Assembly (NCBI RefSeq): GCF_023111095.1
Contig: NZ_JALGYW010000003.1
Span: forward strand, 255,446-319,445
From: Maribellus sp. YY47
Lineage (GTDB): Bacteria; Bacteroidota; Bacteroidia; Bacteroidales; Prolixibacteraceae
DNA: 64,000 nt
Reading direction: 5' to 3'
The first letter of the stretch is position 1. Each line of letters starts with the position of its first letter. The position numbers and the translations under genes are program-made. The notes beneath the pieces are model-generated. The model did not search any database and was not told the DNA's origin. It worked only from the letters and a program-made list of their open reading frames with translations. Shown here one piece after another: positions 1 to 64,000 of the stretch.

Positions 1-898
1 CAAGGGTAACAATTGCTTCGCGTGGAGCAAAGTTAGAGTTGTTGTCGAAAGTGAATTCCAGCGCATCGCCATTGCGGGTAAGCGAGGTAATCCAGGTTGC
101 TTCTGTTTCGGCAGTCCAGTCTACTGAAGCGTCGATGCCAACAGTAACAGTTGCTTCGGGTTGAGCAGGAACAGCACTTAAAACTTCAGCATCTTCAGCC
201 AATACTTCAAGAGAGATACCTTTCTGTACAATTGTTCTTACTACTTCATCCATTGTTGTTTTCAATGTAAAAGAAGCTTCTCTTTTTAATCCGCTGTTTG
301 CCTGCGCTGTTACATCAATAGTAACCGGCTCGTCAGACGCAGTACCTGAAATAGCGCTAAATGTTACCCAAGGTTGGTCGCAAACAATTTCCCAGGCTTT
401 GTTTGAAAGGATGGTCATTGTTTTGGTTTCCGCCGGATCGGTAGCAAATTCTTCATACAAGGCAGGACCTTCCACATGCAGGTTACCGCGAGGCGCCTGA
501 ACCACTTTTACTACAACCGGTTCGTTAACATTTTCAGCAGTGATTGTTAGCGTAGCCACACGTGGACTTGTAGTGGTATTGGTAGTCATTTTAACAGTAA
601 CTTCAGCAACCAATGCGCTTGCTGCACTGTTCCCGGGAGTTACTACACACCAGCTTTGCTCTTCGGCATCGGTTGCCACAGAAATTTGCCAGGGTGTGTT
701 TGCACTTACACTGAATACAATATTTTCGGGCGATAAAGTTTGTGCATCGTATTGTGCCAAAGCGTCGCTGGTCAGAGCCGGAGCGCCCACCACCTGAGAA
801 TCGATTCCACCGTACTCTTCACACGATGAAAATAGTCCTGTAATAGCTAAAATTAAGATTAAAGCTGCAGCTATATTTTTAAATTTATTTGTCTTCAT
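1..898 (-). CDS. BACON-repeat lipoprotein (3' end beyond window)
   Basis: Open frame of 299 codons from ATG at 898 to the left edge with no stop, so the protein is C-terminally incomplete here. The start has a lipoprotein signal: hydrophobic residues 9-23 then LFSSC with Cys26 followed by two Glu. The visible part holds about three repeats of 80-90 residues (roughly 45-125, 130-215, 220 to edge), each with a W near the start, a second W, and an R-x-A-x-[IL]-T strand ending in V-x-Q, which is the look of BACON immunoglobulin-like domains. BACON proteins in such loci are usually surface glycan binders or carry a catalytic domain after the repeats; which applies is hidden past the edge. It lies 36 nt after the second SusD gene and is probably the fifth gene of that operon. 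Confidence 0.8.
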   Translation of the reverse strand, partial: MKTNKFKNIAAALILILAITGLFSSCEEYGGIDSQVVGAPALTSDALAQYDAQTLSPENIVFSVSANTPWQISVATDAEEQSWCVVTPGNSAASALVAEVTVKMTTNTTTSPRVATLTITAENVNEPVVVKVVQAPRGNLHVEGPALYEEFATDPAETKTMTILSNKAWEIVCDQPWVTFSAISGTASDEPVTIDVTAQANSGLKREASFTLKTTMDEVVRTIVQKGISLEVLAEDAEVLSAVPAQPEATVTVGIDASVDWTAETEATWITSLTRNGDALEFTFDNNSNFAPREAIVTL

Positions 899-934
899 TA
901 GATATAATTTTTTCTTGAATAAAACCTAAATCAA

Positions 935-2635
935 TTAATTCCATCCGTTGTTTTGAGGCGCCAGATTGGTGTTTACGAAAAGCTTTTCCTGTGGAATCGG
1001 ATACAAATTCATCGCTTCTTTCCACTGGCGTGTTTCGTACACTATTTTGCGGTATTCTTTCCGGCCTTCATTCTCCAGAATTCTGATGCCATAAAGTTCC
1101 CGTTGTGTTTCAGCACCAATTCCCCAACGGCGGATGTCCCAGAAGCGGTGATCTTCAAAAGCAAATTCCACTCTCCATTCGTTACGCAGCGCGGTAACAA
1201 ACTCTTCTTTGGTACCGATAAGCTTTGCAGGCATTCCGGCATTGGCACGTACTTCGTTCAGGGCTTCCAAAGCCGATTTGGTGTAAGTACCATCGGTATA
1301 ATTTGGATCGCCAAAAGCATTAATCATTGATTCGGCATACGAAAGCAGGGTTTCAGCATAACGATAGGCCACCCAGGTGTGTTTGAATACCGACTCCTGT
1401 CCTACCTCGAAATTGGTTCCCTCAATCACGTATTTCTTCAGGAAATAGCCGGTTGGCGTTCCACCTTCGATTACTGAGAGGTTATCGGCGCCACCGTCTT
1501 TCACATCGATAGTGGTACCTTTAAACGTCATTCCGTCGGCCAGTACCGTTTTGTAAAAACGAGGATCGCGATTGGCGAACGGCTGTGCAGCATCAAATTC
1601 AGGGTCTTCACTCACCCAGCCCAGGTCGGTAAGTGTTACCGCATAACCGTTAATGGTTTCAAAGGCATCAACCAGATTTTGAGACGGGAAAGTTCCCGAC
1701 GCCAAAGTACTGCGTTTGCCGGCGGTTAAACGAATCGGGAAATTATCCAATTCGAACGATGAGCTGTTTCCGTTACGAATCAGCATGATTGCTTCCGGAG
1801 ACGTAGGATTATTCGCTACACCATTGGGGTCCAAGCGGTACAATCCGTTTTCTTCGCTCAGTTGAATCAGATTCCAGGCTGCCTCTGCCGATGCTTTCCA
1901 TTTCGCCACATCCGAAGTTGGGTTGTGCAGTTTACTGGCAGCATAAAGCAGCGCTTTCGATTTCAAAGCATAAGCATATCCGCGGGTTACGCGTCCCACT
2001 TCCTTGTCGAACTCGCTGCTATCGTAGTTTAATGGCAATGCTTCGGCACAGGCATCGCATTCATCAGCAATAAACTGAATTACGTCTTCGAATGCTGTTT
2101 TTGCAATGGTACGATCGGTTTCAATATCGATTACTTCGAGCGGCATGGCAATGTCGCCGTAACGACGGGCAAGTTCAAAGAAATAACTAGCTCTCAGTAC
2201 ACGTGCCTGGGCATCGAAGGTTGCCAGTTGCACCATCCATTTCTTGTAATTGGCTGTGTATTCGTAACGCGAAAAATCGACTGTTTTCAATTTTTCCAGG
2301 AAGGTATTGGCAGCGCGAATTCCGTTGTAAAGCTCCCACTGTGTATCCAATGTATTAATGGCCGACCAGTTACCGGTATTAAAATCCTGCACAGCAGCGC
2401 CCGTATTGGCATATTCTGCATCGTCGGCACCGGCAGCACGCATCGCTCCGCCCAAAACACCGAGGTCTTGCGGAAGGAATGAATAAACTGCTGTAAGTGT
2501 TTGTTTGGTTGTTTCGAAATAAGTGAACACATCTTCTTCTGTTTTCAGATTGTTCGTCTCATCAAACTCAAGAAAACTATTACACGCTCCCATAAAAAAG
2601 GGAAGAACCAACCATATAATTTTTTTAAATTTCAT
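935..2635 (-). CDS. SusD/RagB-family outer-membrane lipoprotein (second pair)
   Basis: 566 residues with a lipobox FFMGAC (Cys18) and the SusD-type N-terminal block (TEEDVFTYFETTKQTLTAVYSFLPQ) with helical TPR-like segments, closing with a typical SusD C-terminus (RNEWRVEFAFEDHRFWDIRRWG around residues 475-500 and LYPIPQEKL near the end). SusD proteins sit on the cell surface over a SusC pore and capture the glycan or other ligand. It follows the short SusC gene by 12 nt, so the two are translated from one message and very likely form one complex. The ligand cannot be read from the sequence. Confidence 0.93.
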   Translation of the reverse strand: MKFKKIIWLVLPFFMGACNSFLEFDETNNLKTEEDVFTYFETTKQTLTAVYSFLPQDLGVLGGAMRAAGADDAEYANTGAAVQDFNTGNWSAINTLDTQWELYNGIRAANTFLEKLKTVDFSRYEYTANYKKWMVQLATFDAQARVLRASYFFELARRYGDIAMPLEVIDIETDRTIAKTAFEDVIQFIADECDACAEALPLNYDSSEFDKEVGRVTRGYAYALKSKALLYAASKLHNPTSDVAKWKASAEAAWNLIQLSEENGLYRLDPNGVANNPTSPEAIMLIRNGNSSSFELDNFPIRLTAGKRSTLASGTFPSQNLVDAFETINGYAVTLTDLGWVSEDPEFDAAQPFANRDPRFYKTVLADGMTFKGTTIDVKDGGADNLSVIEGGTPTGYFLKKYVIEGTNFEVGQESVFKHTWVAYRYAETLLSYAESMINAFGDPNYTDGTYTKSALEALNEVRANAGMPAKLIGTKEEFVTALRNEWRVEFAFEDHRFWDIRRWGIGAETQRELYGIRILENEGRKEYRKIVYETRQWKEAMNLYPIPQEKLFVNTNLAPQNNGWN

Positions 2636-2647
2636 AGTTCTTCTTTA

Positions 2648-5422
2648 TTAAAAGTTAAACTTAATTCCTGCCCAATACGCACGGGTAGCCGGATAAGCTG
2701 CTCCCAATTGTTCCGGATCGGCAAATTCAATATTGTCGAAAGAGAACAAGTTGGTTCCCTGTACATACACATACATATCAGCCACTTTCACCATCGATTT
2801 TGGGAAAGTATAGCCCAGTTTCAGGTTACGCAGTTTCACAAATGAACCGTTGCGGTACCACAACGAACTGTTTACATAGTTATTTGCATTCGCCTGAGTG
2901 GTGAGTCGTGGCATGGTTGCATTTGCTGCATTTTCAGCTGTCCATGGCGTTTCGTTATCGAGGAAAGTGTCTGAGATTGTTCCGTTGCCAATTAATGGTT
3001 TGTACAGCGGGCTGTTCAACAGATTTACGCTTACACCGGTAACTCCCTGGAAAGTAGCTGAAAGATCGAAACCTTTATAGGCTGCATACAGATTGAGTCC
3101 AAAATTGAATTCAGGTTCTGTAGGAGCAAACATTTTCACGATGTCTTTATTGTCGATAAGGCCATCGCCGTTTTGGTCCTTGTATTTCACGTCGCCGGGT
3201 TTTACTTCCGAGAAAGTTTGCGCCGGACTGTTGTTGATTTCCAGTTGATCGTTAAAGAAACCGATTGCTTCCAGTCCGTAAGCCTGGTTTAGCGAATTTC
3301 CTTTGTAATAGAGGTAATCGTATTCCTGGTAAGCCTGGTTTACATTTACCACTTCGCTGGCCAGATAGGTAATATTTCCGTTAATGCTGTATTTGAAATC
3401 ACCAACAGTTGAGTTCCATCCCAGCGAAGCACTGATTCCTTTGTAGTCGACGATTCCGGCATTCTCATTTCCTGTTTGGATACCGATAATTCCGGTTACC
3501 GAGTTGGCCGAAGAAAGTAAAATGTCGCTACGTTCCGAGATAAATCCTTCCACGCTCACATCCAGTTGTTTGTCAAGCATTGTCAAATCAAATCCAACCG
3601 AGGTTTTTTCCAACTTTTCAACGGTTAAATTTTCAACAGGAAGACCGCTTTCACCCAGTCCCCAAGATGGATTATCGCTTGTAATGAAGTAGTAAGAACC
3701 TACTGTTCCATAAGAACTTCTCCATAATTCGTGGCTCAGGTTTCCATCCCAACCTGAAATACCGTGAGAAGCAAACAAGCGTAAATTATCGATGGCGCTT
3801 ACATCCTGCATAAAGGCTTCGTTTGAAATTACCCATGCTCCGGATACTGCGGGGAAGAAACGGAATTTATCACCGTCAGGTAAGTATGAACTTCCTGAGT
3901 ACGAGCCTACCACATCCAACAGGTAACGGTTGTCGTAGTTGTATCCGATAGTACCCACGCCCGATTGACGTTTCTGGCTATTGTTTCTTCCGTTAACAAT
4001 GTAAGTGTAATGGTCGTAAATGGCAGCAGCACTAACGTTATGCTTTCCAAAAGCACGTTCGTATGACAGTTTGCCGTTTACGTTACTTTCGATGTATAAA
4101 CTACTGAATCCCTGATTTGAAAGATTCAATACAGCTGAGTTTTCACCATAGGTAGCAGCAGTATACGACAATGCTCCGGTTGCAGAATCAATAGTCGCAT
4201 TATGGTACATATACTGATAGCTTTTCCCCGACTTTTCATACATCACACCCTGGTTGTCGAAAGAGATTCCCAAGGATGCTTTCAGACCGGGAGTGATGGC
4301 TTGTAAATCCTGTTCCAGTGTAAGGTCAGCATTTAAGGTACCGTATATATTTTTGCTATGACCGCTATCGTGTAAAACGGCAACCGGGTTGTTGGCCTGA
4401 TAAATCAGGTTACCACCATAAGTGCCATTAAGATGACGAATAGGGAAAGCTGCCGCCGGAATTTTGTACAAGTTATTGTACAGTGTATTCAGCGTATAGT
4501 TCGGACCGTTGCTTTCCTGCAACTTTGCCATTACGTTAAAACGCATATAGGTTGAAGAGGTAAGATCGACATCGATATTGGTACGAATATTCAAACGCGA
4601 ATCTTTAACCTGCGAGTCATATCGGCTGTCTTCTTCGTTGGGCGACAACATGGCTTCATCGAGGTAATAATCTACTGCTGTGAAATAACGGAAACGTTCG
4701 CTTCCGCCATTGAAAGTCAGATTCAACCGGTGGTTGTGTCCGGGTTGCGAATAGGCTTCATTCCACCAGTTCACATTGGGATATTCCATCGGGTAGGTTC
4801 CCGATTTAAATGCATCCAGTTCAAACGAATTATAACGTGCACTTAATCCATCGTTAATTAAGGCCTGGTTGATCGATGTCCCATAACGGTAGCTATCGGC
4901 AAAGTCGGGACTGCGAAACTCGTTGTTCATTCCAAACTGATATTTGGCAGTAATTTTCATTTTACCTGCTTTACCCGATTTGGTTGTTACCTGTACCACG
5001 CCGTTGGCGCCTCTTACTCCGTAAATGGCCATCGAAGCAGCATCGGTTAACACAGTGATGTTTTCAATTTCATCGGCAGTAATGTCAGCCAGATTACGAA
5101 CGTAACCGTCGACTAAAATAAGCGGTGCTTTGCCAAACAGTTTTAAAGAAGCCTGGTTGAATGCAGAACTTCCCGAGCCCTGCTCCACCAACAAACCACG
5201 TAATTGCCCGTACAATGCTTTTTTTACATCTATTTCGGGTGAGTTTTGAAAAATCTCAGCACCGGCAGTCGACCCGGCCAGGGTATTCACCCCTTTTAGC
5301 TCTTTCGAGTGGTTTGAAATACTAAGCGTATCCTTTACAGGTTCATCTTGTGCGAAAGCATTTAGCCCCCCGATGAAAACACTTAGTACAATTAATAGGA
5401 TATATAATTTTGGTTTATTCAT
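2648..5422 (-). CDS. SusC/RagA-family TonB-dependent transporter, short form without N-terminal regulatory-like domain
   Basis: 924 residues, signal peptide ending near residue 25 (NAFAQ). The plug begins almost at once: PLILVDGYVRNLADI, ENITVLTDAASMAIYG and VRGANGVVQVTTKSGK lie in about residues 98-155, then a beta-barrel to the terminal aromatic strand (YWAGIKFNF). The usual SusC start, a carboxypeptidase-regulatory-like domain of about 80 residues followed by a VVVGYG TonB-box region, is absent: only about 35 residues separate the signal peptide from the plug. The neighbouring SusC at 7242-10430 has both. It pairs with the SusD gene 12 nt downstream. It may be specialised for a different gating or partner, or work with the first SusC; this is inference. 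Confidence 0.92.
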   Translation of the reverse strand: MNKPKLYILLIVLSVFIGGLNAFAQDEPVKDTLSISNHSKELKGVNTLAGSTAGAEIFQNSPEIDVKKALYGQLRGLLVEQGSGSSAFNQASLKLFGKAPLILVDGYVRNLADITADEIENITVLTDAASMAIYGVRGANGVVQVTTKSGKAGKMKITAKYQFGMNNEFRSPDFADSYRYGTSINQALINDGLSARYNSFELDAFKSGTYPMEYPNVNWWNEAYSQPGHNHRLNLTFNGGSERFRYFTAVDYYLDEAMLSPNEEDSRYDSQVKDSRLNIRTNIDVDLTSSTYMRFNVMAKLQESNGPNYTLNTLYNNLYKIPAAAFPIRHLNGTYGGNLIYQANNPVAVLHDSGHSKNIYGTLNADLTLEQDLQAITPGLKASLGISFDNQGVMYEKSGKSYQYMYHNATIDSATGALSYTAATYGENSAVLNLSNQGFSSLYIESNVNGKLSYERAFGKHNVSAAAIYDHYTYIVNGRNNSQKRQSGVGTIGYNYDNRYLLDVVGSYSGSSYLPDGDKFRFFPAVSGAWVISNEAFMQDVSAIDNLRLFASHGISGWDGNLSHELWRSSYGTVGSYYFITSDNPSWGLGESGLPVENLTVEKLEKTSVGFDLTMLDKQLDVSVEGFISERSDILLSSANSVTGIIGIQTGNENAGIVDYKGISASLGWNSTVGDFKYSINGNITYLASEVVNVNQAYQEYDYLYYKGNSLNQAYGLEAIGFFNDQLEINNSPAQTFSEVKPGDVKYKDQNGDGLIDNKDIVKMFAPTEPEFNFGLNLYAAYKGFDLSATFQGVTGVSVNLLNSPLYKPLIGNGTISDTFLDNETPWTAENAANATMPRLTTQANANNYVNSSLWYRNGSFVKLRNLKLGYTFPKSMVKVADMYVYVQGTNLFSFDNIEFADPEQLGAAYPATRAYWAGIKFNF

Positions 5423-5451
5423 ATCATACAGTTATTAAAATTTGATATTAT

Positions 5452-7236
5452 TTACCAACCTGGATTTTGAGTCATTCCATAGTTTTTGTTGATTTCAACC
5501 AACGGAATAGGCGCCAGGTACCATTTTGTATCCCAGTTTGTTTTCCAGTAACGGGTATGAATACCAATCAAATCCTTTTGTTCAAAAGTGAAGGCTGTTG
5601 GATTCAGGTCATCGTTACCCACCGACTCTAAACCATATAATGTCTTTTTGAAATCGCTTACGCGTCCGTAACGAACAAGGTCGAACCAGCGCACTTCTTC
5701 GTAACCAAATTCCAGTGCACGCTCGCGCAATACGGCTTCACGAAACTCTGCCTGACTCATTCCGGTCGGGAGATTCGACAAGCCCACACGATTACGTACT
5801 TTGTTTACATACTCGTAAGCTACTGCATTGGGGCCGCCATTTACCTGGTTCAAAATCTCGGCATAACTCAGGTAAACTTCAGGCAGGCGCAGATAAGGCC
5901 AGTGAGGGCGGGTGGTTCTGTCGGCTGCTTGCTGCAACACAAATTTCATCATCATAAAACCGGTACTTGTTACCTTATAGTTTGCATGATTTGAATAAGT
6001 AGTAACCACAGTTCCTGACTTATAAATATCACCGGGAACAGCCACTGTTTCGTACAAACGAGGATCGCGCGTAGGTGTTTTTCCTTCAAAGAATGGCTGT
6101 TTTGATGGGTTCTCCCAGTCGAAATCTTCTTCAAAATCAGACCCGTCGGCCCACGGGAACATGTTCACGTAGTTTAACGTTGGCCCCCAGTACAGCGAAT
6201 AGTTTGTAATCATTTGGTCGTGCAGCGATGTTGCACTTCCCTTACGGGTAGAAATCAACACTTCTGTTCCTCCGCGCTGATAGTAAGCCTGGCGATAAGC
6301 CAACCGGCGTGCTTCGTGCGTATCTTCACTTGGCTGAATCAAATCATAATAACCATTTGAATTCAATGCATTGATAAATTCTTCAGCTGTCTTTTTAGCG
6401 TCTTCCCATCTCGAAGCATCTCCGGTCGCATAACGGGTATATTCGTCGGCTTGCGGATGCCAGGGACTAGAAGAGTTGAAAGTTGGACTGGCAGCAAACA
6501 ACTGTACCCGCAATTTCAAACCATAAGCACCGGCTTTGTTCATTCTACCGTCGTCGTCGCCGGCCATAATCCAGTTCAAATGCGGAAGTGCCTGGTCAAT
6601 CAACGAAATAATTGTATCCACACTTTGCTCAAAGCTCAAACGGGGATATTCCATTGTTTCGGTTGGTTCAACGGCATGGTTGAGGTAAGGAAAACCTCCG
6701 ATGTAGCGCAGCATTTCGGCATACGAAATGGCCAGAATCATTTTGGCTTCTGCGGCGCGCTCTGCTTTTTCGGCTGCAGTCATGTCAGGCACCCGGTCTA
6801 CGTTCTCGAGGTAAAACCATGCATAGCGAATGGCACTCCAGTCGTCTTCGGCACCATAACGGTAAGCTTCGTTACCGGCCGACGAATGGCTGGCATTTAA
6901 ACTACCGTTGTAGTATAATTTTGTAGGGCCGTCGCTGGCATTGTCCCTGAAACTTGAATTCAAATCCGTAAGACTTTCCAGTAGATTTAATCCCAATTTA
7001 TTATTGGCGCCATCTGTTCCTGTAGGAATTCCATAGGGCAGATAAGTATAGGCCTGTGTCAGGACTTTTTCGGCATAAAGCTTTGAACTGAACATCGAGT
7101 CAAGCGTCGTCTCGTTCACTTCCGGAGCAGTTCCCAGAAATTCGTCACCAAATTCAATCTCACTGCAAGACCAAACCGCCGTAACGACCATCATCAGGAA
7201 CCCCAGTTTTATAATATTTTTCATCTTCATAATCAT
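5452..7236 (-). CDS. SusD/RagB-family outer-membrane lipoprotein (first pair)
   Basis: 594 residues. Lipoprotein signal with Cys24 in VWSC; starts at Met3 or Met5 (7230, 7224) are equally possible and leave the signal intact. N-terminal block EKVLTQAYTYLPYGIP, central LRLPEVYLSYAEILNQVNGG, and the C-terminal RERALEFGYEEVRWFDLVRYG plus YLAPIPLVEINKN are standard SusD features. It starts 5 nt after the stop of the full-length SusC, so it is its direct partner. A 29 nt gap separates it from the short SusC downstream, consistent with one polycistronic unit. Ligand unknown. Confidence 0.93.
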   Translation of the reverse strand: MIMKMKNIIKLGFLMMVVTAVWSCSEIEFGDEFLGTAPEVNETTLDSMFSSKLYAEKVLTQAYTYLPYGIPTGTDGANNKLGLNLLESLTDLNSSFRDNASDGPTKLYYNGSLNASHSSAGNEAYRYGAEDDWSAIRYAWFYLENVDRVPDMTAAEKAERAAEAKMILAISYAEMLRYIGGFPYLNHAVEPTETMEYPRLSFEQSVDTIISLIDQALPHLNWIMAGDDDGRMNKAGAYGLKLRVQLFAASPTFNSSSPWHPQADEYTRYATGDASRWEDAKKTAEEFINALNSNGYYDLIQPSEDTHEARRLAYRQAYYQRGGTEVLISTRKGSATSLHDQMITNYSLYWGPTLNYVNMFPWADGSDFEEDFDWENPSKQPFFEGKTPTRDPRLYETVAVPGDIYKSGTVVTTYSNHANYKVTSTGFMMMKFVLQQAADRTTRPHWPYLRLPEVYLSYAEILNQVNGGPNAVAYEYVNKVRNRVGLSNLPTGMSQAEFREAVLRERALEFGYEEVRWFDLVRYGRVSDFKKTLYGLESVGNDDLNPTAFTFEQKDLIGIHTRYWKTNWDTKWYLAPIPLVEINKNYGMTQNPGW

Positions 7237-7241
7237 TTTTC

Positions 7242-10200
7242 TTAGAAATTAAGATTCACACCAAAGCTGTACAGCTTTACCAGGGGATAACCTCCGGAGT
7301 TGCTTGTTACACTTTCCGGGTCGGCTAATTTCAGCGGAGAGAATGTTAACAGGTTGTAGGCACTTAATGTGGTTGTAAGCGATTTAAGACCTACGCTTCT
7401 CAGGAAACGAGAGTTAGAGAAAGTATAACCGATGTTTACATTTTTCAGTCTCAGGTAAGCAGAGTTCTGCAACCACAAAGTAGAGCTGGGATTATTACCG
7501 CTACCAAAGTTCCAGGTTTCTGTAGCTTTTGCCGGTCTTGGGTATTTCCCGTCGATATTTTCCGGGGTCCACGAGTCTTCGTAAAGGTGTTTTAGCAAAC
7601 CACGGCTTCCTGCATTGGTATAAGGAATGATATAGTCGGTCTGCAGCAACTTGTCAACGTTGGTTGCACCGGTCCACTGCATCGAAAAGTTAAAGCCTTT
7701 AAAATCGAAACCTGCATTTAATCCGAATGTATATTCCGGACGGGCGGCATATCCGCTTACAGCCTGGTCGTTTGAGTCAACAATACCATCATTGTTTAAG
7801 TCGGCAAACATGGCATCGCCCGGAGCCACTGTAATATAAGGTTGCGGCAATTCGGGATTTAACACGTATTCACCAGCAGCATTCACCACAAAGTCGTCTT
7901 CCTGGTACAAACGAACATACTGATACAAACCAGCGTTACGTCCAGTAGAACCACCTGTCTGGTCCTGGTAATCGTAATTGTTCTTCACTTCGTCCATGAA
8001 TATGATTTTGTTCCGGGCAAACGAAACATTGGTCTTTACGAAATAGTGAAAGTCATTTCTCAGGGTTTCGTTCCATTCCAGGGTAACCTCATACCCCTGG
8101 TTATCTACAACCCCAACGTTCATGTTGGGCATCGAAGTAGCAATAATCGAAGGCAACGAGCGCGGCGTAATCAGAATTCCTGTACGGTGCTCAAAGAAGT
8201 AATCGAAATTTGCAGAAAGACGGCTATCCAGGAAGCGGGCATCGAAACCATAGTTTTGTTTTTCGGCCGTTTCCCAGCTCACACCAATGTTTCCGGGAGT
8301 TCCGTATAGATATCCTTCCTGACTGTTGGCATTTTCAACACCAAAAGAGTAAGAGCCACCAGCCGACCAGGTTCCGGGTTTGTACATAAAACGGGTTTGT
8401 GTACCAACGTCGCTACCAACTTTACCAACAGATGCCCTGATTTTCAGGTAATCAAATACCCCCTGATTTTTCATGAAACCTTCTTCGGTAGCTACCCATC
8501 CTAAAGAAACGGCTGGGAAAAATCCGTAGCGGTTACCGGGTGCGAAGTTCTCCGATCCGTTGTAACCCACGTTTACATCAAACAGGTATTTGTTTTTGTA
8601 ACCGTAAGTAGCACGACCAACATATCCAATATATCCACGGGGCATATACCAGTAACTGGCCAACGATCCGCCTGAAGTTTTTGGATAATAATCTCTCGAC
8701 TGGTTGTAAAGGAACAACCCGGTTACTTTGTGCACTTTATTAAAAGTACGATCGTAATTCACGCGCGCTTCCAGGTACCAGTTACGGTCTCTTCCGTAGG
8801 TTTCGCTATAGCTAAGCGGAGTGTTTGAACCACTCGGTATAAATACAATTGTTTTATCGTAGTCAACCGCTGTAGGAGGAATGGTGCCATCTTCCAACTG
8901 GGTTTTATGATATACAACCTGAGATTCAGAGTTTCCTCCATACCGGTGTTTATTCAGGTTGAAATTATTATCGTAGGCTCCTTTAACCGATGCGCTTAAT
9001 CCTTTGGTAATCACATCCAGTTTTTGGGTAACTTCCAGGTCCATATTCAATTGTGTAGTGAATTGCTCCTGGTATCCGCTACCGAAAAATGGTTTGAAAC
9101 CATCACGAAACTCAACGCTCGGATATCCTTTACCATTTCCACGTGTAAGCACACCATCCACAATTCCGGGAGCAGAGAAAGGTGTTGACCAAACCTGCAC
9201 CATGGTCCAGGTAGGATCGCCCCAGGTGTAACCGTGAGTAGAATTGGGCTGACGGTTTTTCCCCATGTAACCCCCCACACCCAGTTTCATGCTTGTAGTG
9301 TTGGTAAGTTTTACATCGATGTTAGCGCGGTAGTTGTACCGGTTATACTGGTAATTGTTTTCGTACGGAATAATGTCGAAGTTTTTCAGAATACCGTTTT
9401 GATACAGGTATCCGAACGAAACGAAATATTTGATGTTATCGCTTCCACCTGAAATATTCAGGTTGGTTTTACTTTGCAGCGACATATCCCGGAACATATA
9501 ATCGCTCCAGTTGATATTCGGATAAAGCAAAGGATCAGAACCCGTTCTGAATGCTTCAATTTGCTCGGACGTGAATTTATCGTTACTGCCGTTCATATCG
9601 GCTCTCATGTTCCAGAACCGGGCATATTCGTAACTTCCTACCTGCTCTACCATTGCCTGTGGCTGTTGTAAACCAAATGAAGAAGATACATTAATAGAAG
9701 GTGTTCCGGATTTTCCGCGACGGGTGGTTACCAGGATTACACCGTTTGCACCTCTTACACCGAATACCGCTGTAGAAGAAGCATCTTTCAGTACCGAAAT
9801 ACTCTCGATTTCGTTGGCATCGATTTGTGAAAATTCCCTTTCCACACCGTCGACCAGCACCAAAGGCTGCCCGGCAGCGTCGCTTAGCGAACCCGATCCG
9901 CGAATATAAATGGTAGCAGCATCTTTACCGGGCTGTCCTGAACTCTGAACCGAAGAAACTCCGGAAACAGAACCGGCAAGCACATTGGTAACACTGGCCA
10001 CCGGCACTTTTGTTAATTCTTTGGTTTCAATACTCGATAGCGCTCCGGTCAGCGTTGCCCTGTCGGTTTTACCATACCCCACAACTACAAACTCTTCCAG
10101 TGTCTGAGAGTCTGATTTCAATATTACATCGATCGTTGTTCTACCATTAATAGGTATAACCTGGGGCTTAAAGCCGATAAAACTAACCACAAGGCTTCCT

Positions 10201-10430
10201 TTTGAAGGAACGTTAACTAAGGTATAATTACCGTCGATATCGGTAATTGTTCCAATGCTCGTTTGCCCTTCAATAACAACGTTTGCTCCAATTACCGTCT
10301 CACCAAGATCATCTTTCACAGTTCCGGTTACGGTTACGTTTTGAGCAAACATTTCGAAGGATAGCATGCAAAAACATGAAAGCAATAAGCCTTTGCATGC
10401 ATTAATGAAATGTTTTCTTTTGATTTTCAT
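7242..10430 (-). CDS. SusC/RagA-family TonB-dependent transporter, full length
   Basis: 1062 residues. Signal peptide to about residue 29 (EMFAQ), then a carboxypeptidase-regulatory-like domain (VTGTVKDDLGETVIGANVVIEGQTS, about 33-110), a TonB-box-like EEFVVVGYG near 118, the plug (QPLVLVDGVERE, ESISVLKDASSTAVFGVRGANGVILVTT) and a 22-strand-type barrel ending in FGVNLNF. It is the first gene of the minus-strand operon SusC-SusD-SusC-SusD-BACON lipoprotein and imports the ligand handed over by SusD using TonB energy. The regulator gene upstream on the same strand suggests induction by the imported glycan or a breakdown product. Confidence 0.95.
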   Translation of the reverse strand: MKIKRKHFINACKGLLLSCFCMLSFEMFAQNVTVTGTVKDDLGETVIGANVVIEGQTSIGTITDIDGNYTLVNVPSKGSLVVSFIGFKPQVIPINGRTTIDVILKSDSQTLEEFVVVGYGKTDRATLTGALSSIETKELTKVPVASVTNVLAGSVSGVSSVQSSGQPGKDAATIYIRGSGSLSDAAGQPLVLVDGVEREFSQIDANEIESISVLKDASSTAVFGVRGANGVILVTTRRGKSGTPSINVSSSFGLQQPQAMVEQVGSYEYARFWNMRADMNGSNDKFTSEQIEAFRTGSDPLLYPNINWSDYMFRDMSLQSKTNLNISGGSDNIKYFVSFGYLYQNGILKNFDIIPYENNYQYNRYNYRANIDVKLTNTTSMKLGVGGYMGKNRQPNSTHGYTWGDPTWTMVQVWSTPFSAPGIVDGVLTRGNGKGYPSVEFRDGFKPFFGSGYQEQFTTQLNMDLEVTQKLDVITKGLSASVKGAYDNNFNLNKHRYGGNSESQVVYHKTQLEDGTIPPTAVDYDKTIVFIPSGSNTPLSYSETYGRDRNWYLEARVNYDRTFNKVHKVTGLFLYNQSRDYYPKTSGGSLASYWYMPRGYIGYVGRATYGYKNKYLFDVNVGYNGSENFAPGNRYGFFPAVSLGWVATEEGFMKNQGVFDYLKIRASVGKVGSDVGTQTRFMYKPGTWSAGGSYSFGVENANSQEGYLYGTPGNIGVSWETAEKQNYGFDARFLDSRLSANFDYFFEHRTGILITPRSLPSIIATSMPNMNVGVVDNQGYEVTLEWNETLRNDFHYFVKTNVSFARNKIIFMDEVKNNYDYQDQTGGSTGRNAGLYQYVRLYQEDDFVVNAAGEYVLNPELPQPYITVAPGDAMFADLNNDGIVDSNDQAVSGYAARPEYTFGLNAGFDFKGFNFSMQWTGATNVDKLLQTDYIIPYTNAGSRGLLKHLYEDSWTPENIDGKYPRPAKATETWNFGSGNNPSSTLWLQNSAYLRLKNVNIGYTFSNSRFLRSVGLKSLTTTLSAYNLLTFSPLKLADPESVTSNSGGYPLVKLYSFGVNLNF

Positions 10431-11169
10431 TTAATTGAAAATTGATTAAAAATTCGTGATTTACTCCAGCGTTCTTTCTTATCAAGAATCAGAAATGTCG
10501 TCATCAGGCGACTAATTCCTTCCTTGATTATTGGGGACCTTCTTCACTCGTTGTTTTTCATTCATATATGTTAAATTTTTAATTAGAAATTTGATTTCGT
10601 TTATTATTTGCGCTTTGTCGTTCAGCATTTGTCGTTTTTGGGTGGTAGGTTCCGGCAGTGTTTAGTCCCAAGAAATAAGGACTTCCCAATCTCTTTTATC
10701 GTTCTAATTCCGGTGATAACTAAGACAGTAAATTTGAAGAACGACTTTCTCTTGCTAGTTTCGGGAGATAAATGTATGGGAGTTCCATTTAACCTTTTTT
10801 TACAATTAACTGAACTATTTCCAAAACCGTACAATACAATGAAATGCAAGCACTTAACAATAATAAGCAAACGCATTTCAGACGTTTCTATAATTTTTTC
10901 GGACGTTTTTGAAACTCGCATTCCGATTATTTATGCATAGTTTTCCTTAATTATTGCGGCCGGGGGAAGACTGAGTAATGACTACAAACAACAAGTTTCA
11001 GAGACAAAACAACACGGCTATTTTGAGTCGCTTTAGCAAAAAAACGAGAAATTATTTGCTAAGCTCCCGCATTAAAGGAGGGACAGTTTGAAAAAGAAAC
11101 GAATCGGGAAACTTCAGATCCGTATTAAAATTAAAGCAGGGAAATCTGCCCATCGAACACGGTCGCGGG
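10431..11169 (-). promoter_or_regulatory. 739-bp intergenic region: probable control region of the SusCD operon
   Basis: No convincing gene. It lies between the regulator gene and the SusC gene, both on the minus strand, so it should hold the operon promoter and the site bound by the regulator. I could not place a TAnnTTTG-type box on the minus strand with confidence. The one clear structure is an imperfect inverted repeat at 11030-11064 (arms TTAGCAAA and TTTGCTAA, extended by GC with one bulge, 14-nt loop); it lacks a T-run and is not an obvious terminator. A 110-codon frame on the plus strand here has no homology-like features and AT-rich composition. Confidence 0.45.
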
Positions 11170-14100
11170 CTACTTTTTTGAGCTCTGCCGGTATTTCATA
11201 GGCGAGGTACCAAACTGATCTTTAAAAACGGTACTAAAGTAACTCTGTGTTTGAAAACCGACCATTTCGGCAATCTCGACCATGGAGTAATCGGTTTGCT
11301 CCAATAAGGTTTTTGCTTCAGACAAGCGGTACTCGTTAATATAGGTATTGATTCCGACACCTACTATGGATTTAAACTTTGCATAAAGCGAGGCCCGGCT
11401 AATTGCCATTTTATCGACCAGGAAATCAACATTTAACTCAGGATTACTAATTTCCTCTTTAATAATCCGGTTTATTTTCTGCAGAAATTTCTCGTCGGCA
11501 TTGCTGGTGGTAACCTTTGCAACCGTGCTCTCTTTAAACATCGATTCTTTATAACTCTCTTTTAGCTTTAAGCGGCCCGATAAGATATTGTAAAGGGCAT
11601 CTATCAGCACCTCGTTGCTAAAAGGTTTTGTGAGGTAGGCATCAGCTCCCATTTTATACCCCTGTTTTACAGAGGATTCATCTTTCCGGGCAGTTAGCAA
11701 TACAACAGGAATATGGCTGATTTCGACATTCGATTTTACATTCCGGCAAAATTCGTGTCCATCCATAACCGGCATCATTACATCCGATAAAATAATGTCG
11801 GGAAGCTCTGCTGTCGCCTTTTCCAGTCCTTCTTTGCCATTATGAGCGACAATTACTTTTCGAAACAGTTCCTTAAAAAGCTGTTTGGTATAGTTCAGTA
11901 ATTCAAGATTATCTTCAACGATAAGCAAGGTTAATTCGCCCAAAAGTTCCTGCTTTTGAATGTTCTGTTCGCTTACATTAACGAAATCCGGAGTTAAATC
12001 AGAACGATAGACATAATCAACCGTCGGGGCCTCCTGGGTCAGCGGTAAATCGAAATAAAACTGAGCTCCGTGAGGCTCCATATTCTTCACCGCAATTTCG
12101 CCACCGTGTTTCCCTATTAACAATTTTGCATAGGCCAGACCAATCCCGTATCCTTCGTGATTTGCTTGCCTTTGATAAAAGCGATCAAAAATTTTCCCTT
12201 TAATATCTTCTGGTATTCCGGGGCCTTCATCGGTAAATGAAACTCTAAAGAAATCATGATCAATTTGCTGGGTTGACACCGTTAGAATATTTGTTCCGGA
12301 GGCGTATTTCGTCACATTTATCACGATATTGTAGATCACTTTTGTAATCGCCTTTTTATCTATCACAACATCCTCCACCGAATCATCCAGCTTAAATTCA
12401 ACCCGGATATCGTGCTTTTCCAACTCAAACATAAAGCTATCCAAAACCTCCTGCAGCCATTCTTTTAAATTGACTTTACTAAATTCAAGCTCTTCTGTAA
12501 CACCATCTATTTTTTCCAAATCCAACACCTGTTCTACCAAAAAATTCAGGTAATTGGCCTGCTTGTAAACCAGTTCCAACAAATCGAAACGTTGTATCCT
12601 GTCTTTGTTTTCTTTTAGCAAGAGCTCGAGTGGCCCGTATATTAACGAAAGCGGGGTACGTATCTCGTGGGAAATGTTCGTCATAAAAGTTATTTTCTGA
12701 TCGTTTAACTTTTTTTCGCGTTCCTGCATTTCCAACTGCATTTTCACGATACGACGATTATATAAAATGTACCATATAATAAAGATCAAGGACACGACAA
12801 CAACAAAACCGATGATCTTAAACCACCAACTTAGCCACCAGGGTGGGCGAACATTTAATTTCATCACCGTGCGTGCAGAAGTCCACAAACCATCGTCTCC
12901 GATAACTTTTATCTGTACCTCGTATTCACCTGAACTAAGACCAATTACACTGATGCGCGGATCATTTGTTTCAACAAACTGATCTGAAAATCCCTTCAAG
13001 CGGTAGCGTATTACTTTATCCTTAAAAAAGTCTTTTTCCTTGATCACTAAATTAAACTGCAACAATCCATAACTATACGGCAGAATAATCGTCGAGTCTT
13101 TTTTAAATCCTGAAATTAACTTCTCATCAATCAGTTTATCCTTTATTTTCAGATTATTGACAAACAATTCAATGGGCGCCTTATCGGCACGATCGAGTCC
13201 TTTTCGGATATGCACCAGTCCTGTTGCCCCTCCCATCAAAACCTGTCCGTTGATATTTCCGGTTGCCTTACTGTAAAATTCGTTGGGCATAATGCCTTCC
13301 GATTTTCCAACACGATGTATCTCGCCGGTTTCTTTATCGAGCAACAACAGACTTCGGCCGGCACCCAACCAAAGCTTATTCCCGGCCCCGTTAACAATAC
13401 TGGTTACTGCCCCCGTCAATCCCAAATCTAAGGCCTGCTCGTTAGAAAAATCCTTAAGTATATGATAAAACGAATTGGTTGTGGAGACCCACAACGATTG
13501 GTCGCTATCAACGCAAGCCGTTCTGATTACTACATCAGTCGTAGTTTTGTGAATCAAAACGAGCTCTCTTTTTTGCAGATCAAATTTATAAATGCCGTTC
13601 TGTCCGTATAGGTACAATTCATTTTGAATTTTGCCTGCGATTTTCAATTCTCCGTCGAGTTCCTGTATCTGATCGGTAGATACCAGGGTAATCGTTTGGG
13701 ATGGCAAATCAATAATATGCAAATAATTGTCCATCACCAGTATTTCCGTAGCGCTGATTTTCAACAAACTTAGTCCAAAATAGCCCAGCCCCGGAAGATG
13801 GTGAGCGACTCCCCTAACTTTCAACGGAAAATCGGATAAACGACCGGTTTGCTTATTAAACACTTTGATTCCCTCGGCAAAACAATTGATCATCAACTCT
13901 TGCTCCGACAACTCAGTAATGGCATTTACTTTCTTATCGCGGGTCTCGGGATAATGTTGAAACAGCCCGTCTTTTATCGAGTATTTGTTAACGCCTCCCC
14001 CATCGGTACCGATCCAGGCTTCATCCTCGTTTTCTACAAAAATACTTAATACGGTTTGACTGCTTAGCCCGTTTGGATTGTTCCAGCTAACATCGGAATA

Positions 14101-15114
14101 CGATGTTGCGATCACTTCTTTCAGTAAAAAAGCGCCTCCGTTTATTGTTCCCAGCCAAACATTCGAAAACTCGTCGGAATAAAGGACAGAGACAGAATTC
14201 AGTTCGGGATATTCTGCCGAACGAATGGGCAAATCAAAAAATGACGAACCATCAATCCGGATTCCCTGCATCCCGCCGCCATCGGTGCCAATCCAAACCA
14301 CTCCATCTTCAAACTCACTGATGGACAACACAATGTTATTTTTAAGGGCTGAATTGAGCGTAGTATAATTACTAATAATTTCACCGGTTGGTGCAATCAC
14401 GAACAATCCTTTTTTATAAACACTAAGCCATAAATTCCCCTGACGATCTGCTAAAGCGGTAACAATCTCTTTCTCGTTGAAAAAGGGGACATCTTTTAAC
14501 TCTCCCGTTTGGATATCAAAATACAGCAGCCCCCGCCAACGCGACGCAATCAGCATTTGATTATTCCATTCCACTATTTTATACTTTAACGGAATGTTTT
14601 GTATGCCCTGGAAAAAAAGTTTTGAAGTTTTATCGGTAGAAGTTTCGTAAACACATAAATGGTCAGTTGTACCAAACAACAGGGTATCTCCCTTTGAGTA
14701 GAAATTACTATACAAGACAGCCCATGTAGTATCCCGGCAAACGGTTTGAAATCCGCTTTTGCCTTCTTCGTGCCTCACCAGCCCCTTACCCGTTCCGATC
14801 CAAAACGTGCTATTCCTGTCTTGTGTAACAAAATAGATATAATTATCGGGCAAGCTGTTCGGGTCATTCGGGTCATGAAAGTATGTGCTCATTTGAACTC
14901 CGTCGTAACAGTTTAACCCGTTTTTGGTCCCCAGCCATAATCGTCCTAAATTATCGCGACACAGACTATGAATGGTGCTTTGAGACAAACCCTGTTCTAG
15001 CGATATTTGCTGCAAAGAATAATGTACCTCCTGAGCGAAAGTAGCATTGCAAATAACTGAGAGTAAGAACAAAATCAATGCAAACCGAATCGAACTCCAC
15101 CTCTTAAAACTCAT
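11170..15114 (-). CDS. Hybrid two-component system regulator (sensor kinase, receiver and AraC domain in one protein)
   Basis: About 1314 residues from the start chosen here (Met at 15114, giving a clean signal peptide ending NATFAQ); an upstream in-frame ATG at 15147 adds 11 residues. Numbering from that upstream ATG: beta-propeller repeats (LWLGT, WIGTDGGGVNKY and similar) about 45-650, Y_Y_Y domain about 700-770, one membrane helix near 786, histidine kinase with His827 in the SHEIRTPLS box, ATPase domain with GxGIGLAYAK near 990, receiver with phospho-acceptor Asp1122 in LSDVMMPVMDG, and a C-terminal AraC-type helix-turn-helix. This is the classic periplasm-to-DNA regulator of polysaccharide loci: the propeller binds an oligosaccharide and the AraC domain activates the adjacent SusCD operon. 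Which sugar is unknown. Confidence 0.95.
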   Translation of the reverse strand: MSFKRWSSIRFALILFLLSVICNATFAQEVHYSLQQISLEQGLSQSTIHSLCRDNLGRLWLGTKNGLNCYDGVQMSTYFHDPNDPNSLPDNYIYFVTQDRNSTFWIGTGKGLVRHEEGKSGFQTVCRDTTWAVLYSNFYSKGDTLLFGTTDHLCVYETSTDKTSKLFFQGIQNIPLKYKIVEWNNQMLIASRWRGLLYFDIQTGELKDVPFFNEKEIVTALADRQGNLWLSVYKKGLFVIAPTGEIISNYTTLNSALKNNIVLSISEFEDGVVWIGTDGGGMQGIRIDGSSFFDLPIRSAEYPELNSVSVLYSDEFSNVWLGTINGGAFLLKEVIATSYSDVSWNNPNGLSSQTVLSIFVENEDEAWIGTDGGGVNKYSIKDGLFQHYPETRDKKVNAITELSEQELMINCFAEGIKVFNKQTGRLSDFPLKVRGVAHHLPGLGYFGLSLLKISATEILVMDNYLHIIDLPSQTITLVSTDQIQELDGELKIAGKIQNELYLYGQNGIYKFDLQKRELVLIHKTTTDVVIRTACVDSDQSLWVSTTNSFYHILKDFSNEQALDLGLTGAVTSIVNGAGNKLWLGAGRSLLLLDKETGEIHRVGKSEGIMPNEFYSKATGNINGQVLMGGATGLVHIRKGLDRADKAPIELFVNNLKIKDKLIDEKLISGFKKDSTIILPYSYGLLQFNLVIKEKDFFKDKVIRYRLKGFSDQFVETNDPRISVIGLSSGEYEVQIKVIGDDGLWTSARTVMKLNVRPPWWLSWWFKIIGFVVVVSLIFIIWYILYNRRIVKMQLEMQEREKKLNDQKITFMTNISHEIRTPLSLIYGPLELLLKENKDRIQRFDLLELVYKQANYLNFLVEQVLDLEKIDGVTEELEFSKVNLKEWLQEVLDSFMFELEKHDIRVEFKLDDSVEDVVIDKKAITKVIYNIVINVTKYASGTNILTVSTQQIDHDFFRVSFTDEGPGIPEDIKGKIFDRFYQRQANHEGYGIGLAYAKLLIGKHGGEIAVKNMEPHGAQFYFDLPLTQEAPTVDYVYRSDLTPDFVNVSEQNIQKQELLGELTLLIVEDNLELLNYTKQLFKELFRKVIVAHNGKEGLEKATAELPDIILSDVMMPVMDGHEFCRNVKSNVEISHIPVVLLTARKDESSVKQGYKMGADAYLTKPFSNEVLIDALYNILSGRLKLKESYKESMFKESTVAKVTTSNADEKFLQKINRIIKEEISNPELNVDFLVDKMAISRASLYAKFKSIVGVGINTYINEYRLSEAKTLLEQTDYSMVEIAEMVGFQTQSYFSTVFKDQFGTSPMKYRQSSKK

Positions 15115-15147
15115 AATCAACACCTTAAGTTTACCACAATCTCCCAT

Positions 15148-16000
15148 ACAACGCTTTAAAAATAGGAAAAAAGGCCTTAATTGAAGTATTCCGGAATGAT
15201 GTATTTTCTATCAACTGCAATCTTCCGGATTTCAAAAAACGTTGCAGGCGTAACAATTATCCGGAGAAACAAAAACAGCCTAAACCCAAAAAAGAACAGT
15301 CGCCAATACTTCTACACCCCGTATTTCCCGCATTAAAGTACAGCCGGATCAGCGACAGAAATATGCCGAGAACAGGTAAAAACAACAGGATGAATTCCCA
15401 AATCAACAAATGAACCTGCAAATCTTACACGCTCACATACATATACTTAAACAATTACATTTCATATTCCTCAGAAATTTATTAATGATAAAATCTTCCT
15501 CCAATTCACTCAAATCTCAACCAATCATCTATCCCCGCATGGGTTTCATCTCAAAATATTTTAGGTGAATTTATTGACATTCGAGATTATGCCGGGTCTG
15601 CAGCAAATCATTTCAATACTTCTGACGAGACAGATGTAGTTTCATAATCCGGATTTTGTTGGTTTGTGGCAATGGATTTTGTTGGGAAATTAATTATACA
15701 CGACGAATAAAAAGACCTGTATATCTGGTTATTGTTGAACAAAATGGATGATATTAATGGCCGAATGTTAAGAATATTAAGAACATGTTGAAGAACACTT
15801 TCTGAATTTTACCCTAGTTAAGTATGTGGATAACTGCATATATTCCAAAGCTTTATGATTTTGATATGTGGGCCGTGCTACGAACACGACTTTCATTTTG
15901 AAAGCTGATTTGCTTATTTGCTTACGGTTTGCAATTTTCGATTTAGATTCAATTCGCGAATAAATTTAAATTTGCGCCTTTCATTTTAATAAAAACCAAA
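15148..16000. other. 853-bp intergenic region
   Basis: Divergent spacer between the regulator (minus) and the decarboxylase operon (plus). AT-rich, no open frame with coding character, no RNA gene recognised. The only supported element is the -7 box close to the plus-strand operon, listed separately. Confidence 0.6.
15967..15974 (+). promoter_or_regulatory. Candidate Bacteroidota -7 box of the decarboxylase operon
   Basis: TAAATTTG followed by CGCC fits the TAnnTTTG(C) element recognised by the Bacteroidota primary sigma factor. It lies 26 nt before the start codon at 16001, leaving a very short leader. No good TTG -33 element sits at the usual 17-20 nt spacing, which lowers confidence. Confidence 0.5.
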
Positions 16001-16252
16001 ATGACTAACGCTTTACAACTAATGCTTACCGGCATGGGTACCGTGTTTTTTATACTTATCATGGTAGTGGTACTCGGTAATGTGATCATCCGTATTACAA
16101 ACTCTTTTGCTACGGTTTCTACTCAGGCAATTGCACCTGCTGCTGCTCCTTCAGGGATGGAAGCATCTAAACTTGCGGCCATAGTTTCGGCTGTTGACGT
16201 GGTTACCCGTGGCAAAGGCAAAGTTACTTCGGTAGAGAAGATCGACGAATAA
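16001..16252 (+). CDS. oadG: Sodium-pump decarboxylase gamma subunit (OadG family)
   Basis: 83 residues: one N-terminal membrane helix (LTGMGTVFFILIMVVVLGNVIIR, about 9-31), a short Ala/Pro-rich stretch, and a soluble tail ending in KGKVTSVEKIDE. Size, single helix and place before alpha and beta subunits match OadG/MmdD-type gamma chains, which anchor and assemble the decarboxylase complex in the inner membrane. The metal-binding His-rich tail of proteobacterial OadG is not seen. Assignment rests on topology and gene context, since this family is poorly conserved. Confidence 0.8.
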   Translation: MTNALQLMLTGMGTVFFILIMVVVLGNVIIRITNSFATVSTQAIAPAAAPSGMEASKLAAIVSAVDVVTRGKGKVTSVEKIDE

Positions 16253-16287
16253 AAAGATATCCAATAAAAACCAAAATATTGACTGAA

Positions 16288-18174
16288 ATGAAGAGAGAGA
16301 TCAAATTTAGTTTGCTGTACCGCGATATGTGGCAGTCATCGGGGAAATATGTTCCCCGGGTAGATCAGTTGGAAAAAGTAGCTCCGGCGATTATCGATAT
16401 GGGGTGTTTCGACAGGGTCGAAACCAATGGTGGTGGCTTTGAACAGATTAACCTGTTGTTTGGCGAGAATCCAAACGTTGCCAATCGTCGCTGGACACAG
16501 CCTTTCAACGATGCAGGGATTCAGACTCACATGCTAGAGCGAGCGCTGAATGCCATTCGTATGAGCCCTGTTCCGGCCGATGTACGAAAACTGATGTTCA
16601 AAGTAAAAAAACTGCAGGGAACCGACATTGCCCGTTCTTTTTGTGGTTTGAACGACGTGCGCAACCTTGAAAACTCGATTAAGTTTGCCAAGGAAGGCGG
16701 TATGATTTCGCAGGCTGCTTTGAGTTTGACGATTTCGGAAGTACACACCGTGGAGTACTACACCAATCTGGCCAACCAGCTGATTGAAATGGGCGCCGAC
16801 GAAATTTGTGTGAAAGACATGGCAGGTATCGGTCGTCCGGCCTTTATCGGCAAAATCATCAAAAACATAAAATCGGCACATCCCAATACCATTGTTCAGT
16901 ACCACGGTCATTCCGGCCCGGGTTTTTCCATGGCAAGTATCCTGGAAGCTGCACATGCAGGAGTTGATTATGTGGACGTGGCCATGGAACCACTTTCGTG
17001 GGGTACAGGTCATGCCGATGTGCTGGCAGTTCAGGGCATGTTGAAGGATGCGGGTTATGCCGTGAAAGATATCAATATGAAAGCGTACATGGAAGTGCGT
17101 TCGCTGACTCAGGAATTTATCGATGATTTTCTGGGTTACTATATCGACCCGAAGAACCGTCACATGAACTCATTGCTGATCGGTTCAGGTCTTCCGGGCG
17201 GAATGATGGGAAGTTTGATGGCTGACCTCGGGAACAACCTTGAAAGCCTGAATAAATGGCTCGTAAAAAATAATAAACCAACTTTAACTCAGGATGATCT
17301 TCTAATCAAACTGTTTAATGAAGTAGAATACATTTGGCCAAAACTGGGCTATCCGCCACTGGTAACACCTTTCAGCCAGTACGTGAAAAACCTGGCCCTG
17401 ATGAATGTTATTCAGCTGATAAAAGGCCGCGAGCGCTGGAGTATGATCGCTGACAATATCTGGGATATGATTGTTGGTAAATCAGGTCAGCTACCGGGAG
17501 AACTTGATCCGGAAATCATTGAACTGGCAAAAGCTAACGGAAAAGAATTCTATACCGGTGTTCCGCAGGATCTGTATCCTGATAACCTCGACGTTTTCAA
17601 ACAGGAAATGAAAGAGAAAAACTGGGATTTCGGACAGGATGACGAAGAGTTGCTTGAACTGGCGATGCACCCGGAACAATACCGTGCCTACAAATCGGGT
17701 AAAGCAAAAGCCGATTTCGAAGCCGATCTGGCTGCACAAAAAGCTGCCAAAGAGCCGAAACCTGAAAAAGTGGAAGTACCGGTTGGAAATTACGAGCCAA
17801 AATCGATGATCATCGATATCAACGGCGAGAAATTCAAAGTGGGTGTTTCTTACGGCGATATTGCTGCTGAAACCGCTGCCAACGGAAATGGCAAAGTTGC
17901 ACCGGCTCAAAAAGAAGCACCGGTTGCTGCTGCTGTAGCCGAAGCTCATGACGTGCTGGCTCCGCTCGAAGGAAAATTCATGCTTACAAAAGATACATCG
18001 GAAACTCCACTGAAAGTGGGAGATACCGTTAAAGAAGGAGATCTGGTTTGCTACATTGAATCGATGAAAACCTACAACGCCATTGTTGCCGATAAAGACG
18101 GAAAAGTCGTTGGAATCCTGAAGTCGAACGGCGACAGCGTAGAGGAAGACGATGTATTGATTCAACTGGCTTAA
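16288..18174 (+). CDS. oadA: Biotin-dependent decarboxylase/carboxyltransferase alpha subunit (oxaloacetate decarboxylase type)
   Basis: 628 residues from ATG at 16288; a TTG three codons upstream is in frame but a less likely start. A carboxyltransferase TIM barrel (YRDMW with the metal Asp, ICVKDMAG, QYHGHSGPGF giving the HxH metal pair, about residues 10-260) is followed by a conserved PYC-OADA domain, an Ala/Pro linker (about 525-560) and a C-terminal biotinyl domain with the modified Lys594. The biotin site reads ESMKT rather than the usual EAMKM, and the start of the barrel reads RDMWQSS rather than RDAHQSL. In the complex it moves CO2 from a 2-oxoacid to biotin, and the beta subunit then decarboxylates it. 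Substrate is probably oxaloacetate, but pyruvate or another acid is possible. Confidence 0.87.
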   Translation: MKREIKFSLLYRDMWQSSGKYVPRVDQLEKVAPAIIDMGCFDRVETNGGGFEQINLLFGENPNVANRRWTQPFNDAGIQTHMLERALNAIRMSPVPADVRKLMFKVKKLQGTDIARSFCGLNDVRNLENSIKFAKEGGMISQAALSLTISEVHTVEYYTNLANQLIEMGADEICVKDMAGIGRPAFIGKIIKNIKSAHPNTIVQYHGHSGPGFSMASILEAAHAGVDYVDVAMEPLSWGTGHADVLAVQGMLKDAGYAVKDINMKAYMEVRSLTQEFIDDFLGYYIDPKNRHMNSLLIGSGLPGGMMGSLMADLGNNLESLNKWLVKNNKPTLTQDDLLIKLFNEVEYIWPKLGYPPLVTPFSQYVKNLALMNVIQLIKGRERWSMIADNIWDMIVGKSGQLPGELDPEIIELAKANGKEFYTGVPQDLYPDNLDVFKQEMKEKNWDFGQDDEELLELAMHPEQYRAYKSGKAKADFEADLAAQKAAKEPKPEKVEVPVGNYEPKSMIIDINGEKFKVGVSYGDIAAETAANGNGKVAPAQKEAPVAAAVAEAHDVLAPLEGKFMLTKDTSETPLKVGDTVKEGDLVCYIESMKTYNAIVADKDGKVVGILKSNGDSVEEDDVLIQLA

Positions 18175-18186
18175 GCACACAGTCGT

Positions 18187-19392
18187 ATGGAAATATTGAG
18201 AGAACTGTTTAACATGACAGCGCTGGGCGACATTACTTGGCAAACACTGATCATGTGGGCCATCGCTTTTGTTTTGCTGTACCTCGGAATAAAAAAAGGT
18301 TACGAACCCTTATTGCTGGTTCCCATCGCTTTTGGGGTGTTGCTGGCCAACTTTCCAGGCGGACAAATGGGCGTGGTCGATGCTAAATTGATTGAACTGG
18401 AAGGGCATCGCTACATGAACCTTTTTGAGATTGCGCATGAATACGGAATTATGAATTACCTGTATTATTCACTGATCAAAACAGGTTTGCTGCCTCCGAT
18501 TATTTTTATGGGAGTGGGCGTGCTTACCGACTTCGGACCGATGCTCCGCAACCTGAAACTGGCTCTGTTTGGAGCGGCTGCGCAGATCGGTATTTTTACG
18601 ATCCTGCTGGGTGCAGTAGCCGTTGGTTTTACACCAAAAGAAGCAGCTTCGCTGGGAATTATCGGTGGCGCCGACGGACCTACCGCGATCTATACTACGA
18701 TTAAGCTGGCTCCGCATTTGCTAGGGCCGATCGCCATCGCAGCGTATTCGTACATGGCGCTGGTTCCTGTAATCATTCCTTTGGTGGCAAAATTACTGAT
18801 CTCGAAAAAGGAATTTGAGATCAACATGAAAGAGATGGATAAAAAGTATCCTGCAAAATACGAGATCAAGAACCTGAGAGCTGCAAAGGTCATTTTCCCG
18901 ATTGCTTTGGGAACGCTGGCAGCCATTATGGTTCCTTCATCTGTTCCGCTGCTTGGAATGTTGCTTTTTGGTAACCTGATCAAGGAAATTGGTTCATCAA
19001 CCAGTCGTTTGGCTGATGCAGCTCAGGGACCGATCATGAATACGGCCACCATCTTTTTGGGACTGACCGTAGGAGCGACCATGACTTCGGAAGTTTTTCT
19101 TTCAGCAAAAACAATTGGAATTGTAGTGGGCGGTTTTGTGGCCTTTGCCATTTCAATCGCCGGTGGAATTTTTGCAGTGAAAATTTACAATGCTTTTTCG
19201 AAGAAAAAAATCAATCCGCTTGTTGGAGCTACGGGTTTGAGTGCTGTTCCGATGGCCTCGCGTGTTGCCAACGAACTGGCTTTGAAATACGATAAAAAGA
19301 ACCACATTCTGCAGTACTGCATGGCCAGTAACATTTCGGGTGTAATTGGCTCGGCCGTTGCTGCGGGTGTATTGATATCGTTCTTGCTTTAG
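18187..19392 (+). CDS. oadB: Sodium ion-translocating decarboxylase beta subunit
   Basis: 401 residues, polytopic: about nine to eleven hydrophobic segments from residue 19 to the end. The family hallmark GGADGPTAIY near residue 160 carries the membrane Asp that binds Na+ in OadB/MmdB/GcdB proteins; a second conserved stretch lies at NTATIFLGLTVGATM. It decarboxylates carboxybiotin on the alpha subunit and exports two Na+. It follows the alpha gene by 12 nt, ending the three-gene operon, and is followed by an intrinsic terminator. The result would be a sodium-motive force generated from a decarboxylation, common in anaerobic or facultative Bacteroidota. Confidence 0.93.
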   Translation: MEILRELFNMTALGDITWQTLIMWAIAFVLLYLGIKKGYEPLLLVPIAFGVLLANFPGGQMGVVDAKLIELEGHRYMNLFEIAHEYGIMNYLYYSLIKTGLLPPIIFMGVGVLTDFGPMLRNLKLALFGAAAQIGIFTILLGAVAVGFTPKEAASLGIIGGADGPTAIYTTIKLAPHLLGPIAIAAYSYMALVPVIIPLVAKLLISKKEFEINMKEMDKKYPAKYEIKNLRAAKVIFPIALGTLAAIMVPSSVPLLGMLLFGNLIKEIGSSTSRLADAAQGPIMNTATIFLGLTVGATMTSEVFLSAKTIGIVVGGFVAFAISIAGGIFAVKIYNAFSKKKINPLVGATGLSAVPMASRVANELALKYDKKNHILQYCMASNISGVIGSAVAAGVLISFLL

Positions 19393-19423
19393 CGCCAAGT
19401 TTATAGTTATAATAGAAGAAAAA

Positions 19424-19454
19424 GCGGGGGCATCGTGAGGTGTCCTCGTTTTTT
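19424..19454 (+). terminator. Intrinsic terminator of the decarboxylase operon
   Basis: Nine-pair stem GCGGGGGCA / TGTCCTCGT (three G-T pairs) with an 8-nt loop, followed by six Ts, 31 nt after the oadB stop. Confidence 0.75.
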
Positions 19455-19802
19455 GCTTTGCGTGAAGGATTGCAACAAAACTTATGTTATGCAACAAGCT
19501 AACCTTGCAGACTTTTCTGATCCCAATAAGAATAGAAAGATTGCTGCCAGCTGAAAGAAAACATCCTTTACGTGTGACTTTTAGGCAAGGCAAAGCTTAT
19601 TTCTGAGCGATCTGCAACTACCGAAGTAAAAAACTGAAATTGTATTTGGGTTTCATATCAATTGGAAGAAACAGGAGAAAGATGACAACTAATTAGTTCC
19701 ACACAACAGGGAAAAATCGTCTTATATCCTGTTTTTGAAACCTTATATTCTAAAGCAGCTGCCATCTAAAAGCATTATACTGAGCTACATACCTGAATTT
19801 GC
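19455..19802. other. Intergenic spacer between two facing terminators
   Basis: About 350 nt between convergent transcription units. No coding frame with plausible composition, no RNA gene or repeat recognised. Confidence 0.6.
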
Positions 19803-19835
19803 AAAAAAAAGAGACCGCCCTTTTTGGACAGTCTC
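19803..19835 (-). terminator. Intrinsic terminator of the DUF1080 gene
   Basis: Read on the minus strand: GAGACTGTCC, loop AAAAA, GGGCGGTCTC, then eight Ts. Ten-pair stem with G-U pairs, about 90 nt after the stop codon at 19926. Confidence 0.8.
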
Positions 19836-19925
19836 CCCTATCATTAGCTTTTATAATTAAAAGTTATATGCCAATTGGCTGCAATTGCAGTAATTCCCAA
19901 TTCTAAAAAATCTGCATATTGTCTC

Positions 19926-20912
19926 TTAATTGATCGAAGGCGTAACCACAAATTTGCGGAATTCCACCGGTCCGTGATCACCCTGTATTTGAAACGCACC
20001 GGGTTCTCCTTCTTTGCTATCAAGCGAGCCACCGGTAATTCCGGGAATTGGACGATTCGAAATAATTTCGACACCATTAAGTACCACAGTTACATGGCGG
20101 CCAACCAGCGTAATTTCATACGTTTGCCACTCTCCGGGATTTTTAGCGGCATATACTGCAGGAGCAATAAAACCGTAAATACCACCCAAACTAACAAGGT
20201 CTGTTCTTCCCTTTGAATCTTCGATCTGCACTTCGTAACGGCCGCGAAGATAAATACCACTGTTACTTCCTGCGGGATAACGGAATTCAACACTAAGTTT
20301 GAAATCGTTAAATTTCTGTGTACTAACCAAGTTGCCCCCCGATTCAGTGTTCACCATCACACCATCTATCATCTTAAATTTGCAGTTCGCCGGAATGATC
20401 CATCGGTCCATATTTTCGGTAATCAGATTGATGGGAGTGCCCCAAACCGGCGGCTCTTTTCTTTCCAACGATGGAGCCCGAACACCTGTCCACTCCAGTT
20501 TATTACCAGCAAGCATTTGATAACCAGACAGCTTATCATCTTTTAATGAAAATTCAAAATAAAGATCATCAATGTTCATCCACTGCGGAGGAATGGTAAA
20601 ATGATATTTATCCGTCTCTGCATCATAAATTATTTCTGCAATTGGCCTTGCACTGCCTTCGTATCCTACATAGTACCCAACAAGAGTTGAAAAACCCGAT
20701 AATTTAACTTCAAGCCACCCGGGGAAACCATCAGAAGCCATTAATCCGTGTCTGAAAAGTCCGAGATTTTCAATCTGATCTGGTGTCATATTAATGGTAA
20801 GGTCCCACCTGCCAATTAACGGCGAGTCACTTTCAACACGTTGTGCCTGGGCCCCAACGAAACCAATTAAAGTAAATACGACCACTAAAATGAGAGCATT
20901 AAATTTTTTCAT
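19926..20912 (-). CDS. Exported DUF1080 / 3-keto-disaccharide hydrolase-like protein
   Basis: 328 residues with signal peptide (ends about residue 23, VGAQAQ). The C-terminal half, about residues 145-325, is a concanavalin-like fold of the DUF1080 type: NGIYLRGRYEVQIEDS, GGIYGFIAPAVYAAKNPGEWQTYEITLVGRHVTVVLNGVEI, and the closing GAFQIQGDHGPVEFRKFVV. The N-terminal half (GRWDLTINM, FPGWLEVKLSG) looks like a second beta-sandwich of lipocalin/DUF1080-partner type. Some members hydrolyse 3-keto-glycosides made by periplasmic oxidoreductases; others only bind sugars. It stands alone between two transcription units and has its own promoter-like box and terminator, so it is probably monocistronic. 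Confidence 0.85.
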   Translation of the reverse strand: MKKFNALILVVVFTLIGFVGAQAQRVESDSPLIGRWDLTINMTPDQIENLGLFRHGLMASDGFPGWLEVKLSGFSTLVGYYVGYEGSARPIAEIIYDAETDKYHFTIPPQWMNIDDLYFEFSLKDDKLSGYQMLAGNKLEWTGVRAPSLERKEPPVWGTPINLITENMDRWIIPANCKFKMIDGVMVNTESGGNLVSTQKFNDFKLSVEFRYPAGSNSGIYLRGRYEVQIEDSKGRTDLVSLGGIYGFIAPAVYAAKNPGEWQTYEITLVGRHVTVVLNGVEIISNRPIPGITGGSLDSKEGEPGAFQIQGDHGPVEFRKFVVTPSIN

Positions 20913-20961
20913 AGTATATCTTTTTTTGATTAGTAAAATGACAATTTTGTTTTCGCAAACA

Positions 20962-20969
20962 CAAATCTA
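20962..20969 (-). promoter_or_regulatory. Candidate -7 box upstream of the DUF1080 gene
   Basis: TAGATTTG on the minus strand, a full match to TAnnTTTG, 50 nt before the start codon. No clear TTG -33 element at the normal spacing. Confidence 0.45.
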
Positions 20970-21291
20970 CTTAAAACAGTTTTGAATTGAATACTTCAGC
21001 TCAATTTATAACCTTAAAATATCCTAATTATGGATGCATGTAGAGAGCTATAAACCCCATTTCCTCTTGGCTTCCATTTTTGAAATCTACGTTCAAAATA
21101 TAAATTTCACAAAAGATGGTTTAGTCCCTTTCGTTCCAATATTGCTTCTAAGGTTTAAAACCATCATTAAACACTCTTCAGGAAGGTCAATCCAGTTATT
21201 GATTACCAATAAGTTACCAAAACATTTAATGAATGGTACGAGTTTTGCATTTCCTTCAAGCAGAAACAGTATTAATTTAATACCTAAAGTC

Positions 21292-22797
21292 ATGAAAAAA
21301 TTAATCATCATATCTATTCTTGCTCTTCTTACCTCATTTGCAAACCAGACAACAGCAAGTAACTACGAGGACGAATACCTGGGTTTGCCGGGTGACAACC
21401 TGAACCTCTATGCAACAATGAAGTTATTCCAGGAATCTGAAACGCTTGAAGGTTTTGAAAGAAGTTTGAACGATCAAAACTCACATATCAATAATCTAGA
21501 CCTGAATGGAGATAACTATGTGGATTATATCTCGGTGGTGGATTATGTTGATGGGAATGTTCATTCCATCGTTTTAAGAACTCAACTTAACCAATACGAA
21601 ACACAGGACATCGCTGTTTTTACGGTTCAGCGTTTCGACGATGGAACCGCCCGGATTCAATTGATTGGAGACGAAGCGCTATACGGTCAAAATTACATTG
21701 TTGAACCCATTTATGCCGACAGCCAGGAAACACCGAATCCCGGATACATGGGGAGCTCGGTAATAGTAAGCACTCCATCTCCGGTTGCCATTACCACATT
21801 TGAACTGGCAACCTGGCCAATCATCCGTTTTATCTTTCGCCCCGGGTATGTCTGCTGGCATTCGACCTGGAGTTGGGGATATTATCCTTCGTACTGGAAT
21901 CCTTGGCGGCCCTATTACTGGCATACCTACTACGGTTACCACAGCCATTTTAACCACTTTTATTACTCACACTATCGTTATTGGAATCATCATCGTTACC
22001 ATGGCTATCACGATTTCTACTATAGCCGGGTGCGGTCGTACTCTCCAAAAGTGAACACCAGAATCAAACAAGGAAGTTACAGAACAACGTATTCCCGACC
22101 CGATCTGCGAAAAAGAGGAGACGATCTTTACCGAACAGCATCGCGAAGAAGAACGGGGACTGAAAGTACAAACGCCCGAAGAACAAGCAATCTGAAGTCA
22201 GCAAGAAATGCATCAACTTATCAATCAAATTCAGGAAGACGAAGTGTTTCAGGCAATGCATCGCAGACACGAACAAGTTCCCCATCCAACAGGGGAGTAG
22301 AAAATACACGAAAGTCATCAACCATACAATCCGGAAGATCTGCAACAAACACTTCCAGGACCAGTAAAAGTGCAGTAACTCAAAAATCGGGCAACAGGAA
22401 CACCCCAACTTACAATACGGGAACGCGTACTTCAGCTAATACTAGATCTGGAGTACAACAAAAATCGTCGACCTTACAAAACAACAGAACATCAACATCT
22501 GCCCGCCAGAATAACAAACCATCAAATCGGGCAACATCGGCTTATTCAACCAAGTCGGCCAGCAAACCCAAAGTATCATCCGGCTCTTCAAGGTCGGGAA
22601 GTTCCTATCAACAACCCAAAGTTTCGTCAGGGTCTTCAGCTTCTAAAAGCATATCCAGACCAAAGGCATCATCCGAAAGCCGTAGTTCAAGCGTTTCAAG
22701 TAAAAGCAGTCGTAGCTCTGGAAGCCGAAGTTCAGGCGTTTCCAACAAAAGCAGTCAGTCGCGATCATCTTCCAGCGAAAGATCCGGACGCAGATAA
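21292..22797 (+). CDS. Exported protein with Ca-loop-like motif and long Ser/Arg-rich tail, unknown function
   Basis: The frame is open from 21034, but the ATG at 21292 begins a proper signal peptide (MKKLIIISILALLTSFANQ) and is taken as the start, giving 501 residues; the 86 codons before it look untranslated. Residues about 25-155 form a small conserved-looking domain with LNLYATMKLFQESETLEGFERSLN and an EF-hand-like loop D-L-N-G-D-N-Y-V-D. A His/Tyr/Trp-rich segment follows (about 185-250), then about 240 residues of Ser/Arg/Thr/Asn low complexity with short repeats around KVSSGS and SRSSG. Similar arrangements are frequent in uncharacterised Bacteroidota proteins. No enzyme motif; a surface or matrix role is only a guess. 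Confidence 0.75.
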   Translation: MKKLIIISILALLTSFANQTTASNYEDEYLGLPGDNLNLYATMKLFQESETLEGFERSLNDQNSHINNLDLNGDNYVDYISVVDYVDGNVHSIVLRTQLNQYETQDIAVFTVQRFDDGTARIQLIGDEALYGQNYIVEPIYADSQETPNPGYMGSSVIVSTPSPVAITTFELATWPIIRFIFRPGYVCWHSTWSWGYYPSYWNPWRPYYWHTYYGYHSHFNHFYYSHYRYWNHHRYHGYHDFYYSRVRSYSPKVNTRIKQGSYRTTYSRPDLRKRGDDLYRTASRRRTGTESTNARRTSNLKSARNASTYQSNSGRRSVSGNASQTRTSSPSNRGVENTRKSSTIQSGRSATNTSRTSKSAVTQKSGNRNTPTYNTGTRTSANTRSGVQQKSSTLQNNRTSTSARQNNKPSNRATSAYSTKSASKPKVSSGSSRSGSSYQQPKVSSGSSASKSISRPKASSESRSSSVSSKSSRSSGSRSSGVSNKSSQSRSSSSERSGRR

Positions 22798-22801
22798 ACA
22801 A

Positions 22802-22831
22802 AAAAAGGTCGCCAAAATTGACGACCTTTTT
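22802..22831 (+). terminator. Intrinsic terminator, possibly bidirectional
   Basis: Perfect ten-pair stem AAAAAGGTCG / CGACCTTTTT with a 10-nt loop, starting a few bases after the stop codon at 22797. Confidence 0.85.
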
Positions 22832-22969
22832 ATTGGTGCTCCCCTTACAGTTGGAAGTTGCAACCTAATTTGTGAAAGTTTGGTGTGAATTTGCATTAAC
22901 TTGAACTAATCTTCTTGTATTTTTCAATACAAAAAATTAGTAAATTGTACCTCATAATTAATGTAGTAG

Positions 22970-24160
22970 ATGCTTTTGTTTTTATCGATAGCCGGCATTT
23001 TCTTGTCTTTGCTTTTAGTGTATTTCAATGCAAAAAAATTTGCATCTTCTACTTATCTCGGTATTTTCTTCTTTTTGATTAGTCTGTATGGTCTTTATCA
23101 ATATATATTATTGTATTCAAAATCAGTTACCTTAATCAGTCTTTTTCTTTTTAATCTTTCTCTTTTTAGCTCTCCGGTTTATTTGATCGGACCAATGCTT
23201 TACTGGTATGTGAGAAGTGTTCTAACTGATGATCCAAAATTGAAAAGAAGCGATTTATTGCATTTTATTCCTGCAATAATTTTTTTCATTTCAGCCTTGC
23301 CAAACACTTTTGTTCCCTGGCAGGAAAAAGTAGAAGTAGCCAAAATAGTTGTAAGTGATCAAAGTTATATAATGGTATATAAAGCAACACTATTAAGCGA
23401 ATTTCTCTCTTCAGCTACCATATTTTTAACTCGACTTTTTCTGGTGCTTGGGTATACAATATGGTCGATTGTTTTATTTATCAATTACATAAAAAAAAGA
23501 AAATCATCATCAGTATTCTCGAAGCAACAATTCATGAAAAAGTGGCTTTTCTACTTGCTCGGGTTTATGTTGATTTTAGTAATAAGCCAGCTATTTATGG
23601 TGTTCAAAAGTTTTGAAATGCATTTTTCTGCCATATTCTTTACTTTTAATCTCATTCGCGTAATATCGGTAGTTGGACTAATCGGGCTTTTAATCTCGCC
23701 ATTCTTTTTCCCGACAATTCTTTATGGATTACCTCGGATGCCTGAAAATAGTGAAGAGGAAAACGATAACAGACAGACAAATAATACTAAACCACTTTCC
23801 AATTCTTTTGAAACCGATTATCTCCATTCCATCGGACATAAATCAGATTCTGTTATGGAAGAGTTGCAGCTTTATTTGGAGCCCGATTGTAATCTTGCCT
23901 ATTTTTCGAAACAAATCGATGTCCCGGCTCATCATCTTGCCTACTATTTTAGGGAAGTAAAGAAACAGCGCTTTAATGACTTTCGAAATGAATGGCGAAT
24001 CAATCATGCAAAATCCCTCATTAAGGAAGGCAAGGCAAATGAAATTACCCTCGAAGCTATTGGGTCGCTCTCCGGATTCTCTTCCCGCAATGCCTTTATA
24101 ACCGACTTTAAAAAGCTTGAAGGTGAGTCCCCAAGCGTGTATGCCTCACGATTCAATTAA
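22970..24160 (+). CDS. Membrane-anchored AraC-family transcriptional regulator
   Basis: 396 residues. About seven hydrophobic segments cover residues 1-250 (with the conserved-looking SPVYLIGPMLYWYVRSVL), then a short charged linker rich in Asn/Gln and a C-terminal AraC helix-turn-helix (NLAYFSKQIDVPAHHLAYYFRE, FRNEWRINHAKSLI, LEAIGSLSGFSSRNAFITDFKKLEGESPS, about 300-396). Such regulators sense something at or in the membrane; the signal is unknown. An inverted repeat TTGTATT-N4-AATACAA lies about 40-55 nt upstream of the start and could be a site for auto-regulation. No operon partner: the next gene is 240 nt away. Confidence 0.9.
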   Translation: MLLFLSIAGIFLSLLLVYFNAKKFASSTYLGIFFFLISLYGLYQYILLYSKSVTLISLFLFNLSLFSSPVYLIGPMLYWYVRSVLTDDPKLKRSDLLHFIPAIIFFISALPNTFVPWQEKVEVAKIVVSDQSYIMVYKATLLSEFLSSATIFLTRLFLVLGYTIWSIVLFINYIKKRKSSSVFSKQQFMKKWLFYLLGFMLILVISQLFMVFKSFEMHFSAIFFTFNLIRVISVVGLIGLLISPFFFPTILYGLPRMPENSEEENDNRQTNNTKPLSNSFETDYLHSIGHKSDSVMEELQLYLEPDCNLAYFSKQIDVPAHHLAYYFREVKKQRFNDFRNEWRINHAKSLIKEGKANEITLEAIGSLSGFSSRNAFITDFKKLEGESPSVYASRFN

Positions 24161-24400
24161 AAAAATTTCCTAAAAACACCCATTCCTTGCACCATTTTTC
24201 AAAAACAGTACAAAGGTAGCCTCCAAAAATTTCATCATTGATTTTCACTTTCTGAATTTTGCTTCAGGTTATTCAACTACAGCTGAATTTATGAGACGGT
24301 CATGCTATACTGAATCAAACAGTTACACATGACCTTCTCTAATCAGCAGTAGTAAAAACCATTTTAATTCAACTTAGTTATAACCATTAATTAAAAAATC

Positions 24401-27154
24401 ATGAAAAAATTACTACTTCTAAACCTGATGTTGCTTGTAATCAGCTGGACTATAAATGCACAAACCGCCACCCCGCCTGCACTTGGCGATGGCACCGAAA
24501 GTAATCCCTATCAAATTGCCACTCTTGAAAATCTTTACTGGCTTGCAACGAATACATATTCGTCTATGGGGTACAATTATTATATTCAAATGGCAGATAT
24601 TGATGCATCTTCAACTGTAAATTGGACTGATGGCTGGATTCCTATCGGCAATAGTAAGAATCAATTTTGGGGAAATTACGATGGAATGAATCACGTTATT
24701 TCAGGTCTTTATATTAAAAGTTCCTCTAATGCTGAAATTGGACTTTTTGGTTTCACACAAACAGCTGAATTTAAGAACCTGGGTATTACGAATGTTTACA
24801 TTCAGGCGGATAGTGCAGAAAATACCGGAGCACTTTTAGGTTATGCCGATTTTAATGTTATAGTTGATAACTGTTTTAGTACAGGCACAGTGAAAGGACA
24901 TTATTACACCGGTGGGTTAGCTGGTCATTTGAAAAATTACAATAGTAAAACAACCTTACGTAACAGCTACAGCACCTGCAATGTAAGTGGTGATTCAGAT
25001 ACAGGAGGGTTAGTTGGAATTTGTGAAACTTATGTTTCTATTCTTAATTGTTTTCATTCTGAAGGCATTGTTGAATGCAATGTAGGTTGCGGAGGTCTTA
25101 TTGGAAATGCTATTGATGCAACAATCTCAAAATGTTATAGTACAGGAAAAGTGATAGGTAATTCCCGTGTTGGCGGTTTGGTTGGTATTGATGCTGGTTC
25201 AACAATTTATAATAGTTACAGCAAGTGCCCGGTTACAAGCAATTCAACTTTTCAGTCATGCGGAGGCCTTGTTGGATTCACTGTTGGCAATGCAAAGATA
25301 ACCAATTCCTATAGTACCGGATCTGTTTTGCCTGGTATGGGCGGATTGGTCGGAGGCTTTATTCCTGATTATGGAATTCCTACTATTACAAGTTCTTTCT
25401 GGGACATTGAAACATCAGGAACTGAATCAAGTGCTGGTGATGGTGAAGGTATAACCACCGATAAAATGAAAACGCAATCAACATTTACTGACGCTGGCTG
25501 GGATTTTACAACTTTCTGGGGAATATCTCGCAGTTGCAATGAAGGCTATCCCTTTCTGAATCCTGAGATTCTCAGATTACCCTCAGTGAACATTATATGC
25601 AATGTTTCAGGAGAGATATGTTCAAGCATTAATCCGATCTTCACAGCAACGCCAGACAATATAGGAGAAGACCTTGTTTCCTATTCATGGAAACTCAACG
25701 ATAAATCTATTGTACAAGATCATAACCAATACTATTTATCAGAGCTGGTACCCGGAAATACTTATGTGGTAAGTTGTGAAATAACGGTTTCCAACACTAC
25801 TAATTGCACCTCGACTACTGCTAAATCGAACGAAATTACACTATACGTCACTGACAAACCAGATGCCGGAGAGATAAGCGGGAAAAATGTGATTCCGGTT
25901 GGGGGAAGCACCTTACTTAGCTCCACTGTTACCGGCGGCTTCTGGTTGAGTGCTTATGATACAATAGCAACCGTAGATGAATATGGCAAAGTTACCGGCA
26001 CAGGTATTGGAGAAACGAGCATTGGCTATATTGTATTAGGAGAAGATCCATGCAACGAAATTGGCTTGGCGGAATTCCTGATTACTGTGACGGCTCCCTC
26101 AGATAATACACCTCCTTATGTTTCTGATATTATACCTTCAACCTTAGACCCGATAGCAATTAATGAATTATTTTCAATAACAGTTTCTTATTCGGATGAC
26201 GACGGTAATGTCGAAACTGCTGTTATCGACTGGGGAGATGGATCTACAACTAATATGTTATCTCCATTGATTGACGAAACCTATTCCTATACATATAGTA
26301 ATCCAGGAGTTTATACAATAACTGTATCGGTAGATGATGGTTACGGCCCGGTAACTAAAACCTACCAGTATGTTGTTGTTTACGATCCATCCGCAGGCTT
26401 TGTAACCGGTGGTGGCTGGATTGTGTCACCAATATGTGTCAATCTTGATCCGGCATATGATTATATGGATGTAAGTGGCACAGCTAACTTTGGATTTGTG
26501 GCCAAATACCAAAAAGGAAAAGTAACACCGGATGGTAACACCGAATTCCAGTTCAAAGCCGGAGGACTGAATTTCAAAAGTACCGATTATGAATGGTTGA
26601 TAATCGCTGGTTCAAAAGCCCAATATAAAGGTTCAGGTACAATTAATGGTTCCGGCGATTTCGGATTTATGCTTAGTGCAATCGATGCTGATTTAGCCGA
26701 AAATACTGAAACTGATCTTTTCAGAATCAAAATCTGGGATAAAAACAATGGCGATGCAGTGGTCTATGACAACCAATGTGGAGCTGATGACTATGCAGAT
26801 CTTGATCAAACGACTTCAATTGCAGGTGGTTCAATTGTAATTCATTCCGCAGACAATAAAACCAAATCAGCTACCATTCAGATCGACTTTGACAAGCCGG
26901 AATTGACTGTTTACCCAAACCCATTCAGCGACAAATTAAACTTCGAATTTGTTTCACCTCTCGATACCCATGTCCGCATTGATTTATACGATCTTACTGG
27001 ACGACTAATTCAAACGGTATTTAACAATCAGGTTGAAGCAGAAATAAAATATACAACAGATTTTATTCCGGGGAATACTGTTACCAATATGTATGTTTAC
27101 CGCATGACGATGGGTGAAACAGTTTTCAATGGAAAAGTTTTTTATAAACGGTAG
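24401..27154 (+). CDS. T9SS-secreted GLUG-repeat/PKD surface protein
   Basis: 917 residues. Signal peptide to residue 21 (TINAQ). GLUG repeats with the G-G-L-[VAI]-G core and NSYST/NCFST turns occupy about residues 140-325, followed by the SSFWDIETSG and GYPFLNPEI tail common after such repeats. A bacterial Ig-like stretch (about 490-570), a PKD domain with WGDGST and YTITVSVDDGYG (about 585-665), and a 150-residue beta domain starting FVTGGGWIVSP (about 670-815) follow. The last ~80 residues (LTVYPNPFSDKLNFEF, DLTGRLIQT, GKVFYKR) are a type A T9SS sorting domain, so the protein should leave through the SprA channel encoded at 32251. Role probably adhesion or matrix; no catalytic motif seen. 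Confidence 0.9.
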   Translation: MKKLLLLNLMLLVISWTINAQTATPPALGDGTESNPYQIATLENLYWLATNTYSSMGYNYYIQMADIDASSTVNWTDGWIPIGNSKNQFWGNYDGMNHVISGLYIKSSSNAEIGLFGFTQTAEFKNLGITNVYIQADSAENTGALLGYADFNVIVDNCFSTGTVKGHYYTGGLAGHLKNYNSKTTLRNSYSTCNVSGDSDTGGLVGICETYVSILNCFHSEGIVECNVGCGGLIGNAIDATISKCYSTGKVIGNSRVGGLVGIDAGSTIYNSYSKCPVTSNSTFQSCGGLVGFTVGNAKITNSYSTGSVLPGMGGLVGGFIPDYGIPTITSSFWDIETSGTESSAGDGEGITTDKMKTQSTFTDAGWDFTTFWGISRSCNEGYPFLNPEILRLPSVNIICNVSGEICSSINPIFTATPDNIGEDLVSYSWKLNDKSIVQDHNQYYLSELVPGNTYVVSCEITVSNTTNCTSTTAKSNEITLYVTDKPDAGEISGKNVIPVGGSTLLSSTVTGGFWLSAYDTIATVDEYGKVTGTGIGETSIGYIVLGEDPCNEIGLAEFLITVTAPSDNTPPYVSDIIPSTLDPIAINELFSITVSYSDDDGNVETAVIDWGDGSTTNMLSPLIDETYSYTYSNPGVYTITVSVDDGYGPVTKTYQYVVVYDPSAGFVTGGGWIVSPICVNLDPAYDYMDVSGTANFGFVAKYQKGKVTPDGNTEFQFKAGGLNFKSTDYEWLIIAGSKAQYKGSGTINGSGDFGFMLSAIDADLAENTETDLFRIKIWDKNNGDAVVYDNQCGADDYADLDQTTSIAGGSIVIHSADNKTKSATIQIDFDKPELTVYPNPFSDKLNFEFVSPLDTHVRIDLYDLTGRLIQTVFNNQVEAEIKYTTDFIPGNTVTNMYVYRMTMGETVFNGKVFYKR

Positions 27155-27191
27155 CGTTTATTAAACACGAATTTTGGCCATCAAAGGAAGT

Positions 27192-27213
27192 AAGTTAGGT
27201 TTTAACCTAACTT
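27192..27213. repeat. Perfect inverted repeat
   Basis: Arms AAGTTAGGTT and AACCTAACTT separated by TT. No T-run follows, so it is not a terminator; the true terminator of the upstream gene is 34 nt further on. It could be a protein-binding site or mRNA end structure. Confidence 0.6.
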
Positions 27214-27246
27214 GAAATTGGCAGAAATAACACATCTACTACAATT

Positions 27247-27277
27247 AAAGGCAGGCTATGGACTGCCTTTAGTTTTT
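27247..27277 (+). terminator. Intrinsic terminator after the T9SS cargo gene
   Basis: Eight-pair stem AAAGGCAG / CTGCCTTT, 8-nt loop, then AGTTTTT. Confidence 0.75.
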
Positions 27278-27466
27278 CAATAAAAATCTATGGTGAAAAA
27301 TTTTATCCGAATTTGACCAGTAAACCTATTAACCTGATCATACTTTCGATTATACACAATGATGGGGATTGATCTAAAAAATGAATTGCTAAGTTGCAAC
27401 TTGTCAATTCATAAAGCCGAAACAGGTACTTCTCAACATCAGCAAGGTTTTCAAAAATTCGGGCAC

Positions 27467-27493
27467 AAAAAAAGAGGTCGAAAATGACCTCTT
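27467..27493 (-). terminator. Intrinsic terminator of the tRNA-Asn transcript
   Basis: On the minus strand AAGAGGTC, 6-nt loop, GACCTCTT, then a T-run; nine nt after the CCA end of the tRNA. Confidence 0.85.
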
Positions 27494-27501
27494 ATCCTGT
27501 G

Positions 27502-27578
27502 TGGCTCCCCAGGTAGGACTTGAACCTACGACCTACGGATTAACAGTCCGCCGCTCTAACCAACTGAGCTACTAGGGA
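27502..27578 (-). tRNA. tRNA-Asn (anticodon GTT)
   Basis: 77 nt including an encoded CCA. Acceptor stem TCCCTAG/CTGGGGA, D-arm TAGCTCAGTTGG, anticodon stem-loop with GACTGTTAATC (GTT = Asn), variable loop TAGGTC-type, T-arm GGTTCAAGTCC, discriminator G. Monocistronic with its own promoter and terminator. Confidence 0.97.
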
Positions 27579-27621
27579 ATATTGTTTTGTTCTGTAGAAC
27601 GTTTGCATTTCAAAAGCGATG

Positions 27622-27650
27622 CAAAAGTAATAGCTTTTCTTTAAACTCAA
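27622..27650 (-). promoter_or_regulatory. Promoter of tRNA-Asn
   Basis: On the minus strand TTG, 18 nt, TACTTTTG: a good match to the Bacteroidota TTG / TAnnTTTG promoter. Its -7 box ends 43 nt upstream of the mature tRNA 5' end. Confidence 0.7.
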
Positions 27651-27882
27651 AATATTTTTCAAAAAAAATCACTCATTTTTCTTGCCAATGAAGCATCGGT
27701 TTTCCCGCGCCAAACAATCCTTTCATCACGAGTGCCTGTCAATCAAATCATTCTGAAAAAATCCTCGTTTTTCACATTATTCTAAAAAAATACCACCGAA
27801 TCTATTTTTTTAGTTTCTCCTTCTACTTTTTCGGGATTTGGGACTGATTCTGTACTTTTAGTCCATTCAAAAAAATAACCAC

Positions 27883-28812
27883 ATGAAAAAATCAGTCGCA
27901 TCAATAATTACACTCTTTATTCTTCTATTCGGAGTTCCGCGGCAGGGGCTAACACAAAATCACACACTCACTGCCAGCATCACCAATCAACCCGATAGTC
28001 CGGTAATAATAGGTTGGATAGAAGGCGACAATTTCACAAAAACAGACAGCGCCTTTGCAGTAAACGGCGAAGTGAAATTTTCGTTACCCGAAAATTCAGC
28101 ACCAGCTGTAGTGAGGATGATTTTCGGACTTACACCCTATGCCAGAATCATGAAGGAAGATCCGCAACAACTGGACCTGATTTTCAACAACGAAGACATT
28201 GAGATCGTACTCGACTTCAAAGATCCGGAAGCCAGCCTCAGAGTTATTCACTCGGAAGAAAACAGGCTTTGGTACGATTTTCTGAGGCGACAGAAGGAAT
28301 ACGAAAAAGCATTGAGCCTTATGGAAAATGAAGTGAACCTGTTGTGGCAAAGAAACGATTCGGCAAAAGCTGTCCAAGCCTCGGATGAGTTCAATCAAAT
28401 TCAAATGGACTGGGATCAGCGGGTGACACAAATCGTTCAACAAAACGAAGGCACATATGCGGCAAAGCTTATTTCAATCAAGCGAAAACCAATGATTGAT
28501 GCCTTTCTGTCGAAAGAAGAACGCCTGACTTCGTTACAAAAGACTTACCTCGACAATGTTGATTTCTCGGACGAGAGCCTGATTCCATCTTCGGCTTATA
28601 CCGACAAAATATTTGATTACCTCGTACTCTTTAACCACCCCGGACTAAGCCAGGAACAACGATCTGTTGCTTACAAAAAAGCAGTTGACGTTGTTTTATC
28701 GAAGACCGGCTCCAATCCAAAAGTAAATGCATTTGTTAAGGCGTACCTACTACACGGGTTTGAAGTTCTTGATATGAAGGATGTTCAGGAACACATTCGC
28801 AATAAGAGATAA
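27883..28812 (+). CDS. Exported DUF4369-type protein lacking a thioredoxin domain
   Basis: 309 residues with signal peptide (ends about residue 24, GLTQ). Residues about 28-115 (LTASITNQPDSPVIIGWIEGD, KTDSAFAVNGEVKFSLPEN, IEIVLDFKD) resemble the DUF4369 beta-sandwich found at the start of Bacteroidota TlpA-like thioredoxins. A charged helical region (about 125-200) and a C-terminal helical part follow. In the related gene at 56899-58017 this arrangement continues into a thioredoxin fold with WCGPC; here the protein stops without it and there is no CxxC anywhere. A stand-alone paralogue that lost the redox domain is likely. The gene is between tRNA-Asn (opposite strand) and the aminopeptidase. 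Confidence 0.75.
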   Translation: MKKSVASIITLFILLFGVPRQGLTQNHTLTASITNQPDSPVIIGWIEGDNFTKTDSAFAVNGEVKFSLPENSAPAVVRMIFGLTPYARIMKEDPQQLDLIFNNEDIEIVLDFKDPEASLRVIHSEENRLWYDFLRRQKEYEKALSLMENEVNLLWQRNDSAKAVQASDEFNQIQMDWDQRVTQIVQQNEGTYAAKLISIKRKPMIDAFLSKEERLTSLQKTYLDNVDFSDESLIPSSAYTDKIFDYLVLFNHPGLSQEQRSVAYKKAVDVVLSKTGSNPKVNAFVKAYLLHGFEVLDMKDVQEHIRNKR

Positions 28813-28901
28813 TTGAATTCATTTTCCTGATCAATTTTTGAGTTTTTTCGTTATTCATACAAATTCATTCACCATCATCAACAGTGATAAATTGTTACGT
28901 T

Positions 28902-30320
28902 ATGTTACCTACTATTTCAATCATAAAAATCCCGAGACAAAATTGCTCAACGGCTACTCTTTTGGAAACAATTGAGCAGATAAGCGCCACCGAAATAAGC
29001 GAAAAGGAAAGAGAATACCTCTCGAAAAAACTGGAGAAAGGAACCGAATCTTCGATACTGAATTATCCAGAGTTAACATTCTTCGGAAAAATAAAGCCAG
29101 ATGAAAATTATACCGAGCAGGAAGCTGCCCGAAAAGCCGGGGCAAAACTGTACAACGAATTAAAGGATGCAAATATTTCAGCTGTTAATTTGATCAACCG
29201 CTGCAATTCTCCGCTTTTAAAGGCATTTCTCGAAGGTTTGCTGCTGGCCTCTTATTCCTTTGACAAGTACCTCAAAGAAAAAGAGACCTTTGCCTTAACC
29301 GAAGTGTTCGTGGTTGGAGACGAAGTTTCCGATCGGGATACCGAAGATCTTTTAAACCTGGTACGGGCAGTGTTTACTGCACGCGATTTGGTAAACGAAC
29401 CCAACTCGTTTCTAAACGCACCGCAGCTTTCGAAAGAACTCGAAAAGCTGTCAGAAAGAGCAGGTTTCTCTCTGGAAGTATTCCATAAACAAAAAATAGA
29501 AGCCTTGAAAATGGGCGGTCTGCTGGCGGTAAACAAAGGCAGTATCGATCCGCCAACCTTCAACATTCTGGAATGGAAACCTGAAAATGCAGTCAACAAA
29601 AAACCAATTGTACTGGTGGGCAAAGGAATTGTGTTCGACACTGGCGGGCTTAGTCTGAAACCGACGGCCAATTCGATGGATTATATGAAAACCGATATGG
29701 CCGGCGCCGCTGTAATTGCAACCACAATTTACGCATTGGCTTTAAATAAAGTGCCACTCCACGTGGTGGGCTTAGTTGCTGCCACCGACAACCGCCCCGA
29801 TGGAAACGCTTACGTACCGGGCGACATTATTACCATGTTCGACGGCACAACGGTTGAAGTGCTCAACACCGATGCAGAAGGCAGACTGACACTGGCCGAT
29901 GCACTGACTTATGCAAAAAAATACGATCCCCAACTGGTTATCGATTACGCCACTTTAACCGGCGCTGCAGATATAGTAGCCGGACCACATGCGGCAGTGG
30001 TAATGGGCAATACTTCCGAGAACATTGAAAAACTAAAGAAAGCAGGTTTCGAAACATACGAACGGCTGATAGAAGTACCGCTTTGGGATGAATATGCCAA
30101 ACCACTAAAATCGAAAATTGCCGACATGAATAACCTGGGAACCCGCGAGGGGCAGTCAACCATTGCGGGTAAGTTTTTGGAACATTTTACTTCTTATAAC
30201 TGGATCCACATCGATTCGGCAGGCACACCTTTTCTAAAAGAAGCCGATGCTTATCGGCCGGCCGGAGGTACAGGCTTTGGCACACGACTTTTGTATCAGT
30301 TTTTAAAATCGATGCTTTAA
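28902..30320 (+). CDS. Leucyl aminopeptidase (M17 family)
   Basis: 472 residues from ATG at 28902; a GTG six codons upstream is in frame but less likely. The C-terminal catalytic domain has the M17 metal and active-site blocks: LVGKGIVFDTGGLSLKP, DYMKTDMAGAA, the signature NTDAEGRLTLADAL, and HIDSAGTPF near the end. The N-terminal macro-like domain is present but divergent, as usual. It is a cytosolic two-metal exopeptidase removing N-terminal residues from peptides. No signal peptide. The 71-nt gap after the upstream gene and 141-nt gap before pdxA suggest its own transcription unit. Confidence 0.93.
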   Translation: MLPTISIIKIPRQNCSTATLLETIEQISATEISEKEREYLSKKLEKGTESSILNYPELTFFGKIKPDENYTEQEAARKAGAKLYNELKDANISAVNLINRCNSPLLKAFLEGLLLASYSFDKYLKEKETFALTEVFVVGDEVSDRDTEDLLNLVRAVFTARDLVNEPNSFLNAPQLSKELEKLSERAGFSLEVFHKQKIEALKMGGLLAVNKGSIDPPTFNILEWKPENAVNKKPIVLVGKGIVFDTGGLSLKPTANSMDYMKTDMAGAAVIATTIYALALNKVPLHVVGLVAATDNRPDGNAYVPGDIITMFDGTTVEVLNTDAEGRLTLADALTYAKKYDPQLVIDYATLTGAADIVAGPHAAVVMGNTSENIEKLKKAGFETYERLIEVPLWDEYAKPLKSKIADMNNLGTREGQSTIAGKFLEHFTSYNWIHIDSAGTPFLKEADAYRPAGGTGFGTRLLYQFLKSML

Positions 30321-30411
30321 TCCGAAGACAGGCACCATAAGGCTAGAAATCAGCTTGTTCTGATGCATCTTCGGGCATACACCGGTTATAGGAATCTTTC
30401 AATTAAAAAAT

Positions 30412-30419
30412 TAACTTTG
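30412..30419 (+). promoter_or_regulatory. Candidate -7 box of the pdxA-ruvA(-sprA) unit
   Basis: TAACTTTG followed by CACC, a full match to TAnnTTTG and very like the box before oadG. It is 42 nt before the pdxA ATG at 30462. The -33 region (GGTTAT) is weak. Confidence 0.6.
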
Positions 30420-30461
30420 CACCGCTTGCACATAAGGGCTTAATTGCAAAAAGATATACAA

Positions 30462-31571
30462 ATGAAACATAATAGGCAGGAATCAATAAGAATAGGAATC
30501 ACCCACGGCGATATTAACGGGATCGGTTATGAAGTAATACTGAAAACACTGGAAGACCCGCGCATACTTGAAATGTGCACACCCATTGTTTACGGTTCTC
30601 CCAAAGTTGCGGCATATCACCGCAAGGCGTTAAACATAAACGACGTAAGCTTCAACCACATTCGCAACACAAAGGAAGTGTATCCTCAAAAAGCGAACAT
30701 CATCAACTGTGTTGATGAAAACATCAGGGTTGAGTTGGGTAAATCAACGGCCGAAGCCGGAATGTCATCTTACCAGGCGCTGGAACGTGCTGTTTCTGAC
30801 CTGCAGAACGGATACATCGACGCGCTGATAACAGCCCCGATCAACAAGGACAATATTCAGAATGAAAATTTCCACTTCCCGGGTCATACCGAATACCTGG
30901 CGCAAAAATTCAATACCGAAGATTACGCCATGTTAATGGTGAGCGAGACCATGAAAGTGGGCGTTGTAACCACTCACATCCCTATCTCTAAAGTGGCACA
31001 AAGCCTGAGCAAGGAAGCCATTCTTTCGAAAATCCGGATCATTGCCAAATCACTTCAGCAAGATTTTGCCATTACCAAGCCACGTATCGCAGTTTTTGGA
31101 TTAAATCCGCATGCCGGCGACAACGGCTTGTTGGGCAGCGAAGAAAAAGACATCATCATTCCGGCCATTGCACAGGCTAAAAAAGAAGGCATTGTGGCTT
31201 TAGGTCCCTACCCTGCCGACGGATTTTTTGGTTCCGAAGACTACCGGAAATTTGATGCGATCCTGGCCATGTACCACGATCAAGGTTTGATCCCGTTTAA
31301 GTTGGCCTCTTTTGAACGAGGAGTAAATTATACTGCCGGCCTTCCGGTAATCCGTACTTCGCCGGCACATGGCACTGCTTATTCCCTGGCGGGAGAAGAC
31401 AAAGCATCGCCCGAATCGTTCCGCCAGGCGCTTTACCTGGCCATCGACATATTCAAAAGCAGAGAAATTTACGAGGAAATAACCCGTAATCCGCTGAGAA
31501 AATACGAAATCAACCCGAACCAGGTAGATGAAAGCGTAGATATTGAAGCCAGCGACGAAGATGCGTTATAA
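30462..31571 (+). CDS. pdxA: 4-hydroxythreonine-4-phosphate dehydrogenase
   Basis: 369 residues from ATG at 30462; a TTG start six codons earlier is also in frame. Signature blocks: IRIGITHGDINGIGYEV at the N-terminus, ALITAPINK, FPGHTEYLA (metal His), LNPHAGDNG and MYHDQGLIPFK. It oxidises 4-phosphohydroxy-threonine in the DXP-dependent route to pyridoxal phosphate. PLP is also the cofactor of TrpB encoded further along, but no regulatory link is visible. ruvA begins 11 nt after its stop, so both share a message. Confidence 0.95.
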   Translation: MKHNRQESIRIGITHGDINGIGYEVILKTLEDPRILEMCTPIVYGSPKVAAYHRKALNINDVSFNHIRNTKEVYPQKANIINCVDENIRVELGKSTAEAGMSSYQALERAVSDLQNGYIDALITAPINKDNIQNENFHFPGHTEYLAQKFNTEDYAMLMVSETMKVGVVTTHIPISKVAQSLSKEAILSKIRIIAKSLQQDFAITKPRIAVFGLNPHAGDNGLLGSEEKDIIIPAIAQAKKEGIVALGPYPADGFFGSEDYRKFDAILAMYHDQGLIPFKLASFERGVNYTAGLPVIRTSPAHGTAYSLAGEDKASPESFRQALYLAIDIFKSREIYEEITRNPLRKYEINPNQVDESVDIEASDEDAL

Positions 31572-31582
31572 AGCCAACGATT

Positions 31583-32164
31583 ATGTACGAATACATTCGG
31601 GGAAACATCGCTGACATTAGTCCGGCAAATATTGTAATTGAAGCCGGCGGACTGGGGTATTTCATCAATATCTCGCTGAACTCATACAGCCAGCTGAGCG
31701 GGAAGAAAGACACCAGGTTGTACCTCCACCAGATTGTGCGGGAAGATGCGCACATTTTATACGGTTTTGCCGATCTGGGCGAACGCGAGTTATTCCGCAA
31801 CCTGATTTCGGTAAACGGCGTCGGCGCCAGCACCGCCATCATGATGTTGTCGTCGTTAACGCCCGATGAAATCAGATCGGCCGTTACCACCGAAAATGTA
31901 GCTGTCTTAAAAGCGGTGAAAGGAATCGGGGCGAAAACCGCGCAACGAATCATTATCGACCTGAAAGACAAGCTGGGAAAAATAGCTGAAAGTGGTCAAA
32001 TTTTACTCTCAACAGACAATACAATACGAAATGAATCGTTATCTGCTTTAGTCATGCTGGGGTTTGTGAAAAAGGATGCCGAAAAAGTGGTTTCGAAAAT
32101 CCTGCAGGAACAGGCCGATGCAACCGTAGAGAGTGTGATTAAACAAGCACTAAAAAGGCTCTAA
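31583..32164 (+). CDS. ruvA: Holliday junction branch migration protein RuvA
   Basis: 193 residues, normal length. N-terminal OB-fold (MYEYIRGNIADISPANIVIEAGGLGYFINIS), two helix-hairpin-helix motifs (LISVNGVGASTAIMMLS and AVKGIGAKTAQRIIIDLKDKL, about 75-130) and a C-terminal RuvB-binding domain (ESLSALVMLGFVKKDAEKVV). The tetramer binds four-way junctions and loads RuvB. The position between pdxA and sprA is a housekeeping arrangement; ruvA followed by sprA is frequent in Bacteroidota. Confidence 0.97.
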   Translation: MYEYIRGNIADISPANIVIEAGGLGYFINISLNSYSQLSGKKDTRLYLHQIVREDAHILYGFADLGERELFRNLISVNGVGASTAIMMLSSLTPDEIRSAVTTENVAVLKAVKGIGAKTAQRIIIDLKDKLGKIAESGQILLSTDNTIRNESLSALVMLGFVKKDAEKVVSKILQEQADATVESVIKQALKRL

Positions 32165-32250
32165 ACCAGAAAAAAACGCAGGAACTATTTATCACGTTTT
32201 AAAGTGATCTCCTGAAAACAGGCTGCCTTTTTAGCAGTAATAAAATTTGT

Positions 32251-35200
32251 ATGAAACTGAACCGAAGTTTACGAAAAATATACTTCAGCTTATTTTTAAT
32301 TTTTTCCCTGACACTTCCAATAATAGGAGCAGCGCAGGATTTGTCTGAAATTGACACAACCGGGCAATTGCCCTACCCATTTAAAGATCAGCCGGCGTTT
32401 GGCTATACCCGGCAAGATTCTCAGAAACTTTTTCTAAACAACCCAAGCAACCTCAAATACGAGGTGGTATACGACCCCGTACTCGGGCAGTATGTGTTTT
32501 ATGAAAAAATGGGAACCCTGAACTATCGTCTTCCGCAAAGCATGTCGCTGCAAGACTACATGGCCTACGATTTCGACCAGTCAGTGAGAGCCTACTGGAA
32601 ACAGCGCGCAGCATTGGAAGACCAGGATCAACGCGGCGGATTGCTCCCGAAACTTACCGTTGGAAGCGAGGCGTTTAACCGGATTTTTGGAGGAAACACC
32701 ATTAACATTCAGCCACAGGGATATGTAGAGGTAAGTTTTGGCTACCAGGTAAATACCACCGACAACCCTTCGATCCCCGAACGACTTCGAAAAGTACCAA
32801 CCTTTGATTTTGACCAGAAAATTCAGATGAATGTTACCGGTCAGATTGGTACAAAAATGAACATGCGGGTGAATTACAACACCGAAGCTACGTTCGATTA
32901 CGAGAACAAAATGAACATCGAATACACCGGCGATGAAGATGAAATTATAAAACGTGTGGAAGCCGGAAATGTGTCGCTACCGTTAAACGGATCCTTGATT
33001 ACCGGGGCGTCCAACCTATTCGGGGTAAAAACCGAAATGCAGTTTGGGAAACTGAACGTGACCACCATTTTCTCGCAACACAAGGGTGAGTCAAAAACCG
33101 TTCAGACGGAAGGTGGAGCCCAGGTTGCCACCTTCGAGATATCGGCCTCCAACTACGATGCCAACCGGCACTTTTTTCTCGCCCAGTATTTTCGCGACCA
33201 CTACGACGAATGGCTAAAAAACACGGCAGTGCCGCGGTCTCCGATCACCATCAATAAAATTGAAGTTTGGGTAACCAACAAGTCCAGTGATTTTACCGAT
33301 TCTCGCAATATCCTGGCCTTTCAGGATTTAGGTGAACACGATCCGAACATCTACAACCAACTACCGCAATTTCAGGCAAATTTGGGTCTCCCCTATCCTC
33401 AAAGTATTTATCCGAACAACGAGGCAAACGGTCTTTACAACGAAATGTCAACCACGTATTCCAACGTTCGTCAGGTTGAAAACATTTCGTCCACCATGGC
33501 CCAATTCTCACAGGATTTTGTGGGAGGAACCGACTTCGAAAAAATAGAACACGCCAGAAAACTGAGTGAATCAGAATATTCGGTCAACGAGAGGCTCGGT
33601 TATATTTCGCTGAATTCAGCATTAAATACGGATGAAGTGCTCGCAGTAGCGTTCAACTTTACATCAAACGGACAAACATTTCAGGTGGGTGAATTCTCAA
33701 CCGACGGTATCGACGCTCCCAAAACCTTGTTCCTAAAATTGCTGAAAGGAACCAACCTTTCGCCGGGAAAACCAACCTGGAAGTTGATGATGAAGAACAT
33801 TTATAACCTGAACGCATACCAGCTTACCAATGATGAATTTGAGTTAAATGTGGTTTACCAGAACGACTCTACCGGAACCTACATTAATTATCTGCCTGCC
33901 AGCCGACTGGAAGGGCACATCCTACTTGAGGTAATGCGTCTCGACATGCTGAACAAGCAGCTCGACGCTACCAAAGACGGTATCTTCGACTACGTGGAAG
34001 GCATAACCATTGATTCCAACAGTGGACGAATCATATTCCCTACCATTGAACCTTTTGGAAAACACCTGGCGGATTCGCTGCAAAATCCAGGAGACATCGA
34101 ACGCTTCACGTTCCAAACCCTGTACGACTCCACAAAAGTAAAAGCAGAACAGGATGCTGAACATAACAAATTCAAGTTGATTGGAAGCTACAAAGGTTCA
34201 TCCAGTTCTGATATTTCGCTCGGTTCGCTTAACCTGGCGCAGGGATCGGTTAAAGTAACTGCCGGCGGACAGGTTCTTACTGAAAATATAGACTATACCG
34301 TGGATTACACGCTGGGTACGGTAAAAATTATCAACCAGGCATTACTCGAAGCAGGAACGCCGATTTCGGTATCGACTGAAAGCGAGGACTTGTTTACCAT
34401 GCAGCGAAAAACCCTGATGGGAACCTATGCCAATTATGCATTTTCCGACAACTTTAATATCGGGGGTACCCTTTTGTACATGCAGGAACGACCGCTCACT
34501 GAAAAAGTAGACTACGGCGAAGATCCCATTTCCAATTTAATGTACGGTTTTGATGCCCGCTACAATACGGAAAGCATGCTCCTGACCAAAGCGTTGGATG
34601 CGCTCCCGTTCTACAGCACCAATACAAAATCTTCCATCGATTTTGAAGGCGAATATGCCAAACTCGTTCCGGGAAGCAACCGGTCGATAAAAAATGCCGT
34701 TTACATCGACGACTTTGAGGCAACAAAAACGCCGATCAGCCTAAAAGCACGGCAATCGTGGATGCTCGCCAGTACCCCGCAATATCAATCGGATTTATTT
34801 CCGGAAGGAAATACTGTGGGCTCGCTTGAGTATGGTATGAACCGTGCGAAACTGGCATTTTACAACATCGACCCACTGTTCCTGCGTAACAATTCATTAA
34901 CACCCACCCATATTAAGTCTGATCCGGATGCACAATCCAACCACTATGTCCGGGAGGTTTTCGAACAGGAACTTTTCCCCGAAAAGGAATTTGTTACCGG
35001 CGAACCCACCAATATTGCCGTATTGGATTTGGCGTATTACCCGTCAGAACGCGGTCCGTACAACTTCGATACCGGAAACAGCAGTTTTGCTGCGGGTGTA
35101 AATCCCGACGGTACATTGAAAAACCCGGAAACACGCTGGGCAGGTATTATGCGCGATATTCAGACCAGCGATTTTGAAACCGCCAACATTGAATACATCG

Positions 35201-38200
35201 AATTCTGGCTGATGGATCCGTTTTATTACGATACGCTCGGAACACAATCGGGCGGTGATCTGTATTTCAACCTCGGAGATATTTCCGAAGACTTCCTGAA
35301 AGATTCGCGAAAAGGATTTGAACAGGGACTTCCGACTTCACAATTGGTCGACAATGTGGATACTACGGTTTGGGGACGGGTTTCAACCTTGCAGTCACTC
35401 GTTAATGCATTTGACAATACTCCTTCTTCGCGCAGATATCAGGACATCGGGTTTGATGGCTTGAACGACGACGACGAAGCGACATACTTTGCGCAATATC
35501 TCGAAGAACTTAGGCTGAAAGTAAACGACGACGTTTATGAAAAAGCGATGAACGACCCTTCAAGCGATAATTTTCATTATTACCGTGGAAGTAATTACGA
35601 TGATGCACGCTTACCCATTTTGGCTCGTTATAAAAACTACAATGGCCCCGATGGTAATTCTCCAACCTCGGAAATGTCGACAGAGAGCTACCCGACTTCA
35701 GCAACTACGCTTCCCGACATTGAGGACATTAACGACGACAATACCCTGAACGAATACGAACGTTACTATCAATACAAAGTAAGTGTCAGGAAACAAGACT
35801 TTGTTGTTGGGCAGAATTACATTACCGATAAAAGAAGCAGGCCGGTAGAATTAAAAAATGGCGACGTAGAAGAAATTTCGTGGTACCAATTTAAGATTCC
35901 GGTTAGCACTCCTGATAAAGTCATCGGTAACATCAGCGACTTTAAGTCGATTCGGTTTATGCGTATGTTTATGCATGGATTTAAAGATTCTACGGTGATG
36001 CGTTTTGCTACGCTCGACCTGGTACGTGCCGAGTGGAGACGATACACCGGCGACCTGACCGACGAACTGGCAGCTCCTTCGCTGGAAACCGATTTTGAAG
36101 TATCGGCCGTCAGTATTGAAGAGAACGGAAGCCGCGAACCGGTGAATTATGTTCTCCCTCCGGGGGTTTCAAGGGTAATCGACCCGGCCAACCCGCAACT
36201 TCGTCAGTTGAATGAACAATCCATGGTGCTAAAAGCTACAGATCTTGAACAGGGAGATGCCAGGGCTGCTTACAAATCACTGTACATGGATTTCCGCCGT
36301 TACAAAACCCTGAAAATGGATGTACATGCCGAAGAAGTGGAAGGCAGTTCATTAAAAGATGACGAACTCTACTTTTTCATTCGGTTGGGATCGGACTACA
36401 ACTACAACTATTACGAATACGAAATTCCTTTAAAGCTAACGCCCGAAGGAAATTACAATAACGACAGAGAAAGCGACCGTTATATTGTATGGCCCGAAGA
36501 AAACCAGATTTACGTTCCGCTGGAACTATTCACCAACCTGAAACTCGACCGGAACGACGCTATTCGGGTGGCCGGTTCACAGATAAAAATTAACGACGAA
36601 TATATCCAATCCGATCCTAACCGCAACAACGGGAAAAACCGGATTAAAGTAAAAGGTAGTCCGAACCTGGGTAATGTTGAGGTATTTATGATGGGGATCC
36701 GCAACCGACGGGGACAGTTGAACACCGGTCCAAAATCGGTGGAAGTATGGACCAACGAATTACGCCTTTCTGATTTTGATGACGAAGGAGGTTGGGCCGC
36801 CAATGCCCGTGTTACCGCCCGGCTTGCCGATCTCGGTAATGTTACCGTGGCCGGAAGAAAACGTTCGGCCGGATTTGGAAGTATTGATCAGAATGTAAAC
36901 AGCCGCTCGCTGGAAGACCAGACCGATATTGATGTTTCCACCTCGATCGACTGGGGACGTTTCTTCCCGGAAAAAGCCGGAGTAAGAATTCCAATGTACT
37001 ACGGCTATTCCAAAAGTACGGTCAATCCAAAATACAATCCACTTGAACCCGATATTGAACTGGACCAGTCCTTATCCCGACTGGACTCAAAAATTGAAAA
37101 AGATTCGCTCAAAAGCCTTGTTCAGGATGTGGTGGAACGAAAAAGCATCAACTTTACCAATGTCAAGGTAGAGCCGCAGAAACAAAAGGAAAAGACTCAG
37201 CTGTGGGATACCGAAAACTTCGCGGTAACTTACTCGTACAACGAGACTTCGAAACACAATGTAAATACCGAGTACAATGTGGATAAAACCCATCGGTTTA
37301 TGTTCTCCTACAATTACAGCAGCCGCCCTAAAAAGATAGAGCCCTTCCGTAATGTAAAACTGCTGCAAAAAGGTCCGTTAAAACTATTGGGCAACTTTAA
37401 CTTTTATCCGCTGCCAACGCAGATCTCGTACAGAACTGATTTGTACCGTCGTTATCACGAAACACAAACCAGGAACATTACCAATCCGAACCTGATTTTA
37501 CCGGCTACGTTTGAGAAGGATTTCCTTTGGAACCGTTATCTGGATATCCGGTATGATGTTACCACCTCATTGAAATTCGATTTCTCTTCTCGCGGAACCT
37601 CACGTATCGACGAACCGGAAGGACGAATCAACAGACGCGATGACGACTACGAGTGGAAACGTGACTCGATCCTGACCAATTTGTGGGATCTGGGACGTCC
37701 TACCCTGTATAATCATACATTTAATGTAAATTACCAGGTGCCGCTTCGTACATTCAAGGCGCTTAACTTCCTTACTGCCAATGTGCGCTATGCCGGAACC
37801 TACGACTGGCAGGCTGGTCCGATAACCGATGAAGAAACCAACATTGGAAACATTATTTCGAACTCGCGAAACATGACACTCTCCGGGAATGCCAACCTTC
37901 AGACGTTATTTAACAAGGTGCCGTATTTCAAAGAAGTTGATCAAAAATTCAGGAGAACAGGAAGAAGCAGGGGAAGTTTAAATCGAAATTCAAGTGGAGG
38001 CCGCCAGCAAGACAACCAACCTCTTGCAAAAAAACAGGAAGAAAACTATAGCAGTAACGTTAGATTGGTTGCCGACAAGCCGCAAAAAATAAGTCACAAA
38101 CTCAATACGAAAAAGATTAAGGTGCTTGCTACCGACACACAGGGCAAAGTTGTTCCCGGAAAAGTAAACATTATTGATCCGAATACCATAGAATTCACCC

Positions 38201-39717
38201 CGATGGCAAACGCCAACCAGGCCATGTTAACCGTATCGGGGAAACGGGGCGATCAGCCGTTTATAATGGATGTGCTTGATTTTACAACCCGCGTGGCAAC
38301 CGGAGTTCGTACCATTAATGTTACCTACAGCAAAAACGGAAGCACCGTGATGCCCGGTTATTTACCCGAGCCTGCGCTCTTTGGTGGCGGACGTTTTTCG
38401 GGTGATCCGGAATGGGGCCTTCAGAATATTGCCCCCAAAATGGCTCCCGGCTTGCCGTTCCTGATGGGTTGGCAAGACCGTGATTTTGCAGTGAAAGCCG
38501 CAGAAAACGGATGGCTCACAATCGACTCGACCCTGAACCAGCCGTTTATGTTCCGCGAAAACGAGCGGATTAACCTGCGCGTTATGCTGGAGCCCCTACC
38601 CGACTTGCGTATCGACCTCACGGGTGACCGTTCGATTTCAAAAAACATCACTGAATTCTACGATTACGATACCAACACCGGGCTATTCAACGCAAACAGT
38701 TTTACCGAAACCGGTAACTTCAGTATGTCAACGCTCACCTGGGGAACTGCTTTCTTTGCTATCGGAAAAGGAGAAGTAACCAGTTCAAAATCGTTTGAAA
38801 AATTAAAAGAATACCGCGCCATTATTGCCAACCGTCTGGCACAGCAAAGAGGAACCAGCGCCAGCTATAATCCGAATACTCCGCATTCGCAGTTCGCCGG
38901 ATATCCTGACGGGTATGGCCCGAACTCGGTAGAGGTGTTGGTACCGGCATTCCTGGCAGCCTATCAGGATAAAGATCCGAATAAGGTTTCGCTGAGTTTG
39001 TTCCCGTCGCTGAAATACATTCGCCCCAACTGGAGCATTCGTTACGAAGGAATGGTTTCACGCATTCCGGGACTAAACAAAGTTATGCGCTCGCTGAACT
39101 TCCAGCATACCTACCGTTCGAGTTACAACGTTGGTTCGTTTGTCTCCAACCTTAATTATTTGGAAACAGGTGATGGATTTAGTTACATTCGCGACTTAGC
39201 CGACAACTTTGTGCCGTCATACGATTTTAACTCGGTTAGCATTATCGAGGCATTTAATCCGCTTATCAATGTCGACGTAATGTGGCAAAGCGACTTTACC
39301 ACGCGTGGCGAAATCAAACGCTCGCGTAACCTCAACCTGTCGTTTGCCAACAATCAGCTAACCGAAGTATTAAGCAACGAATACATCATCGGGCTGGGTT
39401 ACCGGTTTACGCATATGGATGTGATCATCAAAACCAAGAACTCGCAGCAGGCATACTCCAACGATTTAAACATCAGGGCAGACATTTCGTACCGAAGAAA
39501 CAAAACCATTTTGCGTCAGCTCGATTCCGAAGATAACCAGATTACCGCAGGGCAGGGAAACTTCACCATCAAGACTTATGCTGACTACCGTTTAAGTGAT
39601 AAGTTTGAAATGCGTGTGTTCTACGACCGGATTTTAAACAATCCGTTTACATCGCTTTCTTACCGTACAACCAACGCCAATTTTGGTGTAAGTTTCAGGT
39701 TTACACTGGCCAATTAG
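32251..39717 (+). CDS. sprA: SprA, type IX secretion system outer-membrane translocon
   Basis: 2488 residues, the size expected for SprA. Signal peptide to about residue 29 (IIGAAQ). Recognisable SprA segments include the N-terminal LPYPFKDQPAFGYT, long plug/barrel regions with AVYIDDFEATKTPISLKARQSWMLASTP around residue 825 and many Asp/Asn-rich barrel turns, ending in NFGVSFRFTLAN. SprA forms the very large single-chain barrel through which folded T9SS cargo crosses the outer membrane. A low-complexity Gly/Arg/Ser/Gln stretch lies at about 1905-1935 (KFRRTGRSRGSLNRN). The gene begins 86 nt after ruvA; the gap holds three small hairpins but no convincing terminator, so co-transcription is possible. 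Confidence 0.96.
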   Translation: MKLNRSLRKIYFSLFLIFSLTLPIIGAAQDLSEIDTTGQLPYPFKDQPAFGYTRQDSQKLFLNNPSNLKYEVVYDPVLGQYVFYEKMGTLNYRLPQSMSLQDYMAYDFDQSVRAYWKQRAALEDQDQRGGLLPKLTVGSEAFNRIFGGNTINIQPQGYVEVSFGYQVNTTDNPSIPERLRKVPTFDFDQKIQMNVTGQIGTKMNMRVNYNTEATFDYENKMNIEYTGDEDEIIKRVEAGNVSLPLNGSLITGASNLFGVKTEMQFGKLNVTTIFSQHKGESKTVQTEGGAQVATFEISASNYDANRHFFLAQYFRDHYDEWLKNTAVPRSPITINKIEVWVTNKSSDFTDSRNILAFQDLGEHDPNIYNQLPQFQANLGLPYPQSIYPNNEANGLYNEMSTTYSNVRQVENISSTMAQFSQDFVGGTDFEKIEHARKLSESEYSVNERLGYISLNSALNTDEVLAVAFNFTSNGQTFQVGEFSTDGIDAPKTLFLKLLKGTNLSPGKPTWKLMMKNIYNLNAYQLTNDEFELNVVYQNDSTGTYINYLPASRLEGHILLEVMRLDMLNKQLDATKDGIFDYVEGITIDSNSGRIIFPTIEPFGKHLADSLQNPGDIERFTFQTLYDSTKVKAEQDAEHNKFKLIGSYKGSSSSDISLGSLNLAQGSVKVTAGGQVLTENIDYTVDYTLGTVKIINQALLEAGTPISVSTESEDLFTMQRKTLMGTYANYAFSDNFNIGGTLLYMQERPLTEKVDYGEDPISNLMYGFDARYNTESMLLTKALDALPFYSTNTKSSIDFEGEYAKLVPGSNRSIKNAVYIDDFEATKTPISLKARQSWMLASTPQYQSDLFPEGNTVGSLEYGMNRAKLAFYNIDPLFLRNNSLTPTHIKSDPDAQSNHYVREVFEQELFPEKEFVTGEPTNIAVLDLAYYPSERGPYNFDTGNSSFAAGVNPDGTLKNPETRWAGIMRDIQTSDFETANIEYIEFWLMDPFYYDTLGTQSGGDLYFNLGDISEDFLKDSRKGFEQGLPTSQLVDNVDTTVWGRVSTLQSLVNAFDNTPSSRRYQDIGFDGLNDDDEATYFAQYLEELRLKVNDDVYEKAMNDPSSDNFHYYRGSNYDDARLPILARYKNYNGPDGNSPTSEMSTESYPTSATTLPDIEDINDDNTLNEYERYYQYKVSVRKQDFVVGQNYITDKRSRPVELKNGDVEEISWYQFKIPVSTPDKVIGNISDFKSIRFMRMFMHGFKDSTVMRFATLDLVRAEWRRYTGDLTDELAAPSLETDFEVSAVSIEENGSREPVNYVLPPGVSRVIDPANPQLRQLNEQSMVLKATDLEQGDARAAYKSLYMDFRRYKTLKMDVHAEEVEGSSLKDDELYFFIRLGSDYNYNYYEYEIPLKLTPEGNYNNDRESDRYIVWPEENQIYVPLELFTNLKLDRNDAIRVAGSQIKINDEYIQSDPNRNNGKNRIKVKGSPNLGNVEVFMMGIRNRRGQLNTGPKSVEVWTNELRLSDFDDEGGWAANARVTARLADLGNVTVAGRKRSAGFGSIDQNVNSRSLEDQTDIDVSTSIDWGRFFPEKAGVRIPMYYGYSKSTVNPKYNPLEPDIELDQSLSRLDSKIEKDSLKSLVQDVVERKSINFTNVKVEPQKQKEKTQLWDTENFAVTYSYNETSKHNVNTEYNVDKTHRFMFSYNYSSRPKKIEPFRNVKLLQKGPLKLLGNFNFYPLPTQISYRTDLYRRYHETQTRNITNPNLILPATFEKDFLWNRYLDIRYDVTTSLKFDFSSRGTSRIDEPEGRINRRDDDYEWKRDSILTNLWDLGRPTLYNHTFNVNYQVPLRTFKALNFLTANVRYAGTYDWQAGPITDEETNIGNIISNSRNMTLSGNANLQTLFNKVPYFKEVDQKFRRTGRSRGSLNRNSSGGRQQDNQPLAKKQEENYSSNVRLVADKPQKISHKLNTKKIKVLATDTQGKVVPGKVNIIDPNTIEFTPMANANQAMLTVSGKRGDQPFIMDVLDFTTRVATGVRTINVTYSKNGSTVMPGYLPEPALFGGGRFSGDPEWGLQNIAPKMAPGLPFLMGWQDRDFAVKAAENGWLTIDSTLNQPFMFRENERINLRVMLEPLPDLRIDLTGDRSISKNITEFYDYDTNTGLFNANSFTETGNFSMSTLTWGTAFFAIGKGEVTSSKSFEKLKEYRAIIANRLAQQRGTSASYNPNTPHSQFAGYPDGYGPNSVEVLVPAFLAAYQDKDPNKVSLSLFPSLKYIRPNWSIRYEGMVSRIPGLNKVMRSLNFQHTYRSSYNVGSFVSNLNYLETGDGFSYIRDLADNFVPSYDFNSVSIIEAFNPLINVDVMWQSDFTTRGEIKRSRNLNLSFANNQLTEVLSNEYIIGLGYRFTHMDVIIKTKNSQQAYSNDLNIRADISYRRNKTILRQLDSEDNQITAGQGNFTIKTYADYRLSDKFEMRVFYDRILNNPFTSLSYRTTNANFGVSFRFTLAN

Positions 39718-39748
39718 ATGTTAATGGAATCTTACGATGAAGAAAGAA

Positions 39749-39782
39749 TTGAAACCTTGTCTTAATTTTATTTTGATTTTTG
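39749..39782 (+). promoter_or_regulatory. Possible trp operon promoter
   Basis: TTG at 39749-39751 with TATTTTG at 39769-39775 (17-nt spacing), or GATTTTTG at 39775-39782. Neither is a perfect TAnnTTTG. A start just downstream would give a leader covering both Trp peptides. Confidence 0.35.
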
Positions 39783-39820
39783 AAAAAAATCGACTTTCTT
39801 GCATTCATTAATTGACAACA

Positions 39821-39871
39821 ATGAAAAAAACAAATACAATATGGCTTCCGTGGTGGGGTCTTCTTACGTAA
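39821..39871 (+). CDS. trp leader peptide 1
   Basis: Sixteen codons, MKKTNTIWLPWWGLLT, with Trp at positions 8, 11 and 12. Too short for normal gene calling. The stop codon TAA (39869-39871) sits in the loop of the 1:2 hairpin of the attenuator, just as in ribosome-mediated attenuators. Located before an intrinsic terminator and upstream of trpE, so its job is to report Trp-tRNA charging. Confidence 0.9.
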   Translation: MKKTNTIWLPWWGLLT

Positions 39872-39946
39872 GTTAGGAGTTAAAGAGCCATATTGGTATT
39901 TTTGAAAGATATTACAAGGCCTGCTCCTAAAAGAGCAGGTTTTTTT
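39860..39946 (+). promoter_or_regulatory. trp attenuator 1 (mutually exclusive hairpins)
   Basis: Segment 1 (39860-39867, CTTCTTAC) pairs with segment 2 (39872-39879, GTTAGGAG), seven of eight positions with one wobble. Segment 2 (TTAGGAG, 39873-39879) is perfectly complementary to CTCCTAA at 39924-39930, which overlaps the 5' arm and loop of the terminator. A ribosome stalled on the Trp codons at 39851-39856 would cover segment 1, free segment 2, form the antiterminator and allow read-through; a ribosome reaching the stop would cover segment 2 and let the terminator form. Confidence 0.85.
39920..39946 (+). terminator. Attenuator terminator 1
   Basis: CCTGCTC, 6-nt loop, GAGCAGG, then seven Ts. 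Lies between the two leader peptides. Confidence 0.92.
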
Positions 39947-39961
39947 ATACATAAAACGACA

Positions 39962-40018
39962 ATGAGAATTAACAATAATATTTGGTGGTGGCACAGCAAC
40001 TTTTTACAACATTCGTGA
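39962..40018 (+). CDS. trp leader peptide 2
   Basis: Eighteen codons, MRINNNIWWWHSNFLQHS, with three consecutive Trp codons at 39983-39991 and stop TGA at 40016-40018. It begins 16 nt after the T-run of terminator 1, so it is only made from transcripts that escaped the first attenuator. Four Asn codons are also present but are not clustered at the stall site. Confidence 0.9.
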   Translation: MRINNNIWWWHSNFLQHS

Positions 40019-40081
40019 AGAGAGGTTCTGCCATTGGCCAAAGGAGACGGCTCATCGAATTCACGATGAGCCGTTTTTTTT
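40013..40081 (+). promoter_or_regulatory. trp attenuator 2
   Basis: TCGTGAA at 40013-40019, spanning the leader stop codon, is perfectly complementary to TTCACGA at 40060-40066, which covers part of the loop and the first bases of the 3' arm of terminator 2. A ribosome stalled at the Trp codons leaves this segment free to block the terminator; a ribosome at the stop codon hides it. Unlike attenuator 1 the antiterminator invades the loop and 3' arm, and I found no clear segment that would sequester it without a ribosome. Confidence 0.6.
40047..40081 (+). terminator. Attenuator terminator 2
   Basis: Perfect eleven-pair stem ACGGCTCATCG / CGATGAGCCGT with loop AATTCA and eight Ts, 53 nt before the trpE start. 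Confidence 0.95.
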
Positions 40082-40134
40082 GAATTGAACCGAAAAGTTA
40101 AAACAGTAACAAACAAATTAAAACATACCTATTC

Positions 40135-41544
40135 ATGGAAAAATTGACATTTAAACCTGTAGTCCGAAAGATACTGGCCGACACCGTTACACCGGTGAGC
40201 ATTTATCTTCGGTTGCGGACCTTGTATCCGAAATCCATCCTGTTGGAAAGTTCCGACTACCACGGAAATGAAAACGCCTATTCGTTTATTGCTTTCAGTC
40301 CGATGGCCCGGTTTACGGTGAACAACGGAGAAGTGGTAAAAAAACTTCCGGGAAGAGAAAAAGAAACGTTCCAACTATCACCGGAAAGAAAATTACACGA
40401 CGAACTGGATGATTTTTTCAAAACCTTCAATGTGGAAAGCAACGAAATTGAACTTCCGGCCAACGGGCTGTTTGGCTATTTGGGGTTCGATGCCGTGCAG
40501 CATTTTGAAAACATCCACTTCAGCTCTGATAAAAAAGAAGAATACCAGATTCCGGAAGTAACCTATTGCTTTTACAAATATGTGGTTGCCATCGATCACC
40601 ATAAAAATCAGATCCACATGGTGGAAAACCTGATGGAAGGCGAGCAGTCACAGATCGATTACATTCATCACCTGCTGATCAACCTGAATTTTGCAACGGC
40701 AAAGTTTGAACCGACGGGAGATGAAAAGTCGAACATCACCGACGATGAATACAAGTTGATGGTCACCAAGGGAAAAGAACACTGCTACCGAGGCGATGTC
40801 TTCCAGATCGTTTTAAGCCGGCAGTTTTCGCAGGAGTTTAAAGGCGACGATTTTAATGTTTACCGCTCGTTACGGTCCATTAATCCGTCGCCTTACTTAT
40901 TTTATTTCGATTATGGCGATTACCGCATTTTTGGTTCCAGTCCGGAAGCAGAAATCCGGATCATGAAGAACAAAGCATACATCCATCCGATTGCAGGCAC
41001 TTTTAAACGCACCGGCAACGACGATCAGGACCGCGAACTGGCAGCGCAACTCAGCAAAGATCCAAAAGAAAATGCCGAGCATGTGATGTTGGTGGATCTG
41101 GCCCGCAACGATCTGAGCCGAAATGCCGATCATGTGGTTGTGGAAACTTACCGCGAAGTTCAGTTCTTCTCACACGTCATTCATTTGGTTTCGCAGGTTT
41201 CAGGTAAAATTACCGACGATACCAACCTGATAAAAGTGCTGGGCGAAACTTTCCCGGCCGGAACCTTGTCAGGCGCGCCTAAATACAAAGCCATGGAACT
41301 GATCGACCGTTACGAAAACCAGAACCGTGGTTACTATGGAGGTTGCATCGGCTACCTCGGCTTCGACCGCACCGTGAACCATGCCATTATGATCCGATCT
41401 TTCCTGAGTAAAAATAACAAGCTTTTTTACCAGGCAGGTGCCGGCATTGTGGCCGATTCAAATGAAGAAAACGAGTTGCAGGAAGTCAACAACAAACTGG
41501 CAGCATTGAAAAAAGCCATCGAAATGGCAAAAGGAATCAATTGA
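40135..41544 (+). CDS. trpE: Anthranilate synthase component I
   Basis: 469 residues. N-terminal regulatory part has the LLES block (SILLESSDYHGNENAYSFIAFSP, about residues 34-55) where Trp binds for feedback inhibition. The chorismate-binding domain shows FGSSPEAEIRI, HPIAGTFKRTG, MLVDLARNDLSR and the FPAGTLSGAPKYKAMELI signature. It makes anthranilate from chorismate with ammonia supplied by TrpG. First structural gene of trpEGDCFBA and controlled by the tandem attenuators just upstream. Length is within the short end of the family, typical for Bacteroidota. Confidence 0.97.
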   Translation: MEKLTFKPVVRKILADTVTPVSIYLRLRTLYPKSILLESSDYHGNENAYSFIAFSPMARFTVNNGEVVKKLPGREKETFQLSPERKLHDELDDFFKTFNVESNEIELPANGLFGYLGFDAVQHFENIHFSSDKKEEYQIPEVTYCFYKYVVAIDHHKNQIHMVENLMEGEQSQIDYIHHLLINLNFATAKFEPTGDEKSNITDDEYKLMVTKGKEHCYRGDVFQIVLSRQFSQEFKGDDFNVYRSLRSINPSPYLFYFDYGDYRIFGSSPEAEIRIMKNKAYIHPIAGTFKRTGNDDQDRELAAQLSKDPKENAEHVMLVDLARNDLSRNADHVVVETYREVQFFSHVIHLVSQVSGKITDDTNLIKVLGETFPAGTLSGAPKYKAMELIDRYENQNRGYYGGCIGYLGFDRTVNHAIMIRSFLSKNNKLFYQAGAGIVADSNEENELQEVNNKLAALKKAIEMAKGIN

Positions 41545-41549
41545 GCCTC

Positions 41550-41576
41550 CCCTAACCCCTCCAAAGGAGGGGAACA
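41550..41576. repeat. REP-like hairpin in trpE-trpG gap
   Basis: CCCCTCC-AAA-GGAGGGG (41556-41572) preceded by CCTCCCCTAA. It follows the trpE stop by a few bases. No T-run, so it is more a REP-type element than a terminator; it resembles the element inside trpG. Confidence 0.75.
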
Positions 41577-41608
41577 GAAGAGCAAAAACAAACAGAAAAA
41601 AATAAAAA

Positions 41609-42244
41609 ATGGAACAAAAACAATACAAACAAGAGGATTCCCCAATCTCCTCCCCTTCGGGGAGGCCGGGAGAGGCCAATATCGTAGTAATAGACAATTA
41701 CGATTCGTTCACCTACAATTTGGTGCATGCAATCAAAAAGATTTCTGGTTTGCCGGTGGATGTGTTCCGCAACGACGAAATTAAGCTGGAAGACCTGGAA
41801 AAATACGACAAAATCGTTCTGTCTCCCGGCCCCGGAATACCTGAAGAAGCCGGGTTATTGCTGGACATTATAAAAGAATATGGTCCAAAGAAAAGTATGC
41901 TGGGCGTTTGTCTGGGACACCAGGCGATCGGGGAAGCATTCGGAGGAAAACTTCACAACATGAACCGCGTACTGCACGGTGTGGCAACTCCAGTAAAACT
42001 CACCGACAAAAAATCGATTCTGTTTGAAGGACTGCCCGAAACCTTTGACGTGGGACGTTACCACTCGTGGATTGTGCAGGATGACCAACTCCCCGAATGT
42101 TTTGAAGTAACCAGTTACGACAACAACGGAATGATCATGTCGATGAAACACCGCGATTTTGATATTCAGGGAGTCCAGTTTCACCCGGAATCGGTACTAA
42201 CACCGCTGGGAGAGAAAATGATCGAAAACTGGTTGAAATCTTAG
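41609..42244 (+). CDS. trpG: Anthranilate synthase component II (glutamine amidotransferase) with repeat-derived N-terminal extension
   Basis: 211 residues. The class I amidotransferase core starts at residue 24 (NIVVIDNYDSFTYN) and has LSPGPG, GVCLGHQAIGEAF with nucleophile Cys101, and VQFHPESVLTP with the catalytic His/Glu. Residues 1-23 (MEQKQYKQED then SPISSPSGRPGEA) are not part of the family: codons 10-23 are a GC-rich hairpin repeat (41636-41677). The core has no usable start codon of its own before residue 38, so the repeat must be translated. It hydrolyses glutamine and passes ammonia to TrpE. Confidence 0.95.
   Translation: MEQKQYKQEDSPISSPSGRPGEANIVVIDNYDSFTYNLVHAIKKISGLPVDVFRNDEIKLEDLEKYDKIVLSPGPGIPEEAGLLLDIIKEYGPKKSMLGVCLGHQAIGEAFGGKLHNMNRVLHGVATPVKLTDKKSILFEGLPETFDVGRYHSWIVQDDQLPECFEVTSYDNNGMIMSMKHRDFDIQGVQFHPESVLTPLGEKMIENWLKS
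41636..41677. repeat. REP-like element inside the 5' end of trpG
   Basis: Perfect CCTCCCC-TTC-GGGGAGG stem (41649-41665) followed by CCGGGAGAGGCC. In frame with trpG and translated. It belongs with the hairpin 80 nt upstream at 41556. Confidence 0.8.
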
Positions 42245-42312
42245 TGCACAGTCACAATTTCAGTCACAGTAATCTGATCAGTTAAAAAACACTTATTTTT
42301 TAAAATCGAATT

Positions 42313-43299
42313 ATGAAAGATACCTTACAATACCTTTTTAAAGGCAATAAACTTACCCGCGATCAGGCGAGGAACAGTTTGACAGAAGTCGGAAAAGGAC
42401 TTCACTCCGAAGCTGAATTCGCCTCCTTTCTGACGGTGTATAAGATGCGCCCGATTGAATCAGAGGAACTGGCGGGTTTTCGTGATGCCATGTTTGACCT
42501 GAGTACAAAAGTAGACTTGTCGGAATACAACGGCATTGATGTTGTGGGTACCGGCGGCGACGGAAAAAACACCTTTAATATTTCGACGCTGGCCTGCTTT
42601 GTGATTGCCGGAACCGGTTTAAATGTTACCAAACACGGTAATTACGCAGCCAGTTCCACCACCGGTTCATCAAACGTTTTGGAATACCTCGGCTATCAGT
42701 TTAGCAACGATATCAGCAAATTAAAAAAAGATTTGGACGAGGGCGGATTCTGCTTTTTACATGCTCCACTGTTTCACCCTGCGTTTAAACACATTGCACC
42801 GGTCCGAAAAGCGCTGAAAGTCCCCACTTTCTTTAACATTCTTGGGCCCATGATCAATCCGTCGGCACCAAAATATCAATTGCTGGGGGTGAATAATCCT
42901 GAAAATTTTGAGCATTATCGGAAGGTTTATGAAACACTGGATATTAACTTTGCGATAGTGAACAGCAACGACGGTTACGACGAAATTTCGCTGACATCGG
43001 AGGCTCGCTATGCCACCCGTGGAAAAGAGACACAACTGGCACCTGCTGATTTTGGGTTAACAACGATTGAACCGGCCAAATTGCATGGCGGAAAATCGGT
43101 GGAAGATGCAGCAAAGATCTTTATGAATGTGCTGAACGGAAATGCTACAGAAGAGCAAACCAATGCGGTTCTGGCCAACGCGGCACTCGGATTGAATCTG
43201 GTTTATCCTGACAAAACGCTGAAAGATTGCATCTCGATGGCGCGTGAATCTCTGGAAAGTGGGAAAGCACTCCAAAAATTAAAAGCCGTGATCAAATAA
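42313..43299 (+). CDS. trpD: Anthranilate phosphoribosyltransferase
   Basis: 328 residues, normal length. Signature blocks: VVGTGGDGKNTFNIST (PRPP loop), KHGNYAASSTTGSSNVLEYLG, FFNILGPMINPSAP, and the SNDGYDEISL motif with acidic Mg ligands. It joins anthranilate to PRPP. Third gene of the trp operon, 68 nt after trpG; the gap shows no terminator. Confidence 0.97.
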   Translation: MKDTLQYLFKGNKLTRDQARNSLTEVGKGLHSEAEFASFLTVYKMRPIESEELAGFRDAMFDLSTKVDLSEYNGIDVVGTGGDGKNTFNISTLACFVIAGTGLNVTKHGNYAASSTTGSSNVLEYLGYQFSNDISKLKKDLDEGGFCFLHAPLFHPAFKHIAPVRKALKVPTFFNILGPMINPSAPKYQLLGVNNPENFEHYRKVYETLDINFAIVNSNDGYDEISLTSEARYATRGKETQLAPADFGLTTIEPAKLHGGKSVEDAAKIFMNVLNGNATEEQTNAVLANAALGLNLVYPDKTLKDCISMARESLESGKALQKLKAVIK

Positions 43300-43382
43300 A
43301 CCGTCATTTTGTTCCAACAAGAGCGCTGATTAAAACGCTATCTTGTAAAGCGAAGTGCATAAAAAGACTAATACATACGAAA

Positions 43383-44165
43383 ATGACAATTCTCGACAAA
43401 ATCATTGAAGCCAAAAGAGAAGAAATCAATCACCAGAAACAGCTGGTCGACATTGAGGTACTGCAAGATATACCCGATTTCTTCAGGGATTGTAACTCAC
43501 TGAAAGGGAGCCTGCTAAAACCCGGTTCTTCGGGAATAATTGCCGAATTCAAACAACGTTCTCCCTCCAAAGGCGATATTAACCTCACCGCCCGGGTAGA
43601 AGACGTTACCAAAGCATACGCTAAAGCCGGTGCTGCGGGCTTATCGGTCCTGACTGAAAAGAACTTTTTTGGCGGATCGCAGGCCAACCTGGTAAAGGCA
43701 CGCGAAATTAACCCCGATATTCCGATCCTGAGAAAAGATTTTATGATCGATCCGTACCAACTGGTGGAAGCCAAAGCCTACGGAGCCGATGTAATTCTGC
43801 TCATTGCTGCCTGCCTTTCAAAAGAACTGGCGCTTGAGCTGGCGGAGGAAGCAAAAGAATTGGGACTGGAGGTTTTAATGGAAATCCACAACGCTGAAGA
43901 GCTGGAGATTGTTAACGACTTTGTGGATATTGTGGGCGTAAACAACCGCAACCTGAAAACCTTTGACGTAAGTGTCGAAACATCGGTGGAGCTTTCAAAA
44001 CTGATTCCCGACAGGTTTGTAAAAATATCGGAAAGCGGACTGGCAGGCGTTAAGGAAATTCATTACCTGCGCGACTACGGTTTTAAAGGATTCCTCATCG
44101 GAGAAACATTTATGAAAACCCAGGACCCGGGTAAAGCCTGTAAAAAGTTTATTCAACAACTATAA
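43383..44165 (+). CDS. trpC: Indole-3-glycerol phosphate synthase
   Basis: 260 residues, TIM barrel. Catalytic and phosphate-binding motifs are complete: IIAEFKQRSPSKG, VLTEKNFFGGS, ILRKDFMIDPYQL, VLMEIHNAEEL, VGVNNRNLKTF and KISESGL. It closes the indole ring from carboxyphenylamino-deoxyribulose phosphate. Separate from TrpF here (not fused as in enterobacteria). 83 nt after trpD. Confidence 0.97.
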   Translation: MTILDKIIEAKREEINHQKQLVDIEVLQDIPDFFRDCNSLKGSLLKPGSSGIIAEFKQRSPSKGDINLTARVEDVTKAYAKAGAAGLSVLTEKNFFGGSQANLVKAREINPDIPILRKDFMIDPYQLVEAKAYGADVILLIAACLSKELALELAEEAKELGLEVLMEIHNAEELEIVNDFVDIVGVNNRNLKTFDVSVETSVELSKLIPDRFVKISESGLAGVKEIHYLRDYGFKGFLIGETFMKTQDPGKACKKFIQQL

Positions 44166-44267
44166 CGATCATTTCGAAACAGGTCAGTTAACGGAAATTA
44201 AAAGTCGGTTCAACAGAAGACTTCATTTCCTGTACACACTGACATTGAAATACACAAGGAAAAAGAA

Positions 44268-44891
44268 GTGGAAAGAAAACTGAAAATAAAAGTCTGTGGA
44301 ATGAAGTTCACAGAAAACCGTGAGGAAGTAGAAAAACTCGGTGTTGATTTGTTGGGCTATATTTTTTATGAACCGTCAAGTCGTTTTGTGGGACAACATC
44401 CTGATTCCGGGCTTTTTAACTCCGACATGCCCAAAGTTGGTGTTTTTGTCAACGAAAATGCCTTTGAAATACTCGGACTGGCCAAAAACCTGGATTTGGA
44501 TTATATCCAGCTCCACGGAAAAGAAAATCCCAAAACCTGCGCCATGCTCCGAAAACAGGGATTGAAAGTTATTAAAGCTTTTTCGGTGGACGATTCTTTC
44601 AGTTTTGAAACCACGCAAGCCTACGAGAAAGAGGTCGATTATTTTCTGTTCGATACAAAAACCAAACTGCATGGCGGATCAGGGGAAAAATTCAACTGGA
44701 AAATATTAAATAAATACACGGGGTACAAACCGTTTTTTTTAAGCGGTGGCATTGGGCCCGATGATGCAGAAGAAATCCAAAAGATCGATCATCCAAAACT
44801 TACCGGGATTGATTTGAACAGCGGGTTCGAAGATGAACCGGGACGTAAAAACATTGAAAAGCTGAAACGATTTATTGAAGAATTAAAATAA
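44268..44891 (+). CDS. trpF: Phosphoribosylanthranilate isomerase
   Basis: 207 residues from a GTG start at 44268; the next Met (residue 11) lies inside the essential KVCGM motif, so GTG is the only sensible start. Further motifs: GYIFYEPSSRFVG, PKVGVFVNE, DYIQLHGKE, FLFDTKTKLHGGSGEKFNW (catalytic Asp) and LSGGIGPDDA, GIDLNSGFE. It performs the Amadori rearrangement before TrpC. The weak GTG start may lower its yield. 102 nt after trpC, followed by a REP-like hairpin. Confidence 0.96.
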   Translation: MERKLKIKVCGMKFTENREEVEKLGVDLLGYIFYEPSSRFVGQHPDSGLFNSDMPKVGVFVNENAFEILGLAKNLDLDYIQLHGKENPKTCAMLRKQGLKVIKAFSVDDSFSFETTQAYEKEVDYFLFDTKTKLHGGSGEKFNWKILNKYTGYKPFFLSGGIGPDDAEEIQKIDHPKLTGIDLNSGFEDEPGRKNIEKLKRFIEELK

Positions 44892-44896
44892 CAGAC

Positions 44897-44956
44897 GCTT
44901 GTCTTTCCTGCGCAAGCAGGAAACTCAACAGATTCTCGTTCCACGGGAATGACTTA
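44897..44956. repeat. REP-like element between trpF and trpB
   Basis: Perfect stem TTTCCTGC-GCAA-GCAGGAAA (44904-44923), then a second part with TTCCACGGGAA near 44940-44950 and GAATGAC. This pairing of a CCTGC hairpin with a CGGGAATGAC end is common as a dispersed element in Bacteroidota; no T-run. Confidence 0.7.
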
Positions 44957-44958
44957 AG

Positions 44959-46155
44959 ATGAAAGAAAATAAAATGAAATATCAAGTTAACGAAAAAGGA
45001 TATTACGGTGAATTTGGCGGGGCCTGGATTCCGGAAATGATGTATACCAACATCGAAGAGTTAAAAACCAGGTACCTTGAAATCATCGAAGCAGAAGAAT
45101 TCAAAAGCGAGTTCGATAAACTCATGAAAGACTATGTGGGCAGGCCATCGCCACTTTATTATGCCAGCCGTCTTTCGGAACATTACGGATCAAAAATCTT
45201 TTTGAAACGCGAAGATCTGAACCACACCGGTTCACACAAGCTGAACAATACCATTGGACAAATACTGCTGGCTCAGAAACTGGGAAAAACAAGAATTATT
45301 GCTGAAACCGGGGCAGGTCAGCACGGTGTAGCAACCGCAACAGTTTGTGCACTGAAAGGAATAAAATGCGTGGTTTACATGGGAGCGCTTGATGTTTCGC
45401 GCCAGGCACCCAACGTAAAAAAGATGAAAATGCTGGGCGCCGAAGTGGTACCCGTTCACAGTGGCAACAAAACCTTAAAAGACGCTACCAACGAAGCCAT
45501 GCGCGACTGGATCAACAATCCGGAAGATACGCACTACATTATTGGCTCGGTAGTGGGGCCGCACCCCTACCCCGACATGGTGGCCCGTTTCCAATCGGTG
45601 ATCAGCAAGGAAATGAGGGGCCAGTTGCTCGAACAAACCGGTTCTGAACTGCCCACCCGCGTGCTCGCTTGCGTTGGAGGAGGAAGCAACGCCGCGGGAG
45701 CTTTTTATCATTTTCTGGACGACGAACAAGTGGAACTGATTGGCGTGGAAGCCGCAGGAAAAGGAGTGGACACCGACGAAACCGCGGCCACACTCACCGT
45801 TGGTTCTCCCGGAGTTTTACATTCGGCGCGAACGATGCTGATGCAAACAGAAGACGGACAAATTATTGAACCGTATTCCATCTCGGCAGGACTTGATTAC
45901 CCTGGAATCGGCCCGCTGCACGCTCACCTGCACAAAACCGGCCGTGCAAAATTTCTGGCCGCCACCGACGAAGAAGTATTACAGTCGGTATTGCTGCTCA
46001 CTCAAAAGGAAGGTATCATTCCCGCATTGGAATCGGCACACGCTTTGGCGGCGCTCGACAAAATAAAAATGAATCCGGACGACGTAAATGTGATCAATCT
46101 TTCGGGTAGTGGTAACAAAGACATGGAAACCTACCTTAACTATTTTGGATATTAA
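44959..46155 (+). CDS. trpB: Tryptophan synthase beta chain
   Basis: 398 residues (start could also be Met6 at 44974). YGEFGGAWIPEMMYTNIEEL at the N-terminus, PLYYASRLSEHYG, the PLP lysine block REDLNHTGSHKLNNTIGQ, AETGAGQHGVATAT, the phosphate-binding CVGGGSNAAGAF and the closing LSGSGNKDMETY. Standard TrpB1. It condenses indole with serine. Fifth enzyme gene position in the operon, flanked on both sides by REP-like elements. Confidence 0.98.
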   Translation: MKENKMKYQVNEKGYYGEFGGAWIPEMMYTNIEELKTRYLEIIEAEEFKSEFDKLMKDYVGRPSPLYYASRLSEHYGSKIFLKREDLNHTGSHKLNNTIGQILLAQKLGKTRIIAETGAGQHGVATATVCALKGIKCVVYMGALDVSRQAPNVKKMKMLGAEVVPVHSGNKTLKDATNEAMRDWINNPEDTHYIIGSVVGPHPYPDMVARFQSVISKEMRGQLLEQTGSELPTRVLACVGGGSNAAGAFYHFLDDEQVELIGVEAAGKGVDTDETAATLTVGSPGVLHSARTMLMQTEDGQIIEPYSISAGLDYPGIGPLHAHLHKTGRAKFLAATDEEVLQSVLLLTQKEGIIPALESAHALAALDKIKMNPDDVNVINLSGSGNKDMETYLNYFGY

Positions 46156-46157
46156 AG

Positions 46158-46261
46158 CCCCTCTCCAACCTCTCCCCAAAAGGAAGAGGCTAAGAAATGG
46201 CAAATACAATATGAAACAAACTTTGCTTTCTAAAGTCCCCCTCCGGGGGATTTAGGGGGCT
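46158..46261. repeat. Two REP-like hairpins between trpB and trpA
   Basis: First: CCTCT...AGAGG around 46169-46189 (imperfect, loop CAAAA region). Second: TCCCCC-TCC-GGGGGA at 46236-46250 followed by TTTAGGGGGC. Both without T-runs, so translation and transcription into trpA should continue. Confidence 0.7.
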
Positions 46262-46275
46262 GAAACAAGCAAATC

Positions 46276-47070
46276 ATGAACAACAGGATCAATCAACTTT
46301 TTGAATCAAAAAAGGAAAATATATTTTCAGTATACTTTACCGCAGGATTTCCGAATCTGGATGACACGGTAAAAATTATCCAGGAACTGGAAAAAAACGG
46401 CGCGGATTTGATCGAGATCGGAATGCCGTTCTCAGATCCGACCGCTGACGGCCCCACGGTACAACGCAGCAGCGAAATTGCATTGAAAAACGGAATGAAC
46501 CTCAGGCTTTTATTTGAGCAACTGAAAGACATCCGGAAATCAGTAAATATTCCGCTGATTTTGATGGGCTATCTGAATCCAGTGTATCAATATGGTGTTG
46601 AGGCGTTTTGCCGGAAATGTGCAGAAATCGGCATCGACGGAACCATTCTGCCCGATCTTCCGCTGGATGAATTCGAAGCAGAATACCGCAAATATTTTGA
46701 AGCCAGCAACCTGCACAATATTTTGCTGATCACTCCTCAAACATCAGAAAAAAGAATCAAGCAGATTGATGAAGCATCGGAGGGATTTATTTACATGGTT
46801 TCTTCGTCGTCAACCACCGGAGCTGGTAAAAAAGTGGAAGACTTTCACGTAGATTATTTTGAACGCGTTCAGAACATGAACCTGAAAAATCCGCGCCTGA
46901 TCGGCTTTGGGATTTCAGACCATGCAACCTTCTCGAATGCCTGTAAATACGCGCAGGGAGCTATCATTGGCAGCGCATTTGTAAACGCCATTAAAGACTC
47001 CGTTAACCTTGAAAAAGATATTGCAACATTTGTAAAAAGCATCGATCCGGGAGGTAAAGCACTTCTCTAA
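46276..47070 (+). CDS. trpA: Tryptophan synthase alpha chain
   Basis: 264 residues. Motifs: YFTAGFPNLDDTVKII, LIEIGMPFSDPTADGPTVQRSS with the catalytic Glu and Asp, ILMGYLNPVYQYG, GTILPDLPLDEFE, YMVSSSSTTGA and GFGISDHATF, GAIIGSAFVNAI. It cleaves indole-glycerol phosphate and channels indole to TrpB. Last enzyme gene of the operon. Confidence 0.97.
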   Translation: MNNRINQLFESKKENIFSVYFTAGFPNLDDTVKIIQELEKNGADLIEIGMPFSDPTADGPTVQRSSEIALKNGMNLRLLFEQLKDIRKSVNIPLILMGYLNPVYQYGVEAFCRKCAEIGIDGTILPDLPLDEFEAEYRKYFEASNLHNILLITPQTSEKRIKQIDEASEGFIYMVSSSSTTGAGKKVEDFHVDYFERVQNMNLKNPRLIGFGISDHATFSNACKYAQGAIIGSAFVNAIKDSVNLEKDIATFVKSIDPGGKALL

Positions 47071-47256
47071 TGTTCACACAAAAAGCATGTTTTGAAACAG
47101 GGATTTAACACTCTGCTGTAATTAACTATACAACAATTCATTAACCGGAAGCGGTTGATTATTTTAACTTAATAAGTGTTAAACCATATTCTACAGCATA
47201 CTCAATTAGGCTTTTCCATGTTATCTTAAAGGCAACAAGTTCAAAAACAAAAGACC

Positions 47257-47448
47257 ATGATGGAGTATGCTAAAGTGATTCTTCCTAAAGTAAGTTTTAG
47301 CAAGGATCTTTTCAGAAAAGAGCTAAACAAATGTATCAACTGGGTAGAACCCGACCAACGTATGGAACTTTACCGTTGGTGTTACAAGAATTTTAATGAT
47401 TTGTATCCCGATGTACTGGCGGAAGCATTCGCCGACATCGCGGCTTAA
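47257..47448 (+). CDS. Small acidic protein, unknown function
   Basis: 63 residues: MMEYAKVILPKVSFSKDLFRKELNK..., with CINWVEPDQRMELYRWCYKNF and a C-terminal LAEAFADIAA. Codon use, a good start context and a terminator directly after the stop support a real gene. It lies 186 nt after trpA; a weak AACCG/CGGTT hairpin at 47143-47155 separates them but has no solid T-run, so it could be on the trp message. Looks like a small conserved helical protein; no family recognised. Confidence 0.7.
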   Translation: MMEYAKVILPKVSFSKDLFRKELNKCINWVEPDQRMELYRWCYKNFNDLYPDVLAEAFADIAA

Positions 47449-47457
47449 GAAATAACA

Positions 47458-47481
47458 GGCGGGGTAACTCCCGCCTTTTTT
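47458..47481 (+). terminator. Intrinsic terminator
   Basis: GGCGGG, 6-nt loop, CCCGCC, then six Ts, nine nt after the small protein gene. Probably also the end of any trp read-through. Confidence 0.9.
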
Positions 47482-47500
47482 ATGAAAGTCAAATATTAAA

Positions 47501-47671
47501 AATATCCAATTCTCAATTTTGAATGTAAAATATTCAACAAAATCCTGAAAATTGGATATTGGGAATTCTACATTGGGAGTTCTGCATTAAAAATTGAAAA
47601 CAAATCACCGATAGAAGTAAAAATCTTTACTTTCATACCTGTTGATGATTCCTGAGAATCATTATTGTTTT
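47501..47671. repeat. Direct repeat copy A (foldback type) left of the third SusCD operon
   Basis: Bases 47507-47671 match 53701-53859 in the same orientation; counting by eye, 9 mismatches in the first 100 aligned positions, more divergent afterwards. Copy A also has a perfect 11-bp inverted repeat AATATCCAATT (47501-47511) / AATTGGATATT (47550-47560). No coding frame. Confidence 0.85.
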
Positions 47672-47824
47672 GTGCCAATTGCACAACTTAGTCTGCCAAC
47701 GTAGCATTTTTAGCTGCAAACACCCCAATTCCTTCCAATAAACACCATTTCCCCGAAATTGCAGGTCTTATCGATTATTCCTGTTGTTTACTGACTTACA
47801 GGCTCTTTACTAAAATTCATTCCA

Positions 47825-47832
47825 TAAGTTTG
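47825..47832 (+). promoter_or_regulatory. Candidate -7 box of the third SusCD operon
   Basis: TAAGTTTG, full TAnnTTTG match. It would give a leader of about 255 nt before the SusC start at 48096. The -33 region has only CTTTAC, so support is partial. Confidence 0.45.
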
Positions 47833-47888
47833 ATCAAAACCTGAAAATCATAGAAGACTATTCATGATTTTCTGCACGAAAATTTTAT

Positions 47889-48036
47889 ACGGGGAGCCCG
47901 GGGAAATGTTTACGATTAAAGGCACTCCACTTTTTTACATAGAAACAGAATTAAACAGCGTAAAAATGTAGAAAGTGTATATCTGGCCGGCTGGCAGATA
48001 TTCAGACTCCCGTTTCCCCGGCGGGAGTTTTTTATT
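47889..48036 (+). promoter_or_regulatory. Structured RNA leader with terminator, upstream of the third SusCD operon
   Basis: Three linked elements: CCGGGGAAA at 47898-47906; a hairpin with arms CACTTTTTTACAT (47928-47940) and ATGTAGAAAGTG (47966-47977); and an intrinsic terminator at 48006-48033 whose nine-nt loop TTTCCCCGG (48013-48021) is the exact complement of the first element. No open frame with a start lies inside. I read it as a possible RNA switch or a premature-termination leader; no known riboswitch signature was recognised. Confidence 0.5.
48006..48033 (+). terminator. Intrinsic terminator within the SusC leader
   Basis: ACTCCCG, 9-nt loop, CGGGAGT, then six Ts, 63 nt before the SusC start and 530 nt after the previous terminated gene, so it has no protein-coding gene to terminate. 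Confidence 0.8.
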
Positions 48037-48095
48037 TCGAAATTCTTACAAAGCAAAGAGTAAAGAAGCTTTAGTATTAACATAAATCTTAGTCT

Positions 48096-51000
48096 ATGAA
48101 GAAAATACTTCTACTAATGGTGGCTTTGGTTTTTGGAGTGAGCACATTATTCGCCCAAACAAAGCAAATCTCGGGGAAGGTAACCTCTACACAGGATGGC
48201 TTGCCAATTCCCGGAGTATCAGTGGTTGTTAAAGGTACCACCAACGGTACCACAACCAATATCGACGGGGAATTTACACTTACTGTTCCCGAAAAAGAAA
48301 CACTTGTTTTTTCATTTGTGGGAATGAAATCTCAGGAAGTAAAAATTACCGGAACCAGTATGTATAACGTAGCACTGGAACCTGATGTTATTGGCGTGGA
48401 CGAGGTAATGGTTGTTGCATACGGAACAGCCAAAAAAGAATCGTTTACCGGATCAGCCGAAGTGATTAACAACGACGTACTTGAAAAAAGACCGGTGGTT
48501 AACCTCTCGAAAGCGCTGGAGGGACAGGTTCCGGGAGTTCAAACGACCTCGGGGTCGGGGCAGCCGGGTGACGATGCCAGCATTATTATCCGTGGTTTTG
48601 GATCGATCAACTCCGACAATGCTCCCTTATATGTAGTCGACGGTGTTCCCTACGATGGAAATTTAAATGCCATTAACCCGGGCGACATTGAATCGATGAC
48701 CATTCTGAAAGACGCATCGGCAGGAGCGCTTTACGGCTCTCGTGGTGCAAACGGTGTTGTGGTGATTACCACTAAGAAAGGTAAATCAGAAAAGCTGTCA
48801 ATTGAGTTTAAAGCTACGTACGGGATGACCGACAGGGCCATAAAATCATACAAGACACTGAACTCTGCAGATTTTATCGAAGCCTCTTTCCAGGGGTTTA
48901 AAAATGACTTGATTTACAGAAGCGGAGTTAATCCCGACCTGGCTGGCGAAAAAGCGATTGAGGCTATGACCGGCAATTCGGGCATTTTCGGAACCAACGA
49001 AATGTACAATCCATACAACATGCCGATTTCTGAATTGATTGATCCCGAAACCGGTGAAATAAATCCTAATGCAAAGCTATTGTACAAAGCCGATTGGCTG
49101 GGAGAAATCACCAACGACAATGCAACTCACCAGGAGTATCAACTGTTTATCAACGGTGGATCGGAAAACTCCCGGGTATTTGCGTCGATCGCTTATCTTT
49201 CAAAAGAAGGCCTGCTCAAAACCACACAATTCGACCGAATCTCGGGAAGAATCGGAGCCGAATTAACTCCCAAACCCTGGTTTAACTTCGGAGGTAATAT
49301 CAACTTCTCGAAAACGGAGAGTGACTTTCTGGCCAACCAGGGAACTTCGTATTCGAGCAACGTTTGGTATTCTGCTCAGTTTATGGCTCCCATCTATCCT
49401 ATCTATATTCAGGATGCACAGGGAAACCCGGTTCTTTCAGAAACGGGAGAAAAACAATTCGACTATGGGCTGACTCGTCCATCGGGCGCAAACCCCAACT
49501 GGAACCCTGTCGCTACCTTGTACGAAGACTCTTATACGACCATAGCCGATAACTTATCCGGAAGGTTTCATTTCGACCTTATCGGGAAAGGTATGGGAAG
49601 TGCACTCGATGGCTTATCGCTGAGTACCAATATTGGTTTCGACTACGTTAATTCCAACGAGAAAGCCTACAATAACCCCGACTTTGGCGATGGAGCGATT
49701 GTGGGGGGCCGCCTGAACCTGCTCAACGACCGGAATTACTCTTACACCGTAAATGAATTGCTGCGTTACACAAAAGATTTTGGCAGCCACAGCATCAACC
49801 TGCTTGCAGGTCACGAATTCTACAAACTGGTAGTGAACGAACTCGAAGGCGAAAAAACCGGGTTCCCGTATTCCGGCATCAAGGAACTGGCCCCGGGTTC
49901 GACCATTTCGAAACTGACATCGTTTGAAGACAATTATGCCATCGAATCCTTTCTTAGCAATATAACATACGATTATGCAGACCGTTATTATCTCTCGGCA
50001 AGTTTCCGTACCGACGGTTCATCGCGCTTTAACAAAGATTATCGCTGGGGTAATTTCTGGTCAGTTGGAGCTTCGTGGCGTGTGAGCGAAGAAAGCTTTA
50101 TGAGCAACATGGCATCTGTTGACAACCTGAAACTAAAAGCCAGTTACGGGAAACAAGGAAACGACCGGATCGGGACCTATTACGGATGGCAATCGCTTTA
50201 CGATCTGGGCTGGTCGAATGCCAACCTCAACGGAGCCCTGCTTTCGTCGCTTGAAAATACGTCGATCAAATGGGAAGAAAACAACAACTTTAATGTGGGA
50301 GTGGAAGCCATACTATGGAAACGCTTAGAGTTTGGGTTGGAATACTATCGAAGAAGAACAGTAAACATGCTGATGGAAAGACCAATGGCGACCTCACTCG
50401 GATTCGACAGTTATTGGGCCAATGTCGGCGAAATGCTGAATACCGGTTTTGAATTTACCTCCAAAACGAAGGTGGTTAGCACACCTAACTTTAGCTGGAA
50501 TGCAACTTTAAATCTTACCACACTGAAAAATGAAATCGTTGAACTCGACGGGGAACAGGATCAGATTGTAAACGGAAACTTCATTCAGCGAAAAGGAGAA
50601 GAAATCAACTCGTATTACCTGGTTCAGTCGGCAGGTGTCGATATCACAACCGGTGCGCAACTCTATTGGGTTTACGACAAAGACGAGAATGGCAATCCTG
50701 GCGAGCGCTATATTTCAAGCGATTACCAGAAAGCAACACAAAGCAAGCTGATCTCGGGTAGCCGTATTCCTGATTTTTACGGAGCATTTGGAAGTGACTT
50801 CCAGTTTCTAAAGAACTTCGATCTTTCATTCATGACGACCTTCTCTGTGGGAGGCGAAGTTTATGAATATGTTTACCAGGGACTTACCAACCCTGTTTAC
50901 ATCGGAACCAATTATGCGGACAGGATTAAACGCGCCTGGCGAAAACCGGGAGATGTAACCGATGTTCCAAGAATCCAAAACGGAACCGGGTTCTCGCGTC

Positions 51001-51251
51001 CATACACCAACAGTCAGCTTATTGATGCCTCGTATTTCGCTATTAAAAATATTACGTTTGGCTATACACTGCCCAAACCAATTTTGCAGCGATGGGGCAT
51101 TGAAAGTATAAGAGCTTATGTTGCTTTCGACAACGTTGCTTTATTCTCTCACCTCGATGGTATGAATCCGCAACATAATTTTAACGGAACTACCAATTTT
51201 TCTTATACACCCGACAGAACAAGTCTTTTGGGTATCGAAGTAAAATTTTAA
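48096..51251 (+). CDS. SusC/RagA-family TonB-dependent transporter, full length (third pair)
   Basis: 1051 residues. Signal peptide to residue 21 (STLFAQ), carboxypeptidase-regulatory-like domain (ISGKVTSTQDGLPIPGVSVVVKGTTNGT, about 24-95), DEVMVVAYGTAKKES at the TonB-box position, plug with APLYVVDGVPYDG, ESMTILKDASAGALYGSRGANGVVVITTKKG (about 180-235), barrel to the terminal LLGIEVKF. Imports a ligand delivered by the SusD 12 nt downstream. There is no hybrid sensor, sigma/anti-sigma pair or enzyme beside it, and the leader carries a terminator, so control may be at the RNA level. Confidence 0.95.
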   Translation: MKKILLLMVALVFGVSTLFAQTKQISGKVTSTQDGLPIPGVSVVVKGTTNGTTTNIDGEFTLTVPEKETLVFSFVGMKSQEVKITGTSMYNVALEPDVIGVDEVMVVAYGTAKKESFTGSAEVINNDVLEKRPVVNLSKALEGQVPGVQTTSGSGQPGDDASIIIRGFGSINSDNAPLYVVDGVPYDGNLNAINPGDIESMTILKDASAGALYGSRGANGVVVITTKKGKSEKLSIEFKATYGMTDRAIKSYKTLNSADFIEASFQGFKNDLIYRSGVNPDLAGEKAIEAMTGNSGIFGTNEMYNPYNMPISELIDPETGEINPNAKLLYKADWLGEITNDNATHQEYQLFINGGSENSRVFASIAYLSKEGLLKTTQFDRISGRIGAELTPKPWFNFGGNINFSKTESDFLANQGTSYSSNVWYSAQFMAPIYPIYIQDAQGNPVLSETGEKQFDYGLTRPSGANPNWNPVATLYEDSYTTIADNLSGRFHFDLIGKGMGSALDGLSLSTNIGFDYVNSNEKAYNNPDFGDGAIVGGRLNLLNDRNYSYTVNELLRYTKDFGSHSINLLAGHEFYKLVVNELEGEKTGFPYSGIKELAPGSTISKLTSFEDNYAIESFLSNITYDYADRYYLSASFRTDGSSRFNKDYRWGNFWSVGASWRVSEESFMSNMASVDNLKLKASYGKQGNDRIGTYYGWQSLYDLGWSNANLNGALLSSLENTSIKWEENNNFNVGVEAILWKRLEFGLEYYRRRTVNMLMERPMATSLGFDSYWANVGEMLNTGFEFTSKTKVVSTPNFSWNATLNLTTLKNEIVELDGEQDQIVNGNFIQRKGEEINSYYLVQSAGVDITTGAQLYWVYDKDENGNPGERYISSDYQKATQSKLISGSRIPDFYGAFGSDFQFLKNFDLSFMTTFSVGGEVYEYVYQGLTNPVYIGTNYADRIKRAWRKPGDVTDVPRIQNGTGFSRPYTNSQLIDASYFAIKNITFGYTLPKPILQRWGIESIRAYVAFDNVALFSHLDGMNPQHNFNGTTNFSYTPDRTSLLGIEVKF

Positions 51252-51263
51252 AAACATTACATC

Positions 51264-52844
51264 ATGAAACTATATAAGTTACTAATACTGATTATAGCTG
51301 TGCTGATAACGTTTTCATGCGAGGATGAGCTCAATACGAATCCTACCGACAGCACATCGGGCGACGTTCTGTTTTCGGATGTTGCCAAAGCCAATGTGGC
51401 GCTAAACGGAATCTACCGTGCCATGTACGATGCAACAAACTGGTCGGCCAACTGGGGCGATGAAGAGTTTGGCGTAACAGCATTTACCCTTACCTACGAT
51501 TTGATGGCTGAGGACATGGTTCAGAACGAAGAAGGCCAGGGATGGTTTTACTACGACTATGTTTACAATGTAAAATCGGATTATACCCACAAAAGCGGAC
51601 GGCCTTATTCAACCTGGTATTTTTATTACACACTTATTTCAAATGCCAACTCCATTATTGCCGCCAAAGACAACATGACCGGAGAACCTTCCGAAATCAA
51701 TAGTTTGATCGGCCAGGCGTATGCATTAAGAGCCTATTCCTATTTTAGTTTGATACGCTTTTACCAGCAGACCTATGTTGGAAACGAAGATGCACCGGGT
51801 GTGCCCATCTACACCGAACCCACTACCAACACTTCGGAAGGGAAACCGAGAGGTACTGTTGCCGAAGTTTATGCTCAGATCGATGCTGACATGACCGACG
51901 CATTGAACCTGTTAAATCCGGATATTGCTGCACCTAAAAGTCATCCGTCTCACATCGACTACTATGTGGCAAACGGCATAAAAGCCAATATTGCTTTGGA
52001 AAAGAACGATTGGGCAACCGCAGAATCGGCAGCAAATATCGCACTAAGCGGAGGAACTTCCATGTTATCATTAAGTGATCTGGAAAATGGCTTTGCCTTT
52101 AACGACGCCACTTCTTCTACTGTATTATGGGGCCTGAAAATTATTTCCGAGCATTCAACTGTTTTCGGATCGTTCTTCTCGAACATGGATGCCAGTGCCG
52201 ATTACTATGCACAAACTTCACGTAAGTGCATTAGTTCGTGGCTATACGATCAAATGAATGACAATGATGTGCGAAAAGCGCTTTGGTGGAACGGACCGCT
52301 GGAAGTAGACGAACCCATTGGACCCGCTTTTAGTTACAATCAGTTTAAGTTCCGTTTTTCGGATCCTACAAATGCACTTGGCGACTACATTTTGATGCGT
52401 CATGAAGAAATGATGCTCGTAAAAGCAGAGGCACAATGTATGCAGGGAAAATACCCCGAAGCACGTTCTATCCTGGAAGAATTAATGGAACAACGTGATC
52501 CGGATTACAACATTTCTGCTCTTACCAATGCCAAAACCCTGACAACAAACGACGCCAATGGGCCAACAACCCCGGAAGACGGATCTGTTACCTTACTCGA
52601 CGAAATCATTTTGCAACGCAGAATCGAACTTTGGGGAGAAGTGGGAAGGATTATGGATGTTAAGCGTTTGAAAACAGGTTTCTCCCGCAATTTCGCAGGA
52701 AGCAACCATGCCGACAAGCTGCTCACGCATAATACACTGGATCCCGAATACCCTGATTTTGTAATGTCAATTCCTCAATCAGAGTTCGACGGGAACAAGA
52801 ATATGGATGAAACGATCGATCAAAATCCGTTTGCCAATAATTAA
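51264..52844 (+). CDS. SusD/RagB-family outer-membrane lipoprotein (third pair)
   Basis: 526 residues with lipobox ITFSC (Cys19). SusD N-terminal block (LFSDVAKANVALNGIYRAMYDATN, about 40-65), IGQAYALRAYSYFSLIRFYQQTY (about 152-175), YILMRHEEMMLVKAEAQCMQGKYPEARSILEEL, and the C-terminal QRRIELWGEVGRIMDVKRL and FVMSIPQSEFDGN. Binds the ligand above the SusC pore. Second gene of a SusC-SusD-lipoprotein unit without enzymes, which is more usual for peptide, small-glycan or metabolite uptake than for a full polysaccharide locus; this is inference. Confidence 0.94.
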   Translation: MKLYKLLILIIAVLITFSCEDELNTNPTDSTSGDVLFSDVAKANVALNGIYRAMYDATNWSANWGDEEFGVTAFTLTYDLMAEDMVQNEEGQGWFYYDYVYNVKSDYTHKSGRPYSTWYFYYTLISNANSIIAAKDNMTGEPSEINSLIGQAYALRAYSYFSLIRFYQQTYVGNEDAPGVPIYTEPTTNTSEGKPRGTVAEVYAQIDADMTDALNLLNPDIAAPKSHPSHIDYYVANGIKANIALEKNDWATAESAANIALSGGTSMLSLSDLENGFAFNDATSSTVLWGLKIISEHSTVFGSFFSNMDASADYYAQTSRKCISSWLYDQMNDNDVRKALWWNGPLEVDEPIGPAFSYNQFKFRFSDPTNALGDYILMRHEEMMLVKAEAQCMQGKYPEARSILEELMEQRDPDYNISALTNAKTLTTNDANGPTTPEDGSVTLLDEIILQRRIELWGEVGRIMDVKRLKTGFSRNFAGSNHADKLLTHNTLDPEYPDFVMSIPQSEFDGNKNMDETIDQNPFANN

Positions 52845-52861
52845 TCCTAAAAACGAATATC

Positions 52862-53626
52862 ATGAAAAAACTATATTTCATATTATTGATCCTGGGATTG
52901 GCGATAGTCTCCTGCGATCAGGATAACATCGGAGAAATTTACAAGCCGGAAGCTCCTTATGTGGCTTTTGCGTCATCGGTTGTTCCACAGAATTTTCTGT
53001 CAGCTGACAACGACTATTCAGTAATGGTGCAGATTGTTCGTTCTGATTTATCGGGAAGTACAACGGCCAATATTTCCCTTGAAATGAATGACGACATTGA
53101 GGGTGTTTTTGATCTGGAAAGCGCCACCGTAACTTTTACCGACGGACAAGCAAAAGCTTATGCCAAAATTGTCCCTGTGATCCCTACAGATCAGATCAAC
53201 CCGGCGAAAATGTACAAATTCAAATTAACCTTAACCGGCGACAATGTGTCGGAACTTTACAATACAACTACGTACACCGCATTGTTTAACATTGAATACC
53301 AGGATGCAGGCACAGGTGATTTTAACTCTGATTTTTGGCCAGGTGCCTGGCCGGTTGATCTCTTGAAAGCCGATCTGGGAAATGACCTTATCGTTTACAA
53401 AGCCATAGATTTGTATGAAGAAGGCTACGATATTGTCATTGTGGTAAGTGGAGGAAATGTTACCGTTTCAGGACAAGCCGCCTGGTATTACGACGATGAT
53501 TACGGAGACGTATTTGTCAGCGGCACCGGAACCGTCAGCGGAAAGGTGCTCACATTAAAACTCACGCATTACATCCCTGATGTTTATGCCTGGGATGAAG
53601 CAACCGAAACACTAACCCTCCCCTAA
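52862..53626 (+). CDS. Outer-membrane lipoprotein, SusE/Calx-beta-like
   Basis: 254 residues with lipobox AIVSC (Cys18). Residues about 30-145 are an Ig-like beta-sandwich: YVAFASSVVPQNF, YSVMVQIVRSDLSGSTTANISLEMND and FDLESATVTFTDGQAKAYAKIVPV, which resembles Calx-beta or the SusE/DUF1735-type N-terminal domains. The C-terminal part (FWPGAWPVDLLKAD onwards) is a second small beta domain rich in Asp/Tyr. It is the third gene of the SusCD operon, 17 nt after SusD, and is presumably a surface accessory binding protein. A UUCG-capped terminator follows. Confidence 0.82.
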   Translation: MKKLYFILLILGLAIVSCDQDNIGEIYKPEAPYVAFASSVVPQNFLSADNDYSVMVQIVRSDLSGSTTANISLEMNDDIEGVFDLESATVTFTDGQAKAYAKIVPVIPTDQINPAKMYKFKLTLTGDNVSELYNTTTYTALFNIEYQDAGTGDFNSDFWPGAWPVDLLKADLGNDLIVYKAIDLYEEGYDIVIVVSGGNVTVSGQAAWYYDDDYGDVFVSGTGTVSGKVLTLKLTHYIPDVYAWDEATETLTLP

Positions 53627-53650
53627 AATTACTGACTCATAACAAATACG

Positions 53651-53675
53651 AAATGGCCCTTCGGGGCCATTTTTT
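53651..53675 (+). terminator. Intrinsic terminator with UUCG loop
   Basis: AAATGGCCC-TTCG-GGGCCATTT followed by more Ts; a nine-pair stem closed by a C(UUCG)G tetraloop, 25 nt after the lipoprotein stop. Confidence 0.93.
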
Positions 53676-53700
53676 CTGACAGTTAATTTTTTGAATTATA

Positions 53701-53859
53701 CAATTCTCCATTTTGAATGTAAAATATCCAACAAAATCCGGAAGATTGGATATTGGGAATTCTACCTTGGATGTTCTGCATTAAAAATCAAAAACAAATC
53801 CCGGACAGGAGTATACATTTCCATTCCTGTTGTTGAATCCTGAGAATCTTGATTGTTTT
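53701..53859. repeat. Direct repeat copy B right of the third SusCD operon
   Basis: Same orientation as 47507-47671. Its right arm ATTGGATATT is kept but the left inverted-repeat arm is degraded. Its right end reaches into the stop codon of the cyclophilin gene on the opposite strand. Confidence 0.85.
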
Positions 53860-54436
53860 ATTTTACCAGAGTCAGTTCAATCTTTACCGGATCAACCAAA
53901 TATTGAGTTGTGTCTTTTTCCTGTTGTATTTTACGGACAACATCCATTCCTGAAACGACGTTTCCAAATGCAGCAAATCCCTGCCCATCAGGGTTTCGCG
54001 TTCCTCCATAATCCAGTTCGGTCTGATCGCCCACGCAAATAAAAAATTCGGTGCTGGCGCTTCCGGGTGCATTTCGGGCCATCGACAGCGTACCGTCACG
54101 GTGTTTAATTCCGGTCACTTCGGTCGTCTCGTGTGAAATCGGCGAAATCTGATCAATTTGCTTATCGTCAAACAAACCTCCCTGAATCACCTCAATTTTC
54201 ACATCGTTATTGGGTTGATTGTCCAAACGCACCACCCGATAAAAAACAGCATCCTTATACGTACCGTTCTTCACGTGCATCAGAAAGTTCTTCCCGGTAA
54301 CCGGCGCTTTAAGGGTGTCGATTTCCATTGTAATCACTCCCCATTTCGTTTTCATTTCCACTTTAGGTAGTTGCTGAGCGCTGGCGTTTCCCTCAAACAG
54401 GAATAAACTCAAGATCAAGAATAGTATATTTCTCAT
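53858..54436 (-). CDS. Exported cyclophilin-type peptidyl-prolyl cis-trans isomerase
   Basis: 192 residues with signal peptide (ends about residue 21, NASAQ). Cyclophilin blocks: KAPVTGKNFLMHVKNGTYKDAVFYRVV, IQGG, GTLSMARNAPGSASTEFFICVGDQTELDYGG and GFAAFGNVVSGMDVV. It should act as a proline isomerase in the periplasm. The usual FHR active-site arginine is present as FYRVV. A perfect TAnnTTTG box lies 39 nt upstream. The C-terminal stop codon lies inside the end of repeat copy B. Confidence 0.94.
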   Translation of the reverse strand: MRNILFLILSLFLFEGNASAQQLPKVEMKTKWGVITMEIDTLKAPVTGKNFLMHVKNGTYKDAVFYRVVRLDNQPNNDVKIEVIQGGLFDDKQIDQISPISHETTEVTGIKHRDGTLSMARNAPGSASTEFFICVGDQTELDYGGTRNPDGQGFAAFGNVVSGMDVVRKIQQEKDTTQYLVDPVKIELTLVK

Positions 54437-54474
54437 TTTTTTTACTGGATATTATTTTTTACTTGCTTGCTTTC

Positions 54475-54482
54475 AAATGTAA
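54475..54482 (-). promoter_or_regulatory. Candidate -7 box of the cyclophilin gene
   Basis: TACATTTG on the minus strand, 39 nt before the start. The nearest TTG is 25 nt further upstream, longer than usual. Confidence 0.45.
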
Positions 54483-54553
54483 GAAAACTGACGATGGGTA
54501 TTCTTACAAAAAAGATGAATAATTATATCCACAAAATCATTCCAATAATTTAG

Positions 54554-55867
54554 ATGATGAAACAACTGGTTCTATTTATTGCCTTACTGCTGGCCTTCTC
54601 GCTGTCGTTTGCACAGGAAACCGATATTGAAGCCTTTTTAAAAGCGCAGCCCGAAATTAAAAGTGTGGAAAAGATTGAAGGCAACGCTTTTTTTACGTCT
54701 ACCTACAAAATTATGGTAGAACAACAGCTTGATTACAACCATCCCGAAAAAGGCACTTTTCTGCAACGTGTTTTCGTAGCCGATAAAGCAAAAGAAGCCC
54801 CCGTTGTTTTTATTACCGAAGGGTATACGGCAGGCTATGCCGGAAGTCCGCGCTATATCAACGAACTAAGCCCAATGCTGAACGCCAGCCAGATCTGTGT
54901 GGAACACCGTTATTTTGGCGAATCATGGCCCAAACCGCTGAACTGGGATTACCTGACCGTAAAAAATGCCGCAGCCGATCATCACCACATTGTGCTGATG
55001 ATGAAAAAATACTACACCGGAAAGTGGATCAACACCGGCATCAGCAAAGGCGGACAAACCGTGGTGTACCACCGCTGGCTGTATCCCAACGATGTGGATG
55101 TTTCGATACCCTATGTGGCCCCGCTGAATTTTGGAGTGGAAGACGGCCGGCACGAACCGTTTATTGCCAACGTTCCCGGAACACCTGAACAACGCAAAAA
55201 AATACTGGAATTTCAAACAGAAATATTAAAAAACCGCTCGGTTTACCTGCCCAAACTAAAAGCACTTTGCGAACAGCAAAAATTCACTTTCCGGATCAGT
55301 ATGGACGAAGTACTCGACTATTGCGTACTTGAATATCCGTTTGCACTCTGGCAGTGGGGTAATCTTGCCGACCAGGTTCCGGCTGCCGACCAGGATCCCG
55401 ACACTCTCTTCAAACACCTGATGATCGTTTCGAATCCATCGTACTTTGCCATCGAGGGCATGGACGAAATTAAATCGTTTTTTGTGCAGGCTGCCCGCGA
55501 ATTGGGCTATTATGGTTACGGCACCAAACCGTTCAAGCCTTATTTGAAAATAAAGTCGGCCAAAAATTATTTATCAAAAATCTTCCTTCCGACCGATCTT
55601 CAGATAAAATACAACAAGAAAACAGCAAAGCATGTGAAGGAATTTATTGATACTACCGATGCCCGTATACTTTTCATCTATGGCGGCTGGGATCCCTGGT
55701 TTGCCACAGCTTTTGAAATTCCGGAAAAAGATAATTTTCTAAATATGGTAAAAGCTGAAGGATCGCACGCCGCTCGTATTGGCAACCTGCTGCCCGATCA
55801 AAAGAAACAGGTAAAGGAAAAGCTGGAAGAATGGCTCGGAATTCCCGTAAATATTGAACTGGACTAG
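54554..55867 (+). CDS. Exported peptidase S37 family (PS-10 tripeptidyl aminopeptidase type)
   Basis: 437 residues, signal peptide ending about residue 21 (SLSFAQ); a second Met follows the first immediately. Alpha/beta-hydrolase fold: FITEGYTAGYAG, CVEHRYFGESWP, the nucleophile elbow GISKGGQT with Ser164, YVAPLNFGVEDGRH, then a lid region, FIYGGWDPWFA with the likely Asp and EGSHAARIGNL with the His. This matches S37 enzymes that release tripeptides from protein N-termini. Probably periplasmic, feeding peptide use together with the cytosolic leucyl aminopeptidase. It ends 9 nt before the stop of the convergent transporter gene. Confidence 0.87.
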   Translation: MMKQLVLFIALLLAFSLSFAQETDIEAFLKAQPEIKSVEKIEGNAFFTSTYKIMVEQQLDYNHPEKGTFLQRVFVADKAKEAPVVFITEGYTAGYAGSPRYINELSPMLNASQICVEHRYFGESWPKPLNWDYLTVKNAAADHHHIVLMMKKYYTGKWINTGISKGGQTVVYHRWLYPNDVDVSIPYVAPLNFGVEDGRHEPFIANVPGTPEQRKKILEFQTEILKNRSVYLPKLKALCEQQKFTFRISMDEVLDYCVLEYPFALWQWGNLADQVPAADQDPDTLFKHLMIVSNPSYFAIEGMDEIKSFFVQAARELGYYGYGTKPFKPYLKIKSAKNYLSKIFLPTDLQIKYNKKTAKHVKEFIDTTDARILFIYGGWDPWFATAFEIPEKDNFLNMVKAEGSHAARIGNLLPDQKKQVKEKLEEWLGIPVNIELD

Positions 55868-55876
55868 AATGTTCGC

Positions 55877-56788
55877 CTAGAGGAAAAACATGGCAACACC
55901 GGCAACAGTGATCAGGGCGCCAATTATTTCTTTCCAGTTTATTTTTTCCTTGAAAATAAAAATGGCAGGAGCAATAATCAGCACCGGAACAATTGCCATC
56001 AAAGTAGCAGCGATACCTGTTTGGGTATGCTGAACGGCCAGCAACGAAAAGGAAACGCCCAGGAAAGGACCAAAAAAAGCGCCCAGTGAAATTCGTTTCA
56101 TGGCAGGCCCGTTTTTTAATGCAGCCCAAACACGCGGCCAGCGTTTCATAAAAATAAAGAGGATGGAGAAACCAACAATACCGGTGAGCACCCGTATTTG
56201 TGTGGAAGAAAAAGCGTCGTAATCGCCCATTCCTTTCTTGCTGATCACCAGTCCGGCTGCCTGCCCCAATGCGCCACCCAATGCCAGTAATAAACCGGGA
56301 ATGGAATAACTTGAAGTCAGCTTTCTAACGATCGCGCCGTTCTGCTCTTTCTTTTCACGTTTCAGAATCACCAGTACAATTCCGGTCATGGTAACTGCCA
56401 TTCCCAGCCAGTTTTTAGGCGACAACACCTCGTCCAGCATCAGCCAGCCGATTAAAGCGGCAAAAGGTGGCGCCAGTGCCATAATCAGCATCGCCACACG
56501 CGCGCCGATTACCAGGTACGACTGAAACAGCAGCAAGTCGCCGATCACAAAACCCACCAGGCCCGATAAAGCCAGCCATTTCCAGGCATAAGCTGTAGCA
56601 TCGGAGGGGAAGAAAAAGCCACGGGCCACCCAACTGTATGTGCCAATCAGAAAAAAAGCAATGACCAAACGAATCAGGTTCACGGCCAGCGAACCCACTT
56701 TTTTCCCTGCCGACTCAAACGCCATGGCAGTGATGGTCCAGAAAACGGCGGTTAATACACCTGCTATTTCGCCAAAATGATTTTGCAT
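55877..56788 (-). CDS. EamA/DMT-family transporter
   Basis: 303 residues from Met at 56788; an in-frame ATG at 56836 adds 16 polar residues and is less likely for a protein that starts in a membrane helix. Ten hydrophobic segments in two five-helix EamA halves (first half about 1-135 with the GLVGFVIGDLLLFQSYLVIGARVAMLIMALAPPFAALIGWLML block, second about 160-300 with SLLAVQHTQTGIAATLMAIVPVLIIAPAIFIFKEKINWKEIIGALI). A drug/metabolite exporter of unknown substrate. Convergent with the S37 peptidase with only 9 nt between stops and no room for a separate terminator. Confidence 0.92.
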   Translation of the reverse strand: MQNHFGEIAGVLTAVFWTITAMAFESAGKKVGSLAVNLIRLVIAFFLIGTYSWVARGFFFPSDATAYAWKWLALSGLVGFVIGDLLLFQSYLVIGARVAMLIMALAPPFAALIGWLMLDEVLSPKNWLGMAVTMTGIVLVILKREKKEQNGAIVRKLTSSYSIPGLLLALGGALGQAAGLVISKKGMGDYDAFSSTQIRVLTGIVGFSILFIFMKRWPRVWAALKNGPAMKRISLGAFFGPFLGVSFSLLAVQHTQTGIAATLMAIVPVLIIAPAIFIFKEKINWKEIIGALITVAGVAMFFL

Positions 56789-56898
56789 CCTTAAATGATT
56801 TTTTATTAATCCGGCAACCCGGCTGCTTTTAAACAAAGAACCACTCTTCCTTAAGTGGCAAGAATGGCTCTTTAAACTATCTTTGGTTTCAGGAGAAA

Positions 56899-58017
56899 TT
56901 ACTTGGCAAAGTAACCTTCAACAAAAGCTTTCAGCTCTTCTCCCCTTTTATTTTTTTCTACAATTTTACCGGTTTTATCCACCAGCAAACTACTCGGAAT
57001 ACTGCGAATTGCATATTCCTGGGCTGCTGCGTTCCCCCAGTATGCAAGGTCTGAAACATGTGCCCAGGTAAGACCATCGTCAGCAATACCTTTTAACCAG
57101 GCATCTTTATCGCGGTCAAGCGAAACACCAAAAACGGTAAATCCTTTGTCCTTGAATTCGTTGTAAACCGCCACCACGTTCGGGTTTTCCTGACGGCAGG
57201 GTCCACACCACGATGCCCAGAAATCGAGCAAAGTCAGCTCGTTTTGCGAATAAATGTCTGAGAATTTTACAGGGTTTCCGTCCGGATCATTTTGCGTAAA
57301 ATCAGGAGCGATCTGTCCGATTGACACCCGCTTCATTTTTTCAATCTGTGCCTTCATATCAACAATCATTGGCACTTGCTGTACTTTTGGATCCAGCGCA
57401 TTGATCATCGAATCCAGCTGTTCAGCACTTTTGTTGTACTGCACGCTGTTCAGAATAACCGGGCTAACATAAGATGCCGGATTATTTTTAACAAAATCTT
57501 CCTGAAGCGTATTCATCCGCTCGCTGGCAGACTCATAAATCTCTTCAACCTTTGCCATTAATTCACTGGCTTTGGCAGTATCTCCGGCTTGCCTGGCTTC
57601 AACCGATTCCTTATACAAATTCATGTATTCATCCTGAATGGCTTTCATCTGGTCGTTCAGCGCGGAGTACTCATCCTGTGTTGCCGAACCTTCAATTTTT
57701 ACAAAATTGATCGAGTCTGCCTTTCCGGTTACGGTCATTTTTGCATTTTCAACAAAAATCATGGCTTTGGCCCGTTGTCCCAAAATCGAAATGTAGTACA
57801 TAGTCGGATACTCAACCGAACCCTCCAGAACCGCTACTCCGTCGACCACATCAGCGGTATCGATACCCACAAATTTGCCCTCTGTTCTTTCTTCCAGGAC
57901 AATCTGTCCGTCAGCTCCTTCCAGGTTAACGTCGATTTTAAATCCACTTGGTTTTGAACACGCAAACAATGCAATACCGATAATCAGTACAAAATACTTT
58001 TTCATTTTATTCATCAA
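56899..58017 (-). CDS. TlpA/ResA-like thiol-disulfide lipoprotein with DUF4369 domain
   Basis: 372 residues; lipobox ALFAC gives Cys20 (start at Met5, position 58005, also fits). DUF4369 beta-sandwich about 25-115, a charged helical segment (LNDQMKAIQDEYMNLYKESVEARQAGDTAKASEL, about 118-190), then a thioredoxin fold (about 230-372) with WASWCGPC, Cys271 and Cys274, and the cis-Pro IPSSLLVDKTG. An envelope-anchored reductase/oxidase for protein thiols. The gene at 27883 is a paralogue-like protein missing the thioredoxin half. A monocistronic unit. Confidence 0.93.
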   Translation of the reverse strand: MMNKMKKYFVLIIGIALFACSKPSGFKIDVNLEGADGQIVLEERTEGKFVGIDTADVVDGVAVLEGSVEYPTMYYISILGQRAKAMIFVENAKMTVTGKADSINFVKIEGSATQDEYSALNDQMKAIQDEYMNLYKESVEARQAGDTAKASELMAKVEEIYESASERMNTLQEDFVKNNPASYVSPVILNSVQYNKSAEQLDSMINALDPKVQQVPMIVDMKAQIEKMKRVSIGQIAPDFTQNDPDGNPVKFSDIYSQNELTLLDFWASWCGPCRQENPNVVAVYNEFKDKGFTVFGVSLDRDKDAWLKGIADDGLTWAHVSDLAYWGNAAAQEYAIRSIPSSLLVDKTGKIVEKNKRGEELKAFVEGYFAK

Positions 58018-58309
58018 TTTTAAATGGTTTTCTTCCTAAACTTTTATTTCGAACATCCTCCAATACTCAAGAAATACAGGTTTAAATGCCTTTTTAAAGT
58101 TTTTATTTTAAGACTCGAAGATAATTAAAGATTTAGAATATAATACCCTTGCGCAACAATGTTAATCCAACTTCACATTTTACCGTTAAACTTCTGTAAA
58201 ACTGAAACTACAATCTTTCAGAAGAATAAAAGCCGCACGCCATCGGGGTTCCTTAAAACTTACTGAATCAGTAGCTTTATTAACGCAGTATTACAACGTT
58301 TCTCTGAAA
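58018..58309. other. Intergenic region between divergent genes
   Basis: About 290 nt, AT-rich, divergent promoters expected. Apart from the promoter just before the patatin gene I see no distinct element. Confidence 0.5.
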
Positions 58310-58340
58310 TTGGGCACAACAAACATTCTTCTTACATTTA
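58310..58340 (+). promoter_or_regulatory. Candidate promoter of the patatin-GATase operon
   Basis: TTG (58310-58312), 20 nt, TACATTTA (58333-58340): seven of eight to TAnnTTTG at normal spacing. The start codon is 20 nt further on. Confidence 0.5.
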
Positions 58341-58359
58341 GGAAATCAATTGACGGACT

Positions 58360-59223
58360 ATGACAAAAAAAATAGCTTTGGTGTTATCGGGCGGAGGCGC
58401 ACGCGGCCTTGCCCACATTGGTGTGATTGAGGAGCTGTTAAAGCGCGACTACGAGATCACTTCGATCGCCGGAACTTCGATGGGTGCTCTGGTTGCCGGT
58501 GTTTATGCCCAGGGGAAGCTTTCCGAATTTCGCGACTGGGTGACAGCACTTGATCAGTTTGAAGTTTTTAAACTCGTTGATTTTACCTTTAGCGCTGCCG
58601 GGCTGGTAAAAGGAGAACGCGTGCTTAATACCATCAAGGAATTTATTCCCGATACCCGGATTGAAGACTTGCCCATTCCCTACTCAGCAACAGCGGTAGA
58701 CATTATTCAACACCGGGAAATAGTATTTCGAAGCGGAATGCTTTTCGATGCTATCCGGGCTTCCATTGCCATTCCAACCGTTTTTACGCCCATCGAAAAA
58801 GACGGGATGATACTGGTTGACGGCGGAGTGATGAACAATGTCCCGATTTCGAATGTGGAACGCACCAAGGGAGATTTGCTGGTAGCGGTCCATGTAAATG
58901 CCAACATTCCCGTTGTTAGCCCGGTTCTGAGTAAAAAAGAGACAAAGAAAAAAGAAGAGAACCATAGCAAATGGCTGAATCGGTTTGCCGAATTTCTGAG
59001 CCATTCAAAAGAGAAAGAACACAGTTTGGGATACCTCTCGCTGATCGACAATACGCTTACCACCGGCATGCTGCGACTGGCGCAACTGGCCATAGAAAAT
59101 GGCAAACCTGATATTCTGGTAGAAATTTCGCGCGATACCTGCGGAACTTACGATTTTTACAAAGCAACCGAAGTTATTGAAACAGGCAGACTGGCTGCCC
59201 GGCAAGTCTTAGATCAGCAATGA
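58360..59223 (+). CDS. Patatin-like phospholipase
   Basis: 287 residues, no signal peptide. Oxyanion loop SGGGARG at residues 10-16, nucleophile elbow GTSMG with Ser40, and the catalytic dyad Asp in VDGGVMNNVP near residue 153: all parts of the RssA/patatin fold. It should hydrolyse acyl esters of membrane lipids or related molecules in the cytoplasm. A Lys/Glu-rich insertion (SKKETKKKEENH, about 190-205) is unusual but looks like a surface loop. Its stop codon overlaps the start of the next gene (ATGA, 59220-59223). Confidence 0.93.
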   Translation: MTKKIALVLSGGGARGLAHIGVIEELLKRDYEITSIAGTSMGALVAGVYAQGKLSEFRDWVTALDQFEVFKLVDFTFSAAGLVKGERVLNTIKEFIPDTRIEDLPIPYSATAVDIIQHREIVFRSGMLFDAIRASIAIPTVFTPIEKDGMILVDGGVMNNVPISNVERTKGDLLVAVHVNANIPVVSPVLSKKETKKKEENHSKWLNRFAEFLSHSKEKEHSLGYLSLIDNTLTTGMLRLAQLAIENGKPDILVEISRDTCGTYDFYKATEVIETGRLAARQVLDQQ

Positions 59224-59795
59224 AAAAGATACTCATTATCAACAATGCGGAACCCGGCATCCGCGAATTTGCCGCTCCCATCGAAAAGATCGTGAGTGAA
59301 ACCGGAGCGGAAGCTGTTTCTATCGAATACAAAGATTGTTTAACAAGCCATTTCGAGGATTTTGACGGAATTATCCTCACCGGTTCTCCGCAAGGCGATG
59401 ACATTGTGAATCACCACCTCCCCTACTTTAAATGGATCCGGGATTATGAAAAACCGGTATTCGGAATTTGTGCCGGCCATCATATTACAGGGTATTTATA
59501 CGGTGCGCGACTGTTAAGAAGCGAAGAACCCGAATCTGGCGATTTTACGGTGAAGATCATTCAAAACGATCCGATTTTTAGCGATCTGCCGCAAGATTTT
59601 ACGGTACGCCAGATGCACAACGATTCGATCACCTTACCTGAAGATTTCGTATTACTGGCCACTGCTGATACCTGTAAAAACCAGTTGATGAAACATAAAA
59701 GCAAGCCGCTTTACACCTCGCAGTTTCATCCCGAGTTTTACAATCATCAGCTGATTCGGAATTTTGTAGCGCTGTGTTTTGCCGGCAATTTATAA
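59220..59795 (+). CDS. Class I glutamine amidotransferase-like protein (GuaA-type)
   Basis: 191 residues. Rossmann-like start MKKILIINNAEPG, LTGSPQGDD, the nucleophile in GICAGHH (Cys84), and QFHPEF carrying the catalytic His/Glu pair. A stand-alone amidotransferase domain with no ATP-pyrophosphatase partner beside it, so its acceptor is unknown. Translation is coupled to the patatin gene by a 4-nt overlap, implying a shared task. Confidence 0.88.
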   Translation: MKKILIINNAEPGIREFAAPIEKIVSETGAEAVSIEYKDCLTSHFEDFDGIILTGSPQGDDIVNHHLPYFKWIRDYEKPVFGICAGHHITGYLYGARLLRSEEPESGDFTVKIIQNDPIFSDLPQDFTVRQMHNDSITLPEDFVLLATADTCKNQLMKHKSKPLYTSQFHPEFYNHQLIRNFVALCFAGNL

Positions 59796-59799
59796 CAAC

Positions 59800-59827
59800 A
59801 AAAAACCACCCGCTTTACGGCGGATGG
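59800..59827 (-). terminator. Intrinsic terminator of asnB
   Basis: On the minus strand CCATCCGC, 6-nt loop, GCGGGTGG, then six Ts. It may also stop the convergent GATase transcript. Confidence 0.75.
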
Positions 59828-59865
59828 CTCTTCGTTGTTCTGTTGAACAATATTTTTATAGCGAA

Positions 59866-61551
59866 TTACTTTTTCACATCGGTGAAAGTAGCTCCCTGTG
59901 CATGAACTTTATTCACTGCCCTTCCCGATGGATCGGCATTGTTCCGGAACGACTCATCCCACTCCAGAGCTGCAGCCGTACTACAGGCAATCGAAGCTTC
60001 TGACGGTACACATTTCGCTGCTGCATCCGAAGGGAAGTGCTCGCTGTAAATTTCGCGATAAAGGTATTCTTCCTTGTTCATCGGAGTATTTACCGGGAAC
60101 CTGAATTTTGCGTTACTCATCATTTCATCGCTTACTTTTTCGGCAGCGATCTTTTTCAGCGTATCGATCCAGCCGTAACCCACGCCATCCGAGAATTGTT
60201 CTTTTTGTCTCCAGGCCACTTCCTCCGGAAGATATTTGGCAAAGCCCTGACGCAAACAATGTTTCTCCATTTTGCCATCCTTTGCCATTTTCGCTTCAGG
60301 GTTGAAACGCATCGCCACGTCCACAAACTCTTTATCGAGGAAAGGCACACGACCTTCGACACCCCAGGCTGCCAGCGACTTGTTGGCACGCAAACAGTCG
60401 TACATATTCAAACGGCTTACTTTACGTACACTTTCTTCGTGGAAAGCACGGGCACTGGGGGCTTTGTGGAAATACAGGTAGCCTCCGAATATTTCGTCGG
60501 CACCTTCGCCGGTCAACACCATTTTTATTCCCATCGATTTGATTACCCGGGCCAGCATGTACATTGGCGTAGATGCACGAACCGTAGTAACATCGTAGGT
60601 TTCGATATGGTAAATAACGTCTTTAATGGCATCCAAGCCTTCCTGGATGGTATAATGAATCTCGTGGTGGATGGTCCCGATGTGATCGGCTACCTTTCGG
60701 GCAGCAGCAAGGTCAGGAGATCCGTCCAAACCAATAACAAACGAGTGCAACTGCGGCCACCACGCAGCTTTCTGATCATCTTCTTCTACACGAGTGGTTG
60801 AGAATTTCTTGGCAAGCGCCGAGGTGATCGACGAATCCAATCCTCCCGAAAGCAATACGCCATAAGGAACATCAGACATCAACTGGCGGTGTACGGCTTT
60901 TTCCAACGCTGCCGACAATTCCTCCACATCTGCTGGATTATCTTTTACGTTGTCAAATTCCGTCCATTCGCGAACATACCAACGTTTCATTTCGCCTTCT
61001 TTGCTATAAAGATAATGTCCGGGAGGAAACTCCTCAATTTTAAAGCAATAGCGTTCGAGCGCTTTCAGCTCCGATGCCACATAATAGTTGCCGTATTTAT
61101 CCCACCCCTGGTACAACGGAATAATTCCAATGTGATCGCGACCAATCAGGTAGGCATCTTCCTCCTCATCGTACAAGGCAAAGGCAAAAATTCCGTTCAT
61201 GTCGTCGAGGAATTTTTCCTTTTTATCGCGATACAGCGCCAGGATCACTTCGCAATCCGATCCGGTAAGAAATTCATATTTCCCTTCGTATTTTTTCCGA
61301 ATCTCCCGGTGATTGTATATTTCACCATTCACCCCCAGGATTAACTTTCCATCTTTGCTGTATAACGGCTGACCACCCGATTCCGGGTCAACAATGGAAA
61401 GACGTTCGTGGGCAATGATGGCTTTCTCGCCACAATAAATACCTGACCAGTCCGGTCCGCGATGCCGCAATTTTCGTGACATCTTAAGCACCTGAGGGCG
61501 CAATTCCTCTGCGCCAATTCTCAGATCAAAAACTCCTACTATTCCACACAT
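59866..61551 (-). CDS. asnB: Asparagine synthetase (glutamine-hydrolysing)
   Basis: 561 residues, full length. Starts MCGIVGVFD so Cys2 is the glutaminase nucleophile; RHRGPDWSGIY, NGEIYNHREIRKKY and SDCEVIL belong to the same Ntn domain. The synthetase half has the PP-loop LLSGGLDSSITSALA, FVIGLDGSPDLAAARKVADHIG, VLTGEGADEIFGGYLYFHKAPSARAFHEE and WRQKEQFSDGVGYGWIDTLK. Makes asparagine from aspartate with ATP. Monocistronic, with promoter and terminator visible. Confidence 0.97.
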   Translation of the reverse strand: MCGIVGVFDLRIGAEELRPQVLKMSRKLRHRGPDWSGIYCGEKAIIAHERLSIVDPESGGQPLYSKDGKLILGVNGEIYNHREIRKKYEGKYEFLTGSDCEVILALYRDKKEKFLDDMNGIFAFALYDEEEDAYLIGRDHIGIIPLYQGWDKYGNYYVASELKALERYCFKIEEFPPGHYLYSKEGEMKRWYVREWTEFDNVKDNPADVEELSAALEKAVHRQLMSDVPYGVLLSGGLDSSITSALAKKFSTTRVEEDDQKAAWWPQLHSFVIGLDGSPDLAAARKVADHIGTIHHEIHYTIQEGLDAIKDVIYHIETYDVTTVRASTPMYMLARVIKSMGIKMVLTGEGADEIFGGYLYFHKAPSARAFHEESVRKVSRLNMYDCLRANKSLAAWGVEGRVPFLDKEFVDVAMRFNPEAKMAKDGKMEKHCLRQGFAKYLPEEVAWRQKEQFSDGVGYGWIDTLKKIAAEKVSDEMMSNAKFRFPVNTPMNKEEYLYREIYSEHFPSDAAAKCVPSEASIACSTAAALEWDESFRNNADPSGRAVNKVHAQGATFTDVKK

Positions 61552-61588
61552 ATCTTTAAATAACTAATATTCGGTTGAAAAACTTCTT

Positions 61589-61616
61589 CAAAAATAATCA
61601 AATTGTCATACCACAA
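61589..61616 (-). promoter_or_regulatory. Candidate promoter of asnB
   Basis: On the minus strand TTG, 17 nt, TATTTTTG (a TAnnTTTG match), ending 38 nt before the asnB start. Confidence 0.5.
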
Positions 61617-62060
61617 AAACTTTTGATGACATTTTTCTTAATTAAACAACGCATTCCTTGCAATAAAATCCATTTTCAATAAATACGCGAACATTTTAAT
61701 ATATTAATTATTTTAAAAAACCTCCTTCCCAATCGGGCACATCTGGAAAAAACACTTTTTTTTCATCTATACCCCCCGAAAAACAAAAGGCTATATCAAA
61801 AAAAGTAACCGATTTTTCAAAACAGGCTTACTTCAATTAATTTGTCATTTTAAAAGCCATATTTTATTCTTTATGATTAAAAAAGTTACATTTCGCTAAC
61901 ATATCAGTAATATTTCCGATCATTCTTTCGTCCTCACAACAAATTATTTGTCTCCATCATGGCCGCAACAAGAAAATGACGGGAATGACGTTCTCCTTCT
62001 TCTGATTTAGTAAATTGCATTGCCGGAGGTACGATGTTCCAATCAAGCGTTAAAAGAAAA
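61617..62060. other. AT-rich intergenic region
   Basis: Divergent spacer between asnB and the DUF3788 gene, very A/T-rich with several poly-A and poly-T runs. No gene, RNA or repeat recognised. Confidence 0.6.
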
Positions 62061-62486
62061 ATGGATACCAGTATTTTTACCGATCTTCGCCTGCAACCTT
62101 GTACCGAAGATTTAAAATCTCCACTTGGAGAAACCTTTTCGCAGTGGATGAAAATCAGAGACTTTGTATTGGAGAAATCCCCCAATGCAGAGGAAGAATG
62201 GCATGTTTCAGTAAAAAAATACGGCTGGAGTTTTCGCATAAAGGATAAAAAAAGAGCCATCGTATATTTATCGCCAAGACAGGGTTATTTTAAACTTGTA
62301 ATGGTTTTCGGGCAGAAAGCCAGCGAGAAGATCCTGGAAAGCGATATAAAGCCCTGGATTAAAGAGGAGCTGATGAACTCAAAAGTTTATATGGAAGGCA
62401 GAGTGTTGCGCCTGGACATAAACGAGGCCTCCCTGATTAACGACGTAAAAACATTGATAGAAATTAAACTTGCAAAATTAAAATGA
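62061..62486 (+). CDS. DUF3788 family protein
   Basis: 141 residues from Met at 62061; an in-frame ATG at 62034 adds nine residues. The blocks SIFTDLRLQPCTEDLKSPLGE, EEEWHVSVKKYGWSFRIKDKKRAIVYLSPRQGYFKLVMVFGQKA and VYMEGRVLRLDI match the DUF3788 pattern I know from other bacteria; function is unknown. Small cytosolic protein, no catalytic motif. The last codons overlap the start of the SDR gene (ATGA at 62483-62486), so they are translationally coupled. Confidence 0.8.
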   Translation: MDTSIFTDLRLQPCTEDLKSPLGETFSQWMKIRDFVLEKSPNAEEEWHVSVKKYGWSFRIKDKKRAIVYLSPRQGYFKLVMVFGQKASEKILESDIKPWIKEELMNSKVYMEGRVLRLDINEASLINDVKTLIEIKLAKLK

Positions 62487-63229
62487 AGAAAAACATAATT
62501 GTTACCGGTGGCGCCCAGGGCATAGGCAAAATGCTTGTAATGGATCTGCTGAAAAACGGGTACGCCGTAACGGTATTTGAAATAGACGAGGAAGCCATTA
62601 ACGAGTTAAAGGAGGAACTTCGGGAAGAGGCCCTGAGTATGTTTTGTGTTGATGTTTCGGATGAGGAGGCCGTAAAACAAGCTGTGGCATTGTCGGCAAA
62701 AACCCACGGTAACATTTACGGATTGATCAACAATGCAGCCATTATGGACAACAAACCGGTTACCGAATTAAGTTTAAGCGAATGGAACCGGGTGATCGGC
62801 ACCAATCTCACGGGTGCTTTTCTCTGTTCAAAATACGTGATTCCTTTTATGCAGCAGTCCGGAGGCCGTATGATAAACATGGCCTCAACACGTGCCTTGC
62901 AATCGGAACCGCACACAGAAGCCTACTCGGCCAGCAAAGGAGGAATCATGGCGCTGACACATTCGCTGGCAGCCAGTCTTGGCCCGCAAATAAAGGTGAA
63001 CAGCATTAGTCCGGGCTGGATTGACGTATCGGCGGTGCGTAAAAAAGCAACGGCACATCAGTACAAACTTACGCGCGAAGATCATCTGCAACATCCTGCA
63101 GGCCGGGTGGGAAAAGCTTCAGACATTGCCAACATGGTTCTTTTTCTGCTGCAGGAGGAAAACGACTTTATTACCGGGCAAAACTTTGTTATCGACGGAG
63201 GGATGACCACCCGGATGATTTATGTATAA
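62483..63229 (+). CDS. Short-chain dehydrogenase/reductase
   Basis: 248 residues, classical SDR: TGGAQGIGKML cofactor loop (about 8-18), Asp/Glu after the second strand (FEIDEE) favouring NAD(H), NNAA near residue 88, catalytic Ser (NMASTRAL region), YSASKGG with Tyr and Lys near 150, then SPGWIDVSA. Typical C-terminal NFVIDGGMTTRM. Substrate unknown. Second gene of the DUF3788-SDR pair, convergent with the Crp-type regulator. Confidence 0.93.
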   Translation: MKKNIIVTGGAQGIGKMLVMDLLKNGYAVTVFEIDEEAINELKEELREEALSMFCVDVSDEEAVKQAVALSAKTHGNIYGLINNAAIMDNKPVTELSLSEWNRVIGTNLTGAFLCSKYVIPFMQQSGGRMINMASTRALQSEPHTEAYSASKGGIMALTHSLAASLGPQIKVNSISPGWIDVSAVRKKATAHQYKLTREDHLQHPAGRVGKASDIANMVLFLLQEENDFITGQNFVIDGGMTTRMIYV

Positions 63230-63242
63230 AGTTTTCTGAAAA

Positions 63243-63932
63243 TTACATTTCGGACGAAGAGGCAGGATAAGTTTTATACACCACCTCCAACTCGTTACTT
63301 AAGGCCTCCAGCGCTTTTTCATTTTCTGCCCATTTTATTGTTTTTCGGATGCGGCTAAGGCTTTGCGGCGTAATATTGAGATACGAGGAAATATCTTTTA
63401 GCTCACAATATTTGGCCACCTCCGGAAATTCACGCAAAAACTGTTTGTAGCGTTTATCAGCACTCATCGTACGCAATAAAGCAACTTTATAATGTGTCAT
63501 TCCAAGGTAATTGGCAACTCCATTAATTGCAAATTTTGCCAGGTCGGGATTTGAATAGATCAACGGGAAAAAAGGATCGCCCGGGAGTTCAATAAATTCA
63601 CAATCCGTAACCGCCTCCAGGGTAATACGCGAAGGGCTGACGTTAAAAAAGGAAACCGTTTCACACAGAATAATGGGAGCCACTCTAAAATCGTACACAA
63701 AAGATTTTCCGTTAAAATGATCTTCACATTTAACAATTCCCTTTCCCAAAAAACGAACGGCCCTCTCCACGCGCATATAATCGAGCAACTTTGTCCCCTT
63801 ACTAACTTCATAAAAACGCATTATTTCGCACATCTTCCCCCATGTTGACTCGGAGATCGGGCTGGTTGCTTTTATAAATGCGTAAAATTGGTTTTGATAC
63901 CTTAAAAAATTATCCTTCTCATTCGTCGGCAT
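63243..63932 (-). CDS. Crp/Fnr-family transcriptional regulator
   Basis: 229 residues. N-terminal cyclic-nucleotide-like beta-roll (about 40-125: FYEVSKGTKLLDYMRVERAVRFLGKGIVKC) and a C-terminal helical part with ELKDISSYLNITPQSLSRIRKTI that serves as the DNA-recognition helix-turn-helix. The consensus cAMP-binding RxS-type residues are not evident, so another ligand or none is likely, as common for Bacteroidota members. Convergent with the SDR gene, 13 nt apart. Confidence 0.9.
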   Translation of the reverse strand: MPTNEKDNFLRYQNQFYAFIKATSPISESTWGKMCEIMRFYEVSKGTKLLDYMRVERAVRFLGKGIVKCEDHFNGKSFVYDFRVAPIILCETVSFFNVSPSRITLEAVTDCEFIELPGDPFFPLIYSNPDLAKFAINGVANYLGMTHYKVALLRTMSADKRYKQFLREFPEVAKYCELKDISSYLNITPQSLSRIRKTIKWAENEKALEALSNELEVVYKTYPASSSEM

Positions 63933-64000
63933 AGTTCCCGGGTTTAGTAATAATCAACTCCTAAATTAAAGAAATTACCATAGGTTAAGTCAATATTTAA

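Follow-up and report, generated by a model that had tools for sequence, protein, structure and literature searches.

Probable serial double trp attenuator upstream of trpE, with a nearly invariant hairpin element within its first unit, in Prolixibacteraceae

The trp attenuation model of Escherichia coli is the source of the stalling and masking logic that is applied below, and some trp operons are known to carry tandem T-boxes. Attenuators of trp genes have been described in Actinobacteria (PMC1262725), and a Bacteroid-trp RNA (RF01692) was reported by Weinberg et al. (2010; PMC2864571). The mgtCBR leader of Salmonella is reported to carry tandem attenuators with two short ORFs (Lee and Groisman, 2012; PMC3641672), and the same paper refers to tandem riboswitches with two intrinsic terminators for metE of B. 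clausii. Tandem attenuation is thus already known from mgtCBR. Among the matches listed in our literature search, as far as their titles and the first lines of their abstracts tell, none reports leader-peptide attenuators that respond in series to a single amino acid.

The trp locus examined here belongs to a 5.0 Mb genome and lies in a window of 64,000 nucleotides (the whole stretch of DNA that was analysed). Its TrpE protein has that of Maribellus sp. CM-23 as its closest named relative among the matches listed (95%), which places the locus in or near Prolixibacteraceae. On the plus strand, an ORF of 2488 residues, recognized as sprA-like, ends at 39717, and the trpE start codon (ATG) lies at 40135. 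Between these points are found leader 1, a first terminator (T1), leader 2 and a second terminator (T2), in that order. Homologue searches used trpE alone, and the other trp genes were named by recognition and order. The features are as follows.

39772 to 39801, plus strand: candidate promoter of the Bacteroidota type, TTTG (39772-39775), 18 nt, CTTTCTTG (39794-39801), proposed by its similarity to the Bacteroidota consensus and by a comparable arrangement, as judged by eye, upstream of 50 loci.
39821 to 39871, plus strand: leader peptide 1, MKKTNTIWLPWWGLLT, read directly; an upstream in-frame ATG accompanies T1 in 80/97 family leaders.
39837 to 39895, plus strand: hairpin element 1, from a covariance model, folds and per-sequence stem scoring.
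39873 to 39930, plus strand: antiterminator 1, TTAGGAGT (39873-39880) with GCTCCTAA (39923-39930), from native versus swapped or shuffled duplexes.
39917 to 39946, plus strand: intrinsic terminator T1, from letters read directly, fold against shuffles and energy.
39962 to 40018, plus strand: leader peptide 2, MRINNNIWWWHSNFLQHS, read directly, with similar units in relatives.
40000 to 40022, plus strand: protector stem of unit 2, CTTTTTAC (40000-40007) with GTGAAGAG (40015-40022), from the minimum-energy fold.
40013 to 40066, plus strand: antiterminator 2, TCGTGAA (40013-40019) with TTCACGA (40060-40066), from native versus swapped pairs.
40047 to 40081, plus strand: intrinsic terminator T2, on the same evidence as T1.
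40135 to 47070, plus strand: trpE, trpG, trpD, trpC, trpF, trpB and trpA, from the ORF list, with names by recognition and order.

An earlier note on this DNA had claimed two Trp-rich leaders in series before trpE, each with its own terminator, and the letters together with a shuffle control confirm this arrangement. In both leaders a short ORF whose Trp codons are clustered precedes the trp genes, an intrinsic terminator separates ORF and gene, and there is an antiterminator that excludes the terminator and that a ribosome at the stop codon could mask. Leader 1 runs from ATG (39821-39823) to TAA (39869-39871) with Trp at codons 8, 11 and 12 (39842-39844 and 39851-39856), and leader 2 from ATG (39962-39964) to TGA (40016-40018) with Trp at codons 8-10 (39983-39991). 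The T1 stem, CCTGCTC/GAGCAGG inside 39920-39939, is followed by seven T residues (39940-39946) and has an energy of -14.2 kcal/mol; the T2 stem, ACGGCTCATCG/CGATGAGCCGT (40047-40074), precedes a T-run that ends at 40081 and reaches -22.3 kcal/mol. T1 is the weaker terminator, and it fell below the score of our script in six genomes, where it was read by eye. A generic terminator scan listed neither T1 nor T2. Units 1 and 2 fold better than their shuffles (z of -3.8 and -7.9, respectively). We also scanned leaders for units, defined as an ATG ORF with clustered Trp codons plus a hairpin and T-run within 110 nt. The 95 real leaders that bear element 1 yielded two units in 70 cases, one in 24 and none in one, compared with a mean of 0.000 units after shuffling (10 shuffles per leader).

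The segment that follows the leader 1 stop codon (39873-39880) is able to form a duplex with the T1 5′ arm (39923-39930). Among 58 unique pairs from 72 genomes, taken without correction for kinship, the native duplex is stronger than the swapped one in 51 and not stronger in seven, and it exceeds the mean shuffled strength in all 58. The mean energies of these pairs are -10.16 (native), -7.96 (swapped) and -6.29 kcal/mol (shuffled); the six genomes whose T1 was missed by the script were left out, as were G404 and G456. Double changes that keep the pairing include TTAGAAG/CTTCTAA in G026 and TGAGAAG/CTTCTCA in G040. Antiterminator 2, which links the stop region of leader 2 to T2, was scored in the 143 of 159 sequences that yielded a unit. 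Its native pairing beats the swapped one in 119 of 129 unique pairs (10 fail; again without kinship correction) and in 40 of 45 pairs from loci outside the element-bearing set, with means of -15.42 (native), -12.54 (swapped) and -8.95 kcal/mol (shuffled). The unit 2 pairing is kept in relatives even though its letters vary, and similar units are present in a large part of the Bacteroidales sampled and also in Tenacibaculum. The claim of two complete attenuators in series therefore stands, with order and Trp codons kept and with both antiterminators passing the comparison of native and swapped pairs.

We conclude that this leader is very probably a serial double attenuator, with two ribosome-mediated trp units ahead of trpEGDCFBA. 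Its anatomy and both antiterminator pairings are supported by sequence and covariation, and the stalling, masking and Trp dependence are presumed from the E. coli trp model. T1 could instead be the terminator of the sprA-like gene, with unit 2 alone controlling trp, since this 2488-residue ORF does end at 39717. Such an arrangement is extremely improbable: a promoter-like stretch, seen by eye, separates the sprA-like gene from leader 1, ORF 1 and T1 are gained or lost together among relatives, and antiterminator 1 covaries.

The serial attenuator reading places transcription initiation before leader 1. Bacteroidota use a promoter consensus other than the E. coli type, and from the candidate promoter of this kind a start is expected near 39807. 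Inspection of 50 unaligned loci by eye revealed a TTTG ... TTCTTG/TTTTG arrangement located 20-35 nt upstream of leader 1 or of the hairpin, and an unsystematic look between T1 and leader 2 revealed no kept promoter there. A generic promoter scan, which reported 13 sites where 14.8 were expected by chance, placed an E. coli type site, TTGACA-17-TACAAT (11/12), at 39812-39840, spanning the beginning of leader 1. Use of this site would put the transcription start within leader 1, and unit 1 would then not function in the way proposed here. The TACAAT portion falls in the kept block. The site was set aside as the less likely promoter because the number of sites does not exceed chance, the TTGACA portion is not kept in relatives and the Bacteroidota consensus differs.

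The following sequence of events is proposed. RNA polymerase would initiate near 39807 and transcribe leader 1. A shortage of charged tRNA-Trp would stall a ribosome at Trp codons 11-12 of leader 1, where it would cover the 5′ strand (39860-39864) of an inner stem termed P2. Nucleotides 39873-39880 would then be free to form a duplex with the T1 5′ arm, which would keep T1 from forming. When Trp suffices, the ribosome would reach the stop codon (39869-39871) and mask 39873-39880, and T1 would end transcription. RNA that extends past T1 would undergo an equivalent Trp test in unit 2, where another ribosome would translate leader 2 ahead of T2, and only RNA that passes both terminators would reach trpE.

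A covariance model of element 1 found matches in 48 of 101 relatives. By eye, 46 of these 48 lie on the trpE strand upstream of trpE, and those in G001 and G021 are split across contigs. At an E value of 0.05 the model matched 101 of 140 family genomes, one of which was judged spurious, leaving 100. Across Bacteroidota it matched one of 296 sampled genomes, that of the window itself; distant copies may be missed because searches of more than 40 genomes used stricter filters. We assembled 100 stretches, 95 of which were parsed automatically by requiring TGGTGGG, ATATGG or GTATGG, and GCCATAT. The five others comprise G001 (too short), the C112 hit of G057 and the second hit of G411 (both without the core), and G404 and G456, which were read by eye.

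The comparison of trpE leaders in related genomes that had been proposed in the earlier note showed that both T1 and leader 1, the latter recognized by an upstream in-frame ATG, are present in 80 of the 97 Prolixibacteraceae leaders read (72 by script, six with sub-threshold T1 by eye, plus G404 and G456). Neither feature is present in 15 of the 97, 14 of them found by script and the other being G427, which was reassigned to this class after the script had taken its T2 for T1. In G046 and G054 an AUG occurs only within the stem and T1 is absent, which brings the hairpin genomes without T1 to 17. In the 16 such leaders that were measured, 19-27 nt separate the end of GCCATAT from the leader 2 start codon.

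The same scan of a comparison set of 64 leaders gave one unit in 47, none in 14 and two in three (G059, G066 and L167). The first unit of L167 is taken as a chance match in the upstream gene. The other two, L163 (G059, Prolixibacteraceae) and L168 (G066, another family), are tandem trp units without element 1, each unit with its own antiterminator pairing. The tandem attenuators of L168 lie upstream of trpE and are of the ordinary WWW type. L162 (G037), a relative of the element carriers on the TrpE tree, has a single unit, and G059 has two units without the hairpin.

On a quick, midpoint-rooted tree of 107 TrpE proteins, the element-bearing rows form one clade (SH-aLRT 97), which also contains the element-free G059 and G037. 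Traits were coded by hand, with G046 and G054 as lacking the ORF, and L023 and L050 were omitted because their contigs end. ORF 1 and T1 change three times on this tree and element 1 twice. The state without ORF 1 occurs in a group of L085, G427 and G046, in G469, and in a group of Sunxiuqinia, Mangrovibacterium, Gaoshiqia, G411 and G054. Joint change of ORF 1 and T1 gives p of 0.25, three changes being too few for significance.

In three relatives, L245 (G022), L246 (G045) and L046, nucleotidyltransferase-like and HepT-like genes occupy about 600 nt between T1 and leader 2. This pair resembles MNT/HEPN toxin-antitoxin pairs: Pfam assigns one L245 protein to PF18765 and PF01909 and one L246 protein to PF01934, and the L046 pair was recognized by eye. 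In G022, where the second gene appears to be interrupted, and in G045, the last stop codon of the pair overlaps the leader 2 ATG. Unless it is served by a separate promoter, an MNT/HEPN-like pair in this position would lie under the control of attenuator 1.

With serial attenuators for one amino acid, nature provides a way to test the benefit of a second checkpoint, which might be reduced leak, a steeper response or the filtering of noise. Because the family supplies matched natural variants, namely ORF 1 and T1 with the hairpin (80 leaders), the hairpin without ORF 1 and T1 (15 leaders), and ORF 1 and T1 without the hairpin (G059), each layer should be separately measurable.

Element 1 consists of a nearly invariant outer stem and a UGGUGGGG loop. 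The outer stem, P1, is formed by CAATATGGCT (39837-39846) and AGCCATATTG (39886-39895), the 5′ internal loop contains TGGTGGGG (39851-39858), and P2 joins CTTCT (39860-39864) to AGGAG (39875-39879). Among the 95 parsed sequences, the P1 5′ arm reads AATATGGCT in 91, the loop TGGTGGGG in 94 and the 3′ arm AGCCATATTG in 86, counts that are raised by the parsing rule, which required core letters. Of the leaders read by eye, G404 has a mismatch in P1 and G456 a G-U change. RNAalifold revealed no change on both sides at any P1 core pair, and the pairing of P1 rests on near-invariance because the stem does not covary. P2 is kept with different letters (CTTCT/AGAAG, TCCCG/CGGGA, CTCT/AGAG, TCCTTC/GAAGGA). 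Since the aligner displaces this stem by one base, P2 was scored sequence by sequence instead of through column-based counts. Scored in this way, P2 is more stable than shuffles (p <= 0.1) in 14 of 16 unique sequences without T1 and in 34 of 38 sequences with the ORF, and the comparison of native and swapped stems is weak (35/54). The automatic choice of the P2 stem looks wrong for some ORF rows (e.g. nine with TCTTA/TAAGA and two with CAACA/TGTTG).

The lack of P1 covariation and the constancy of its arms are also what a DNA operator would exhibit, with the inverted repeat CAATATGGC..GCCATATTG bound by a regulator rather than folded as RNA. We regard this as quite unlikely, given that the span from one arm to the other ranges between 47 and 57 nt, changing one base at a time, and that the inner stem persists with altered letters.

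The stretch AATACAATATGGCTTCCGTGGTGGGGTCTTCTT is almost invariant as nucleotides, beyond what its amino acids would require. Of 50 loci, 45 have a block that reads WLPWWGLL, and in these we compared silent sites for residues N, T, I, L, P and G. Codons for the same residue are identical in 5190 of 5328 comparisons (97.4%) in the block of the 37 loci with the ORF, versus 42869 of 92903 (46.1%) in trpE. In the eight loci without the ORF, identity is 224/224 in the block versus 1752/3949 in trpE. Because the letters are fixed at silent sites and persist where the upstream start codon and T1 are absent, element 1 seems to be under a second constraint at the RNA level that goes beyond attenuation.

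Alternatively, the usual demands on an attenuator (peptide, protector stem and antiterminator) might together be enough to fix the nucleotides of leader 1, and the copies without ORF 1 and T1 might have decayed recently. P2 and the segment after the stop codon do serve double duty in lineages with the ORF. This account is somewhat unlikely. The eight loci without the ORF keep all of their block codons while trpE is near saturation, and the state without the ORF occurs at three places on the tree. Moreover, ordinary units tolerate change: the letters of unit 2 vary while its pairing is retained, and those of unit 1 in G059 are different. Element 1 hardly varies, and a further reason for the hairpin is needed.

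That further reason might still be translation if the relatives without ORF 1 read the Trp frame from a non-AUG start, for example an AUA located 21 nt before UGGUGG. Such an AUA is present in 12/12 of the no-ORF genomes with the longer (CCG) loop, most of them from one clade, and in G046 and G054 an AUG inside P1 is in frame with the Trp codons. This possibility is unlikely, however, as a stop codon lies 18 to 27 nt upstream of UGGUGG in 7 of the 17 genomes without T1, the frame ends 27 to 243 nt past UGGUGG and its end is therefore not kept, and these genomes have no T1 to control.

An AUG inside P1 (39841-39843) opens a second frame, MASVVGSS.., which fuses to leader 2 in 5 of the 17 genomes without T1. 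It was not treated as a kept gene because the fusion is absent from the remaining ones.

Leader peptide 1 might also act in trans, in the manner of the leader peptide peTrpL known in Sinorhizobium (PMC7298713), since NTIWLPWWGLL is nearly invariant in much of the family. A trans-acting peptide is nevertheless very unlikely to account for the conservation: silent sites are equally fixed, the block persists without an upstream ATG, and relatives that bear the ORF encode IWLWWGNTF, VWCPWWGLL or VWHLWWGLL.

Recognition of the stem and the UGGUGGGG loop without translation would be the simplest account of element 1, though a constraint of some other kind may also be at work. We tentatively propose, as one possibility, that element 1 represents a novel leader RNA of trp operons, seen to date only in Prolixibacteraceae, whose stem and loop are directly recognized by a ligand, tRNA or protein without being translated. 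In most lineages it would double as the coding region and protector stem of an extra attenuator, such that two sensing mechanisms share one RNA before a second, ordinary trp attenuator. If the hairpin is indeed read without translation, a second kind of trp-operon sensor would lie concealed beneath the leader peptide.

Two candidate partners of the hairpin were considered and rejected. T-box-like pairing of the loop with the 3′ end or anticodon of tRNA-Trp (gene end CTCCCGTGC) gave no convincing match by eye in this genome. RNAalifold on 14 of the 17 leaders without T1 (G450, G466 and G054 were not in the alignment) recovered P1, the unit 2 stems and T2, and revealed no kept link between element 1 and either leader 2 or T2.

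No Rfam family reached its gathering score in the window leader. RF01692 scored 30.9 bits on leader 1, below its gathering score of 49, and gave no match on leader 2 up to an E value of 10. T-box and riboswitch families gave no match up to an E value of 1 in 16 loci, including seven without T1 (L066, L067, L069, L072, L085, L151 and L153), and in the window leader up to an E value of 10 they gave none besides a PyrR match below cut-off that spans both terminators. A GlmZ match in L059 (32.5 bits versus a cut-off of 60) looks like a resemblance between terminators and was dismissed. The trpE leader of a Tenacibaculum (L097:1345-1462) scores 46.6 bits with RF01692, just under the gathering score; this cut-off may miss other true trp leaders of Bacteroidota.

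Like the E. coli trp attenuator, the leader described here has adjacent Trp codons in a short ORF, a protector stem, an antiterminator, an intrinsic terminator and a stop codon placed for masking. It differs in having two full units in series, the first with a hairpin of nearly fixed sequence. Bacteroid-trp RNA likewise belongs to Trp leaders of Bacteroidota and has an outer stem that encloses UGGUGG, but its model covers one unit and does not include the UGGUGGGG hairpin. As read from the sequences, what appears to be new here is the conservation of the leader 1 core at the nucleotide level and the persistence of the hairpin in some relatives that lack ORF 1 and T1. The mgtCBR leader is reported (PMC3641672) also to place two short ORFs in one leader, each belonging to an attenuator; its two signals differ (ATP and proline) and its attenuators are not intrinsic-terminator-like, whereas both units here have Trp codons and intrinsic terminators. 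The B. clausii metE riboswitches, to which the same paper refers, and the tandem T-boxes share serial sensing within one leader, but in those systems the RNA senses directly, whereas here a translating ribosome would do so.
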